Shown one piece after another: positions 1 through 52,958 of a DNA stretch of 52,958 bases. A program made the position numbers and the translations under genes. Every line of letters begins with the position of its first letter. Within the stretch, counting starts at the first letter, position 1. The notes under the pieces were generated by a model. That model ran no database searches and was not told the DNA's origin. It saw nothing but the letters and a program-made list of their open reading frames with translations. This DNA comes from Archaeoglobus neptunius (GTDB lineage Archaea > Halobacteriota > Archaeoglobi > Archaeoglobales > Archaeoglobaceae). The stretch covers positions 1 to 52,958 of the forward strand of contig NZ_JAEKIW010000017.1 in NCBI RefSeq assembly GCF_016757965.1, given 5' to 3'.

Positions 1-2002
1 CACTTCCCGTGGCGATCTGCTGTGAAGCTGATGAAATCTGCTGCATGCCGGCATTCATCTGATTTACGGCCTCATTCGCTTCTCTGACCTGCTCTGCGGT
101 TTCTTTCATATCCTCCGCCAGTCTTCTAACTATCTCGTTCAGTCTCTCAGCAAACTCGTTGAAAATGTCGAAGGTTTCTCCAAACTCATCATCCCTTAAC
201 TTCTCAAGCCTGACGCTCAAATTGCCGCCCTGCAACTCTTTAATACCGCTACTCAGTATGTTGAGACACTTGCTGGTATATGCAAGCATTTCTTCTATTT
301 CTTTCTCCTTCTCCTTGATTTCCGTGAGGTCTTCTATTGTTTCAACCACTCCCAGAACCTCTCCGTTTTCATCGCGCAGCGGTGCTGCTGTCGCCCTGAC
401 GTAGGCATTTCTTCCGTTCCTGAACTTCACCCATGTCGTCACAACGTAGGCACCATCAATGACATCCGACTTCTCAACCGTATCGTATAGTCCGTGGGCA
501 TTGTCCGGATTGTCGAGAACGAGATCCGCAAGTACAGGTCTTTCTTCATCGTAGAACGGATACCACTGCTTGTTTGTCCCTATTACCTCCTCAGCCTTCA
601 CCCCGCTCAATTCCTCACAGGCTCTGTTCCAGTACCTCACTCTGTGGCTGGCATCGATTACGAATGTCCCAACCGGAAGCCTGTTGATAATCTCCTGAAG
701 CTCCTTCTCCTTCCTCTTCACTTCGCTGACATCCTTCAGGAAAACCACCGCACCGTCGAGTTTTCCATCTATCCACCTGGGTGAAACGCTGACGAGAACC
801 GGTTTTTTGCCATTTGCAGTTCTGATCGTGGCCTCCACATCAAGTACAGCCTCCCCTGCTTCCATTGCCTCAACTGTGGCTCTGCAGACCTGACATTCCT
901 CTTCAAGCTTGAAAAGCTCCTTCGCTCTCTTTCCAAGAGCAAACTCCTCAGTATATCCCGTGAGCTTTTCAGCCTGCTTGCTCCATGCCACGATCCTCCT
1001 CTCGTTATCGATGACGTAGAAGGCGTCCGGCATTCCCGCCATTATTGCCTCGATCTCCGACACCGTATTCTTCAACGCCTTTTCTTTCTCTTTAAGTTCG
1101 CTTATGTCGTAAAACACCTCAATGTAGCCAGCAAAATCATCTCCAACGTAAACAGGATAGACTGACGTTGACGCAACAAAATCTCTGCCATCCTTCGCCA
1201 CTAGCCTGAGTTCAACGTTCTCGATCCGTTTCCTGTTCTTTATCGCATCCACAAGCTTTCTGGCATTTTCCATGTAATCCTCGTGTATTACTGCAATGTC
1301 TGTTGGCCTCAACCCGACTATCTCGTCAGCGCTCTCCAGCCCTGCAAGTTTTGCGGCGTTGTTGTTGCCGAATTTAATCAGTCCATCCTCTCCAACGAAG
1401 ATCACATAGGTTGGCAGATTCTTGAAAACCTCCTTTACAAGCTCATACGCCCTCTTCGCCTCCTCTTCCTTCCTCTTCTGCTCGGTTATATCGATAAAGA
1501 AGTCGACCATTCCTGCGAACTCTCCATCAACATAGATCGGTGCGCAGGATGTAAGTATCGGCATCGATTTGCCCGTCTTGACCTCCAGAAACCCCTCTTT
1601 TCCTTCAATTTTCATTTTATTTTCAAACGCCAGCTCTACAAAGGTTTTCCCTCCCGCAGCAAGATTTCTGGCAACCTCAGAGGGCCTCCTTCCTATCAGA
1701 TCGGAAACGTCTCCCCCATAGATCTCAGCAGCGTACTCGTTAATGTATTCTATGACGCCATCCCTGTTCAGAAACAGTACAAACGCCGGTCTGGGAATCT
1801 GCCTTATCAGCTCGCTTATAAATTTCCTTGTTCTCTCAAGCTCTCTTTCTTTTTCCGCCAGCAGTGCCTTCAACCTCTCTATCTCACTCTTCTCCTCCCT
1901 GCAATCCCCCCTCTTTGCCGTGTTTTCCATGAGCATCCTCAATCTTTGAACCACCTCTTCATTCCCCAGAGTAGATAAAAGCTGATTCAGCTCCTCATTC
2001 AT
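1..2002 (-). CDS. Methyl-accepting chemotaxis protein, soluble, multi-PAS (3' end outside window)
   Basis: A chemoreceptor that would signal through CheA/CheW to the archaellum switch. I translated it from the ATG at 2002, which follows a GGTGGTGGT sequence; 667 codons are visible and the frame is open to base 1. After an N-terminal coiled coil (residues 1-50) there are four PAS domains (about 50-170, 180-300, 305-425 and 427-555), each ending in a charged linker of the ITEQKRKEEE type. A HAMP-like helical region (560-615) follows, then the first heptads of the MCP signalling coiled coil (AEQVREANEAVNQMNAGMQQ). No membrane segment is visible, so it should be cytosolic and sense an internal cue. 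PAS3 carries a CxxC (ECQVCR), which may be redox- or metal-linked. It lies downstream of the archaellum operon, separated by about 115 nt of AT-rich DNA. The methylation and CheW-contact region is not in the window. Confidence 0.88.
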   Translation of the reverse strand, partial: MNEELNQLLSTLGNEEVVQRLRMLMENTAKRGDCREEKSEIERLKALLAEKERELERTRKFISELIRQIPRPAFVLFLNRDGVIEYINEYAAEIYGGDVSDLIGRRPSEVARNLAAGGKTFVELAFENKMKIEGKEGFLEVKTGKSMPILTSCAPIYVDGEFAGMVDFFIDITEQKRKEEEAKRAYELVKEVFKNLPTYVIFVGEDGLIKFGNNNAAKLAGLESADEIVGLRPTDIAVIHEDYMENARKLVDAIKNRKRIENVELRLVAKDGRDFVASTSVYPVYVGDDFAGYIEVFYDISELKEKEKALKNTVSEIEAIMAGMPDAFYVIDNERRIVAWSKQAEKLTGYTEEFALGKRAKELFKLEEECQVCRATVEAMEAGEAVLDVEATIRTANGKKPVLVSVSPRWIDGKLDGAVVFLKDVSEVKRKEKELQEIINRLPVGTFVIDASHRVRYWNRACEELSGVKAEEVIGTNKQWYPFYDEERPVLADLVLDNPDNAHGLYDTVEKSDVIDGAYVVTTWVKFRNGRNAYVRATAAPLRDENGEVLGVVETIEDLTEIKEKEKEIEEMLAYTSKCLNILSSGIKELQGGNLSVRLEKLRDDEFGETFDIFNEFAERLNEIVRRLAEDMKETAEQVREANEAVNQMNAGMQQISSASQQIATGS

Positions 2003-2118
2003 ACCACCACCATTAGTTGATGGTCGAAAATAAAAAATAAAATTTTCTCTATAAAGTAAAATTTCTGATGAGAAACTGCAAAAGTGAAATGACAGGATAA
2101 TATATACTTAACACAAAA

Positions 2119-2787
2119 TTAAATATTATCGTAGTATAATTTTTCAAACATTTCTTTCGATTTCAGTTCAGCTTCCGATAGGCTGTCCAGTACAATCTTA
2201 ATTTTCTCTGCACTCTTCTTTACCATTTCAAATGCCTTATCGGTGTCGATTTCATCTTTGAGTTCGGATACACCAAGTATGATGGACAAGGGATTTCTCA
2301 GACGATCCGAAAGATACTGGAAGTGTTCCAGGTTGGCTTTAAGTCTCGAAAGCATTACGTCCATCTCGACCGTAATTTCAAGATTCTCAATAGCCCTTGA
2401 AAGAACTGTAACCATATCCTTCAGAATTTGAATTGTTTCCTCATTTGCATCCTTTAGGAAGATGTAAGCAGCAGCTTTGTTCGAGACTGGAATGGATAGA
2501 AGAAGTTTATGATCCACATCCTCACATTCGCAGTGCTCGGCATTCACGACGCTGAAAACCTTGGGGGTGTAATTCAGATACCTGCATTTCAGCACGTTTT
2601 CGTTCATCCTGTAATGTTCTCCGCTTTCATCCGTGACGATGACGCCGGTGCATTCGTCACTTTCAATTACAAGATCACAGAAATACTTTATCATCTTTTC
2701 CCGGTTTCTGAACATCCAGACGTTGCTCGAGAACGTAAACGCATTAAAAAGAAGTTCGTTGATCCGCCTTAGCTCTTCATCACTCAT
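2119..2787 (-). CDS. GAF-like protein with degenerate histidine-kinase DHp domain, no ATPase
   Basis: 222 aa. Residues about 25-135 look like a GAF-type sensor fold, with cysteines at 37, 46, 68, 86 and 88 (HCEC at 85-88). Residues about 145-205 resemble a histidine-kinase dimerisation helix pair: YLSDRLRNPLSIILG corresponds to the H-box, but the position of the phospho-acceptor His is Asp161. The only close histidine is H155. The protein ends without any HATPase domain, so it cannot be an autonomous kinase as it stands. It is the last gene of the archaellum transcription unit; its ATG overlaps the stop of the preceding gene by 4 nt (ATGA), which suggests translational coupling. A role as a sensory adaptor or phosphotransfer/dimerisation partner for motility is inference; no function is established. 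Confidence 0.8.
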   Translation of the reverse strand: MSDEELRRINELLFNAFTFSSNVWMFRNREKMIKYFCDLVIESDECTGVIVTDESGEHYRMNENVLKCRYLNYTPKVFSVVNAEHCECEDVDHKLLLSIPVSNKAAAYIFLKDANEETIQILKDMVTVLSRAIENLEITVEMDVMLSRLKANLEHFQYLSDRLRNPLSIILGVSELKDEIDTDKAFEMVKKSAEKIKIVLDSLSEAELKSKEMFEKLYYDNI

Positions 2788-3419
2788 CCTCTCCCACCTG
2801 CTAGAGCCTTAAACCTCTGTATTGTCTCCTGAAGTTCCCTTTCAAGCTCCTCGGCCGAGAACTTCTGTCCCTTAAGGTCCCTCAGAAGATCGATTTCCTC
2901 CTCTTCCTTGACCTCAACTTCCTTTGCAATGCTCGAGATAAGATCATCTTCCTCATCAAACTCAACCTCATCAACCTCCTCCTGCTCGAAATCATCATCT
3001 TCATCGGTGTCTTCGAGTTTCACCTCCTCACCAATATCCTCAAAATCCATATCCAGGTCCGAATTCAGATCTGGAAGGTCGGGTACATCTGGAAGCTTTT
3101 CTTCGCTATTTTCCACTGGCTTTATCGTGCTTGCAGTCTCCATCTCCTCGAGAAGATTGTCATCGATCTGCACCGTTTTAACGGCATCGTCCAGCGGAAC
3201 AACCTTTTCCTCAGCCTGACCCTCCCTCTTGCTCACGCCCGCACCAACAACCTCTTCGAGTTCTCTATCAACCTCCTTTATTTTCTCCTCAATCTCCTTC
3301 TTTCTCGCTATCTTCGGCACTTTCAATCTCTTCAGCATGTCACCTCCCACCCTATCGTTGAGATACGGCAGTGCCAGAACGATTGCTGCAAAAACAATAC
3401 CGATCACCAGCTCAATCAT
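2784..3419 (-). CDS. Membrane-anchored, highly acidic protein in archaellum operon (unknown function)
   Basis: 211 aa, not recognised as a named family. Residues 2-19 form one hydrophobic segment (IELVIGIVFAAIVLALPY), followed by a basic stretch (KRLKVPKIARKK) typical of a cytoplasmic stop-transfer flank, then a charged coiled-coil helix (about 40-60). A long Asp/Glu-rich and probably disordered part (about 100-180) contains runs such as DTDEDDDFEQEEVDEVEF, and a C-terminal amphipathic helix (about 185-208) closes it. It follows arlJ by 12 nt with a good site (GAGGTGAGGATATG). A single anchor with an acidic tail suggests a tether or scaffold at the motor base, perhaps linking ArlC/D/E-type proteins or chemotaxis components. 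That is inference from layout only. Confidence 0.72.
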   Translation of the reverse strand: MIELVIGIVFAAIVLALPYLNDRVGGDMLKRLKVPKIARKKEIEEKIKEVDRELEEVVGAGVSKREGQAEEKVVPLDDAVKTVQIDDNLLEEMETASTIKPVENSEEKLPDVPDLPDLNSDLDMDFEDIGEEVKLEDTDEDDDFEQEEVDEVEFDEEDDLISSIAKEVEVKEEEEIDLLRDLKGQKFSAEELERELQETIQRFKALAGGRG

Positions 3420-3431
3420 ATCCTCACCTCC

Positions 3432-5066
3432 TCACGTCTCCACAAAAGAGGGCAAACTAAACGCCCATTTGACAACTGGCGGAACAACAAGCATTAAAAT
3501 TCCGGATAAAATCAGGAAAATTGCTGCATAGTAAAGGTAAAGGTATTTTCCTCCACCCTTAACGATGTTTGCGGAAAGGGTGTTGGCGATGGTCAGGGAA
3601 ACAATTATCATAAGCGAGTACTGGTTGAGAAGATCGACGGGTATTCCCGAGAATATCCCTATGTTCAATCCCTGCAATCCACCGGGTATTTTGTTGAACA
3701 CCTCCCCTGTATCCACACCTCCAAGCTGGGTTGTGAAAAGATTTGAGATGTAGTCCGAGAATATGGCAAGTATCTGAGTTATGAACAGGATAAGGGAAAC
3801 CATAGCGAGATGGAGCGGAATTATTAGATTCACGAATCCCGAGGATATTAGATCCCTCTTCAACCTCAGCAGAACCATCTCCAGGTTTGATGATGATACT
3901 ATCTCTCCAACAACGTCAGCATCACCACCCAGATCGGTAGCATCCACAAATATTGCCGTCAGCTTGGAGATCAGGTAACTCCCGCTTTCACCGACGAACC
4001 TCTCCCAGGAAATTCTTGGATCCAGACCCATTGAAAGCCTCCTGTAAAGCTGCAACACGAGTTCTTTAAGCTCGCCGAGATTCTTCTGATCTATTCTGCT
4101 CAACGCCTCGGCCACGGAAACCCCGGCACCAGCTTTTATCGCACCCAGACTTCGGATGAATGCTGTGAAAGCCTCATCCCTTTTGCTGATCTTCACATCG
4201 TCAACCCTCGCCAGATAGCCAATCGGCAGGATTAAAATCCCCGCTAGAATGAATCCCAGTCCTCTGTAATCACCTCCGGGCAGCAATCCGAGATTCAGAA
4301 TTCCCGTTTTGAGATTAAACACTGTTGGCAGGATTGAAATGAAAGCAACCATCATTACAGCGATTGGAAGCAGTACAGGAGCTAATCGGGAGATTGCCAC
4401 CTGCTCTTTTGATTTGATTTTCATGTCATGAACCTTTCTGTCCTTGGGAACGGCTTTGAAGAGCATGAAAACTCCAAACAGGGCTATCACGAAGTTTCCG
4501 AATGCAGAAGTGATCAGTGTTGCAGATGGATCCCCGACACTGTAGATGACGACGGAGAGCAAAACCACAACAGATATCAGCGATGCCGAGACAAGAAGGG
4601 ATGTGTAAGCGTCACTCCACTTTCTCAGACTTTCAAGGTTTCGCTCGTATTCATCCTTTCTTACTGTTTTGAATGTTTTCCACTCCCTTTCGAGAAACTC
4701 ATCATCCGGTTCTCCTGCTGCTATTGCATTTGAAAGCCTGTTGAACAGCTTTTTCAGTCTCTCATGCCTGATCTTCTCTGCAACCAGCTCACAGGCTGTG
4801 GCATAGTCGTAATGCCATTTCTGAGTCAGGTCCTTGACCTTTCTGAAATACTCGCTGGGGGCGTACTCTTCCTTCTCGGAAACCATCTCAAATATCTTGT
4901 CTCTGCTGAGATTCGCTGTTGACAGCGAGGCCATGTAGGTAAGAGTAAAAAGAAGGTCATTGTCCATTAACAGCTCTTTTCCCCTGCTTTTTAATGCGTC
5001 AGAAATTCTACCAAGCTTTCCGAAACCAACGGAGATCTTCGGTGCCCTTGCAGTTTTGAACTCCAT
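3432..5066 (-). CDS. arlJ: Archaellum platform membrane protein ArlJ (FlaJ)
   Basis: 544 aa from the ATG at 5066 (AGGTGATTGAG ahead of it; a GTG three codons upstream is also open). ArlJ is the polytopic inner-membrane core of the archaellum motor, homologous to PilC/GspF, and couples ArlI ATP hydrolysis to filament assembly and rotation. The protein has two cytoplasmic helical domains, including SKRDEAFTAFIRSLGAIKAGAGVSVAEAL about residue 300, with the glycine-rich stretch usual for T2SSF domains. Clusters of membrane helices lie around 160-210, 230-285 and 415-545. Length matches the family. It starts 9 nt after the arlI stop, in the conserved arlH-arlI-arlJ order. Confidence 0.95.
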   Translation of the reverse strand: MEFKTARAPKISVGFGKLGRISDALKSRGKELLMDNDLLFTLTYMASLSTANLSRDKIFEMVSEKEEYAPSEYFRKVKDLTQKWHYDYATACELVAEKIRHERLKKLFNRLSNAIAAGEPDDEFLEREWKTFKTVRKDEYERNLESLRKWSDAYTSLLVSASLISVVVLLSVVIYSVGDPSATLITSAFGNFVIALFGVFMLFKAVPKDRKVHDMKIKSKEQVAISRLAPVLLPIAVMMVAFISILPTVFNLKTGILNLGLLPGGDYRGLGFILAGILILPIGYLARVDDVKISKRDEAFTAFIRSLGAIKAGAGVSVAEALSRIDQKNLGELKELVLQLYRRLSMGLDPRISWERFVGESGSYLISKLTAIFVDATDLGGDADVVGEIVSSSNLEMVLLRLKRDLISSGFVNLIIPLHLAMVSLILFITQILAIFSDYISNLFTTQLGGVDTGEVFNKIPGGLQGLNIGIFSGIPVDLLNQYSLMIIVSLTIANTLSANIVKGGGKYLYLYYAAIFLILSGILMLVVPPVVKWAFSLPSFVET

Positions 5067-5075
5067 CTCAATCAC

Positions 5076-6935
5076 CTAAACCTTAATGCTCAGCAACCCA
5101 CTCTTGTATATCTTCGATATCGACTTGAATAACTCATAGAAATCCGTGACCCCCTGTTCATGGAGCTTTTTGAGTATTCTGGCCCTTTTTTCAACCTCCT
5201 CGTAGATTAACCTCTTCTTGTTTGGTGGGATACCAAGTCTCGTTGCGATCTTCTGCTCCAAAAGATATGAGCTCCCGAATCCAGTGAATACATGCGTATC
5301 TGTAACAGGATCCCACTGAAAAACCTCGATGAATGATACTCCTCCCTTTTGCGGGTTATAACCGACGATTTCGCTAACACTGAGAACTCTCCTGACGAGC
5401 TTACCGTCGGGTCTCCTCACTGCACTCTGAATGACAACGAAGTTCAGGTTGTCTATGAATGTCTTTGGCACACTTATCGGTTCGGTTGTCAATCTCTGAA
5501 TTAGCTTCTCAACGGTTGCTGCATGGAATGTAGACATCACAGGGTGGCCCGTCTGCATGGCCTGAAACGCAATGTTGCCCTCAACACCTCTGATCTCACC
5601 AACCAGGATGTAGTTCGGCCTCTGTCTCAATGCAGCCTTCAGCAGATCGAACATTGTAACATCACTCCCTCCCCCCTCACCAATCCCGCCAGCTCTTGTG
5701 GAACCCCTTGTAACTTCTCTCGTCCAGTTCCTGTGCGGAACCTGCAGTTCAGGTGTGTCCTCAATAGAAACCACCTTCGCCTCCGGCCTGATGAATGCCG
5801 TAATCGCATTGAGAAGTGTGGTTTTACCACTTGCTGTCTCACCACAGATGAACCCGCTCATGCCTTCGCTGATCAGCAGCCAGAGATAGCCGGCGATCAT
5901 GTAGTCCAGAGAACCAAACTCTATCAGTTGCAGAACGCTGAACGGTGTTTCGTTGAACTTTCTGATTGTGAAGTTGCTACCGTTCTTGCTTATGTCGTTT
6001 CCAAAGACGATGTTAATTCTGCTTCCGTCCGGCAGGGTGGCATCAACTATTGGATCCTTGTAAGTCACGGGCTTTCCTATTCTCTCCGCCAGCCTTATTA
6101 TGAACTTGTTGAGAGTTTCCTCATCCCTGAACTCTATAACGCTCTTCAACCCCTTGAATATCTTGTGCTCAACAAAAATCGGACCCAAACCGCTGCAGGA
6201 AATGTCCTCGATGTACTTGTCTCTAATATAGGGCTCAAGGACACCCAGTCCAACCTTGTCCCTGATCAAGGCATACTCCAGCGCCTTGTACTGCTGCGCT
6301 GTTACCTTTATCTTGTCTCTGAATCCATTTTTACTGTTCCTGAAGAATCCCAGTTTTAGCCTGGGCAGTAGCCTCAGTTCGCCCCTGCTGTCCTCCATGA
6401 AAGATTCGCTGCCATCAGTGATCTCACAGACCTCTTTCAAAGCCTCTTTAAGAATCCTTATCTTCTCCTCATTGTCCTCCGGATCAAAGTCAATGTCCGT
6501 AATGTAGTCAACGAGCCTTATCTCGACTTCCTTCATCAGCTCGTCAACTCCAGTCAATAGTGTTGGCTCGATGGGGATGTAGAAGTTCCTCATATCGTTC
6601 TTGTCCGGGTAGACGTGGATGTATATCTGCTCATCCGCCGGGTAGATCAGATTCGGTCTGTCCAGATCGCCATGTTTCTTCCTGTCAAGCTTCGGGGCAA
6701 ATTTTGGTATTCCGATTTTGTCGAGGGGGAGAATATGGAGGTACTCAAGAAGATGGAGATTCTTCTCGACTTCCTTTTTCATCCTGTCGGGAAGCAGTTT
6801 GTAGATACCACAGGTTGCAATGTTGGAATGGTCATGTTCTTCCTCCAGTGCCCTTGGTTTGAAGGGAAAGTTGGCCACAACTCCCTGTTTCATCCCCTTC
6901 GGCTTAAAGCTGAACTCCAGCTTATCGACGGCCAT
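5076..6935 (-). CDS. arlI: Archaellum motor ATPase ArlI (FlaI)
   Basis: 619 aa, GspE/PilT-superfamily ATPase that forms a hexamer below ArlJ and powers both assembly and rotation of the archaellum. The N-terminal domain (about 1-210) is longer than in many homologues. The core shows Walker A GETASGKT at 365-372, the acidic Asp box (VVSIEDTPELQVPHRN), Walker B with LVGEIRGVEG, and the His box (GHPVMSTFHAAT). The start ATG follows a strong GAGGAGGGGGAG site. A 70-nt AT-rich gap separates it from arlH, unlike the tight spacing elsewhere in the operon, so a secondary promoter there is possible. Motifs are complete and the protein should be active. Confidence 0.97.
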   Translation of the reverse strand: MAVDKLEFSFKPKGMKQGVVANFPFKPRALEEEHDHSNIATCGIYKLLPDRMKKEVEKNLHLLEYLHILPLDKIGIPKFAPKLDRKKHGDLDRPNLIYPADEQIYIHVYPDKNDMRNFYIPIEPTLLTGVDELMKEVEIRLVDYITDIDFDPEDNEEKIRILKEALKEVCEITDGSESFMEDSRGELRLLPRLKLGFFRNSKNGFRDKIKVTAQQYKALEYALIRDKVGLGVLEPYIRDKYIEDISCSGLGPIFVEHKIFKGLKSVIEFRDEETLNKFIIRLAERIGKPVTYKDPIVDATLPDGSRINIVFGNDISKNGSNFTIRKFNETPFSVLQLIEFGSLDYMIAGYLWLLISEGMSGFICGETASGKTTLLNAITAFIRPEAKVVSIEDTPELQVPHRNWTREVTRGSTRAGGIGEGGGSDVTMFDLLKAALRQRPNYILVGEIRGVEGNIAFQAMQTGHPVMSTFHAATVEKLIQRLTTEPISVPKTFIDNLNFVVIQSAVRRPDGKLVRRVLSVSEIVGYNPQKGGVSFIEVFQWDPVTDTHVFTGFGSSYLLEQKIATRLGIPPNKKRLIYEEVEKRARILKKLHEQGVTDFYELFKSISKIYKSGLLSIKV

Positions 6936-7005
6936 ATTCTCCCCCTCCTCATAATTACAATTACTACTATTAACTTACTTACCGGCTCACCTTTGATATA
7001 CTTTA

Positions 7006-7740
7006 CTACGCTCTCGCCTCCGAGACAGGTATTATCTTAAGCCCGAATCCCGGATGGACCTCAAAGCTGACAATATTGCCTGTAGTCTTTCTTGCCCCTC
7101 TTATCTTGGAAACTTCGAGCACGCTCACGTATCTATCCCCCACCTGCTCCTTTCTGAGAAAGAGGTGACAGTCGCATGCTGACCTTATCCTGACAAGGGT
7201 GTCTTCCTTGAACGCATGCTGGTGCAGTGTAATCAGGATGGTCTTTCCGTTGTCGCATAGATTTTTGAGCTTGGTCAGAAACTCCAGAACGTCATCCTCG
7301 GTAGAGTAGGTTGTGAACATCGTCAGAGAGTCGATAATGGCGATATTTTCCCTGATGCTTCTGATGTGATTCGCAACAAGATTCAGTATACTCCTCATCT
7401 GCTCGGTGCTCCAGTCCATACCCTCAAGATGAACGGGAAAAACTCTGAGATATCCCCAGGCGTAGAAATCCGAAACGTCAAGACTGAGAGACTCCATCTG
7501 TCTCAGAAAGCTCTTTATCGTGTTTTCCGTGGTGTAATATGCGATGTTATGCCCGTTTACCAGCCCTCCATAAACGAACTGCTGGCAGAGAACGCTCTTG
7601 CCTGTATCGTTCTCACCCTCAATAAGTGTCAGCGAACCGAGGGGAATTCCCCCACCAAGTCTCTTATCTATCTCCGTGTTTCCACTTGAAAGAATGCTCT
7701 TTTTCTTTTCCTCCTCCAGTTCCATCAGACTTTCAACCAT
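7006..7740 (-). CDS. arlH: Archaellum ATP-binding protein ArlH (FlaH)
   Basis: 244 aa RecA/KaiC-like protein that binds ATP and interacts with ArlI at the motor base; in characterised homologues nucleotide binding and autophosphorylation affect assembly. Walker A is ENDTGKSVL (about residues 41-49), Walker B IAIIDSLTMF, followed by the sensor region ILITLHQHAF. The ATG at 7740 has an excellent GGAGGTGATTGG site. It lies 12 nt downstream of arlF and 70 nt upstream of arlI. Confidence 0.95.
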   Translation of the reverse strand: MVESLMELEEEKKKSILSSGNTEIDKRLGGGIPLGSLTLIEGENDTGKSVLCQQFVYGGLVNGHNIAYYTTENTIKSFLRQMESLSLDVSDFYAWGYLRVFPVHLEGMDWSTEQMRSILNLVANHIRSIRENIAIIDSLTMFTTYSTEDDVLEFLTKLKNLCDNGKTILITLHQHAFKEDTLVRIRSACDCHLFLRKEQVGDRYVSVLEVSKIRGARKTTGNIVSFEVHPGFGLKIIPVSEARA

Positions 7741-7752
7741 CCAATCACCTCC

Positions 7753-8235
7753 TTATGGAACTGCAAAATCAAAACTGTCACAAACGGCATTTGGTGTGCA
7801 GATCAGCAGGACGTAACTGCCGTTTGCAAGCGGCTGCGTGAGGGTGGATTCCATCCTGGCGATCTCATGTGGATCAAATATGCCCGGATTGATCAGCTCC
7901 TTGACCACAGTATAGCTGGTAGAATTGAGGTAAAACGCCACCATCTCGCCAGTATCGGTTTTACCGTAGAGTATTGCATCAAATTCCAGGAAGTTCGGAT
8001 ATTTCACCTCTCCCGTGTTCTTGAAGTACGCTGTAACGGTTCCTGTTGAACTGTCGTAGGTTACGTTGAGGATGCTCATATCACTTCTGAGCTTCTTGAC
8101 TGCCATCTGTACCGCCTCCTTGTAACTCTCAATTGAATACTCAGCAATGGTTGTGGATCCGGCAAGGAAAGTGTACGCCACTGCCACGATTATTGCTGTG
8201 GCCATTATGGCCGCAACGACCGTGTCAAAGCCCAT
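7753..8235 (-). CDS. arlF: Archaellum stator protein ArlF (FlaF)
   Basis: 160 aa from the ATG at 8235 (MGFDTVV), chosen because GGTGA lies five bases ahead of it; in-frame starts up to 8247 exist. One N-terminal membrane helix (VVAAIMATAIIVAVAYTFLA) is followed by a beta-rich extracytoplasmic domain of archaellin-like fold. ArlF homologues bind the S-layer and, with ArlG, act as stator. It lies 5 nt after arlG. ArlF and ArlG are assigned by N-terminal pattern and order, so a swap of the two names is possible. Confidence 0.82.
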   Translation of the reverse strand: MGFDTVVAAIMATAIIVAVAYTFLAGSTTIAEYSIESYKEAVQMAVKKLRSDMSILNVTYDSSTGTVTAYFKNTGEVKYPNFLEFDAILYGKTDTGEMVAFYLNSTSYTVVKELINPGIFDPHEIARMESTLTQPLANGSYVLLICTPNAVCDSFDFAVP

Positions 8236-8240
8236 CTGCA

Positions 8241-8729
8241 TCACCACGAGAAGTAATCGGTGGCTTTAACCCCGTTGTAAAGAACGAAGGTCAGAAGGTA
8301 CTCGTCCTGTGGCATCTGGCTTGCATTTATGTTTTCAATGGAAAACCTCAGGGTCTCACCCTTTTCCCAGTAGTTGTCTCCATCACCGTTCTCTATTGCA
8401 AACGATACTCCGGGATCCGATGGTGTAAAGTGCAGGTAAGCCGAATTCGAGGTTAAGAATATGTCGCTCATCCGAATCAGGTCTGTGTCAAGCTTCGTGT
8501 TGCCGGTATTTTTCACCCAGAAGTAAACGTTTACGGTCGTTGATGTGTTGGTAACCTTAACGAAAATTATATCCATGTCCGTCTCAACTCTCTCGTTGAG
8601 ATTCCCGGAGACGGATGTGTAGGAGTGAGCTAAATCCTTAACAGCGGGCAAAATAACCATAACGGCAGCGGTAACCGCTATTACTGTTGCTATCATCAGA
8701 ATCGATGTGGATATCACCTCCCTTGCCAT
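8241..8729 (-). CDS. arlG: Archaellum stator protein ArlG (FlaG)
   Basis: 162 aa. The N-terminus MAREVISTSILMIATVIAVTA fits the ArlG signature (ISxxIL...A). A single membrane helix is followed by a beta-sandwich domain with conserved FWVKNTGNTKL, the archaellin-like strand pattern. In studied archaea ArlG forms short filaments capped by ArlF that connect the rotor to the cell envelope. The ATG is preceded by GAGGTATAACA. The domain ends YNGVKATDYFSW. It stands between arlD/E and arlF, as in other Archaeoglobales-type operons. Confidence 0.84.
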   Translation of the reverse strand: MAREVISTSILMIATVIAVTAAVMVILPAVKDLAHSYTSVSGNLNERVETDMDIIFVKVTNTSTTVNVYFWVKNTGNTKLDTDLIRMSDIFLTSNSAYLHFTPSDPGVSFAIENGDGDNYWEKGETLRFSIENINASQMPQDEYLLTFVLYNGVKATDYFSW

Positions 8730-8761
8730 TGTTATACCTCAGCGCAGCCGCTCTCACGGCC

Positions 8762-9505
8762 TCACAGCCTCTTATCCAGTATCAGGCTCAGCAGCTTTGA
8801 ATCCATGCTTGTATCTTCGGGATTCATCAGCTTGTGAAGTCTGTAAAGTTCCAGGATAATGTCCTCGAATCCATCGTTCAGTGCTATGAGCTCCGCAACC
8901 TTCGTCACAAAATCCCTTGATTCTTCAGAGATATATCCTGCAGACTCGAAGATCTCGAGCATCAGTCGCAGCGAATCCACAGTGTACTTCTCAAGCATCC
9001 CCTTAACCCACTGCATGAGATTGAACAGTGTAACAATGTCATATTTTGTGAATACCATCTCCCTTTTCGCAACTGCTTTCTCCCCCAGAGGCTGTGCCTT
9101 TTCTTTAACGCTATATACCTGTTCTGCCACAATATCACCCTCTTCTTCGGGCATCACCTCCACACTTTTATCAAAATCCTCCTCTTCCACAACTCCTTCA
9201 ACCCCCTCATTCTCCTCCTGTTCTGCCTTCTCCTCATGAGGGGGCTCGGGAATTTGAGCAGGAATGACCTGAACCTGCTGTACAGGTGGCTGGTGCATTG
9301 TGGGTAACGCACCTTCTGCAAGGTTCTGGAGATTCTGAAACGGGTTTTCGATGTTGTTCAGTGTCTCTCTCAAATCAAGCAGTAACTTCTTTACAGATCC
9401 CTTAAGAACGTCGAGTTCCTTTTCCAGCTTGTCTATTCTGCTCTCTGGTGTGTCGGCTTCCGCACTTGCAAGAATCTCATCAATCGCTGCCTGATCGACC
9501 TCCAT
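8762..9505 (-). CDS. Archaellum cytoplasmic ring protein ArlD/E (FlaD/FlaE domain)
   Basis: 247 aa. Residues about 18-60 form a coiled coil (ESRIDKLEKELDVLKGS). Residues 75-150 are Pro- and Glu-rich and probably disordered. Residues about 150-247 match the FlaD/E C-terminal accessory domain (YDIVTLFNLMQWVKGMLEKY...ISEESRDFVTKVAELI). In euryarchaea ArlC/D/E form the cytoplasmic ring that receives CheY through CheF and so links chemotaxis to the motor. The window has one such gene and no separate arlC. The ATG follows AGAGGTGATCCC. Its acidic middle resembles the acidic anchored protein at 2784-3419, which could reflect a shared partner. Confidence 0.88.
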   Translation of the reverse strand: MEVDQAAIDEILASAEADTPESRIDKLEKELDVLKGSVKKLLLDLRETLNNIENPFQNLQNLAEGALPTMHQPPVQQVQVIPAQIPEPPHEEKAEQEENEGVEGVVEEEDFDKSVEVMPEEEGDIVAEQVYSVKEKAQPLGEKAVAKREMVFTKYDIVTLFNLMQWVKGMLEKYTVDSLRLMLEIFESAGYISEESRDFVTKVAELIALNDGFEDIILELYRLHKLMNPEDTSMDSKLLSLILDKRL

Positions 9506-9544
9506 GGGATCACCTCTAAAAAATAAAATTAAAAAAATTCGAAA

Positions 9545-10138
9545 CTACCTGATCAGCACCATCACACTGTCGATGCTCGGTGGAGCCTTGAGCTCGATCG
9601 GATAGCTTGCACCTATGGGTGGTTTAACTTCAACCACAAAGTCATCATTGGGGTTGATATTGAAGCTGCTGAGATCAACCTTAACTTCTGCCTTCTCAAA
9701 CTCCTCAAGGTAGTTGTCAGGATTGCTTCCCTGCAGGCTGTAGATCCAGGTCACCTTGTAGTGGCTGGAATCTGCAGTGGTAGTGCTGTACTTGAACTCC
9801 TGATAGCTTCCATCTGCCGGCACGAGAACCGTTATAACAGTTTTGTTCAGATCGATTGGCTGTCCACCGGCAGCAAGCTGCAGTGTGAACGTGACGCTCG
9901 TAAGCTTGTTCTGTGTGGTGTTGCCTGTTGCAACAACACTGCCCACAAGCTCCATGCTGCTCGTGGCCTGCTTGACTCCAGTATGCACAGTCTCCTGACC
10001 CTTCTGGGTTGCGAAGAATCCTGCCCCAAGCAGCACGTAGCTGAACACCGCCGCAACTGTGACGAAGGCTATCAGCACGATTGCCGCCTCAAGGCCCGTG
10101 AAACCCTTCATGTCCTTACCAAATCTCTTCCACACCAT
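9545..10138 (-). CDS. Archaellin (second gene, major filament protein family)
   Basis: 197 aa preprotein from the ATG at 10138 (GAGGTG six bases upstream); ATG and GTG codons three to four positions earlier are also open. A class III signal peptide ends at ...KDMKG, with predicted cleavage before FTGLEAAIVLIAF by the archaellum prepilin peptidase (not in this window). The hydrophobic helix about 13-40 forms the filament core. The remainder is a beta-rich outer domain ending ...VEVKPPIGASYPIELKAPPSIDSVMV. It has two Asn-X-Ser/Thr sequons (NTT, NKT), candidate AglB glycosylation sites, and no cysteine. It is a tandem paralogue of the gene upstream, 10 nt away. Confidence 0.94.
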   Translation of the reverse strand: MVWKRFGKDMKGFTGLEAAIVLIAFVTVAAVFSYVLLGAGFFATQKGQETVHTGVKQATSSMELVGSVVATGNTTQNKLTSVTFTLQLAAGGQPIDLNKTVITVLVPADGSYQEFKYSTTTADSSHYKVTWIYSLQGSNPDNYLEEFEKAEVKVDLSSFNINPNDDFVVEVKPPIGASYPIELKAPPSIDSVMVLIR

Positions 10139-10148
10139 GCGCATCACC

Positions 10149-10787
10149 TCAGATATAGGTTAAGTTTGTGAAGCTTGGTGGCAGAGTCTTGGTTATCGCC
10201 AGCGGTGCACCGATGGGCGGGCGGACTTCAATCGTAACCTGGTCATTCGGATTGAGGGTGCCAATATCGTTGCTCCAGTCCGTCAGGGTAACGTTTATCA
10301 CTATCTTGTACTTTTCATTCGGCTCAACAACGTTGTCACCATCACCAATTGTATTGACATACCACCACGGACAGTTTGCGCCACCCGAACCGGGTGTGCA
10401 TGCAGTTTCATTGTAAAATATCTGCTTGTATCCGCTGCTTGTGGTTATTGCTATTGACGTCTTGTTGAGGTCAACCGGAGATCCACCAGCCGTCTGCGTT
10501 ACGTAGAAGTAAACCTCACCCACCTGTCCATTAGACCCGGTGCTTCCCCCTTTTGCACTGGTACAGTCCAGATAGATGTACTGCCCGTCCAGTGTAAGAC
10601 TGCTTGAAGCCTGTTTTACTCCGGTGTCAACGACCTTCTTTGACTTCTGTGTGGTGTAGAAACCGGCTCCCAGCATGACGTAGCTGAACACCGCTGCTAC
10701 CACAACGAACGCTATCAGCACGATCGCTGCTTCAAGTCCGGTGAAACCCTTTTCGTCACTTCTTATTTTCAAAACTCCTCTCCTCAT
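10149..10787 (-). CDS. Archaellin (first gene of archaellum operon)
   Basis: 212 aa preprotein. The ATG at 10787 follows GGGGTGAT. The class III signal ends at ...RSDEKG, with cleavage before FTGLEAAIVLIAFVVVAAVF, nearly identical to the second archaellin. The outer domain differs: it carries three cysteines (LDCTS, ETACTPG, GANCPWW), unusual for an archaellin, and four sequons (NKT, NET, NVT, NLT). It is the promoter-proximal gene, with a TATA box at 10831-10839, and is probably the most highly expressed. The two archaellins share the PPIGA...KxxPPS C-terminal pattern, which indicates duplication followed by divergence of the surface. Confidence 0.94.
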   Translation of the reverse strand: MRRGVLKIRSDEKGFTGLEAAIVLIAFVVVAAVFSYVMLGAGFYTTQKSKKVVDTGVKQASSSLTLDGQYIYLDCTSAKGGSTGSNGQVGEVYFYVTQTAGGSPVDLNKTSIAITTSSGYKQIFYNETACTPGSGGANCPWWYVNTIGDGDNVVEPNEKYKIVINVTLTDWSNDIGTLNPNDQVTIEVRPPIGAPLAITKTLPPSFTNLTYI

Positions 10788-10830
10788 GCCATCACCCCAC
10801 ACTTCCTCAAAATTTCCTGATAGATAGACA

Positions 10831-10839
10831 ATATTTAAA
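10831..10839 (-). promoter_or_regulatory. TATA box of the archaellum operon
   Basis: On the minus strand this reads TTTAAATAT, with purine-rich AAAAAC just upstream resembling a BRE. Transcription would begin about 25 nt downstream (near 10809), leaving about 22 nt of leader that includes the GGGGTGAT site of the first archaellin. No other comparably good promoter is seen down to arlH, so the archaellins through at least arlF should be one transcript. Confidence 0.75.
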
Positions 10840-10854
10840 CGTTTTTCTATATGT

Positions 10855-10896
10855 TGAAATTTCTTTTTTCTAAGTTGAAATTTCCTTTATGAAATT

Positions 10897-10899
<3 letters not shown>
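10855..10899. promoter_or_regulatory. Three-copy TGAAATTTC palindrome array upstream of archaellum promoter
   Basis: TGAAATTTC occurs at 10855-10863, 10876-10884 and, as the perfect 10-bp palindrome TGAAATTTCA, at 10890-10899. The first two are part of an 11-bp direct repeat GTTGAAATTTC spaced exactly 21 bp, two helical turns; the third is 14 bp further on. The array sits 16-60 bp upstream of the TATA box, where archaeal activators bind, and its far copy overlaps the trmY stop codon. It is an operator candidate for an unidentified motility regulator. Confidence 0.6.
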
Positions 10900-11490
<591 letters not shown>

Positions 11491-12060
11491 TCACCCCACC
11501 AGAATGAAATATGCAAGGTAGAGCAGAACCAAGATGCCAGCAACCCTCTTCACCGTTCTGAAATTCGAGACGACAAATCTTTCTCCTGCCTTGAAAATGA
11601 TCGAAATTGTGAGAGACATGCCGAGGCCATATGAGAGCATTACGTACGGGTTTCCCGAAATCAGAGCCTGAGATAGCGCAATACCGGCAAACGGAAGTAT
11701 GCAGGGAAGCCATACAAATGCGAGTAGAAATCCAAAAAGAAAGGATGGAACAGTAGAGAGATTTTTCGAAAATTTCGATGTTAGCCTTGAAACAAGAGAC
11801 GATAATTTCAGTTCAACATCCTCGCTCAACAGAGAAACGGCAAACAGAAGCATGAAAACATAGGCCACAACTCTCAAGCCAGAAACAGCAGAGAATACCA
11901 TTCCTGCCAGTACCATGCTCAGAGTTAAACCAATAACTATAAGAGCTGCATTGAGCGGTTTTCCCCTCGATCCTGCAAAAATAAGCGGGATTATGGGAAG
12001 TACGCACGGTGAGAATACAGACACCACGCCCAAGGCGAAGGCCATTACAAGTTCAAACAT
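11491..12060 (-). CDS. CcdA/DsbD-family thiol-transfer membrane protein
   Basis: 189 aa, about six membrane helices. The two signature redox motifs of the CcdA family are visible: FSPCVLPIIP near residue 19 and WLPCILPF near residue 120, each with one cysteine. Such proteins carry reducing equivalents from cytoplasmic thioredoxin to extracytoplasmic thiol proteins, for example for cytochrome c maturation or disulfide control. No thioredoxin domain is fused and no periplasmic partner lies beside it. It follows the YlbF-like gene by 32 nt and precedes trmY by 3 nt. Confidence 0.85.
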   Translation of the reverse strand: MFELVMAFALGVVSVFSPCVLPIIPLIFAGSRGKPLNAALIVIGLTLSMVLAGMVFSAVSGLRVVAYVFMLLFAVSLLSEDVELKLSSLVSRLTSKFSKNLSTVPSFLFGFLLAFVWLPCILPFAGIALSQALISGNPYVMLSYGLGMSLTISIIFKAGERFVVSNFRTVKRVAGILVLLYLAYFILVG

Positions 12061-12092
12061 AAAAATAGAAAAGGAGGCTGGAATTTAAAACT

Positions 12093-12449
12093 TCAGCGCC
12101 TGTAAACTTCTCCAATGTCAAGCTCGATTTTCTCACTTATCAGATCCACAACTTCCCCGATGACAGCGAGTAACCTGTTATAAGACTCTATAAATCTGAC
12201 AACGCTTTCTCTCGCATTAAGCTTTGACTGCAACTCTGTCAACTCACCCAGCAGATCCTGATCATACTCACCCGAAAGCTGCTTTGTTACAAAATCCTGC
12301 TGTTTCTGCTGAAACTCAACAAGCAGCTCCTGAGCAACTTCATCCTCCTTTAGAAGCTGCTCCATTTCAACAAACTCCTTATACTCTCCAAGCTCTCTTA
12401 TGCTTTCAGCCAGCTCAATTGCCTTGGTTTTCACACCTTCATCCAACAT
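12093..12449 (-). CDS. YlbF/YmcA family (Com_YlbF) small helical protein
   Basis: 118 aa, all-helical. The pattern AIELAESIRELGEYKEFVEMEQLLKED...LLVEFQQKQQ...LQSKLN matches the YlbF domain. Bacterial members form the Y-complex that modulates RNase Y and an iron-sulfur-dependent process; archaeal members are uncharacterised, so only the family is assigned. The C-terminal cysteines of some members are absent. The ATG follows AGGTGATTTGA. It is preceded by an 85-nt AT-rich spacer that may hold a promoter. Confidence 0.78.
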   Translation of the reverse strand: MLDEGVKTKAIELAESIRELGEYKEFVEMEQLLKEDEVAQELLVEFQQKQQDFVTKQLSGEYDQDLLGELTELQSKLNARESVVRFIESYNRLLAVIGEVVDLISEKIELDIGEVYRR

Positions 12450-12534
12450 TCAAATCACCTTTTTTAATTTCCAGCACTCTTTTTCAGGACTATATTAATG
12501 TTTTGCATATTCAGGAAAAAAATCGAAAAACTGG

Positions 12535-13353
12535 CTACTCCAGTAAAATTCTGATAATCGCAATCGTTGATTCTCTGGCAATGTCCGGTACACTGCCACC
12601 TCCAAGGACAACTACGAGTTTATCATTGCAGAGTTCAGCGAGTTTTTTCAGCTTAACCGCCGTTTTCCGGTAATCCTCCACGGTCAGACCCACATCTCCA
12701 TACTCACCGACATGCGTATCATGGCCGAAGTACCAGAATATCAGCTCAGGTTCAAATGTAGCAGCCATATCGCAAAATACATCCACCGCCTCGTGGTAAG
12801 TACGGGAGAAATAGCTCATATCGATCTTCAGCCCATCGTCTGAACGGCAATCACTGCTGCAGATGCAGAAATGCAGGACGTTGAGACCCATAGTTTCCAG
12901 TAGCTGCCTTGTACCATCACCATGGTGAGCGTCGGTATCGATAACCGCAACTTTCACCTCTCCAAATCCATCGTAAAGGTTCTGTATGGCCAGAATTACA
13001 TCGTTGAAGCAGCAGTATCCCCAAAAGTAATCCCTTCCGGCATGATGTCCCCCGGCACCTATGTAGCAGAAGGCGTTCCTCAACCTTCCAGTATAGACCA
13101 TCTCCGCAGCCTTTACAACACCGCCCGCCGAATGCCAGGCAGTGGAGCAAAGAGGGTCGTTCTCCACTTCTCTGACATGCCCATCCGTGTGAACCTTCAG
13201 AACCAGTTTCTCATCAACCCGTGGTGATTCAAAAAGCCTGAAGTTTGGATGCCTGATCTCTTCAAAAGCCCCCGGAAAATCCTTAAGTCTGGTTCCAGCA
13301 GTCAGATAGCTTCTTCTGCTAAAAGAGGGGTGATAAAAAACACCCGTTAGCAT
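12535..13353 (-). CDS. Histone-deacetylase-superfamily (AcuC / acetylpolyamine amidohydrolase-like) protein
   Basis: 272 aa, shorter than the usual 300-380. The zinc-dependent deacetylase core is present: tandem histidines GAGGHHAGRD, DTDAHHGDGTR (zinc ligands Asp and His), GHDTHVGEYGD (third zinc ligand Asp) and the GGGS loop near the C-terminus. Because it begins 6 nt after an AMP-forming acyl-CoA synthetase, an AcuC-like role in deacetylating a lysine of that enzyme is attractive; an acetylpolyamine or archaeal chromatin substrate remains possible. No lysine acetyltransferase is adjacent; the nearest GNAT gene is 35 kb away. Confidence 0.86.
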   Translation of the reverse strand: MLTGVFYHPSFSRRSYLTAGTRLKDFPGAFEEIRHPNFRLFESPRVDEKLVLKVHTDGHVREVENDPLCSTAWHSAGGVVKAAEMVYTGRLRNAFCYIGAGGHHAGRDYFWGYCCFNDVILAIQNLYDGFGEVKVAVIDTDAHHGDGTRQLLETMGLNVLHFCICSSDCRSDDGLKIDMSYFSRTYHEAVDVFCDMAATFEPELIFWYFGHDTHVGEYGDVGLTVEDYRKTAVKLKKLAELCNDKLVVVLGGGSVPDIARESTIAIIRILLE

Positions 13354-13359
13354 AAAAAT

Positions 13360-15120
13360 TTAAGAAGACTTCAGCTCGGGGAAGTCCTCATAGAAGTACT
13401 CGTGCTCGCCTCTCTCCTCCTTCTTCCTCTTTTCCTCTTCGATCTGTCTCAGCTCAATTCTCCTGATTTTACCGCTGATTGTCTTTGGAAGCTCCGGAAC
13501 AAACTCTATAATTCTGGGTATCTTGTATCTTGCCAGAATCTTCTTGCAGTGCTGGAACAGCTCCAGTGCCAGGTCTCTTGATGGCTCATAGCCCGGTGCC
13601 AGTATTACAAAGGCCTTGACAAGCTGATACCTTATCGGATGCGGGCTTCCGACGACAGCAGCCTCTGCTACAGCAGGGTGCTCAATCAAAGCGCTTTCAA
13701 CCTCGAATGGTCCAACACGGTAGTCAGAGGTCTTGATAACATCATCAGCCCTTCCAACGAACCACCAGTATCCTTTCTCATCGAAGAATGCTTTATCTCC
13801 TGTGTAGTAGTACTTGCCAACAAAGACCTTTGCCGTCTTCTCAGGATCGCCCATGTACTCCTTGAACAGCCCGATGGGCCTCCACCTGTCAAGCTTAACG
13901 ACGATGTGTCCAACCTCATTCGGCTTTGTTATCTCATTCCCCTCGTCATCGACAAGGGTTATGTCATACATAAACGTCGGCCTGCCAAAAGACCCGGGAA
14001 TTACCTTTCCACCCTTATACCACGGCGGGTTCCCTATCATCGCAGTGCTTTCGGTCTGCCCGTAGAAGTCTCTGATCTCGGTTTCGGTGTACTTCATCCA
14101 CTGGTCGTAGAGCTCTGGATTGAGCGGTTCCCCGGCACTTACAACATCTCTCAAAGCTGAATAATCGTATTTTCCGATGTCGGCAAACATGAAAAGCCTC
14201 CAGGCTGTCGGTGGTGCGCACAGGGTGTTGACCCTGAACTCTGAGACGGCCTGCAGGTACAGATCTCCATCAAGTCTCGTGTAGTAGAATCCTGTTGCCG
14301 TTGCGCCAACGGTCAGCGGAGGGAAGAACGAACTCCACGCATACTTTGCCCATCCGGGAGCACTCAAGTTGTGATGCACATCTCCCGGCTGAACGTTGAT
14401 TATGCTGGCTGTAATGAGGTGTCCAACCGGATAGGACGTGGCCGTGTGAGCAACTCTCTTCGGCAATCCGGTTGTACCGGAAGTGAAGAAGCTGAAAATC
14501 ACATCATCATATTTCGTTTTCGCAGCCTCAGCATCGGACGACTCCCTGCTCAGTGAGTCGTAACTCTCCCATCCATCCCTGTCGCCGATAACGATCTTTA
14601 CCTTTGGCTCAACTCCAACGTTGTTCAAAGCCTCGTCAATTGACTGTGCAGACTTTTCATCTGCCATCACTGCAACAGGTGGATAAACCTTAAATCTGTA
14701 CTCAAGATCTCTAACAGTCATCGTAGTTGCGGTTGGAACGCCGATAAATCCGCCCTTTACCGTTGCGTAGGTGGCAAACCAGATTTCCGGAAACAGCGGA
14801 ATCATCATGTAGAAGCTGTCTCCCTTATTCACCCCATGTCCTCTCAGGAAGTTAACGATTTTATTCCCCTCAGCCGCAAACTGGCTGTAGGTAAACTCCT
14901 TCTTCTCTCCAGTTTCAATGTTGGACCATATCAGCGCCTTCTGATCTCCTCTTTCCTTTACATGTATTCCCTCAAACACCTCCTCAGCCCAGTTAAAGTA
15001 CTCTGGAAGCTGCATGGTATTCAGCTTATCAAAAAATTGTTTCATCGCATTTTCCTTCGTCTCATCGTCTGGCAATTTTGTGTTCTCTATAAATTCCCTA
15101 TATATATTTTCCAGCCCCAT
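13360..15120 (-). CDS. AMP-forming acyl-CoA synthetase
   Basis: 586 aa from the ATG at 15120; an in-frame GTG at 15153 lies at the expected transcription start, so the ATG with GGTTGGTG ahead is preferred. It activates a carboxylic acid (acetate, propionate or a medium/branched-chain acid) to its CoA thioester through an acyl-AMP. Motifs: P-loop-like FFTSGTTGLPKRV, YGQTES (A5), YYTGDKAFFDEKGY (A7), VGRADDVIKTSDYRVGP (A8) and the C-terminal catalytic lysine in LPKTISGKIRR. The sequence resembles medium-chain ACSM-type synthetases more than classical AcsA; substrate is not determinable here. A TATTTAAG element at 15169-15176 serves as promoter. It shares the divergent control region with the mutase operon. 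Confidence 0.93.
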   Translation of the reverse strand: MGLENIYREFIENTKLPDDETKENAMKQFFDKLNTMQLPEYFNWAEEVFEGIHVKERGDQKALIWSNIETGEKKEFTYSQFAAEGNKIVNFLRGHGVNKGDSFYMMIPLFPEIWFATYATVKGGFIGVPTATTMTVRDLEYRFKVYPPVAVMADEKSAQSIDEALNNVGVEPKVKIVIGDRDGWESYDSLSRESSDAEAAKTKYDDVIFSFFTSGTTGLPKRVAHTATSYPVGHLITASIINVQPGDVHHNLSAPGWAKYAWSSFFPPLTVGATATGFYYTRLDGDLYLQAVSEFRVNTLCAPPTAWRLFMFADIGKYDYSALRDVVSAGEPLNPELYDQWMKYTETEIRDFYGQTESTAMIGNPPWYKGGKVIPGSFGRPTFMYDITLVDDEGNEITKPNEVGHIVVKLDRWRPIGLFKEYMGDPEKTAKVFVGKYYYTGDKAFFDEKGYWWFVGRADDVIKTSDYRVGPFEVESALIEHPAVAEAAVVGSPHPIRYQLVKAFVILAPGYEPSRDLALELFQHCKKILARYKIPRIIEFVPELPKTISGKIRRIELRQIEEEKRKKEERGEHEYFYEDFPELKSS

Positions 15121-15222
15121 AACGACACCAACCTGTACACAACGTTTAATCACTATTGTTTTGCGTGGTATTTAAGAATTTTGAAATGAAATGGATTAAT
15201 GGAAAAGTTTTAAGTCTTTAGA
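15121..15222. promoter_or_regulatory. Divergent promoter region between acyl-CoA synthetase and mutase operons
   Basis: 102 nt. Leftward, the minus-strand TATA (TTAAATA, 15169-15176) would start RNA near 15147. Rightward, TTTTAA at 15208-15213 would start RNA near 15237, almost exactly at the second ATG (15238) of the mutase gene. The short shared space suggests co-regulation of acid activation and mutase-based catabolism by one factor. No clear inverted repeat was found. Confidence 0.55.
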
Positions 15223-16917
15223 ATGAACCAACTATCAATGACGACGATCGATGAAAAGAGGAAGGAGTGGGAGGAAAAATGCCTTAAACCATGGCTCCAG
15301 AAGGCCGGACAGAGGGAAGAGAAGTTCGAAACTCTGTCTGGAATTGAGGTAAAAACTGTCTACGATCCTGCGGACATTGAGCATATAGATTTTATCAGGG
15401 ACATTGCCTATCCCGGAGAGTTTCCCTACACCCGCGGAGTGTATCCAAACATGTACAGGGGAAGGTTCTGGACGATGAGACAGTTCTCAGGCTTTGGAAC
15501 TGCTGAAGATACGAACAGAAGATGGAAGATGCTTCTTGAGGAGGGCGAAACAGGTCTGAGTACAGCCTTCGATTTTCCAACACTGATGGGTGTTGACAGT
15601 GATGACCCGCTTGCAGATGGCGAGGTGGGCAAGGTTGGCGTTGCGATTGATACCCTCAAGGACTTCGAAATTCTGTTTGATGGTATCCCTCTGGATCAGG
15701 TTTCGACATCTTTCACAATCAACCCACCTGCAGGAATTATTCTGGCCATGTACGTTGCCATTGCAGAGAAGCAGGGAGTGCCAAAGGAGAAAATAAGAGG
15801 TACGATTCAGAACGACATGCTCAAGGAGTTTCATGCCCAGAACACACTGGTGTTACCACCCGAACCTTCAATAAAGATAATTGTGGATATTTTTGAATGG
15901 GGTATCGAGAACGTCCCCAAATTCAACCTAATAAGCATTTCGGGATACCATATAAGGGAAGCTGGGTCAACAGCGGTACAGGAGCTCGCATTCACGATTG
16001 CAGACGGAATGGCCTACGTTGAGGCAGCAATGGAGAGGGGAATTGATGTGGATCGCCTTGCCCCACAGCTCAGCTTCTTTTTCAACTCGCACAATGACTT
16101 TTTCGAGGAGATCGCAAAGTTCAGGGCGGCAAGAAGAATGTGGGCGAAGATAATGAGGGACGAATACGGAGCGAAGAATCCGAGATCATGGTGGCTGAAG
16201 TTCCACACCCAAACCGCTGGATGTTCGCTTACAGCTCAACAACCACTGAACAACGTTGTAAGGACAACAATACAGGCCATGGCTGCGGTTCTTGGTGGCA
16301 CACAATCCCTTCATACGAACAGCTTTGATGAGGCCTGGGCTTTACCGAGCGAGGAGGCGGTGAGGGTGGCTTTGAGAACTCAGCAGATAATCGCTTACGA
16401 AAGCGGCATTCCAAACGTTGTTGATCCGCTTGCGGGCAGCTACTATGTCGAATGGCTCACGGACAAGATGGAGAGGCTTGCCTGGAAGTACATCGAGGAC
16501 ATAAGAAAAATGGGTGACGGCAGCATGCTAAGAGGAGTGCTAAGAGGAATCGAGAACGGATTTTTCGTGAGGGAGATTTCGGATGCTGCAGCGAGATACC
16601 AGAGAGAAATTGAGGAAGGAAAGAGAGTGGTCGTGGGCGTTAACAAATTCACGATTGATGAAGAGCTCAAAATTCCCATTCTGAAGGTCGATCCGGAAGT
16701 TCAGAGGAGGCAGATTGAAAGATTGAGGAAAGTTAAGGCAGAGAGGGACAATGAAGCAGTCAGGGAGGCCCTTGAGTGGCTGAGAAGTGCCGCAGAGAAT
16801 AATGAGAACGTGATGTTCCCTATAATGGAGGCTGTAAAATCATACGCAACAATTGGAGAAATAATGGGTGTGCTTAAGGACGTGTACGGCACCTACAAGA
16901 AGCCAATAATAATCTGA
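15223..16917 (+). CDS. Methylmalonyl-CoA mutase, large (catalytic barrel) subunit
   Basis: 564 aa. It forms the substrate-binding TIM barrel of a split adenosylcobalamin mutase that interconverts methylmalonyl-CoA and succinyl-CoA. Visible features: FPYTRGVYPNMYRGRFWTMR with Tyr78 at the position of the active-site tyrosine of methylmalonyl-CoA mutase, TIQNDMLKE, SISGYHIREAG with His243 (equivalent to His244), and FHTQTAGCSLTAQQPLNN. The tyrosine supports methylmalonyl- rather than isobutyryl-type specificity, but split mutases are often misassigned. The TATA at 15208-15213 makes a leaderless start at the ATG at 15238 (MTTIDEKRK) plausible instead of 15223. The B12-binding subunit follows 9 nt later. 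Confidence 0.94.
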   Translation: MNQLSMTTIDEKRKEWEEKCLKPWLQKAGQREEKFETLSGIEVKTVYDPADIEHIDFIRDIAYPGEFPYTRGVYPNMYRGRFWTMRQFSGFGTAEDTNRRWKMLLEEGETGLSTAFDFPTLMGVDSDDPLADGEVGKVGVAIDTLKDFEILFDGIPLDQVSTSFTINPPAGIILAMYVAIAEKQGVPKEKIRGTIQNDMLKEFHAQNTLVLPPEPSIKIIVDIFEWGIENVPKFNLISISGYHIREAGSTAVQELAFTIADGMAYVEAAMERGIDVDRLAPQLSFFFNSHNDFFEEIAKFRAARRMWAKIMRDEYGAKNPRSWWLKFHTQTAGCSLTAQQPLNNVVRTTIQAMAAVLGGTQSLHTNSFDEAWALPSEEAVRVALRTQQIIAYESGIPNVVDPLAGSYYVEWLTDKMERLAWKYIEDIRKMGDGSMLRGVLRGIENGFFVREISDAAARYQREIEEGKRVVVGVNKFTIDEELKIPILKVDPEVQRRQIERLRKVKAERDNEAVREALEWLRSAAENNENVMFPIMEAVKSYATIGEIMGVLKDVYGTYKKPIII

Positions 16918-16926
16918 GGTGATTCA

Positions 16927-17349
16927 ATGGAAAAGAAGATCAGGGTTCTGGTTGCGAAGGTAGGGCTTGATGGGCACGACAGGGGGGCGAAGGTTCTGGC
17001 GAGATTTCTGAGGGACTCGGGTTTTGAGGTGATCTACACCGGGCTGCATCGAACCCCTCAAGAGGTTGCGATGGCCGCAGTGGATGAGGACGTTGATGTT
17101 ATCGGGATTAGTCTGCACAGCGGAGCTCACCTCGCCCTGGTGCCCAAGGTTATCAGATACATACGTGAATACGGAGGCAATCCTGACGAGATGCTGATTC
17201 TTGTGGGTGGGGTGATACCAACGGACGACATTGGGGAACTCAAGAAAATGGGTGTTGATGAGGTTTTCATCCCCGGCACCCCCATATCCCAGATTGTTGA
17301 ATTCATAAAAACAGAATTGCCCAAGAAGAGGATGAAAAATGAGAGTTGA
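16927..17349 (+). CDS. Methylmalonyl-CoA mutase, small (B12-binding) subunit
   Basis: 140 aa Rossmann-like cobalamin-binding chain that pairs with the large subunit. The base-off/His-on signature DGHDRGAKV is at residues 15-23 with His17 as the lower cobalt ligand. The second motif (GISLHSGAH) and the glycine-rich [10 protein letters not shown] follow. Length is that of archaeal split mutases. It is preceded by GAGGTGATTCA and overlaps the MeaB gene by 11 nt, so production of subunit and chaperone is coupled. Confidence 0.95.
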
Positions 17350-18379
17350 CGAGCTTGTTGAGGGTATACTCTCCGGTAACAGAAGAGCTCTGGCAAGAGC
17401 GATAACATACGTTGAGAACGAGTATCCGGAATCAAAGGAGATAATGAAAAAGATTTTCGCAAATACCGGCAGAGCCCAGATCGTTGGGCTCACCGGATTC
17501 CCCGGTGTTGGCAAGAGTACCCTCGTGAGCAAGCTTACCGAGGAGTTCAGGAGAAGAGGAAAAAAGGTCGGGATAATAGCCATAGACCCCGGTTCTCCCT
17601 TCACAGGCGGAGCACTACTTGGGGACAGGCTCAGACTTGACGGAATGGACTCAAGAAAGCCCCTCTGGACCGATCCCGGAGTTTTCTTCAGGAGCATGAG
17701 CTCGAGAGGCAGAGCTGGAGGGCTTGCTGCAAAGACGGGAGATGTCGTCAGGCTTCTCGACGCATTCGGCTTTGATGTGATTCTTGTCGAAACCGTGGGT
17801 GCTGGACAGAGTGAGGTTGACATTATAGAGGTTGCAGATACATCAGTTGTTGTTATGATGCCAGAAACCGGCGATGAAATTCAGGTGAACAAGGCCGGAA
17901 TTCTTGAGATCGGTGATGTTTACGTTGTGAATAAAGCAGACCTCGGAGGGGCGGAAAAGGTGGAAAGGTGGCTCAAGTACATGCTGTCTCTGGATGAGGA
18001 GAGTGTTCAGATGCTCTCGCAGATGACACATGCAGACGAGGCCAGAGTTGCAAGCGGGGAGTTCTTTGAAAGGAGGAAGGGGTGGACTCCTCCTGTCATA
18101 AAAACCGTGGCTGACAAGGGAGAAGGAATAGCGGAGCTTGCAGATGCCATTGAAAAGCATTTTGACTATATGAAAAATACCGGCCTTATAGAGAAGAGAA
18201 GAAAGGAGAGAATCAAAAGGGAACTGTTCGAGATCGTTACGGGTGATATATTAAAGCTCGTCAAAGAGAGGACAAACTACAGGGACGTCATAAACTCTCT
18301 TTTGAAAAACGAACTCGATCCTTACACGGCTGCAGGCAAAATAGTTGAGGAGGTGCTTTGCAGTGCGAAAAAAGGATGA
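17339..18379 (+). CDS. meaB: MeaB/ArgK-family GTPase, mutase chaperone
   Basis: 346 aa G3E-family P-loop GTPase. MeaB guards the mutase: it gates loading of adenosylcobalamin and release of damaged cofactor. Motifs: P-loop GFPGVGKST (residues 53-61), [15 protein letters not shown], switch region [13 protein letters not shown], and NKAD for guanine recognition. The old name ArgK (arginine transport kinase) is a misannotation for this family. The gene overlaps mcmB by 11 nt upstream and the adenosyltransferase by 17 nt downstream, the typical mutase-chaperone-cofactor arrangement. Confidence 0.95.
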
Positions 18380-18848
18380 CAGCAAGACAGTTACGGCTGA
18401 TGGCAGAGTCGTGAGCAAGGATTCGAATCTTGCCTGGTATGTCGGGACGATCGATGAGGTCAATGCATTCATCGGTCTCGCCAAGGTTTTTTCAAGATCC
18501 GGAGACGTGAAAGAGCTTCTGGAAGAGATACAGAGAAGGATGTTTGTTGTTGGTGCAGAGTACGCCAAAAAGGGTTTGGACAAAGAAGACTACGAGTGGC
18601 TCCTGAAGAAGGTTGAAGAATTTGAAAAAACTGTTGAAATGCCAAAAAGCTTCGTCATACTCGAAAAAGATGAGTGCACAGCATTTCTCAGCGTAGCCCG
18701 GACAGTTGTTAGAAGGGCAGAAAGGATAGCCGTAAGGCTGTACAGAGAGGGGCTGATAGGTATTAACACCGTTGAGTGGCTTAACAAGCTCAATTACCTG
18801 CTTTACCTCATGATTCTGAGAGAAGGTGGAGAATTTGAGAAAATTTGA
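18363..18848 (+). CDS. PduO-type ATP:cob(I)alamin adenosyltransferase
   Basis: 161 aa from GTG at 18363, chosen because GGAGGTG lies 7 nt upstream; the longer reading from TTG at 18345 would contain that site. It makes adenosylcobalamin from cob(I)alamin and ATP and probably hands it directly to the mutase with MeaB. The helical-bundle signatures are present: [29 protein letters not shown] (ATP and cobalamin contacts) and [11 protein letters not shown]. The N-terminal ATP-binding loop is shorter than in bacterial PduO ([14 protein letters not shown] in place of the TKTGDxGxT pattern), a possible archaeal variant. Confidence 0.87.
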
Positions 18849-18860
18849 GGAGGTGTTACC

Positions 18861-20048
18861 TTGAGGGACGTTGCGGTTTTGGGAGTTGGGATGACAAAGT
18901 TTGGTAAGCATCCTGACAGATCTCTTGTTGATCTGTTTGCAGAGGCATTTTTTGAGGCTTTTGAGGACTCCAACATCGAGCTCAAAGATATTCAGGCTCT
19001 GTACTACGGAAACTTTGTTGGTGAGATGACCGACGGATCTGGAAACCTCTCAGGTTTCATGGCCGATGAAATAGGGCTCAGGGGTATTCCGGCGATAAGG
19101 TACGAGGGGGCGTGTGCTTCTTCGAGTGTTGCCTTCAGAGAGGCTGTAAGGGCTGTGGCCGCCGGATACTACGACATAGTGGTTGTGGGTGGAAGTGAGA
19201 GACTTTATACCGCCGGAACTGAAATCGGCACGAGGGCTCTGGCAACTGCAGTTGATGGGGTTTACGAGATAACCGCCGGCCTGACGTTTCCCGGAGTTTT
19301 TGCTCTGGCAGCAAGGCTGTACTCCAAAACCTACGAGATACCGCTTCAGGAGCTTAGAGAGATGATGGCAATGGTCTCGGTGAAAAACCACCGATACGGT
19401 GCGATAAACCCAAAAGCCCAGTTCTTCGGAAAGCTGGGTGATCTCAAGGTCGAAGACGTGCTTAACTCCAGAATGATAAGCTCCCCTCTCACCCTCCTTG
19501 ACTGCTGCCCGATGACTGACGGCGGGAGTGCAGCCATTATTGCCGCAGCGGACATTGCAGAAGATCTGGTTGATACGCCGATCTATGTGAGAGGAACAGG
19601 GCAATCATCCGCCGGAGGACTTTTCAGGCAGAAAGAAGATATAATCAAGGCTGTACCCAGAAGGAAAGCTTCACAGATGGCCTTCAGGGAGGCCGGGATG
19701 ACTCCAAAGGATATAGACTTCGTTGAGATACACGACTGCTTCACCATAGCAGAAATAATCGCAACCGAAGCCATGGGGTTCTTTGAATACGGGCAGGGAT
19801 GCTACGCAGTTAGAGATGGTGTGACGGGCATTGACGGAGAGCTGCCGGTAAACCCTGACGGTGGACTGATCGGAAAGGGTCATCCGGTAGGAGCTACTGG
19901 AGTTTCGCAGGTTTACTCGGTTGTGAAGCAGCTCAGAGGTGAGTTCAAAGAAAACCCCGTGAAGAACGCTGAAACCGGAATGACCGATACACTGGGTGGA
20001 GATTTTGGAACTCTGGTCAATATAATCCTGAGTATACACAGGAGGTGA
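18861..20048 (+). CDS. Thiolase (acetyl-CoA C-acyltransferase, archaeal SCP-x/DUF35-partner type)
   Basis: 395 aa, TTG start with GAGGAGGTG 6 nt upstream. It has the thiolase fold with nucleophile Cys85 in YEGACASSS, the HDCF motif (C-terminal domain) and GKGHPVGATG with the catalytic His. Archaeal thiolases of this type form complexes with a DUF35 protein; in the mevalonate route the complex also includes HMG-CoA synthase, which is absent here. Placement in a mutase operon with an acyl-CoA dehydrogenase favours a degradative role, cleaving a 3-ketoacyl-CoA such as 2-methylacetoacetyl-CoA to acetyl- and propionyl-CoA; that substrate is inference. The DUF35 gene follows 4 nt later. Confidence 0.9.
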   Translation: MRDVAVLGVGMTKFGKHPDRSLVDLFAEAFFEAFEDSNIELKDIQALYYGNFVGEMTDGSGNLSGFMADEIGLRGIPAIRYEGACASSSVAFREAVRAVAAGYYDIVVVGGSERLYTAGTEIGTRALATAVDGVYEITAGLTFPGVFALAARLYSKTYEIPLQELREMMAMVSVKNHRYGAINPKAQFFGKLGDLKVEDVLNSRMISSPLTLLDCCPMTDGGSAAIIAAADIAEDLVDTPIYVRGTGQSSAGGLFRQKEDIIKAVPRRKASQMAFREAGMTPKDIDFVEIHDCFTIAEIIATEAMGFFEYGQGCYAVRDGVTGIDGELPVNPDGGLIGKGHPVGATGVSQVYSVVKQLRGEFKENPVKNAETGMTDTLGGDFGTLVNIILSIHRR

Positions 20049-20052
20049 TTTC

Positions 20053-20463
20053 ATGAGGTTTGTTGATTTCTTCAACGCTCTTCTTGAAGGAAAGCTAATC
20101 GGACAGAAGTGCAGGGATTGTGGCAGCTATACCTGCCCTCCCAAAGCGACGTGCGATAACTGCGGGAGCAGAAATCTCGAGGAGGTTGTGCTGAGTGGCA
20201 AGGGCAGAATAGCAACCTTCACAACCACCTACGTCGCTCCATCCGGATACACCGATGAGGCACCCTACACGGTTGCCATGGTGGAGCTCGATGAAGGTCC
20301 ATGGATTGTGGGGAGAATCGACTTGCCGGCGGATGAGGTAGAGAGGGCTGGACAGGAACTGATAGGAGCCAGAGTATCCGTTTACGGTAAGGAATATGCC
20401 ACCGAGCCGTTCTATCCAAACAAGGAGAGGAGAGTTGTTCCAATGTTCAGAATAGAGAGGTGA
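20053..20463 (+). CDS. DUF35 OB-fold / zinc-ribbon acyl-CoA-binding partner of thiolase
   Basis: 136 aa. The N-terminal rubredoxin-like zinc ribbon is CRDCG...CDNCG (about residues 17-37), followed by an OB-fold (GKGRIATFTTTYVAPSGY... to the end). In the archaeal acetoacetyl-CoA thiolase/HMG-CoA synthase complex the DUF35 protein bridges the enzymes and holds the CoA pantetheine. Here it would dock onto the thiolase just upstream. Start ATG with GGAGGTGATTTC. Spacing is 4 nt on each side, consistent with fixed stoichiometry. Confidence 0.92.
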   Translation: MRFVDFFNALLEGKLIGQKCRDCGSYTCPPKATCDNCGSRNLEEVVLSGKGRIATFTTTYVAPSGYTDEAPYTVAMVELDEGPWIVGRIDLPADEVERAGQELIGARVSVYGKEYATEPFYPNKERRVVPMFRIER

Positions 20464-20467
20464 TTTC

Positions 20468-21616
20468 GTGGACTTTGAGCTGGATGAAGATTACAGAATT
20501 CTCCAGCAGGCGGTGAGGGAGTTTGCTGAGAAGGAAATAATGCCCTACGGTCAGGAGTACGATGAGAAAAAGGAGTACCCGCTGGACATTTTCAGGAAGG
20601 CCGCCAAGCTTGGCTATGTAGGGGCAAGTGTACCTGAAGAGTATGGCGGAGCGGGGATGGGGTGTCTGGCAGAGGCAATAATCAGTGAGGAGCTTACGAG
20701 GGCTGACAGCAGCATAGGATCAGCCATAGACCTCGCCGTACTTGGTGTTCCGATGATTCTGAGATTTGGTACTGAAGAGCAGAAGGAAAGGTACGTACCT
20801 CCTGTTGTGAAGGGTGAGAGACCCTCTGCAATCGCAATAACTGAACCCGACTGCGGGACGGACGTGGCTGCGATGAGAACAAGAGCTGTAAGAGATGGGG
20901 GATGGTGGGTTATCAACGGATCCAAGACCTTCATAACCAACGGCAGTGTTGCCGGGCACACAATTGTAGTGGCAAAAACCGCAGAGACCGATCCCCCCCA
21001 CAGGGGAATATCCGCTTTCATAGTCGAGACCAGCAGTGAGGGTTACGAGGCGAGGAGAATCGAGAAAATGGGGCTGAACTGCCATGATACGGCGGAGTTA
21101 ACTCTGAAAAACGTCAGAGTTCCTGCTGAAAACCTGCTGGGAAAGGAGAACAGAGGATTCTATCAGCTTATGGAGTTTTTCAACGAAAGCAGAGTCAAGA
21201 TTGCCGCTCTGCACCTCGGAATGGCTGTTGGAGCGTACGAAAGGGCACTGGAATATGCCAAACAGCGAAAAGCGTTCGGAAAACCTCTGATCGAGCATCA
21301 GGCAATTCAGTTCAAGCTTGCAGACATGTGGAAGGACATAGAGGCTGCAAGACTTCTCGTATACAGAGCTGCATGGATGATAGATAAAGAAAAACCATCT
21401 CCACCGCTTAGTTCTGCGGCGAAGCTCTTTGCAAGTGAGGCTGCGGTGAGAATAACATACGAAGCTTTGCAGATATTCGGTGGCTACGGCTACAGCAAGG
21501 AGTACGACATAGAGAGGTACTACAGGGATGCCAGAGTGGGGACTATATACGAGGGAACGAGTGAGGCACAGAGAATAGTCATAGCCAGGAGTTTGATGGG
21601 AAAGGTCAGAAAGTAG
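20468..21616 (+). CDS. Acyl-CoA dehydrogenase
   Basis: 382 aa FAD-dependent dehydrogenase introducing a trans-2,3 double bond into an acyl-CoA; GTG start after AGAGGTGATTTC. Signatures: [18 protein letters not shown] and [10 protein letters not shown] (FAD/substrate region), the helical C-terminal domain with [41 protein letters not shown], and the catalytic glutamate in YEGTSEAQ near the C-terminus. Its place after mutase and thiolase suggests a short or branched-chain substrate (isobutyryl-, 2-methylbutyryl- or isovaleryl-CoA). It is the last gene of the operon; a T-rich run (21620-21630) follows its stop and may terminate transcription. Confidence 0.94.
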
Positions 21617-21639
21617 CTCATTTTATTTTCTCATTAAGA

Positions 21640-21647
21640 TTTTTAAA
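21640..21647 (+). promoter_or_regulatory. TATA box of hem operon (leaderless hemL)
   Basis: TTTTTAAA lies about 26 nt upstream of the hemL ATG at 21669, so RNA should begin at or within a base or two of the start codon. No Shine-Dalgarno sequence precedes hemL, in contrast to the internal genes. Confidence 0.65.
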
Positions 21648-21668
21648 GCGACTAAATGTTGCGTATTT

Positions 21669-22928
21669 ATGAACCTTGACAGATCAAAAAAACTCTATGA
21701 GGAGGCATTAAATCTCCTTCCAGGCGGGGTCAGCAGTCCTGTGAGGGCTTTCAAACCTCATCCGTTTTACACTGCGAGGGCTGAGGGATCGAAAATCTAC
21801 GATGTTGATGGCAACACCTTTATAGACTACTGCATGGCCTATGGCCCGCTGATTCTAGGTCACGGTAATCAGGAGGTAAGAGAGAGGATAATAGACCAGC
21901 TCAAAAGCGGGTGGCTGTACGGAACGCCGGTAGAACTGGAGATAAAGTATGCAAAGCTCATCCGGAAGTACTATCCCTCAATCGAGATGCTCAGATTCGT
22001 GAATACCGGTAGCGAAGCTACGATGGCGGCTCTGAGGGCTGCGAGAGGTTTTACCGGTAGAGACAAGATCGTGAAAATTGATGGAAGCTTTCACGGGGCG
22101 CACGATGCGGTTCTCGTTAAGGCGGGGAGTGGGGCCACAACCCACGGTGTTCCCAATTCAGCAGGGGTTCCCGCCGAGTTCGTCAGAAACACACTGCAGG
22201 TCCCCTTTAACAATGTAGAATCACTGGTTGATGTTCTGGAGAAAAACAGGGATGTTGCAGCCCTGATTCTGGAGCCTGTAATGGGTAACTCATCCCTGAT
22301 ACTTCCGGAAAAGGGGTATCTCAAAGAAATAAGAAAAATTACAGCAGAAAATGACGTTCTCCTCATCTTCGATGAAGTCATAACGGGCTTCAGGGTTTCG
22401 ATGGGTGGAGCGCAGCAGTACTACGGCATTAAGCCGGATTTAACAACTCTGGGCAAAATTGCAGGTGGTGGATTGCCAATAGGAATTTTTGGAGGCAGGA
22501 AAGAAATTATGGAGAGAGTCGCTCCTTCAGGGGATGTTTATCAGGCCGGAACATTCAGTGGAAACCCGTTAAGTCTGATCGCCGGTTACACCACGGTCAA
22601 GATTCTGGAAAAGAAGGGTGTACTTGAAAGCGTTAACAGAATGACCGAAAAACTGGCTGCAGGAATAGAAGACGTGCTGAAAGACAGGGGCGAAGACTGC
22701 GAGATTGCCAGCATAGCCTCGATGTTCTGCATCTACTTCGGCGATCGGCCGAAAAATTACGAAGAGGCATTACGGCTGGACAGAGACAGGTACATGGAGT
22801 TCTTCTGGAAGATGCTGAAAAATGGTGTTTTTCTGCCACCCTCCCAGTATGAGACGTGCTTTGTGAGCTACGCCCACAGTGATGAGGACGTTCAAAAGAC
22901 CGTTGAAGCGGTGAGCAGATCCATATGA
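21669..22928 (+). CDS. hemL: Glutamate-1-semialdehyde 2,1-aminomutase
   Basis: 419 aa PLP enzyme forming 5-aminolevulinate from glutamate-1-semialdehyde in the C5 route. Signatures: [13 protein letters not shown] at the N-terminus, [27 protein letters not shown], and the Schiff-base lysine Lys263 in [12 protein letters not shown]. Length is close to bacterial HemL (about 425). The start ATG is supported by a TATA box about 26 nt upstream. It overlaps hemC by 4 nt (ATGA), showing an operon. hemA and hemB, which act before and after it, are not in the window. Confidence 0.96.
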
Positions 22929-23794
22929 AGTTGATCGTTGGTACCAGAGGAAGCAAGCTGGCTCTGGCCCAGACGAACAAGGTTGTCGAGCAACTTAAAG
23001 ACCGGTACGAGGTTGAGGTCAGAGTGATCAGAACGTCAGGGGACATAATGAAGGATAAACCCCTCTACGAGTTCAAAGGTGTAGGGGCATTCGTTAGAGC
23101 GTTGGACATGGCTCTGGCGGAGGGTGAAATTGATCTGGCGGTTCACAGCTTCAAGGATGTGCCCAGCCAGAGAGTCAGTGGGACGGTTGTGGCAGCGGTT
23201 CTCAGGCGCGACTCACCATGCGATGTTCTGATTTCCAAAAACGGAGAGAGACTTGAGGAGCTGAAAAAGGGAGCAATCGTTGGTACTTCGAGCCTCAGAA
23301 GGAGAGCACAGCTCAAAAGACTTAGAGGAGACCTGAAGTTCGAGAATCTCAGGGGGAATCTGGATACAAGGCTGAGGAAGCTGAAGGAGGAGAACTACGA
23401 TGCAATAGTCGTGGCAGAGGCCGGTTTGAAAAGACTCGGACTGGATGAAGAATTGGAATACCAGAGATTTGATCCACACGTTGTCGTTCCTCCGGCAAAT
23501 CAGGGGATTATCGCCATAGCAACGAGAGAGGGTGAGGAAAAGCTTGTTTCACATCTTAATGACAATAGAACGTGGCTTGAAGCAATGGTGGAAAGGGCTG
23601 TAATAAAGGAGCTCGGAGTTGGCTGCGCCGTCCCTGTTGGGGTTTACGCTGAGGTGGGAAGCAGAGTGAGGCTGGTTTGCGAGATTCTTGACAGAAAATA
23701 CACGAGGGTTGAGGAGGAGCTTTCAAAATCCGCAGCGGTTGAGGAGGCAGCAGAAATCGGAAGGATGCTGAAAAGAGATATTTATGACGGGTAA
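22925..23794 (+). CDS. hemC: Hydroxymethylbilane synthase (porphobilinogen deaminase)
   Basis: 289 aa. It polymerises four porphobilinogens into hydroxymethylbilane on a dipyrromethane cofactor. Seen: [14 protein letters not shown] at the start, HSFKDVP with catalytic Asp78, [10 protein letters not shown], and cofactor-attachment Cys234 in GVGCAVPVG. Length is slightly shorter than bacterial HemC (about 310), with a reduced C-terminal domain. It overlaps hemL by 4 nt and the SUMT gene by 11 nt. The next enzyme, uroporphyrinogen-III synthase (hemD), is not found here. Confidence 0.96.
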
Positions 23795-24521
23795 GGTTTA
23801 CATCGTCGGTGCTGGCCCAGGAAGGAAGGATCTGCTTACCCTGAGGGCATACGAGCTGATAAAAAAGGCTGACGTGATTCTTCACGATGCACTGATAGGA
23901 GATGTTGCCGATATTCTCCGGGAGAGCAGAGCTGAGATCATCAACGTCGGGAAGAGAAGTGGAAAGCACAGAAAAACGCAGGAAGAGATCAACCAGATGC
24001 TCGTGGAGTACGCAAAGCAGGGCAAGATCGTGGTGAGGCTGAAGGGAGGTGACCCATGTGTTTTTGGAAGGGGAGGTGAGGAGGCTGAGGTTCTCGCGAT
24101 AAACGGTATTCCATTTGAGTTCGTTCCCGGAATTACTTCTGCCGTCGCCGTTCCAGAGTCTGTCGGAATTCCGGTAACCCACCGCCGCTACGATCCGGCA
24201 GTCGTGTTCATAACCGGACGGGAGAGCAGAGAGAGGTTGAACTGGGAGGCTCTGGCAAGGCTAAACGCAACAATAGTCGTTCTTATGGGTGTTGGGAGAG
24301 TCGGAGAGATATCGAGACTGCTGATCAAGCATGGAAAGGATCCGAATACGCCTGTAGCTGTGATTGAGAGAGGTTTATCCGATAAACAGCGAGTTTTGAT
24401 CGTAACACTTGAAAAGCTTCCCAATAAGGTGAAAGAAGAAAAAATAAAAGCACCTGCCGTCATTGTGATTGGTGGTGTGGTGGAGCTCTTTGGAGTTCTG
24501 GGAGGGGCAGTCAAAATTTAG
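23784..24521 (+). CDS. cobA: Uroporphyrinogen-III C-methyltransferase (SUMT)
   Basis: 245 aa tetrapyrrole methylase that adds methyls at C2 and C7 of uroporphyrinogen III to give precorrin-2, the branch to sirohaem, cobalamin, F430 and alternative haem. Signatures: VYIVGAGPGRKDLLTLRA, VRLKGGDPCVFGRGGEE, VPGITSA and LMGV. No CysG oxidase/chelatase domain is fused. It is co-transcribed with hemL and hemC, which steers flux toward precorrin-2, consistent with the B12-dependent mutase operon next door and with sirohaem needs in sulfur- or iron-metabolising archaea. Confidence 0.93.
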   Translation: MTGKVYIVGAGPGRKDLLTLRAYELIKKADVILHDALIGDVADILRESRAEIINVGKRSGKHRKTQEEINQMLVEYAKQGKIVVRLKGGDPCVFGRGGEEAEVLAINGIPFEFVPGITSAVAVPESVGIPVTHRRYDPAVVFITGRESRERLNWEALARLNATIVVLMGVGRVGEISRLLIKHGKDPNTPVAVIERGLSDKQRVLIVTLEKLPNKVKEEKIKAPAVIVIGGVVELFGVLGGAVKI

Positions 24522-24643
24522 GGTTTTGCTGATCCATCAGGCTGCTATTTTAAGGGTCAGTAATTCCGTTGCTGGCATCTCTGCATGCGATCGACTGGGC
24601 CCCACGACAATGCTTTTTAACAGCCCCTCTGAAACATCTCGGG

Positions 24644-25915
24644 TTGAAGGTCGCAATTGAGACGTACGGATGCACCACAAATCAGGCCGATTCGGACATA
24701 ATGAGGGGACTTCTGTCGAGGTACTTTGAGCTGTCTGGTGTTGAGGAGGCGGACGTGGTTGTCGTAAACTCGTGCGGTGTTGTTGATATAACCGAGAGAA
24801 AGATCATCAGAAGAATCCTTGACCTGAAAAATTCGGGAAAGAAGGTTGTACTTGCGGGTTGTCTGACGAGAATAAGCGATATGGCTGTTAAACTTTCGGA
24901 CTCTGCAATCTCTCCGGACAACATTGACAGGGTTGTCGATGCCGTATTTGCCTCGCTGGACGGTGGATGTTCGTTTATAGACAGAAGAGTGGTGGACAAG
25001 TCCCGGTTCTGCAGAGTAAAGAAAAGGAAAAAGGAGAATGCAATCGCCATAATATCCATCTCAGAAGGCTGTACAGGTGCCTGCAGTTTCTGCGCTACAA
25101 AATTTGCAAGAGGGAGGTTGAGGAGCTTTTCACTGGACGGCATAGTGGAAGAGGTCGAGAGGATCGTGAAGGAGGGTTACAGAGAAATTCAGCTCACATC
25201 TCAGGATACAGGAGCTTACGGGCTTGACAAAGGTAAATTCATGCTTCCTGAGTTGCTGGAGAGGATTTCCAGCGTGAAAGGGGACTTCAGAGTTAGAGTG
25301 GGGATGATGAACCCGCAGCATGCCGTGAAAATACTGGACGATCTGATCAACGCCTTCAGCAGCGAGAAGATATACAAGTTCCTGCACATCCCGGTACAGA
25401 GTGGAGACAACTCCGTACTGCAGCACATGAACAGGGGACATACGGTTGAAGACTACGTGGAGGTTGTTGAGGCGTTCAGGAAGAGCTTCGATGATGTCCT
25501 GGTTTCTACCGACATAATAGTGGGCTATCCTGCAGAAACCGAAGACGCCTTCTGGAAAAGCTACGAACTTTTAAGGGAAACGAGGCCGGACATAGTCAAT
25601 ATAACCAGGTTCTCACCCAGAAAGGGGACTCCTGCAGCAAAGTGTAGGGATATTCCAGGATGGATAAAGAAGGAGAGATCACGGAAGCTCACGGAACTGG
25701 TGAGGGAAATAGGCCTTGAGAACAACAGGAGGTTTCTGGGAAAAAGGCTGAAGGTTCTGGTGACGAAAAAGGGTAAGGATAACACGGTTCTGGCAAGAAC
25801 GAACTCGTACAGAGCGGTGATAACGCAGGGTAATGTGGGAGAATTCAGGGATGTCGAGATAACCGATTGCAGGTTCAACTACTTAAAGGGAAGACCTGCA
25901 GAAAGTAAACAATGA
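24644..25915 (+). CDS. tRNA N6-threonylcarbamoyladenosine (t6A37) methylthiotransferase, archaeal e-MtaB type
   Basis: 423 aa from TTG at 24644, giving MKVAIETYGCTTNQADSD, the usual N-terminus. A longer open frame from 24569 would run through the likely TATA box (CTTTTTAA, 24613-24620), so it is rejected. It converts t6A37 of tRNA to ms2t6A. Order: UPF0004 domain with three cluster cysteines (ETYGC, NSCGV, AGCLTR), radical-SAM domain with CTGACSFC, and a C-terminal TRAM-like segment (about 360-415) for tRNA binding. Its 3' end overlaps the opposite-strand DUF554 gene by 41 nt. Confidence 0.9.
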   Translation: MKVAIETYGCTTNQADSDIMRGLLSRYFELSGVEEADVVVVNSCGVVDITERKIIRRILDLKNSGKKVVLAGCLTRISDMAVKLSDSAISPDNIDRVVDAVFASLDGGCSFIDRRVVDKSRFCRVKKRKKENAIAIISISEGCTGACSFCATKFARGRLRSFSLDGIVEEVERIVKEGYREIQLTSQDTGAYGLDKGKFMLPELLERISSVKGDFRVRVGMMNPQHAVKILDDLINAFSSEKIYKFLHIPVQSGDNSVLQHMNRGHTVEDYVEVVEAFRKSFDDVLVSTDIIVGYPAETEDAFWKSYELLRETRPDIVNITRFSPRKGTPAAKCRDIPGWIKKERSRKLTELVREIGLENNRRFLGKRLKVLVTKKGKDNTVLARTNSYRAVITQGNVGEFRDVEITDCRFNYLKGRPAESKQ

Positions 25916-26567
25916 TCGGGGCAACTATAAGTGCCGGTAGCATATTTCCGACTTTCAGCTTCTTTATCTCCAGCAGGTTGATTCCTATTCCCATGATCAG
26001 CAGACCTCCGGTCGCTGTGAACTCGTTGATGATGCTTTCCGTAACCATTCCGCTTATCTTCACCGCCATCAGTGCAAAAAACCCCTGATAGACCAGAATG
26101 CTGAGACTTGAGAAGACCACACCAGCACCCAAAGCTGATGCAAGGGCGATCGATGCTATCCCGTCGAGCATGGATTTTGCAAGAAGAATCGATATATCCC
26201 CTGTCAGACCTTCCTGAATCGGGCCAAGTATTGCCATCGGACCCACGCAGTAGAGGAGGGTTGCAGCAACAAATCCCTCCGAAAATTTTCCCTTCCCTAA
26301 CCTCCTCTCCACCCTCCTCCCGAAACTCTCAAGTACTCCCTCTATGTCAGCAAACTCCCCCAAAACTGTGCCAGTGACTACGCTGAGTGTCGGAACAAGC
26401 ACATTTTCAGTTTTTAATGCCATGGTGATTCCTATGAGCAGTACCGGCAGACCCAGAACATTCATAAGGGCATTTCTCGTACCCTCACTGAGGCGGGAGC
26501 CGGCAAGTATCCCCGCCAGAGATGCGAGAACCACCGTCGCAGCGTTGATGAGTGTTCCGAGTATCAT
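25875..26567 (-). CDS. DUF554 (YdfK-like) integral membrane protein
   Basis: 230 aa with about seven hydrophobic helices and the family pattern: LGTLINAATVVLASLAGILAG at the start, VLGLPVLLIGITMAL, GFVAATLLYCVGPMAILGPIQEG in the middle, and MGIGINLLEIKKLKVGNMLPALIVAPII near the end. Function is unknown; a transporter role is often guessed but unproven. It is convergent with, and overlaps, the methylthiotransferase by 41 nt, so the two transcripts are antisense at their ends. It probably shares a transcript with the small membrane gene 21 nt upstream. Confidence 0.87.
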   Translation of the reverse strand: MILGTLINAATVVLASLAGILAGSRLSEGTRNALMNVLGLPVLLIGITMALKTENVLVPTLSVVTGTVLGEFADIEGVLESFGRRVERRLGKGKFSEGFVAATLLYCVGPMAILGPIQEGLTGDISILLAKSMLDGIASIALASALGAGVVFSSLSILVYQGFFALMAVKISGMVTESIINEFTATGGLLIMGIGINLLEIKKLKVGNMLPALIVAPIIVYFLQVFPLSS

Positions 26568-26588
26568 TCCAGTCTGTTGGGATGAAAT

Positions 26589-26903
26589 TTAATAACTTTG
26601 TCCCTCGGCTATTTTGTTCAATTCGGACTGCACTATAGCCGGCATGATGATACTCACAAGCCAGAAAACCAGAAAGTACAGCAGTGGACTCTCTCCGTTT
26701 TTCAAAACCTCTGCAAATCCCTTTGCATATCTGTAAAGCCAGTATATGTTCGCTATCGGGATTATCATAAGCCAGCATGTAGGTATGTCCGCACCGAGGC
26801 TGTTCAGCTCCCTCTTCGTCGCCACAGTCCAGTATATAAAATATATGCCGAGCGTCACAATGCCCAGCAGGTATACCTTTATCAGGCTTCTTTTTGTCAC
26901 CAT
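26589..26903 (-). CDS. DUF4234-like small membrane protein
   Basis: 104 aa with two to three membrane segments. The motif [28 protein letters not shown] and the later [15 protein letters not shown] are typical of DUF4234 proteins, whose function is unknown. A CTTATTAAG element about 25-30 nt upstream could drive a near-leaderless transcript. It is followed by the DUF554 gene. Confidence 0.76.
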
Positions 26904-26961
26904 ACAGCCCCTTATAGTCTGGGCTTAATAAGTTTGCGGTAATGTGACACATTCTTTTAAG

Positions 26962-28737
26962 TTACTCAACAGTCACACTCTTCGCAAGATTTCTTGGCTT
27001 GTCGATCTCGCAACCTCTGAGTCTCGCAACGTGGTATGCGAAGAGCTGTAAAGCAACTGAGTGGGTTATGGGTGCCAGAATCGGATCTATTGCGGGAGTT
27101 CTTATTACATCATCGGCAAAGGCTTCTATCTCGACATCTTCGTCGCAAACGGCAATAATTTTCGAGTCTCTCGCCTTTATCTCCTTCAGGTTTCCCAGCA
27201 TGGATTCAAACGTTTCATCTTTAACAACGCATGCTACAACAGGGGTTTTCTCTCCGAGAAGAGCAAAAGGGCCATGTTTCAGCTCACCCGCCGGATAACC
27301 TTCGGCGTGTATGTAGGAGATCTCCTTGAGCTTCAAAGCTCCTTCCAGAGCAACAGGATAGCCTATACCTCTTCCAACGTACATGATGTTCTCGTAACCT
27401 GCATAACGTCTTGCGAGAGACAGTATTTCATCCTCTCTGTCAAGAATCTGCCTTATCTTTTGCGGCATTAGCCTCAACTGATCCAGTATTTCTTCGAGCT
27501 CCCTTTTCGGTACTGCCGAGAGCTTCAGAGCTATCAGGTAGAGCACAATGAGCTGTGCTATGAATGTCTTTGTGGCTGCAACGCCTATTTCCGGTCCGGC
27601 TCTTGTGTATACGGTGTAGTCCGCAACCCTTGTCGCTGTGCTGCCCAGAACATTTGTGATTGCCAGTATCTTCATTCCGAGCTTTTTGCCCCTCCTCATC
27701 GCTTCGAGAGTGTCTGCAGTCTCTCCGGATTGCGTTATGCCGATCACAAGGGTTCTTGAGAGTGGAGGCGGGTGGTAGTTGAACTCTGAAGCGTACTCAA
27801 CCCTTACCGGAATTCCGGCAAACTTCTCAATCAGGTACTTGCCCACAAGACCCGCATGGTATGAGGTGCCACACGCCACAATGAGAATGTCCGAGATTCC
27901 AGCGAAAAATCCGGCATCTATCTCAATGTCATCCCTCAGATACTCAATCAGCGTATCCTCAACAACTCTCGGATTCTCATGGATCTCCTTGAGCATGAAG
28001 TGCTCGTATCCACCTTTCTCCGCATCCTCAATGCTCCACGGTACGAGTTCAGCTTTTCTCTCAACCCTTTTTCCATTACTGTAGATCTCAAAGCCGTTTT
28101 TGTCAACGATGACCACATCCCCGTCCTCGAGATAAACGACCCTGTTCGTGTACTCCAGTACTGCCGGAACGTCTGAAGCAAGAAAGATCTCCCCATCCCC
28201 AACTCCGAGAATTAGCGGACTCTTGTACCTGCATGCAACAAGTTTGTCCTCCCCGGCATGTACGGCGACAAAGGCGTAGGAACCTTCAAGTTCATCCACA
28301 ACCTTAAAAACAGCCTTCTCGAAATCACGGCTCTTCATATACTCCTCGATCAGATGTGGAATTACCTCCGTGTCGGTCTCGGACCTGAACTCATGGCCAT
28401 TCCTTTCCAGCTCCTCCCTCAGGATCTGAAAGTTCGAGATTATCCCGTTATGCACAACTGCAATCTTCCCGCTGCAGTCCATGTGGGGATGGGCATTGAC
28501 CTCCGAGGGCTTGCCGTGCGTTGCCCACCTTGTATGCCCCACACCGATACCTGAATCCGCCAGATTGATGTCATCCACGCTCCCTATCCCCCCCACTCTC
28601 TTGAAGACCTTCAGTTCCCCCCCATCACTGATCGCCAGACCCCACGAGTCGTAGCCACGATATTCTAGCCTCTTCAATGATGACACTATAACTCTGTCAG
28701 CCCTCCTGAAGCCGATGTAACCAACAATTCCGCACAT
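26962..28737 (-). CDS. glmS: Glutamine-fructose-6-phosphate aminotransferase (isomerising)
   Basis: 591 aa. It makes glucosamine-6-phosphate from fructose-6-phosphate and glutamine, the first step to UDP-GlcNAc. The N-terminal glutaminase has nucleophile Cys2 (MCGIVGYIG) and RLEYRGYDSWG; two SIS isomerase domains follow (ACGTSYHAGLVGKY, TQSGETADT, GRGIGYPVALEGALKLKEISYIHAEGYPAGELKHGP), and the C-terminus ends KPRNLAKSVTVE as usual. It is the third gene of a block with two nucleotidylyltransferases, 9 nt after the second. Confidence 0.97.
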   Translation of the reverse strand: MCGIVGYIGFRRADRVIVSSLKRLEYRGYDSWGLAISDGGELKVFKRVGGIGSVDDINLADSGIGVGHTRWATHGKPSEVNAHPHMDCSGKIAVVHNGIISNFQILREELERNGHEFRSETDTEVIPHLIEEYMKSRDFEKAVFKVVDELEGSYAFVAVHAGEDKLVACRYKSPLILGVGDGEIFLASDVPAVLEYTNRVVYLEDGDVVIVDKNGFEIYSNGKRVERKAELVPWSIEDAEKGGYEHFMLKEIHENPRVVEDTLIEYLRDDIEIDAGFFAGISDILIVACGTSYHAGLVGKYLIEKFAGIPVRVEYASEFNYHPPPLSRTLVIGITQSGETADTLEAMRRGKKLGMKILAITNVLGSTATRVADYTVYTRAGPEIGVAATKTFIAQLIVLYLIALKLSAVPKRELEEILDQLRLMPQKIRQILDREDEILSLARRYAGYENIMYVGRGIGYPVALEGALKLKEISYIHAEGYPAGELKHGPFALLGEKTPVVACVVKDETFESMLGNLKEIKARDSKIIAVCDEDVEIEAFADDVIRTPAIDPILAPITHSVALQLFAYHVARLRGCEIDKPRNLAKSVTVE

Positions 28738-28746
28738 GCTCCCACC

Positions 28747-29901
28747 TTAGAGTACTGTGGAATCGTCAGGTATCTTTCCACTCAGCACCCTGTTTGATGC
28801 GACTTTGCTGTTGTTACCGACTATAGCCCCTCCCTCCGCTACAACGTTCGCCCCTATCATGCAGTTCTCTCCTATGAAGGCCCCAGCTCTGATTCTATGC
28901 ACCTCATCACCCATAACGACCTCAGTCTCATCGCTCACCGCCGTAAACCCTGCCTTTATCACACAACCACTGTCTATCACCGAGTCCTTTATACAGGAGT
29001 GGGGGCCTATGATAACATTATCCCCAATCACCGAATTCTCTATGTACGCAAATGCGCCGATTCTAACATTATCGCCGATTGACGAAAAACTCTTTATCAC
29101 CGCATTCTGTCCGATATCGCAGTTCTCACCGACCATGGACTTTTCAACGTAGGCTCCAAACCTAACCACCGAGTTTCTGCCAACAACTGAACTGACAATT
29201 TCCGCCTTCTCCACCCTCCCTGCCGTTATCGTTCCGTTTACATTCATTGCCAGCTCATTAACCCTGATGATGTCCCACGGATAAACTATATCCAGCCACT
29301 TTCCGGACTCAACAGCCCTGAACTCGTATCCATCATCAATCATCTCATTTATAACATCCGGTATGTCGTTATGGCGAATATATTCGAAGATTTCACTTCC
29401 GAACATGTAAATACCGGTGTTGAGAAGGTTGGATATTGCCTCTTTCGGCTTTTCCACAATCCTCCTAATCCTCTCACCTTCAAGCTCAAGAACTCCGTAT
29501 TTTGAAAATTCCTCGGACACCCTGTAGGCAACACTCCATTTCTCCAGCCTCTTTATTGTTCCAGGATCGATTATGTTGTCTCCCGAGACAACAACAAAGT
29601 CCCCATCAACGAATTTCTCTGCCTGCTTCAAAGCGTTTGCTGTGCCGATCTGCCTCTCCTGAATGGCGTATTTTATTTTTACACCCCATTTGCTTCCATC
29701 ACCAAAGTAATCCATCACCCTGCTCTTTCTGTAACCAACAACGATAATAAGATCCCTTATTCCAGCTCTGGAAAGTGATTCAACAACATATTCAAGAATG
29801 GGTTTATTTCCAACCTTAATCATAACCTTCGGCTTGTTCACGGTGAAGGGTCTTAACCTCTGCCCCTCCCCCGCAGCCAGGATTACAGCTTTCATAACCA
29901 C
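28747..29901 (-). CDS. Bifunctional sugar-1-phosphate nucleotidylyltransferase/acetyltransferase, paralogue 2
   Basis: 384 aa. The N-terminal nucleotidylyltransferase domain (1 to about 230) has the pyrophosphorylase signature LAAGEGQRLRPFTVNKPK, and NTGIYMFG. A C-terminal left-handed beta-helix (about 240-384) of hexapeptide repeats is visible as runs like VIGDNVIIGPHSCIKDSVI. Archaeal proteins of this type (Sulfolobus ST0452 is the reference) carry out GlcN-1-P acetylation and UDP-GlcNAc formation. Placed between glmS and a second copy, it should act in UDP-HexNAc or a related nucleotide sugar; substrate division between the copies is unknown. Confidence 0.86.
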   Translation of the reverse strand: MVMKAVILAAGEGQRLRPFTVNKPKVMIKVGNKPILEYVVESLSRAGIRDLIIVVGYRKSRVMDYFGDGSKWGVKIKYAIQERQIGTANALKQAEKFVDGDFVVVSGDNIIDPGTIKRLEKWSVAYRVSEEFSKYGVLELEGERIRRIVEKPKEAISNLLNTGIYMFGSEIFEYIRHNDIPDVINEMIDDGYEFRAVESGKWLDIVYPWDIIRVNELAMNVNGTITAGRVEKAEIVSSVVGRNSVVRFGAYVEKSMVGENCDIGQNAVIKSFSSIGDNVRIGAFAYIENSVIGDNVIIGPHSCIKDSVIDSGCVIKAGFTAVSDETEVVMGDEVHRIRAGAFIGENCMIGANVVAEGGAIVGNNSKVASNRVLSGKIPDDSTVL

Positions 29902-29904
29902 ACC

Positions 29905-31113
29905 TCACATAACTCTCGAGAATGGCTCAACAAAACCACCAACAACCCTTCCCGGACCGATCAGAACGTCATTGCCTATCATCGTCCCGACGTTTATCGA
30001 AACGTTTATCCCGGTTTTGACGTTATCGCCGATTACAGCCCCGAACTTCTTCAATCCGGTGTCCTCTTTTTTCCCCCTGACGCTCACGACAATATTCCTC
30101 TCATCCAGCCTGAGATTGGCAATTTTAGTCCCGGCCCCAAGGTTGCAGTTCTCCCCTACAACGGAATCGCCAACGTAGTTCAGGTGAGGAACCTTGGTTC
30201 CGGACATGATGATCGAATTTTTAATTTCCACAGCATTGCCAATATGACAGCCATCACCAATTGCCGTGTACGGCCTAATGTAGCAATTCGGACCTATTCT
30301 GCAGTTCTCTCCGATGATCGCAGGGCCAACGATGTAGCTGCCAGCCATCACAACTGTATTCTCCCCGATAATGACGTTGCCCTTAATCACCGCCCCCTCC
30401 TCAACCTCCCCATCAACTCTCCTCTTTATTCTGGCCAATAAAGCCTTATTCGCCTTCAGCAAATCCCATGGGTAGCCAACGTCTATCCAGCTTTCGACTT
30501 TCACCGCTCTGAACTTCATTCCGCCATTAATTGCCATCGTTATCGTGTCCGTTATTTCATACTCACCCCTTTCGGAAAGGGGCGTTTTTCTGAGACAATC
30601 CACGATCCTGCTGTCGAAATGGTAGATTCCAGCGTTTATCAGATTTGTAGGGGGACTTTCGGGTTTTTCAATAATTCTCCTGATGAACCCATTCTCCAGC
30701 TCAACAACACCGAAACTGGATGGATTGGAAACCTCCACAACAGCCACGGAATTCTTCTGTTCGACTATTTTCCTCAAATCATCTTCAAAAACGATGGCAT
30801 CGCCGTTAAGCATGATGAATTCTTCCTCCAAAAGATGTTCTGCTGAGAGCAGGGCATTTGCCGTGCCGAGCTGTCTTGTCTGCCGGACATATCTTATCCT
30901 CACACCCTCAAACTCCCCGCCAAAATGATTTCTCACAGTCTCGTCCCGGTATCCAACAACCATAACAACGTCGTCAATTCCGGTGTTGATGAGATTCTCA
31001 AGCAGGTGCTGAAGGATTGGCCTGTTGGCTACGGGCAGCATCACCTTCGGTTTTGTGTAAGTTAGGGGCCTCATTCTTGTTCCTTCTCCTGCTGCAAGGA
31101 TTACAGCCTGCAC
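29905..31113 (-). CDS. Bifunctional sugar-1-phosphate nucleotidylyltransferase/acetyltransferase, paralogue 1
   Basis: 402 aa, first gene of the UDP-sugar operon. The GTG start at 31113 is probably leaderless: TTTTTTAA on the minus strand lies about 25 nt upstream. The nucleotidylyltransferase domain has LAAGEGTRMRPLTYTKPK; the beta-helix domain runs from about residue 240 with repeats such as VIIGENTVVMAG and IIGENCRIGPNC, and the C-terminal part (NYVGDSVVGENCNLGAGTKIAN) resembles the GlmU acetyltransferase site. It is about 18 residues longer than its neighbour, and 3 nt separate them. This copy looks closer to GlmU in its acetyltransferase region, so it is the better candidate for true GlcNAc-1-P formation. 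Confidence 0.87.
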   Translation of the reverse strand: MQAVILAAGEGTRMRPLTYTKPKVMLPVANRPILQHLLENLINTGIDDVVMVVGYRDETVRNHFGGEFEGVRIRYVRQTRQLGTANALLSAEHLLEEEFIMLNGDAIVFEDDLRKIVEQKNSVAVVEVSNPSSFGVVELENGFIRRIIEKPESPPTNLINAGIYHFDSRIVDCLRKTPLSERGEYEITDTITMAINGGMKFRAVKVESWIDVGYPWDLLKANKALLARIKRRVDGEVEEGAVIKGNVIIGENTVVMAGSYIVGPAIIGENCRIGPNCYIRPYTAIGDGCHIGNAVEIKNSIIMSGTKVPHLNYVGDSVVGENCNLGAGTKIANLRLDERNIVVSVRGKKEDTGLKKFGAVIGDNVKTGINVSINVGTMIGNDVLIGPGRVVGGFVEPFSRVM

Positions 31114-31190
31114 GGAGATAGTCTTTACTTACTCAGTTAAAAAATTAACGTAGAACAATTAATAAATAGTCCGGACATCAAGACTGTTTT
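31114..31190. promoter_or_regulatory. Divergent promoter region between UDP-sugar operon and TIGR04076 gene
   Basis: 77 nt, AT-rich. Leftward TATA: minus-strand TTTTTTAA near 31136-31143, about 25 nt from the GTG at 31113. Rightward TATA: TAATAAATA near 31158-31166, about 28 nt from the GTG at 31191. Both genes appear leaderless with GTG starts. No repeat or palindrome stands out. Confidence 0.5.
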
Positions 31191-31457
31191 GTGAGGGCAA
31201 AGATAGAGGTCGTTGAAGTTTCTGGAAAATGTGCGGCGGGATACAAGGTCGGTGATACCTTCTACCTGAGGGATTTTCTGATCGAGGCGGATATTCCTGT
31301 CTGCATCCATGCGATTTACTCTGTCGGTCATGTGGCGTATACCCTGACCCATGCCGGTAAATTCAGGACTGAGGGGGAGATATTCCTGTCCTGTCCGGAC
31401 CCCGGTAAACCTCACGGAGAGGGGAAAGTAACATTCAGAATAGAGGTGAGCGAATGA
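31191..31457 (+). CDS. TIGR04076-family small protein
   Basis: 88 aa, GTG start, probably leaderless. The pattern KIEVVEVSGKCAAGYKVGDTFYL...CIHAIYSVGHVAYTLTHAGKF...FLSCPDPGKPHGEGKVTFRIE matches the TIGR04076 family of small proteins with conserved Cys (here Cys14, Cys38 and Cys68), common in archaea and anaerobic bacteria. Function is unknown; the conserved cysteines suggest metal or redox use. It stands alone between a divergent operon and an oxidoreductase gene 80 nt downstream. Confidence 0.78.
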   Translation: MRAKIEVVEVSGKCAAGYKVGDTFYLRDFLIEADIPVCIHAIYSVGHVAYTLTHAGKFRTEGEIFLSCPDPGKPHGEGKVTFRIEVSE

Positions 31458-31537
31458 TTCCCGCTGCCAACGAACAGGAATCTCCGAAATCGGTACGGGA
31501 TTCATCCATCCTGAAGGGTCAGTAAAGGGGTGAAATC

Positions 31538-32458
31538 ATGATCTTCGGGGTGATAGGTGTTGGAAACATGGGTAAAAACCATGTAAGGGTCCTTACGGAG
31601 ATAAAAAAGGTTGAGGAGGTTGTAGTATACGATGCCAATCCCACCCGGGCAAAGGAGGTTGCAGATGCCTACGAGGTCAGCACTGCCGAGTCTATGGACT
31701 CGCTCCTCAGGGAGGTCGATGCTGTAAGCATTTGTTCCCCCACGAGCCTACACTTTCACCACATAAAAAGAGCCGTTGATTCGGGAAAGCACGTACTGGT
31801 TGAGAAGCCGATAACTTCCAGCTATGATGAGGCCCGGAAAGTTCTGGAAATGGTTGAAGGAAAAGACTTTGTTTTCGGTGTTGGGCATATTGAGAGGTTC
31901 AATCCTGTGGTTTCTGAGCTGGTCAGAGTTGGGGTTGATGCTGTTTATGTGGAGATGAAAAGGCACAATCCCGCCTCGATAAGAATGGAGGACTCCACGG
32001 TTGTGGAGGACCTGATGATACACGATATAGATATTCTCTTTAACGTTCTCTTCCCGGATGTCGAGGATTTCAGAATATCCTCTGCCGGAACCAGGAGCGT
32101 CGTGCAGGTTTTAATCAACTCTGGAGATTCTGTTGCATCTCTCTCGGCAAGCAGAATTTCTTCAAAGAAAATCAGAAGACTGTACATCGAGAACGAGAAT
32201 TTCACAGTTGAGGGGGACCTCATGACCCAGGAGATGTACATATACAGAAGACCGGCAGTTTACAAAACAATCAACGAGAAGTATCTGCAGGAAAATGTGA
32301 TTGAGAAAGTTCTTATCAACAAGATTGAACCCCTTAAGGTTGAGCTTAAAGCTTTCGTGGATGCTGTTGAGGGCAAACAGGACTTTCCGGTTACTGCAGA
32401 GCAGGCTGTCAAAAATCTGAAAATCTGTGAGATTATAAAAAAGGACATCAGGCTTTAA
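31538..32458 (+). CDS. Gfo/Idh/MocA-family NAD(P)-dependent oxidoreductase
   Basis: 306 aa. The N-terminal Rossmann domain has GVIGVGNMGKNH and the EKPI motif (VEKPITSS) at about 88-95; the C-terminal alpha/beta domain (about 125-306) follows. Members oxidise or reduce sugars and nucleotide sugars, for example UDP-GlcNAc 3-dehydrogenases of the WlbA type. MIHDIDI fits the catalytic lysine/histidine region. Its location among nucleotide-sugar genes favours a UDP-HexNAc-related substrate, but the family is broad. Start ATG with GGGGTGAAATC. It is convergent with cysC, 21 nt apart. Confidence 0.84.
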   Translation: MIFGVIGVGNMGKNHVRVLTEIKKVEEVVVYDANPTRAKEVADAYEVSTAESMDSLLREVDAVSICSPTSLHFHHIKRAVDSGKHVLVEKPITSSYDEARKVLEMVEGKDFVFGVGHIERFNPVVSELVRVGVDAVYVEMKRHNPASIRMEDSTVVEDLMIHDIDILFNVLFPDVEDFRISSAGTRSVVQVLINSGDSVASLSASRISSKKIRRLYIENENFTVEGDLMTQEMYIYRRPAVYKTINEKYLQENVIEKVLINKIEPLKVELKAFVDAVEGKQDFPVTAEQAVKNLKICEIIKKDIRL

Positions 32459-32479
32459 AATTGCATTTGAAAACCGATG

Positions 32480-32995
32480 CTAGATTAACCCCATCTCCCT
32501 AACTTTCTCAATAACTGCCCCCACTTCTTCCTCAACACTCAGTCTGTCCGTATCCAGAACAAGCTCAGGATTTTCGGGCTCCTCGTACTCGCCATCAAGC
32601 CCGGTCAAGCCCTTTATTTCCCCATTAAGAGCTCTTCTGTACAGACCTTTGGGGTCCCTTCTTATCCTCTCCTCCAGAGAACATCTAAGGTAAACTTCAA
32701 CAAATTTTCCTATCTCTTTCCTTGCATATTCCCTCCATCTCCTGTAAGGGGCAATTACTGCCACTATGGTTATGACGCCGTTCTTGGCCAGCAGTTTCGC
32801 CATCTCCACAACCACTCTGTTGTGCATCTCCCTTTCCTCTTTGCTGAATCCCAGGTCGGGATAAAGCCTGCTCCTTATCCCATCTCCATCCAGAACCTCC
32901 ACTGCATAACCCAGCGACTGAAATTCCTCCGCCAGAGCCTTTGCAAGGGTCGTTTTCCCAGCCCCGCTCGGGCCGGTAAGCCACACCACGAACAT
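32480..32995 (-). CDS. cysC: Adenylyl-sulfate (APS) kinase
   Basis: 171 aa from ATG 32995 (MFVVWLTGPSGAGKT), two bases past the preceding stop; a 30-residue longer frame overlapping the upstream gene is unlikely. It phosphorylates APS to PAPS, the universal sulfate donor. Seen: Walker A GPSGAGKTT, DGDGIRSRL, LGFSKEEREMHNR, IVAVIAPYRRWREYAR, and the lid/KGLYRRALNGEIKGLTGLD region. It is not beside sulfate-assimilation genes (no cysN/D or PAPS reductase); it follows a phosphohydrolase and an RHH gene, which hints at sulfation of surface polymers. No sulfotransferase is recognised nearby. Confidence 0.92.
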   Translation of the reverse strand: MFVVWLTGPSGAGKTTLAKALAEEFQSLGYAVEVLDGDGIRSRLYPDLGFSKEEREMHNRVVVEMAKLLAKNGVITIVAVIAPYRRWREYARKEIGKFVEVYLRCSLEERIRRDPKGLYRRALNGEIKGLTGLDGEYEEPENPELVLDTDRLSVEEEVGAVIEKVREMGLI

Positions 32996-32997
32996 CA

Positions 32998-34365
32998 CTA
33001 CACTATCAAACTTCGGCCTCTTAAACCTTCTGCGCTCAGACCAAACAGGGAAAGAATCGTGGGGGCGACATCGTATATGCTGCACTCAACAATCCTGCTC
33101 CCTTTCATTTCCGGCGTGTGCAGGGCAAAAACTCCGTATTCGGAGTGGACAGCGTCATCCGGGCCGGTGTCATTCTCCAGCAGGTAGTTGCTCTCCCATC
33201 CGAGTGTTCCCGCAGCCCTCCAGTACAGATTATCAAAGTACACCATCATATCCGGCTTATCCCCATTTGTAACCGGGTAAATTTCCTCGGGATAGTAAAC
33301 CCTCGTTTCCCATTTTTCCCCATCCGGCCCCCTGATCGACTTTACTGCCTCAGCCACCTCATCCCTAACCATGTCATACTCTGAAGAGCTCACAACACCC
33401 CTGGACTCTCTGCCCCTGACGTTCAGGAAAATTCTGGCATAGTATCCACCCCATGCCCAGGCAGTGGTGTTTTTCCAGTCCACTTCGAGCTGTTCGAATC
33501 TTACGATCCTGCCATTCTCGTAGCTGGCTTTGAGCATGCCCTCCTGAATTAGCCACTGGTTCACGGCAAAGGCACCCTTCATCCTTTTTACACCGTGATC
33601 GGAGACCACCATTACTGCCGTCTCTTCATCAAGCAGCTTCAGAGTTCTGCCAATCTCCCTGTCCAGCAGCCTGTAGTAATTGCGAATAACGTTTTTGTAG
33701 GAACTGTTAGGCTCGTACAGATGATGGTTCTCGTCAAAATACTTCCAGAAGGCGTGATGAATCCTGTCAAGACCTATTTCGACGAACCAGAACAGATCCC
33801 AGTCCTTGGTTTCGATCATGTGCCTTACCACTTCAAATCTTTTCTCGGTCATCTCCCATATCCTGTCTCTAACCTCTCCCCTGTTCTCCTTGCGAAAAAC
33901 AACGTCAAAGATATACTCCCCCACAACCTTCTCGATCTCGGACTTGAGACTTGATGGATAGGTGTAATTTACGGAAGAGTCAGGAGTAATGAAGCAGCCG
34001 ACCATCCAGCCATTTACCTTCCTGGGTGGGTAGGATGGAGGTATTCCCAGCAAAAAAGACTTCAACCCTTTCTCTGCAAGATAATCCCACACAGCCCTTT
34101 CCCTGACCATCAGGCTGTGAGCAATCCAGATATCCCTGTAGCTGTTCTTCTTCCTATGCCTGAAACCATACAGACCGAGCTCACCCGGTGTTTTTCCGGT
34201 AGCCATGCACATCCAGGCCGGGATGGTTATGGCAGGTATGCAGCTTTTCATCGGACCCATGATTGATCCAGAGAGCAGCCTTTTCAGGTTTGGCAGGTCA
34301 TCAATAAACTCGTGAAAGAGAAGTTCCGGTGGTGCAGAATCGAGACCGATGATGAAAAGCTTCAT
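32998..34365 (-). CDS. Alkaline-phosphatase-superfamily phosphodiesterase / nucleotide pyrophosphatase-like protein
   Basis: 455 aa. Metal-site residues fit type I phosphodiesterase/NPP enzymes: Asp9 in IIGLDSAPP, nucleophile Thr47 in PAITIPAWMCMATGK, IGLDRIHHAFWKYFD (Asp and His ligands), VVSDHGVKRMKG (Asp-His), and a late His in VHSEYGVF. A Thr nucleophile implies phosphoester rather than sulfatase chemistry. No signal peptide or membrane helix is seen, so it is probably cytoplasmic. It stands between an RHH gene (1 nt upstream) and cysC (2 nt downstream), so it may hydrolyse PAP/PAPS-type or nucleotide-sugar diesters; that is inference. Confidence 0.85.
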   Translation of the reverse strand: MKLFIIGLDSAPPELLFHEFIDDLPNLKRLLSGSIMGPMKSCIPAITIPAWMCMATGKTPGELGLYGFRHRKKNSYRDIWIAHSLMVRERAVWDYLAEKGLKSFLLGIPPSYPPRKVNGWMVGCFITPDSSVNYTYPSSLKSEIEKVVGEYIFDVVFRKENRGEVRDRIWEMTEKRFEVVRHMIETKDWDLFWFVEIGLDRIHHAFWKYFDENHHLYEPNSSYKNVIRNYYRLLDREIGRTLKLLDEETAVMVVSDHGVKRMKGAFAVNQWLIQEGMLKASYENGRIVRFEQLEVDWKNTTAWAWGGYYARIFLNVRGRESRGVVSSSEYDMVRDEVAEAVKSIRGPDGEKWETRVYYPEEIYPVTNGDKPDMMVYFDNLYWRAAGTLGWESNYLLENDTGPDDAVHSEYGVFALHTPEMKGSRIVECSIYDVAPTILSLFGLSAEGLRGRSLIV

Positions 34366-34366
34366 G

Positions 34367-34582
34367 TCAATCGAGATATCCCAGAGCTCTCAGCCTCTCC
34401 TTAACCTTCTCTTCCTCTTCCTCACTGAAAACCTCCTCTTCCTCCTCTTCCTCCAGACTCGCCAGAACCTCTCTCAAAACGTAGGTTACGTATTCGTCCA
34501 CGGAGCCGAAGTCCGTGTCCTTTATCCTCTCTTCGATTCTGGTGTAAACGTCTTCGGGTATGCTGATTGTTCTCTCGCTCAT
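34367..34582 (-). CDS. Ribbon-helix-helix (CopG-like) protein with acidic tail
   Basis: 71 aa. Residues 1-45 are a ribbon-helix-helix fold (SERTISIPEDVYTRIEERIKD...SVDEYVTYVLREVL), the DNA-binding and dimerisation unit of CopG/MetJ-type regulators and antitoxins. Residues 46-71 are an acidic linker and VKERLRALGYLD. That terminal motif is one I know from the C-termini of many sulfatase/AP-superfamily proteins, and here an AP-superfamily protein is encoded 1 nt downstream. It could be an autoregulator of the trio or a protein partner of the phosphohydrolase. No toxin gene is present. Confidence 0.8.
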   Translation of the reverse strand: MSERTISIPEDVYTRIEERIKDTDFGSVDEYVTYVLREVLASLEEEEEEEVFSEEEEEKVKERLRALGYLD

Positions 34583-34673
34583 GCATGGCGTTTCGTGAGG
34601 GGAATTAATAAAGGTTTTTCTAATTTGATTTAATGCTACCCGACCGACATGATAACCGTTCTGGACAGCAATG

Positions 34674-34681
34674 CTTTATAA
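34674..34681 (+). promoter_or_regulatory. TATA box of flippase gene (leaderless)
   Basis: CTTTATAA is centred about 26 nt before the GTG at 34703, so transcription should start at the initiation codon. The space between this promoter and the divergent RHH gene (34583-34702) is the control region for both. Confidence 0.6.
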
Positions 34682-34702
34682 CATACTGTATTTACCGTTT
34701 TT

Positions 34703-36145
34703 GTGAAACTTGCGAGAAAGGTGGCAAGAAACGCAATATACAACACTTCAGCCTTGATAGTTGGGAGTGTCTCGGGCCTTTTCCTCACCATCATTCTTGC
34801 AAGGGTTATGAAACCCGAACAGTTTGGTATTTACAGCCTTGCACTGTCCATCGCCATGGTTTCAATCGCCCTTGCAAACCTCGGTGTTGATGCGGGTGTT
34901 GTCAGGTATACTGCATATCACGCAGGTAGAGGGGATCTGGCCAAAATCAGGGGGAACTTCAGGTACTTTCTCAAGATCAAGACCGTTCTGGCCTTTTCAA
35001 TTTCTGCATTACTGGCCGCTCTTTCCGGGCAGATCGCCTCATTCTTCGGAAATGAGAGTCTGACTCTACCAATTGCCTTTGCAGGAGTGATCGTCCTTTT
35101 TGCCTCGTTTACGAATATTCTGAACGCTTTTTTTATGGGTCTGCAGGAATTCAAATACAGCTTTCTGAGACAGGTGGTTTATGAGATTTCCAGATGGGCG
35201 TTTGTTTTACCACTGGGCATTGCCTATCTTGCTGCCGGAGCTTTAGCCGGATTTTCCATGGCATATGCCATGGCGTTTATATTTCTGCTCTATGTTTTGA
35301 GTTCCAGATACAGAGAATACGTTTGCGGTGAAACTGCCGTCAGGGATGAAAGAGTCAACGTTTTCATGGGTTTTATGACTCTGGCGAATATATCCGGAAT
35401 GATTTACGCATATGTGGACAGCATCATGATAGGATACTTTCTGGGTACAACGGATGTGGGCTACTACCGGGCAGCTTACGTTCCGGTTTTTGCTGTTGTT
35501 GGAATGATCTCATCTTTTGGGGGTGTCATGTTTCCAACTTACACCCAGATGGGACTTGAGGAGATAAGAGCATCTTTCAGCAGGATTTTGAGGTATACAT
35601 CCATCATCGCCTTTCCCCTGATGGTCACAATTGCCTATCTATCCGAACAGATTGTAACAGTCGTCTATGGTGTTGATTACCTTCCCGCCGATCTGCCGAT
35701 GAAAATACTGGCTCTTGCACTAATTCCGGGCGCCTTCAGTTATCTCGGGTCCATATTCAGCGCCAAAGAAAGGCCCGAGATTCCTGCCACGCTGATTACG
35801 GTAAGCATGGTGCTCAACGTCATCCTGAACTATGTTCTGATAACTGCAATAGGTATCGCCGGAGCGGCGATTGCAACAGTTGTTTCGAGGTTCTTTGTTC
35901 TGCTTGCCACCATTTTCCTACTCCACACAGTGTTCAGGATTGTCCCGAATTTCAGGGCAACCCTAAAGCCTCTGTTTGCTGCATCTGTTATGTTCGCTGT
36001 GCTGTACGCATTTCCGAAACCTGAGACGCTGATATACGGGCTGGTAGAGATTGCTTTAGCGGTATGCGTGTATACTGCGGTGATTTTTCTTATCAAAGGT
36101 GTGAGCAAAGAGGATGTTGAGTTCTTAAAAGATGTTTTCAGATGA
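34703..36145 (+). CDS. Polysaccharide/lipid-linked oligosaccharide flippase (Wzx-like, MOP superfamily)
   Basis: 480 aa, about 14 membrane helices, GTG start (VKLARKVARNAIYNT). The family pattern is clear: early RVMKPEQFGIYSLALSIAMV, FMGLQEFKYSFLRQV, and the second-half YFLGTTDVGYYRAAYVPV. Proteins of this type flip undecaprenyl- or dolichyl-linked glycans across the membrane. It is transcribed toward the epimerase gene and faces the glycosyltransferase block, so it is the likely exporter for the glycan assembled by these genes. Confidence 0.93.
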   Translation: MKLARKVARNAIYNTSALIVGSVSGLFLTIILARVMKPEQFGIYSLALSIAMVSIALANLGVDAGVVRYTAYHAGRGDLAKIRGNFRYFLKIKTVLAFSISALLAALSGQIASFFGNESLTLPIAFAGVIVLFASFTNILNAFFMGLQEFKYSFLRQVVYEISRWAFVLPLGIAYLAAGALAGFSMAYAMAFIFLLYVLSSRYREYVCGETAVRDERVNVFMGFMTLANISGMIYAYVDSIMIGYFLGTTDVGYYRAAYVPVFAVVGMISSFGGVMFPTYTQMGLEEIRASFSRILRYTSIIAFPLMVTIAYLSEQIVTVVYGVDYLPADLPMKILALALIPGAFSYLGSIFSAKERPEIPATLITVSMVLNVILNYVLITAIGIAGAAIATVVSRFFVLLATIFLLHTVFRIVPNFRATLKPLFAASVMFAVLYAFPKPETLIYGLVEIALAVCVYTAVIFLIKGVSKEDVEFLKDVFR

Positions 36146-36186
36146 GAAATGGGGTAGCGAAGAGAGAGAAATGAGAGGCAATATCC

Positions 36187-36194
36187 TTTTAAAT
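36187..36194 (+). promoter_or_regulatory. TATA box of epimerase gene (leaderless)
   Basis: TTTTAAAT lies with its centre about 27 nt ahead of the ATG at 36218, placing the transcript start at the ATG. A second AT-rich box (TATTTAAA) is only 10-18 nt from the ATG and is too close to be used with this start. Confidence 0.55.
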
Positions 36195-36217
36195 GCTGCA
36201 TATTTAAACTTTGAAAG

Positions 36218-37105
36218 ATGAATGTGCTGGTCACAGGAGCATCAGGACAGATAGGTTCGTATGTCCTGGAACTGCTTTCAGAGGAGCACAACGTGGTGGG
36301 TGTGGATCTGAAGCACTATCCATTTGGAGAGGAGTTTGTGGATATGGTGGTTACGGGGGATTTGAGGAGTTACTTTACTGTCAGAGAAATGGTCGAAAAG
36401 GTGGATGCTGTGATTCACCTGGCTGCGCAGGTTTCTGTTGAGAGAAGCTGGATGGATCCGGTTTATGATGCTAAAAACAATATAATTTCGACGATAAACC
36501 TCCTTAAAGCGAGTTCTGAAAGCAAAGTGAAAAAATTCATCTACATTTCATCAGCAGCAGTTTACGGCAATCCACTGTATGTGCCGATTGATGAGAACCA
36601 TCCAACAAATCCAATTTCTCCATACGGTGTGAGTAAACTGGCAGGAGAACACTACGTGAAAATTTACATTGAAAAAATGCACGTGAACATCGTCAGACCC
36701 TTTAATGTCTATTCAGAAAGAATGGATCCGAGAAACCCATACTCCGGCGTTATAGCCAAATTCATCGAAAGAGCGAAGAAGGGGCTGCCTCCGGTGATCT
36801 ACGGAGATGGAGAGCAGACGAGAGATTTCATACATGCAAGGGATGTGGCGATGGCAATTAAAGCTGTGTTGGATGAGGGGAGAAACGGAGAGGTCTACAA
36901 TATCGGAACGGGAAAGGAGACATCAATTCTGGAGCTGGCGAAAATGGTCATGGAAGCTTTCAGAATTGATGAGGAACCGGTGTTCGATAAGGAAAGGGAG
37001 GGGGACATAATGAGGAGCTGTGCAGACATTTCTAAGACCAGAGCGTTGGGATTCGAGCCAAAGACAGAGTTAGCGAGTTTCATAAAGGACTTTATGACAA
37101 TTTGA
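36218..37105 (+). CDS. NAD-dependent nucleotide-sugar epimerase/dehydratase (GalE-like)
   Basis: 295 aa extended-SDR. N-terminal GASGQIG binds NAD; HLAAQVSVERSW, SSAAVYGNP (catalytic Ser/Thr region) and YGVSK (catalytic Tyr-xxx-Lys) follow; RPFNVYS, GDGEQTRDFIHARDVA and YNIGTGKETSILELA complete the signature. Length is slightly short for GalE (about 310-340). It most likely interconverts UDP-Glc/UDP-Gal or the GlcNAc/GalNAc pair; the exact sugar is undetermined. It is convergent with the sulfatase-like gene, 25 nt apart, at the left edge of the AT-rich cassette. Confidence 0.9.
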   Translation: MNVLVTGASGQIGSYVLELLSEEHNVVGVDLKHYPFGEEFVDMVVTGDLRSYFTVREMVEKVDAVIHLAAQVSVERSWMDPVYDAKNNIISTINLLKASSESKVKKFIYISSAAVYGNPLYVPIDENHPTNPISPYGVSKLAGEHYVKIYIEKMHVNIVRPFNVYSERMDPRNPYSGVIAKFIERAKKGLPPVIYGDGEQTRDFIHARDVAMAIKAVLDEGRNGEVYNIGTGKETSILELAKMVMEAFRIDEEPVFDKEREGDIMRSCADISKTRALGFEPKTELASFIKDFMTI

Positions 37106-37130
37106 ACTTACAACTTAATTAAAGGGAAAA

Positions 37131-38408
37131 TTAAAGTTTGGAACTAATCTTTCTAACAGTACTTTTGAGTTTTACCTGTTTTAGGTATTTTTTGACATCA
37201 CGAATTAAAAGTTCCTTGACATCTTCTGCGATCTCAATCTCTGGATCGTAAGATTTTACGTATTCAAGAACACCATCTCTGACGTTGTATATGCCTTTGT
37301 ATGGGCCGTGGTATACAGCTATGCGGTGCTTTTCGAGATGCTCAATGTTGCGGCGTTCTTCTTCCGTGTTAACTTTTCCAACATATCCTGGACTGAATAC
37401 TTCAGAATAGACCGGACCGTATGAATATTGAAATTTCCATACATTTGAGTTTATAAAAGCTTTAAGTGTGTAAAAAACATCTTTCAGTGAGATCCAACAA
37501 TAAGAACTAGAATCTCGCTCAAATCTACCATCTTTTGGCACTCTAACGTAAAGTGGGACCTTAATTAATTCATCGTGCAAAAAAACCCCATGACCTATTT
37601 GATTGTGTTCTCCCAGTAATTGGCCATGATCACTAGTTATTATAACGATACTTTTTAAAATTAATCCTTTATCTACAAGCCATTTTAGAGTTTTTTCGAG
37701 TCTAGGTATAAGATACATTATTTCATTTTGGTATTCATTTTGGAGCTTTATGGCTAATTTTGAAGGAATTTTCGTATTTTGTTTTAAAACTCTTAATCTT
37801 AATGTTGCGAAATCAACACCTCTGTACGGTTCGTGAGTTTCCATCAGGTTGACAAACATGAAAATTGGTTCATTTATATCCTTAAATACACGTACACTAG
37901 CCTTAAGATACTCATCAACTCCTTTATTAAGAGGCCATTTTTTAAATCTAACAAAAAATTTTCTATATAAATGGGTAGTGCCTTTCGAAATAACATTAAA
38001 TTTTAATCGTTGACAAAACACTTTTCCGATAGGTAATATGTTGTAATATTCATTGAAAAAATTAAATCCCATTTCCGGAGATATCCACTGATTTGCAGAA
38101 ACAAGAACCATTTTATATCCTGAGAGTGTCTTAAAAATTGTTTTTTTATTAATCTTTTGTATTTTACAAGGATATATTTTAAATTCAATTGGCTCTTGGT
38201 ATGCAAAAAAAGGCTCGTGAACTCCATGCTCACTAGGATACATTCCAGTAAACATAGATACATGACTGGGTATTGTCCACGGAGCAGGAGCTATAACGTT
38301 CTCATACCTGACAAATCCGTATTTCTTTAATACGTCCCAGATAGGCCCAGAGTAGTCATCTCTAAGAGTATCCAATACAATCCAGATGATGTTGGGACGG
38401 TCACCCAT
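37131..38408 (-). CDS. Sulfatase-like (AP superfamily) protein with Thr nucleophile
   Basis: 425 aa from ATG 38408 (MGDRPNIIWIVLD), overlapping the preceding glycosyltransferase stop by 8 nt; earlier in-frame starts would overlap further. Metal ligand Asp13 and the nucleophile region WTIPSHVSMFTGMYPSEHG are clear, but the CxPxR formylglycine motif of true sulfatases is replaced by T-I-P-S-H (Thr45). Late motifs IITSDHG and GHGVFLHDELIKVPLYVRVP provide the second metal site. It is therefore more likely a phospho- or phosphoglycerol-type transferase/hydrolase that modifies the glycan. The sequence is strongly AT-rich compared with flanking genes; it sits at the end of the glycosyltransferase operon. 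Confidence 0.85.
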   Translation of the reverse strand: MGDRPNIIWIVLDTLRDDYSGPIWDVLKKYGFVRYENVIAPAPWTIPSHVSMFTGMYPSEHGVHEPFFAYQEPIEFKIYPCKIQKINKKTIFKTLSGYKMVLVSANQWISPEMGFNFFNEYYNILPIGKVFCQRLKFNVISKGTTHLYRKFFVRFKKWPLNKGVDEYLKASVRVFKDINEPIFMFVNLMETHEPYRGVDFATLRLRVLKQNTKIPSKLAIKLQNEYQNEIMYLIPRLEKTLKWLVDKGLILKSIVIITSDHGQLLGEHNQIGHGVFLHDELIKVPLYVRVPKDGRFERDSSSYCWISLKDVFYTLKAFINSNVWKFQYSYGPVYSEVFSPGYVGKVNTEEERRNIEHLEKHRIAVYHGPYKGIYNVRDGVLEYVKSYDPEIEIAEDVKELLIRDVKKYLKQVKLKSTVRKISSKL

Positions 38409-39444
38409 TCTTGTTCCCCCCATACAGTATTCTCTTAGGCTTATCGTTATCAAAAATACCTCTCAGGCCATCCAGATAAGCTGATGTTACGAAAAAAATC
38501 CTACTCAGCTTGTGATCGTCAAAAAGAAGAATTCCACCAATTATTAATAGGTAATTAGTAATCAGTTTTTTGAAAAATTGTATTCTTGGAGCGTACCTAT
38601 ATCCGAGATACGCCCAGTTTCTATACTCGAAATATAATTTCCAGAATTTCCCATAAGGAATAACTCTCCGTTTTAAGGGACCTATTTGCTTAACCTCAGA
38701 AATTTTAGTCTCTTCTTTATGGACTATTACCGATGACGGAATCATATACACAGCACCAATTTTTATTAATCGTAAAAAGTACTCAACATCATCATACCAT
38801 ATAAAGAATTCACGTAGTGGAAAGCCTATACTATCTATCGCATCTTTTTTTATTAACGGGCCGACAAAAGAGGAGTGATGTATACTAATATATTTTTGAG
38901 CTTGGCTCCATAGCGCAACTCTGAATTTCAAAAAATTTCCATCGACAAAAGTACCTCTGTGACCTACAAATTTACCATTAACATTTAATTTTAAAGGCGT
39001 GACAACAACTGCATTAGGTAAATCAACATAATTTAACAACTGTTCCAAAGCATCTTTTTTGGGCTCCGCATCATCATCCATCACCCATATCCAGTCATAA
39101 CCTTCTGAATATGCTCGCTTGATTCCTTCATGAAATCCACCTGCACCACCTACATCTTCGTAAAGACGCACATAAATCACCCTAATTGGCTTTCCAGAAT
39201 CTGAAACGATGATGTGTCCAGTTGTCCAAGAATGGGATTTGGACTCATGTGGAGGAATTTTTTTAATATATCCCTGATCTCTGAGAGCTTCTGGGGTACC
39301 ATCGGTAGATGGGCCGTCAATAATAAAAATCGCATCAGGAGGTCTTGTCTGAGTTCTAAGGGCCTTTAGGCACTCAAGCAGAAGTTTCTTCCGGTTAAAC
39401 GTGACGACCACAGCAGCAACTCTAATGGTATTTTTGCAACTCAA
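38401..39444 (-). CDS. Family 2 glycosyltransferase (GlfT2-like)
   Basis: 347 aa, TTG start at 39444 supported by AGGTGA five bases ahead, overlapping the previous gene by 23 nt. GT-A fold: VAAVVVTFNRKKLLLECLKAL, IIDGPSTDGTP, GGAGGFHEGIKRAY and the metal-binding WVMDDDAEP, a pattern of GlfT2/galactofuranosyl-type and related rhamnosyl transferases. A probable membrane-associated stretch follows (about 290-310, NYLLIIGGILLFDD). Donor and acceptor are unknown. AT-rich codons mark it as part of the transferred cassette. Confidence 0.88.
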   Translation of the reverse strand: MSCKNTIRVAAVVVTFNRKKLLLECLKALRTQTRPPDAIFIIDGPSTDGTPEALRDQGYIKKIPPHESKSHSWTTGHIIVSDSGKPIRVIYVRLYEDVGGAGGFHEGIKRAYSEGYDWIWVMDDDAEPKKDALEQLLNYVDLPNAVVVTPLKLNVNGKFVGHRGTFVDGNFLKFRVALWSQAQKYISIHHSSFVGPLIKKDAIDSIGFPLREFFIWYDDVEYFLRLIKIGAVYMIPSSVIVHKEETKISEVKQIGPLKRRVIPYGKFWKLYFEYRNWAYLGYRYAPRIQFFKKLITNYLLIIGGILLFDDHKLSRIFFVTSAYLDGLRGIFDNDKPKRILYGGNKNG

Positions 39445-40384
39445 TTATATCACCTTTCTTTATCCGTGTTAAGTTCTTTAGAGCAAATTTTATGGCGCGA
39501 AGTATTGTCAATATATTTCTTATTTCTGTTTTTAGGTCTTTATGAATTATGCCGCTTACAAAATGAGTTAGTATTTCTCCTGAGTTTCGCCATAAAAACA
39601 CCAGAATATTAAGCTTAGTATCTCCAAAATGTTTATACAGCATATAAAGATTCGTTACACATCTATGGGCTTCGAGGGAATATCCAAGCAACCTTCCAGA
39701 TGGTGATTTTTTGTGGATCAGCAGAGATCCTCTAACGAGATAAAGACTATTGCTACCATATTTCTTGTATATCTGGTAAGAAAAATCAACATCTTCTGAA
39801 TAACTGTATTTCAATAGTTTCCAATCAAAATCAAATTTTTCAAGGACCTTTCGCCTATACGCCATATTGCATCCAGAAAGCCACTGTGTCGGAACATGTT
39901 CTTTACAACTAGACATTGTTGGTATGAAAGAGCGCTGCACCTTAGGTCTTTTAGTCTGGCGAAAAAGTAAAAACAATGAACTGAACATCCGATATAACCT
40001 GGGGAGCCTAATATTTGTTATACATCCGGTAACTCCAAGAACTTCGGGATGGTCTTCTAAAAAACTCAGCATGTTCTTCAGATACTCTGAATGGAGAATT
40101 ACATCATCATCGAGGAATACTATTATGTCCCCTTTAGCCAACCTTGTAGACTTATTTCTCACACGGGCTAAAGACGGGAACTTTGAGGGGGCCCAAACAT
40201 ACCTCACAGGATAGCCCATATTTACAACCTTTAAAATTTGACGTAACCTGTCATCAGGAGATTCATCAAATATTATAACCTCATCAGGTAGAATCGTTTG
40301 GGTGTTCAGTGACTGAAGCGTTAAGAGTGGATCCTCATATCTCTTGTAGGTCGGTATTATCACCGAGACTCTTTTTGCCATCAT
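39422..40384 (-). CDS. Family 2 glycosyltransferase
   Basis: 320 aa from the ATG at 40384, which overlaps the upstream TAA by one base (TAATG) and has GAGGTG in front. GT-A motifs: VSVIIPTYKRYEDPLLTLQSL near residue 5, GDIIVFLDDDVILHSEYL (DxD metal site about residue 95), VTGCITNIRLPR, WLSGCNMAYRR and YSEDVDFSYQI. It would add one sugar to a lipid- or protein-linked glycan. AT-rich; translationally coupled to both neighbours. Confidence 0.89.
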   Translation of the reverse strand: MMAKRVSVIIPTYKRYEDPLLTLQSLNTQTILPDEVIIFDESPDDRLRQILKVVNMGYPVRYVWAPSKFPSLARVRNKSTRLAKGDIIVFLDDDVILHSEYLKNMLSFLEDHPEVLGVTGCITNIRLPRLYRMFSSLFLLFRQTKRPKVQRSFIPTMSSCKEHVPTQWLSGCNMAYRRKVLEKFDFDWKLLKYSYSEDVDFSYQIYKKYGSNSLYLVRGSLLIHKKSPSGRLLGYSLEAHRCVTNLYMLYKHFGDTKLNILVFLWRNSGEILTHFVSGIIHKDLKTEIRNILTILRAIKFALKNLTRIKKGDIIELQKYH

Positions 40385-41532
40385 TAACACACCTCTAACT
40401 GACTGTCAGTACCCTGAATTGTTGAAACGTACAGTCGTATAAGTTTTTTACAAATTACTTCCGCCCTCCACCTCCTTAAAGCCTCTTTCTTAGCCAATTT
40501 ACCCATCCTCTTTCTGAGCCTAACATCAGATGCCAGAATTAGTAGAGATTCGGCAATCTCCTCTGGATTGCTCGGGCTTACTATGTGGCCAGTTTTGCAA
40601 TGTTTTACCATGTATGGCATTCCACCAGCTCTCGAAGCAATCACCGGAGTTTCTGTAGCCATTGCCTCAGCAATTACCATTGGGGTCGTCTCCTGAAAAG
40701 ATGTCAGAGCCACTATTGATGACTTGGAGTAGAGTTCAAGCAATTTTTCGTACGGGACTTTCCCGAGGAACTTAACGTTTCGTAAATCCTCCTTCCTGAC
40801 GAATTCCGTAAGAGTTTCGAAATAGCTCTTATCGCCAATTCCCCCAACAATCCAAATCTCGAAATCTGACAGTTCAGGTTTGGCTACTGCCACACTCCTT
40901 AAAAAACCGAGCTGATTTTTCCGTGCAGTTATCGTAGCAGGATATAGTATAACACTATCTTCGCTTTTCTCGACATTAAAGAATTCATCTGATATGGGGT
41001 TTTCAATGATTACCGTTTTAGACAGATCAAAACCTTTCTGAGAAAGTTCTTTCAAAACATACGGAGAAATTGCAGTAAACCTTGTCAAAAGATTGTAAAA
41101 GCTCCTAAACCTTCTCTCATTTAACCACAGTGACGTTCTCATATACGGCCCCTTATACATTCTCTCTTTCCATAAAATCCCATGCAGGGTAAACACAGTT
41201 TTAGTCTTGTTAATCCACGGAAAAATACTATATATATCGTGAGAATGTACCAAGTTCGGGTTATTCAGCCTGTGCATTTTCAAGAAAGCTTGTAATTCCC
41301 CCGTAAAAGTGACGGGTGGATAAAGTTTCATGTTAATGACTTTTATACACTCGTCCAGTTGCACAACCCCTCTCCTATCACAGGACGGTATGGAGATAAA
41401 GGTTAGAGCAATATTCTCTCTTTCAAGCTCATTTTTAATGGTGAGAAATCCTTTAAGTGTGTTGTGTGCTACAACTGAAGGGCCTAAGTATGGATCCAAC
41501 ACATTCGGTGCGGTGATATAGATAGTGTACAT
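40384..41532 (-). CDS. Family 4 glycosyltransferase
   Basis: 382 aa from ATG 41532 (MYTIYITAPNVLDPYLG), with GGTGG just upstream. GT-B fold: the acceptor domain includes NLVHSHDIYSIFPW and FTLHG; the donor domain has YPATITARKNQLGFLRSV, VKFLGKVPYEKLLELYSKSSIVALTSFQETTPMVIAEAMATETPVIASRAGGMPYMV, containing the E-x7-E retaining-transferase signature. Donor is unknown. It is preceded 23 nt upstream by another GT4 gene. Confidence 0.9.
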   Translation of the reverse strand: MYTIYITAPNVLDPYLGPSVVAHNTLKGFLTIKNELERENIALTFISIPSCDRRGVVQLDECIKVINMKLYPPVTFTGELQAFLKMHRLNNPNLVHSHDIYSIFPWINKTKTVFTLHGILWKERMYKGPYMRTSLWLNERRFRSFYNLLTRFTAISPYVLKELSQKGFDLSKTVIIENPISDEFFNVEKSEDSVILYPATITARKNQLGFLRSVAVAKPELSDFEIWIVGGIGDKSYFETLTEFVRKEDLRNVKFLGKVPYEKLLELYSKSSIVALTSFQETTPMVIAEAMATETPVIASRAGGMPYMVKHCKTGHIVSPSNPEEIAESLLILASDVRLRKRMGKLAKKEALRRWRAEVICKKLIRLYVSTIQGTDSQLEVC

Positions 41533-41555
41533 TTCTTCCACCTTTAAAACAACAG

Positions 41556-42734
41556 TCAAACTATTCTTTCGTAAATCTGCACAATACATTTTGCAATATT
41601 CTCCCAGCTAAACTGCTCCCCATATCTTCTTATCCTCCCTCTGTCCCACTCCTTCTTAATTGCAATTAAAATTTTCTCTGCCAGATCATCTGCATTACCC
41701 GGTTCGCTGAGGAATCCATAATCTTCCGAAGTTATTATTTCAGGAATTCCCCCCACCTTAGTCCCCACAAACGGCAAACCAACACCTAAAGCTTCGAACA
41801 TTACTGTTGGGTTCCCCTCGTTCAGACTCGGCAAAACGAAAATGTCTGCAGCATTCATCCACAGCGGTATCTCGCTATGGGGCTTAGCACCAACGAGCTT
41901 GACCACTCCTTCGAGATTCAACTTTTTAACCTCTTTCTGTAGTTCTTTTTTTAGGTTACCATCACCCACAATATATAGAATAACATCATCACTGTTTTCG
42001 GATATTTTTCGCATGGCTTTTACAAGATATTTATGACCCTTTACTGGAACAAGATTTGCCACATTCAGGATAACTTTTTTATTTTGAGGAATTCCCAGCC
42101 TATTCCTTGCAACGTGTTTTTCTACTGGTCTAAATAGTTTAAGATCCACGCCATTGGGAACCACGGACACATTCATTTCCGGAATTCCGATTTTATGAAC
42201 TATAATTTCGTAATTTCTCCTACTTACTGTGATGATATGGCTGGCATTTTCAAGAGTGAATTTTACCTTATTAAACCATTTTCTGCTTCTGAACGGAAGA
42301 TCATAAACATCGTAACCATGAGCGGTAACCACAACAGGAACCCCGAACTCTTCCCCGAGTTTCACAGCAGCATACCCACAAGGCCAGATGAAATGGGCAT
42401 GAATCAAACTGAATTCAATTTCATGTTCAATAATATACCTACTGAATTTTTTAAATAACATATCCCCCAAACCCGTGTTTTTTCCATCCGGGATAAAATA
42501 AAGTGTGGAGACAGTGTTGACCCTGACGTTCTCTGGACTGTTTTCTAAATATATTAATTCTTTTCTTGAAAATTTTTTTATATTTTTAAAATACGAAAAT
42601 GGCAAGTATCGTGCCAATTCAGATAAAAAATTATGATGGACAAAAATTGAAATACTGGAAACGTATTTGGCTGTTGCATCGACCAATCCTTTCACAAAAG
42701 TGTGATAATGTGGAGATATTACCAGGATATCCAT
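41556..42734 (-). CDS. Family 4 glycosyltransferase
   Basis: 392 aa from ATG 42734 (MDILVISPHYHTF), preceded by a GGGGG stretch. GT-B retaining transferase: LIHAHFIWPCGYAAVKLGEEFGVPVVVTAHGYDVYDLP, VVPNGVDLKLFRPVEK, VANLVPVKGHKYLVKAM, and FVLPSLNEGNPTVMFEALGVGLPFVGTKVGGIPEII with the E-x7-E-like motif. The HGYDVYDLP and PVKGH patterns are common in archaeal and bacterial exopolysaccharide GT4 enzymes. It starts 15 nt after the UDP-GlcNAc 2-epimerase; base composition changes from balanced to AT-rich within this gene. Confidence 0.91.
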   Translation of the reverse strand: MDILVISPHYHTFVKGLVDATAKYVSSISIFVHHNFLSELARYLPFSYFKNIKKFSRKELIYLENSPENVRVNTVSTLYFIPDGKNTGLGDMLFKKFSRYIIEHEIEFSLIHAHFIWPCGYAAVKLGEEFGVPVVVTAHGYDVYDLPFRSRKWFNKVKFTLENASHIITVSRRNYEIIVHKIGIPEMNVSVVPNGVDLKLFRPVEKHVARNRLGIPQNKKVILNVANLVPVKGHKYLVKAMRKISENSDDVILYIVGDGNLKKELQKEVKKLNLEGVVKLVGAKPHSEIPLWMNAADIFVLPSLNEGNPTVMFEALGVGLPFVGTKVGGIPEIITSEDYGFLSEPGNADDLAEKILIAIKKEWDRGRIRRYGEQFSWENIAKCIVQIYERIV

Positions 42735-42749
42735 ACTAACCCCCATTTC

Positions 42750-43826
42750 TCATTCTGGTTTACCATTCAGTTCTTTCAAAATTTCCACCACCCTTCTGCT
42801 CGCCTTACCATCCCCAAACCTCTGGCTGTAGTGTCTTCTTTCCGGCTCGAAGTTTTCAACTGCGTTCAGTATCCTGCTCTTGTCTGCCCCCACAAGAACG
42901 TTCCACCCATCCTCTACAGTTTCTACCCATTCAGTTGTCTCTCTCAGCGTGATGCACGGCACTCTGAGTATGTATGCCTCCTTCTGCACACCACCGCTGT
43001 CAGTGATTACCTTCCTAGCGTTCTTTTCCAGAACAAGCATATCGAGGTAACCAACAGGCCTTATAACGTTAACATTCTTTACGACCGTTTCCCAGAGGCC
43101 GAAATTCTTCAGCCTGTTCTCGGTTCTTGGATGGCATGGAAACACGAGATTCTCTGTTTCGCAAAAGGCTTCTACTATGTGTTTCAGTCTTTCAGCATTG
43201 TCAGTGTTTTCCGCCCTGTGGACAGTCGCCAAAAAGTATTCCTCCGGTTCTAAACCGAGTTGATCGAGAATTCTTGACTTTTCCTCTGCTATCTTAATGT
43301 TCTGCTTTACAGCATCAACCATAACGTCTCCGGTCAGGTGCACGCCCCTAACTATACCCTCCCTCTTTAAATTCTCAACCGCCCGTTCAGTTGGACAGAA
43401 AAGCAGATCGGAGCAGTGGTCGGTCAGCACTCTGTTTATCTCCTCTGGCATCTTTCTATCAAAAGACCTCAATCCTGCCTCGACATGCGCGACTTTGATG
43501 TGGAGCTTCACCGCTGCCAGAGCTCCTGCAAGAGTGGAGTTGGTGTCGCCAAATACAATTACCAGATCTGGCTCCTCCTTAAACAGAACTTCCTCGATTT
43601 TTTTGACCATCTCACCCGTCTGGTATCCATGAGTTCCAGAACCAACCCCCAGATGGTAATCGGGATCTGGAATTTCGAGCTGCTCGAAAAACACCCTGTC
43701 CATCTCGTAATCATAGTGCTGACCTGTGTGCACAACCACCTCATCAAATTCCTTTCTAATCTCTTTTGACAGTGGAGCCAGCTTTATGAAATTTGGTCTC
43801 GCTCCTACGATAGAGACGACCTTCAT
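42750..43826 (-). CDS. wecB: UDP-N-acetylglucosamine 2-epimerase (non-hydrolysing)
   Basis: 358 aa from ATG 43826 (MKVVSIVGARPNFIKLAP) with AGGTGATCTC upstream. It converts UDP-GlcNAc to UDP-ManNAc. Signatures: GARPNFIKLAPL, HTGQHYDYEMDRVFFEQLEIPDPDYHLGVGSG, VFGDTNSTLAGALAAVKLHIKVAHVEAGLRSFDRKMPEEINR, and DSGGVQKEAYILRVPCITLRETTEWVETVE. All catalytic motifs are intact. UDP-ManNAc dehydrogenase (wecC), the usual next step to ManNAcA in archaeal N-glycans, is not in the window. It belongs to the operon starting with the DUF354 gene. Confidence 0.96.
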   Translation of the reverse strand: MKVVSIVGARPNFIKLAPLSKEIRKEFDEVVVHTGQHYDYEMDRVFFEQLEIPDPDYHLGVGSGTHGYQTGEMVKKIEEVLFKEEPDLVIVFGDTNSTLAGALAAVKLHIKVAHVEAGLRSFDRKMPEEINRVLTDHCSDLLFCPTERAVENLKREGIVRGVHLTGDVMVDAVKQNIKIAEEKSRILDQLGLEPEEYFLATVHRAENTDNAERLKHIVEAFCETENLVFPCHPRTENRLKNFGLWETVVKNVNVIRPVGYLDMLVLEKNARKVITDSGGVQKEAYILRVPCITLRETTEWVETVEDGWNVLVGADKSRILNAVENFEPERRHYSQRFGDGKASRRVVEILKELNGKPE

Positions 43827-43830
43827 GAGA

Positions 43831-44913
43831 TCACCTGAACCTGTACTGTATCTCAGGTTTCTCTCTAAACCTATCAAGGCTTTCCGGATAGCTTTCTATA
43901 AACCAGCACATAAATTCCGAGATATCCACCTTATTTTCGATTAATTTCATTCTTTTCTTTTTCCACTCTCGCTTATAGCTATCGTCCACTGAAATCTCAA
44001 ACGCCCTTTCCATAGCCTCTCTTGTGTTTTCGAAATTCATGAGAAGACCAAGCCTCTGGAGTTCGATAAAGTTGCCCATCTCCCTCTTGCTGTTCACAAA
44101 CCTATTTGATCTGATTGTTGGTGTCCCAAGAATCGCCGCCTCTGTAGCCATGGTCTGCGTATCCGTAACCAGCAGTCTTGCAAAATAGAGAACATGATGA
44201 ATCTTTTTTTTGGACACAGGTAGCAGGTAATTCTCAATACCTTTGGGAACCTCGCCTTCAGCCGAAACGAACACTGTAAGGTTCTTATTCAATTTTTTAA
44301 CCATCTCAACCTTATCCTCATAGCTGAACCCGCCAACGCCTATGTCATGAGCAGCATCAAAAGCATTGAATCTCAAAACCGCATATTCCCCCTCCTCAAC
44401 TCCCAGTTCCTCGAGAACACCTTTATCAGGCTGGAAGTACTTTGGATGGAGGTAGGCAAGTTCTTTAAAGGAGTCAATTCTGAGATGCTTCCCCCCGAGA
44501 TCATCAAGATAGCAGTAGGGGGTTAAAATCGCATCGACAAAGGGCATGTATGCCCTCATCTGAAGGGCGAGAAATTTGCTCGTTCTCGGCTCTGAGTCGT
44601 AGAAAACAAAACTTTTCGTCCCGAGAACTTTTGCGGTGTACGGGGCGTATATCTCGAACCCCGTTATGACCTCAGGCCTGAAGTTTTTGAGCAGCTTTCT
44701 CGCCCTCAGAATGTCAGCCGGAAGTTTGATTATCCTGTCCCAGTTCGTCTTAACCCTTGAGAACACCTCACCCTTAACCTCTGAAACCTCAAGGGTTTCT
44801 CCGTAGTCCCTGTATAGAATCTTAACCTCATTTCCTCTCTCGACTAACTTCATCACAATATTTTTGTAAAAGTGATACTGAGCGGGCGTTGAGATAAAGA
44901 TTCCGATTTTCAT
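43831..44913 (-). CDS. DUF354 protein (predicted GT-B glycosyltransferase-like)
   Basis: 360 aa from ATG 44913 (MKIGIFISTPAQYHFYKNI); an ATG eight codons upstream lies too near the AT-rich promoter to be favoured, and the 44913 start may be leaderless. DUF354 proteins have a GT-B (UDP-GlcNAc 2-epimerase/MurG-like) fold and occur in archaeal surface-glycan clusters; activity is unproven. Seen: VTGFEIYAPYTAKVLGTKSFVFYDSEP, PYCYLDDLG, AVLRFNAFDAAHD and TDTQTMATEAAILGTPTIRSNRFV. It is the first gene of the glycan operon, 4 nt ahead of wecB. Confidence 0.84.
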   Translation of the reverse strand: MKIGIFISTPAQYHFYKNIVMKLVERGNEVKILYRDYGETLEVSEVKGEVFSRVKTNWDRIIKLPADILRARKLLKNFRPEVITGFEIYAPYTAKVLGTKSFVFYDSEPRTSKFLALQMRAYMPFVDAILTPYCYLDDLGGKHLRIDSFKELAYLHPKYFQPDKGVLEELGVEEGEYAVLRFNAFDAAHDIGVGGFSYEDKVEMVKKLNKNLTVFVSAEGEVPKGIENYLLPVSKKKIHHVLYFARLLVTDTQTMATEAAILGTPTIRSNRFVNSKREMGNFIELQRLGLLMNFENTREAMERAFEISVDDSYKREWKKKRMKLIENKVDISEFMCWFIESYPESLDRFREKPEIQYRFR

Positions 44914-45016
44914 TGGAAAATGTAGCCTGACTTGCATAAAATTTTTGACACCCTAAAGACTCGCAATCCCACTCACCCTCATGGAACTCGAAATCCATTT
45001 CTGCTTTCCTCAGCAA

Positions 45017-45406
45017 TCACCTCGCATCAAAATACGAAGTTTCCACCACATCAGCCTCAGTGGTGTCCAGCACATCTCCTCTGCTAACCTGAACCATCCT
45101 GCCCACCCCCTTCGGCTTCAGCCTCAGCCTGACCACTGTGAGCTCACACTCCTCCATATAGCCAGGCGAGGAGTAGAACAGGGACTGACTCATTATCTCC
45201 TTGCCCGTTATCTCCGCAATAAGCCCGCTCACACCCCTCCCCAGATCGTTAACCCTCGCAGGGGTAAGAAACACGCAATCTCCAATCTCGGCTCTCAGGG
45301 CTGTTGCAACATTGTGGGCACTTCTCAACTCCACTGTCCGGATGTTTCTCCTCAAAAGCTCTTCAATAACATTCCTCGATATGCCGGTAAGGACATAACA
45401 CCTCAT
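45017..45406 (-). CDS. DUF473 family protein
   Basis: 129 aa. It matches the archaeal DUF473 family (MRCYVLTGISRNVIEELLRRNIRTVELRSAHNVATAL...GDCVFLT...GLIAEITGKEI). Function is unknown; the arrangement of strands and the conserved GDxVFLT suggest a small beta-barrel of PUA/ASCH type, which would bind nucleic acid, but this is a guess. The ATG follows GGTGATAG, and the gene starts 4 nt after the PAC2-type gene, so the two are co-expressed. Confidence 0.8.
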   Translation of the reverse strand: MRCYVLTGISRNVIEELLRRNIRTVELRSAHNVATALRAEIGDCVFLTPARVNDLGRGVSGLIAEITGKEIMSQSLFYSSPGYMEECELTVVRLRLKPKGVGRMVQVSRGDVLDTTEADVVETSYFDAR

Positions 45407-45410
45407 GCTA

Positions 45411-46130
45411 TCACCCGTACATCGGAAATTCCTCTTTTTTCGCCTCCTGCATCCTCGCCTGTTCAGCCAGTCTCTGCATCTGAGCCTCTATCATCTCTGC
45501 CTCCTTTATGAGTTTTTCCACACTTACATTCCAGCCCATGATTTTGTTAAAGGCATCTATCAGGCTTGCAGCCGCTCTCGGATCAGGGTTAAACCCAACA
45601 GTCTCCCCAAGCAGGACAATGCCCGGCATCTTTGCAGCAACGCACTCGTTCATTATGCTGCCAGCAATTCCAGAGATTGTGCCAGTTTTAAAGATCTCAA
45701 TGTGATCCTTTATCTCATCAAGCAGTTCCTTTCTTGTTGCAGCTCCAAAAACCCTCTTTCTGTCCTCAAACGTTGCGACTCCGGCAAAAGAGTAAATTCG
45801 GTTGGCGTTTATCTCCGCTGCCCACTGAACTATCCTCTTGCTCATATCAACGGCAGCCTGTGGAATGACCGGCACATCAGAATGGATAAGCACAAAGCCC
45901 ATATCACGGCTCTGATAAACCCTTATCGGCGGTAAAACCACCCCCTCAAAGAGGGACGCTACAGGAGGTAACATTCTGGAGTCCACAACCCCTATGGTTT
46001 CCAGATCCAGTTCCAGGATGAAGTGGGCCGTTGCGATTGTACCCACAAGACCTATGCCTGGAAAGCTCGTTATCAGAACCGGATTTTCAACGTCCACCCT
46101 GTCTACAACTATCTCGGTTTCAAGCTCCAT
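45411..46130 (-). CDS. PAC2-family proteasome-assembly-chaperone-like protein
   Basis: 239 aa of the PAC2 family (archaeal PbaA/PbaB relatives). Characteristic: NPVLITSFPGIGLVGTIATAHFILELDLETIGVVDSRMLPPVASLFEG, IHSDVPVIPQAAVDMSKRIVQWA, FAGVATFEDRKRVFGAATRKE, TISGIAGSIMNECVAAKMPGIVLLGETVG. PbaB homologues bind proteasome alpha subunits and form ATP-independent chaperone complexes. The C-terminus is a basic/acidic helix. It is co-transcribed with DUF473. Confidence 0.88.
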   Translation of the reverse strand: MELETEIVVDRVDVENPVLITSFPGIGLVGTIATAHFILELDLETIGVVDSRMLPPVASLFEGVVLPPIRVYQSRDMGFVLIHSDVPVIPQAAVDMSKRIVQWAAEINANRIYSFAGVATFEDRKRVFGAATRKELLDEIKDHIEIFKTGTISGIAGSIMNECVAAKMPGIVLLGETVGFNPDPRAAASLIDAFNKIMGWNVSVEKLIKEAEMIEAQMQRLAEQARMQEAKKEEFPMYG

Positions 46131-46156
46131 GAAAAAATTATGTGAATGGTTGTATA

Positions 46157-47596
46157 TCAGCTTTCTGGCCTGACCGTTACAACGTACTTCGATCCATCAA
46201 TTTCGACTTCAAAGCTGCCCTCTATCCTGCCACCACCAACAGGGAATGGTTCCTCCTTCAGCTCGCCCTTCAGGAACTGCAACCCAGTCTGGGGGAATAG
46301 TGTGTAAAGCAGGACGTTTTCATCGCTTGGCTCGACACCCATTTCCTCAAGCTCTTTTTTCCTTTTCTCAAACTCAGGCTCAAGCAGATCTGCAGGTCTG
46401 CAGTCTATTGGCCTTTCATTACCAAGTATCTTCCTGATTATCTCCTCCCTTATCGGTGCGGGTGTTCTGCCGTACATACCCTTAACGAGGTCCTTTGTCT
46501 CCCTTGTAACCACCTTGTACCTCTCTCCAACGAGAACGTTAATGACGGCCTGCACACCCACGATCTGACTGGTTGGTGTTACGAGGGGTGGATAGCCGAG
46601 GTCTTCCCTTACTCTCGGCACCTCCCGAAGGACATCTTCCAGTTTGTCCAGAGCATTCTGCTCCTGAAGCTGTGCGATAAGGTTGGAAAACATTCCACCC
46701 GGTATCTGATAGACGAGGACCCTTGTGTCGGGTATCGTTGACAGGGGGTTGAGGTAGCCGGAGTACTTATCTCTGAGTTTCATGAAGTAGTTCCTGACCT
46801 CAAGCAGCACATCGAGATCCACACCTGTATCATAACCCAGCTCGTTCAGAGCGTAGACCATGCTTTCAGTTGGAGGATGGGATGTTCCGCCGCTCAGCGG
46901 GGACATGCAGGTGTCTATCATCTCAGCGCCAGCCTCAACACTCTTCAGCAGAGCCATTGAAGCCATACCGCTCGTATAGTGGGAATGCACGTTTATCGGC
47001 AATCCGACTTCCTTCTTAAGAGTTCTTACAAGCTCATAGGCAACCTTTGGTGATAGCAGTCCCGCCATATCCTTGATGCATATGGAGTCCACCTCAAGTT
47101 CTGCCAGCTCGTTGGCGATCTCAACGTATTTCTCAATCGTATGAACCGGAGAAATCGTGTAGCAGATGGAACCCTGTATGTGATTGGCATCGTACTTTTT
47201 GGCTGCCTTAATTGACGAGACCAGGTTCCTTACATCATTGAGAGCATCGAAAATCCTGAATATGTCCAGACCATTTTCAATCGTTTTCTGAACGAATTTT
47301 TCAACCACGTCGTCGGGATAATGCCTGTAGCCTACGAGATTCTGCCCCCTTAAAAGCATCTGAAGCTGCGCATTTTTAACCCTCTTCCTTATCTCCCTCA
47401 ACCTCTCCCAGGGGTTCTCGTTAAGAAATCTGTGGCAGGAGTCGAATGTGGCCCCTCCCCACACTTCGAAGGAGTAAATCCCGCTGCTGTCAAAAGTTTC
47501 GAGAATTGGAAGCATATCTCTTGTCCTCATCCTCGTTGCGAGCAATGACTGGTGCCCATCTCTGAGAGTAAGGTCTACAATTTTGATTCTGGTCAT
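46157..47596 (-). CDS. Pyruvate/oxaloacetate carboxyltransferase subunit (PycB/OadA-like), lacks biotin domain
   Basis: 479 aa from ATG 47596 (MTRIKIVDLTLRDGHQSLLATRMRT); a longer frame upstream to 47755 crosses the divergent promoter and is not credible. The carboxyltransferase TIM barrel (1 to about 300) has the DLTLRDGHQS motif, WGGATFDSC, MLLRGQNLVGYRHYPDDVV, the biotin/metal-site lysine in CIKDMAG, and HSHYTSGMA with metal His residues. The PYC-OADA conserved domain follows. The protein ends at ...GSKYVVTVRPES, just where a linker and biotinyl domain begin in full-length PycB. The following sequence has no biotin-attachment motif, so a separate carrier must exist elsewhere. It could serve pyruvate carboxylase (with PycA) or a sodium-pump decarboxylase. 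Confidence 0.92.
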   Translation of the reverse strand: MTRIKIVDLTLRDGHQSLLATRMRTRDMLPILETFDSSGIYSFEVWGGATFDSCHRFLNENPWERLREIRKRVKNAQLQMLLRGQNLVGYRHYPDDVVEKFVQKTIENGLDIFRIFDALNDVRNLVSSIKAAKKYDANHIQGSICYTISPVHTIEKYVEIANELAELEVDSICIKDMAGLLSPKVAYELVRTLKKEVGLPINVHSHYTSGMASMALLKSVEAGAEMIDTCMSPLSGGTSHPPTESMVYALNELGYDTGVDLDVLLEVRNYFMKLRDKYSGYLNPLSTIPDTRVLVYQIPGGMFSNLIAQLQEQNALDKLEDVLREVPRVREDLGYPPLVTPTSQIVGVQAVINVLVGERYKVVTRETKDLVKGMYGRTPAPIREEIIRKILGNERPIDCRPADLLEPEFEKRKKELEEMGVEPSDENVLLYTLFPQTGLQFLKGELKEEPFPVGGGRIEGSFEVEIDGSKYVVTVRPES

Positions 47597-47689
47597 GCTG
47601 CTGGTTGATAACCTTAATAAAAAAACTTTTTCATTTGAAAACAGGAAAAGGTTATTTATGCTTGGGCGTATGGTATCATGGTGATCGAG

Positions 47690-47884
47690 ATGCGGGAGGT
47701 AAAGTTGGTTGTGCCCGAGCTTGAAGATGTGCTCTCTGATGAATTTGTGGAACACATGCTGAAAGCCACAAAAGAGATTCTGCTCGCTCTGAGGGGCCTG
47801 ATAGATTCGGGACTTGACAAGGTTGAGGCGGTGGAGGAGATAGCCAGAGCAAGAAAAGAGATAAAAAAGGTCGAGATCGAGTAG
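47690..47884 (+). CDS. Small helical protein, unknown function
   Basis: 64 aa from ATG 47690 (MREVKLVVPELEDVLSDEFVEHML), preferred because GGTGAT lies just upstream; ATG 47678, close to the predicted transcription start, would add four residues. After a short strand, residues 12-64 are amphipathic helices (LSDEFVEHMLKATKEILLALRGLIDSG...VEEIARARKEIKKVEIE). It is not recognised as a named family. A TTATTTAT box near 47652 supports its own promoter, divergent from the carboxyltransferase gene. Confidence 0.6.
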   Translation: MREVKLVVPELEDVLSDEFVEHMLKATKEILLALRGLIDSGLDKVEAVEEIARARKEIKKVEIE

Positions 47885-47966
47885 GGATTTATCATTATAT
47901 AAATGATTAATATTCTTCAGAAAATAATAAATACTTCCATCTCCTAATTAAAATCAGGTGTGAGAG

Positions 47967-48503
47967 ATGGTCATGGCCAGTGAAAAACCGGTGCACTTCG
48001 AGTTCCCGGACTTTGATTCTGTTTATGTTGAGGACAAAACCGGAGAGAAAATCCTGATCAGGCAGTATGACCACAAAAACGACAGAGAAAAACTGATAGA
48101 GATGTACGAAACGTTCGATCCAGAATACAGATGTCTCGGATTGCCCCCTATAAGCAGGAGGGCGATAGAGAACTGGGTGGATTACCTCGCTGAGTACGGC
48201 TTTGCAATTGTCGCCGAAAAGAATGGCAGGATAGTCGGTCATCTCGTGATTGTACCGACTGAAGACAATAAGGTCGACCTCACCATTTTCATCCATCAGG
48301 ACTATCAGAATCGCGGACTGGGGCAGTTGATGATGAAACTGATTATAGACTACTGCAGAAAAGCGGGATTTGATGGAATCATGCTCGTAACTGAAAGAAC
48401 CAATGCAAGGGCGATACACGTTTACAAAAAGCTGGGGTTCAAAATAGTGGCTCCCTACTATGAGTGTGACATGTACCTGCCATTAAAAGAGGAAGATCAG
48501 TAA
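47967..48503 (+). CDS. GNAT-family N-acetyltransferase
   Basis: 178 aa. The GNAT core begins about residue 30 (ILIRQYDHKNDREKLIEMYETF). Motif A, for acetyl-CoA, is DLTIFIHQDYQNRGLGQLMMK with Q-x-R-G-x-G; motif B is MLVTERTNARAIHVYKKLGFKIV. The substrate is unknown. Such a stand-alone enzyme could acetylate a small molecule or protein lysines (a Pat-like counterpart of the AcuC-like protein at 12535-13353), but nothing here decides it. It is convergent with argF and overlaps its end by 7 nt. Confidence 0.88.
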   Translation: MVMASEKPVHFEFPDFDSVYVEDKTGEKILIRQYDHKNDREKLIEMYETFDPEYRCLGLPPISRRAIENWVDYLAEYGFAIVAEKNGRIVGHLVIVPTEDNKVDLTIFIHQDYQNRGLGQLMMKLIIDYCRKAGFDGIMLVTERTNARAIHVYKKLGFKIVAPYYECDMYLPLKEEDQ

Positions 48504-49420
48504 ACCTCGTTTTCCTTTCCGATGAGCTTGAGAAGGATGGCTTTCTGAGCATGAAGCCTGTTTTCTGCCTGGTCGAAGACTATTGAGTGCTTTCCCTCGA
48601 TAACCTCATCGGTGATCTCCTCACCTCTGTGGGCAGGAAGGCAGTGCATCACCACAACATCATCCTTTGATCTGCTAAGCAGCTCATCAGAAATCTGATA
48701 TCCCTTAAACGCTGTCAATCTTTCCTCTTTTTCACCTTCCTGACCCATTGACGTCCACACATCTGTGTAAATCACGTCTGCCTCACCTACAGCCTTTACC
48801 GGATCTCTTTCAAAGATTATCTCTCCACCAAGCTCTCTGGCCTTCTGCATTATCCCGCTATCAGGTTCGTAGTTTTCAGGTGTGGAAACGATCATCCTCA
48901 TTCCTGTGAGGGCCGATGCCAGAATCAGCGAGTTGCAAACGTTGTTACCGTCACCAACCCATGCAAGGGTTACATCCCTGAAGTCTCCCCTGTACTCATA
49001 TATCGTGAGCAAATCCGCAATAACCTGACAGGGATGCTCGAGGTTACTCAAACCGTTTATCACCGGTATGGATGAATATCTGGCGAACTCCTCAATCGTG
49101 CTGTGATCTCTGACTCTCAGCATGATCGCATGAACATACCTGCTGAGAACCCTTGCTGTATCTTTAATGGGCTCACCTCTGCCAAGTTGCAGCTCGTTCC
49201 ATCCCAGATACAGCGCATGCCCACCGAGATCGCTCATTGCAACTTCGAACGATACCCTCGTTCTCGTCGATGGCAGCTCAAAAATCATTGCAAGGCTCTT
49301 ATTTTTTAAATAATCCGTGACTATCCCCCTGTACCTCTCTTCCTTTAGCTTTTCAGCAAGTTTGAGTATTTCGAAGAGCTCATCCCTGGTGAGGTCGGAG
49401 ATTGAGAGAAGATGTTTCAT
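48497..49420 (-). CDS. argF: Ornithine carbamoyltransferase
   Basis: 307 aa. It forms citrulline from ornithine and carbamoyl phosphate in arginine synthesis. Motifs: carbamoyl-phosphate binding STRTRVSFE, the second carbamoyl-phosphate site HPCQ, the ornithine-binding SMGQ stretch (TDVWTSMGQEGEKEER), and HCLPAHRGEE with the catalytic Cys. The full length is conserved. It lies alone between a receiver protein and the convergent GNAT gene; other arg genes are absent. Confidence 0.96.
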   Translation of the reverse strand: MKHLLSISDLTRDELFEILKLAEKLKEERYRGIVTDYLKNKSLAMIFELPSTRTRVSFEVAMSDLGGHALYLGWNELQLGRGEPIKDTARVLSRYVHAIMLRVRDHSTIEEFARYSSIPVINGLSNLEHPCQVIADLLTIYEYRGDFRDVTLAWVGDGNNVCNSLILASALTGMRMIVSTPENYEPDSGIMQKARELGGEIIFERDPVKAVGEADVIYTDVWTSMGQEGEKEERLTAFKGYQISDELLSRSKDDVVVMHCLPAHRGEEITDEVIEGKHSIVFDQAENRLHAQKAILLKLIGKENEVY

Positions 49421-49448
49421 ACTGGCGTTTTACTTATCAGGGAATTAA

Positions 49449-49826
49449 TTAAACTTTCTGTTTTTGGAGGTAATGCTCTATTTTTTCTATGAGTTGCCTT
49501 CTTGTGAAGGGTTTTTCGATTATCTCTTTAGCCCCTGCTTCAAGCATTTCTTTCCCCCTGTGGGCCTTAAAGGCAGTTATGCAGAGCACAATCGCATCGG
49601 GATCCCTTTTCAGTATCTCCTTCGTGGCCGCCACCCCATCCATCTCGGGCATCGCAATGTCCATCAGGATTATGTCAGGCTTGAACCTCTCAAAAAGAGC
49701 TACTGCTTCTTTTCCATTTACAGCAACAACCACTTCATAACGCTCTTCAAGCATAAGCTTCAGAGCTTCTAGAACAGCCAGATCGTCCTCAACCACCAAT
49801 ATGCGTGGCTTCAAATTCCTTTCCAT
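49449..49826 (-). CDS. Stand-alone response-regulator receiver protein
   Basis: 125 aa from ATG 49826 (MERNLKPRILVVEDD). A CheY-like receiver only: acidic pair VEDD, phospho-acceptor Asp in IILMDIAMPEMDG, conserved Thr/Ala (LCITAF), and Lys in EKPFTRRQL. There is no output domain. It may take phosphate from one of the many orphan kinases of this lineage. It could serve chemotaxis, but the PDIILMDIAMPEMDG...EKPF pattern resembles general-purpose receivers more than archaeal CheY. It is not near the kinase-like gene at 2119. Confidence 0.92.
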   Translation of the reverse strand: MERNLKPRILVVEDDLAVLEALKLMLEERYEVVVAVNGKEAVALFERFKPDIILMDIAMPEMDGVAATKEILKRDPDAIVLCITAFKAHRGKEMLEAGAKEIIEKPFTRRQLIEKIEHYLQKQKV

Positions 49827-49869
49827 GATACCCCTACCCCACTTCATTTTAAAAAATATAAATTTTACT

Positions 49870-51143
<1,274 letters not shown>

Positions 51144-51146
51144 GTT

Positions 51147-51926
51147 TCACCTCATGTTTCTGAATGTTATCTCAACCAGAGGGTGAGGAACGTCCTCTAT
51201 TATCTCCACGTCTTTCACGGATTTTAGCCCCTTCTTTCTTACAAGCTTTTCTATACCCAGTTCAACTTCGTGGGGCACCTCTATAATGTAGGCATCCAGT
51301 TCCTTCACTCCCAGTTTTGCAGCGGCCACAACTCTGTGATGACCGTCCACAAGATAGTATCTCGAATCCTTTTTGATCACGACTATTGGCTCCGCCAGTC
51401 CCCTTTTCAGCTCGTGTATCCTCCCCTTAAGCTCGTCAGCGTAAATTCTGGTTTGAGTTGGGATAAGCAGGGCAGTCTCAACCTTACCCCTGCTTACCGT
51501 CGTCTTGACACCATGGACCTTCTCTATCGTGTTTTTCAGCTTTTCAACCTTATCCGGATCAACCTTCTCAATCTGACTCCTGATAACATCTGCGTTTGAA
51601 ATTATCCCCACTAGTCTGTTGTCCTCATCAACAACCGGGAGTTTTGAATGTCCCGTCCTGAACATGACTCTCGCAGCATCCCTCAAATCCATAAAATCCC
51701 TCGCAACGTAAAGTTCCTTTGACATTATGTCTCTGATTCTAACCTTTCCGTCCCTTCCCAGCAGATCAACAGCCGAAACATAGCCAACAACCCTCATATT
51801 GTCATCCACAACAGGAAAGCTATCATGACCGGTCTCTTTAACAAGCTGGATGGCTTCTTCAACTGTGTTTTCAGGTTTGAGTGTGTAAACGTTTCTGGTC
51901 ATGTACTCCTTAACCTTAATGTTCAT
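51147..51926 (-). CDS. CBS-domain pair fused to ParB/sulfiredoxin-like domain
   Basis: 259 aa. Residues 1-120 hold two CBS repeats (KVKEYMTRNVYTLKPENTVEEAIQLVKETGHDSFPVVDD and KVRIRDIMSKELYVARDFMDLRDAARVMFRTGHSKLPVVDED), a module that binds adenine nucleotides. Residues about 150-259 form a ParB/Srx-like domain (IPTQTRIYADELKGRIHELKRGLAEPIVVIKKDSRYYLVDGHHRVVAAAKLGVKELDAYII), with the DGHHR motif of the ATP/CTP-using ParB superfamily. The fusion implies nucleotide-gated activity; the target is unknown. It is in an operon with SRP19 and the tRNA methyltransferase. Confidence 0.88.
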   Translation of the reverse strand: MNIKVKEYMTRNVYTLKPENTVEEAIQLVKETGHDSFPVVDDNMRVVGYVSAVDLLGRDGKVRIRDIMSKELYVARDFMDLRDAARVMFRTGHSKLPVVDEDNRLVGIISNADVIRSQIEKVDPDKVEKLKNTIEKVHGVKTTVSRGKVETALLIPTQTRIYADELKGRIHELKRGLAEPIVVIKKDSRYYLVDGHHRVVAAAKLGVKELDAYIIEVPHEVELGIEKLVRKKGLKSVKDVEIIEDVPHPLVEITFRNMR

Positions 51927-51962
51927 TGAAAAGGAAAAGACAGGGAGAGCTAAAAATCTTTG

Positions 51963-52778
51963 CTAAAGTTTTTCGAGATAGTCAACCACACTCCTGAAAA
52001 TGCAGTAGCCATCGCCATATCCCTTCTTCTCCCCAACATGATATCCAAAAAATGCCCTTTCGGGATGTGGCATAAGACCGAATACTGTGTGGGTAGCATT
52101 GCATATACCGGCAATGTTGTAGTAACTCCCATTTGGATTCCACGGATATCCTGCATATTCCCCTGCATCATCCACGTATCTGAAGACTATTTGCTCGTTT
52201 TCTTTCAGCATTTCAACGTACTCATCCTCCCTACCGGCGGGAAATACCACCTTTCCCTCAGCATGGGCGACAGGAAACATGACGATATCCCTGTTCACTC
52301 TCCTTACAAAGATACATTTTTCGCTCTCTTTTTTCAGCAGGGTTGGTCTGCATTCAAATCTGTTTGAGTCGTTGATGCTGAGGGCCATCTCCGGTTTATC
52401 CGAAATCGGCCTGTCCTCATCGAAACCCGGCAATGCACCAAGTTCAGCAAGAACCTGAAAACCGTTGCATATTCCGAGCACCGGAAAACCCATTTTTATG
52501 AACTCTTCAAGATCCCTTCTCAGAACACTTTTTACTCTTGCAGAAAAAATTGCTCCTGCCCTTATATAATCTCCTGCCGAGAATCCTCCGGGAAACACCA
52601 GACAGTGATAGTCAAATATGCTCCTCTGTTCCTCCCACCGTATCATGTCGCTGTAAAACTGCTTGATGTGAACGGGTTCGCATTCAACCCCCACATTCCT
52701 GAAGGCTTTAACAGTTTCATCCTCACAGTTGGTACCTTCCATCCTTAAAACCGCCACCCTAATTTCGTCTCTGTCCAT
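51963..52778 (-). CDS. purQ: Phosphoribosylformylglycinamidine synthase, glutaminase subunit
   Basis: 271 aa. It hydrolyses glutamine and channels ammonia to PurL in purine synthesis. Class-I glutaminase motifs: VLRMEGTNCEDETVKAF at the N-terminus, FPGGFSAGDYIRAGAIF, nucleophile Cys in VLGICNGFQVLAELG, and the His/Glu pair in PHPERAFF. It is longer than bacterial PurQ (about 225), as is common in archaea. The promoter TTAAAAA on the minus strand (52803-52809) lies about 25 nt from the ATG, so the gene is probably leaderless. purL and purS are not adjacent. Confidence 0.94.
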   Translation of the reverse strand: MDRDEIRVAVLRMEGTNCEDETVKAFRNVGVECEPVHIKQFYSDMIRWEEQRSIFDYHCLVFPGGFSAGDYIRAGAIFSARVKSVLRRDLEEFIKMGFPVLGICNGFQVLAELGALPGFDEDRPISDKPEMALSINDSNRFECRPTLLKKESEKCIFVRRVNRDIVMFPVAHAEGKVVFPAGREDEYVEMLKENEQIVFRYVDDAGEYAGYPWNPNGSYYNIAGICNATHTVFGLMPHPERAFFGYHVGEKKGYGDGYCIFRSVVDYLEKL

Positions 52779-52875
52779 CGATTCAAAGTCTAAAACTGAA
52801 TCTTTTTAAGTTTTTGTCTGGCATTTCATAATTGTAGTATCCCAAAATTATTTCACAACCCAACATCCAACTCTT
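52779..52875. promoter_or_regulatory. Intergenic region between purQ and probable IS element
   Basis: 97 nt of AT-rich DNA. The leftward purQ promoter (TTAAAAA at 52803-52809, minus strand) is the one element that can be supported. The sequence from about 52810 to 52875 may be the left terminus of the insertion sequence. Nothing else is seen. Confidence 0.4.
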
Positions 52876-52958
52876 GTGAGAAAGCTAACGAACAAGAAGA
52901 TCAGATGGATAATCAGACAACTCGACAAGGGGACTCCAGTAAAGGAAATAGCCGCTGT
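52876..52958 (+). CDS. N-terminal fragment of a probable IS transposase (runs off window)
   Basis: 28 codons are visible from GTG 52876: VRKLTNKKIRWIIRQLDKGT, then PVKEIAA. A basic helix followed by the start of a helix-turn-helix is the typical opening of integrase-core (IS481/IS3-like) transposases found in Archaeoglobales, as I recall them. The rest is outside the window, so the IS family and whether it is intact cannot be told. The 97 bases between purQ and this start should include the left end of the element; no terminal repeat can be identified with only one end in view. Confidence 0.5.
   Translation, partial: MRKLTNKKIRWIIRQLDKGTPVKEIAA

Follow-up and report, generated by a model that had tools for sequence, protein, structure and literature searches.

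A GAF protein with an Asp-type, ATPase-less DHp hairpin encoded at the end of the archaellum operon of Archaeoglobus neptunius

In Caulobacter the histidine kinase-like protein DivL carries a Tyr in place of the phospho-acceptor His, and acts through a receiver. PhyT/PhyP and Spo0B are DHp proteins devoid of a working ATPase which act on receivers via a His. In archaea, non-enzymatic histidine kinase-like proteins have been grouped in a class, 'HisKA, no HATPase', found in Archaeoglobi and methanogens. The passages devoted to this class by Galperin et al. (2018, PMC5847659) state that the His is conserved and suggest a phosphatase activity; neither a copy in the archaellum operon nor a fusion to CheW is mentioned there. 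In bacterial HisKA proteins the acidic residue following the His (+1) is required for the kinase activity only, and the Thr or Asn at +4 for the phosphatase activity only (PMC3510030).

The protein described here, called HKL, is encoded by A. neptunius in the window, the stretch of 52,958 nucleotides that was analysed, which corresponds to an entire contig. HKL belongs to the archaeal class, as it features the same arrangement of a PAS/GAF sensor and a C-terminal HisKA-like hairpin, with no HATPase domain. The passages on the class report a conserved His, whereas an Asp was found at this position in 106 of the 106 modules aligned here, the His, if present, being located one residue later; the His meant in the paper is possibly the one that methanogen members have at +1. 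The register of the hairpin is the same as in HK853 and CrdS. Asp161 of HKL corresponds to the His and Asn165 to the Thr/Asn phosphatase residue, and Gly172 falls at His+11, a receiver-contact position occupied by A271 in HK853 (PDB title 4jau). HKL differs from both kinases because CA domain, His and +1 acid are all missing, from DivL because the latter keeps an ATPase-like domain, and from PhyT/PhyP and Spo0B in lacking the His through which these act. CheZ, CheX and CheC feature an acid and an amide paired on a helix (DxxxQ, ExxN), and HKL similarly has DxxxN; their folds are different, and HKL is a candidate phosphatase only.

The HKL gene and its genomic context

The features of the region are listed in Table 1. 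HKL is the last gene of a series ordered arlB-…-arlH-I-J-P211-HKL, in agreement with the location at the end of the archaellum operon proposed in an earlier note on this DNA. The HKL start codon shares bases with the stop codon of P211, the overlap being the tetranucleotide ATGA at 2784-2787. A chemoreceptor gene is found 3' of HKL, after about 117 bp. In relatives, the counterpart of this gene leads into cheW-cheF-cheY-cheB-cheA; in A. neptunius the che cluster is located on another contig (C9), the start of which carries the same order onward (L162). The interval separating HKL from the chemoreceptor gene contains a 38-bp AT-rich block, shared without any change by five loci of the Archaeoglobus group and present only once in the genome. 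It is a probable promoter/operator of the che unit, and would mark the start of a separate che transcript.

Table 1. Coordinates of the archaellum-unit genes, of HKL and its parts, and of the adjoining sequences in the window
Feature	Position	Strand	Basis
HKL, 222-aa GAF + Asp-type pseudo-DHp protein, final gene of the archaellum unit	2119..2787	-	ORF, Pfam, AlphaFold
GAF-fold sensor, HKL residues 1-115	2443..2787	-	AlphaFold model and PDB comparison
Pseudo-DHp helical hairpin, HKL residues 116-221	2125..2442	-	Pfam HisKA (154-203) and predicted helices
Asp161 codon (gat), canonical phospho-His position	2305..2307	-	alignment
Asn165 codon (aat), His+4, phosphatase residue of HisKA kinases	2293..2295	-	alignment
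P211, membrane-anchored acidic protein, conserved, between arlJ and HKL	2784..3419	-	
arlJ	3432..5075	-	Pfam T2SSF
arlI	5076..6935	-	Pfam T2SSE
arlH (KaiC-like ATPase)	7006..7740	-	
arlG/arlF-like, arlD/E-like and two archaellin genes	7753..10802	-	Pfam Arch_flagellin for 4 of 5
247-aa ArlD/E-like protein	8762-9505	-	position and sequence; no Pfam match
Multi-PAS soluble chemoreceptor, extending past the contig end	2..2002	-	
38-bp AT-rich block, HKL-chemoreceptor intergenic region	2028..2065	-	

P211 gave no match in Pfam or NCBIfam. The protein has a conserved C-terminal EEIDLLRDLKGQKF motif, and in Archaeoglobaceae its gene comes after arlJ with or without HKL (the latter is absent from loci L086 and L091). 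P211 is possibly an unrecognised archaellum component.

A family-wide search covering 55 genomes of Archaeoglobaceae identified HKL relatives in 15 other genomes, full-length in 14 and broken in one (G005). In the latter, an incomplete assembly, a frameshift splits the gene (locus L022), as a result of either an assembly error or a recent loss. All the 16 loci, including those of the window and of G005, are placed directly downstream of arlJ-P211. In each of the 15 intact copies, that of the window included, the His is replaced by Asp and followed at +1 by Arg or Lys, the +4 residue is Asn, and the ATPase is missing. The survey proposed in the earlier note, whether homologues always sit downstream of arlJ and always lack the His, has a positive answer for these orthologues. 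Homologues with an intact His and an ATPase encoded by an adjacent frame were also searched for at the orthologous loci, but none was found, the neighbours of HKL being P211 and the chemoreceptor gene. In phylogenetic trees HKL orthologues form a single clade (support 100/99), close to a longer GAF-DHp paralogue. The dN/dS ratio ranges from 0.04 to 0.13 in pairs with measurable dS, and HKL is a real gene under purifying selection.

True arlJ genes, at least 62% identical to that of the window, are found in 20 genomes (one partial), 16 of which have HKL (one broken); HKL was found without arlJ in none of the 55. Genes encoding CheW domains were detected in all the 14 HKL genomes tested, and a CheA-length frame in 13 of these. 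G013 has arlJ, and lacks both CheW and HKL. Three genomes (G010, G014, G020) have arlJ and che genes and no HKL, which is therefore not essential for chemotaxis. The order arlJ-P211-HKL-MCP-cheW-cheF-cheY-cheB-cheA is found in A. fulgidus (G001) and at L051, L053/L056, L057 and L059; this makes six loci in five genomes, counted where enough downstream sequence is present. In five g13 genomes the che cluster lies away from HKL. Independence from CheA, which might be deduced from this arrangement, was rejected, as these genomes also keep CheW-domain genes.

Structure and key residues of HKL

The AlphaFold model of HKL (mean pLDDT 87.6, pTM 0.69) includes an alpha/beta domain (residues 1-115) followed by a two-helix hairpin (helices 116-175 and 182-220). 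The N-terminal domain is a GAF by fold, as shown by comparison with 5hl6 (Z 14.2, rmsd 3.0, 132 residues aligned) and 3cit (Z 14.1). The GAF-like sensor indicated earlier is therefore recognized by structure, though HKL itself is not scored by the Pfam GAF profile, which finds the domain at the equivalent place in HKL paralogues. Searches against PDB sequences returned chance matches only (homeodomains, Vps35), and the NCBIfam scan no useful match.

The hairpin matches Pfam HisKA at residues 154-203 with an E value of 1.5e-5 and a score of 25.4 bits, slightly below the cut-off of 26.9, and HisKA was matched in 11 of the 11 orthologues scanned (E <= 0.1; best E 3.7e-8). The DHp H-box noticed earlier reads SDRLRNPL, and the acceptor position is indeed occupied by Asp161. 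The frame stops 61 residues past this Asp, and HKL has no match to HATPase domains, as expected from the claim that translation ends before any such domain. When the hairpin alone is used in Foldseek, many unrelated coiled hairpins tie, DivL (4q20) and HK853-RR468 being found among the weak matches. A search by fold thus does not single out a DHp, which is assigned here from the HisKA profile and the motif. The hairpin has been predicted as a single chain, and a DHp-like dimer is presumed. Lacking both kinase-essential residues and the ATPase, HKL is a non-kinase signalling protein.

The Cys residues at positions 37, 46, 68, 86 and 88, which had suggested redox or metal sensing by the GAF part, are all present in HKL. 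Among orthologues, Cys46 alone never varies, and Cys68 is almost as constant. The loop C86-x-C88..H93 is absent as a block from five orthologues, and since Cys86, Cys88 and His93 are lost together in these, the hypothesis that the Cys set serves a conserved sensing function was discarded; a metal or redox site may be confined to a subset of orthologues.

A family of Asp-type DHp modules

HKL is not isolated. Many PAS/GAF proteins encoded by the same genome and by its relatives end in the same hairpin, about 50-70 residues past the Asp; in this large PAS/GAF family with an Asp-type DHp and no ATPase, HKL is the smallest protein. Searched with a profile of the hairpin, A. neptunius gave about 13 module matches and A. 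fulgidus 11; strong ones were obtained in other families of the phylum too. The pseudokinase proposed earlier is indeed a catalytically dead DHp protein, one of many such proteins in its own genome, which the earlier note had missed.

Modules from the fetched loci, 106 in number and distributed in seven archaeal families, have been aligned for comparison. The Asp is conserved in all, Asn(+4) in 101, Pro(+5) in 102 and Gly(+11) in 95. Arg, Lys or His replace at +1 the acidic residue needed by kinases only in 91 modules; His accounts for 34 of the 106, and is often found in methanogen members. In a few methanogen modules Leu or Gln substitute for Asn(+4), and the Asp is still kept. All the sequences used for building the profile contain the Asp; strongly divergent modules would escape it, but one differing only by His in place of Asp should be recovered. 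The true kinases of the same genomes, having HATPase domains, all carry H[DE] in the motifs RHDxxN or SHDLxxP. By these sequence signatures, kinase hairpins and Asp-type hairpins are thus cleanly separated.

Proteins organized as PAS - Asp-type HisKA - RyR, encoded in two genomes of another family (L202:3494-4645, minus strand; L203:3614-4753, plus strand), are unique among the members seen in that the hairpin is followed by a further domain. A PAS protein from the A. fulgidus che cluster (L050:7002-7853, plus strand) ends with a DHp-like helix pair lacking the H-box motif.

Modules are often found close to receiver genes. Within the fetched regions, 17 of 62 are located within 300 bp of a receiver gene or are fused to one, against a chance expectation of about 1% (roughly 3-15 receivers per genome, about 2,000 genes); several of the 17 are mutually orthologous, and independent cases are about ten. 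Two layouts recur, namely kinase-receiver-[receiver-PAS-Asp-DHp] and Asp-DHp-receiver. The HKL subfamily has no receiver neighbour outside the che region, and none of the nearest paralogues (ADRLRNP type) is adjacent to one. On contig C16 of A. neptunius (L135:2041-5240, plus strand), one stand-alone receiver gene is flanked by two Asp-DHp genes.

Associations with chemotaxis genes are of various types. CheW-PAS-HisKA fusions, with Asp and no ATPase, are encoded beside MCP-CheW genes in two genomes (L214:2156-3853 and L213:3731-5023, both plus strand). In G004 a CheW-PAS-HisKA(Asp) fusion shares the contig with HKL and the che cluster. The che cluster of A. fulgidus hosts a second Asp-DHp protein at the end opposite to HKL. 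The earlier idea that HKL feeds a cytoplasmic signal into the archaellum is consistent in outline with the GAF sensor and the conserved arl linkage. That the signal is independent of CheA fits poorly with the constant presence of CheW-domain genes, and mostly of a CheA-length frame, in the HKL genomes tested, with the joint absence of CheW and HKL from G013, with che clusters often lying directly after HKL, and with the fusion of the module to CheW.

Possible functions of HKL

In the reading that is favoured, at a probability of about 0.45, HKL is a GAF-gated receiver-binding protein having CheY as likeliest partner, and either dephosphorylates or sequesters CheY-P. The reason is that the +1 acid, the His and the ATPase have been lost in HKL and its family while the +4 Asn is retained. 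The occurrence of HKL only with arlJ and CheW-domain genes, and the proximity of the wider module to receivers and CheW, also speak for this reading; the lack of receiver neighbours of the HKL subfamily outside the che region, the g13 genomes with che elsewhere, and the arl and che genomes that do without HKL speak against it. We infer that HKL dimerises, that CheY is its partner, and that phosphatase action or sequestration is the outcome. The GAF domain would read a cytoplasmic signal; the dimeric Asp-type hairpin, which cannot take up phosphate from ATP and retains the Asn, Pro and Gly of the HisKA receiver-docking face, would bind a stand-alone receiver, for which CheY is the strongest candidate. 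CheY-P would be lowered by dephosphorylation, with Asn165 at the phosphatase position aided by Asp161, or by holding, and the cytoplasmic state would in this way add to the CheA pathway in biasing the archaellum switch. That HKL acts as a phosphatase in particular is rather unlikely. These genomes already encode CheC, which is likely to dephosphorylate CheY-P, and chemistry based on the Asn alone does not explain the conservation of the Asp, since a few modules lose the former and keep the latter. PhyP, formerly called a phosphatase, turned out to be a phosphotransferase (PMC5898713), and ChrS cut within the CA domain loses the phosphatase function (PMC9491836).

The stricter linkage of HKL to arlJ-P211 than to che genes, the ATGA coupling with P211, the absence of receivers beside the paralogues of the HKL subfamily, and the conservation of the Asp, higher than that of the phosphatase Asn, would all fit a dimeric GAF adaptor that directly binds parts of the archaellum switch or export apparatus (ArlC/D/E, ArlH/I/J) or P211, with no receiver involved and the DHp serving only for dimerisation and signal transmission. 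This is the most probable of the alternatives, and an unlikely one: P211 exists without HKL, which is therefore not needed for P211, Asn(+4) and Gly(+11) of the docking face are retained, and HKL is seen only in genomes with CheW-domain genes. The earlier note had also considered that HKL may dimerise with a true histidine kinase. HKL would then modulate the kinase as DivL does with CckA. The DivL precedent, the weak match of the hairpin to the DivL structure and the known ChrS-HrrS heterodimers (PMC9491836) speak for it. Mixed hairpin dimers are nevertheless improbable, because all the true kinases of the genome have a DHp of another type (RHDxxN or SHDLxxP), and the only kinase gene near HKL encodes CheA, which lacks a HisKA-type DHp.

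Occurrence of module genes in kinase-receiver clusters, the frequent His at +1 in methanogen members and the PhyT precedent (PMC5898713) may suggest that HKL transfers phosphate between receivers through another residue, for example phospho-Asp161 or a nearby His, in the manner of Spo0B/PhyT. In the HKL orthologues, the +1 residue is Arg or Lys, and the hairpin contains no His that is conserved. We know of no precedent for phosphotransfer from Asp to Asp, and this hypothesis is very improbable. The least credible view is that HKL is the remnant of a decaying kinase. The catalytic residues are absent and one genome, incompletely assembled, has a broken copy; but the low dN/dS values, the frame intact in 15 genomes including that of A. 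neptunius, and an Asp invariant in more than 100 relatives refute decay, provided that at least some members are expressed.

Extending receiver binding to the whole family is a more doubtful step. The invariant Asp would define a separate non-kinase DHp class of Archaeoglobi and methanogen-type archaea, dedicated to dephosphorylating or clamping receivers under the control of the sensor, and the member encoded in the arl operon would provide a direct cytoplasmic input to the motor switch via CheY, outside the CheA phosphorylation chain.

How the state of the cell is transmitted to archaellum rotation is little known in archaea beyond CheA-CheY-CheF. With a conserved sensor gene set between motor and che genes, and carrying a one-residue signature, the existence of a second input can be put to the test. 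The description of the class is also corrected, as proteins often named histidine kinases have a constant Asp, have lost the kinase residues and keep the phosphatase residue. HKL belongs to a known but unstudied class, in which a specialist would not expect either the invariant Asp or the links to arl, che and CheW. Judging from sequence, the likeliest role of HKL is to modulate swimming through binding to CheY, which it may also inactivate.
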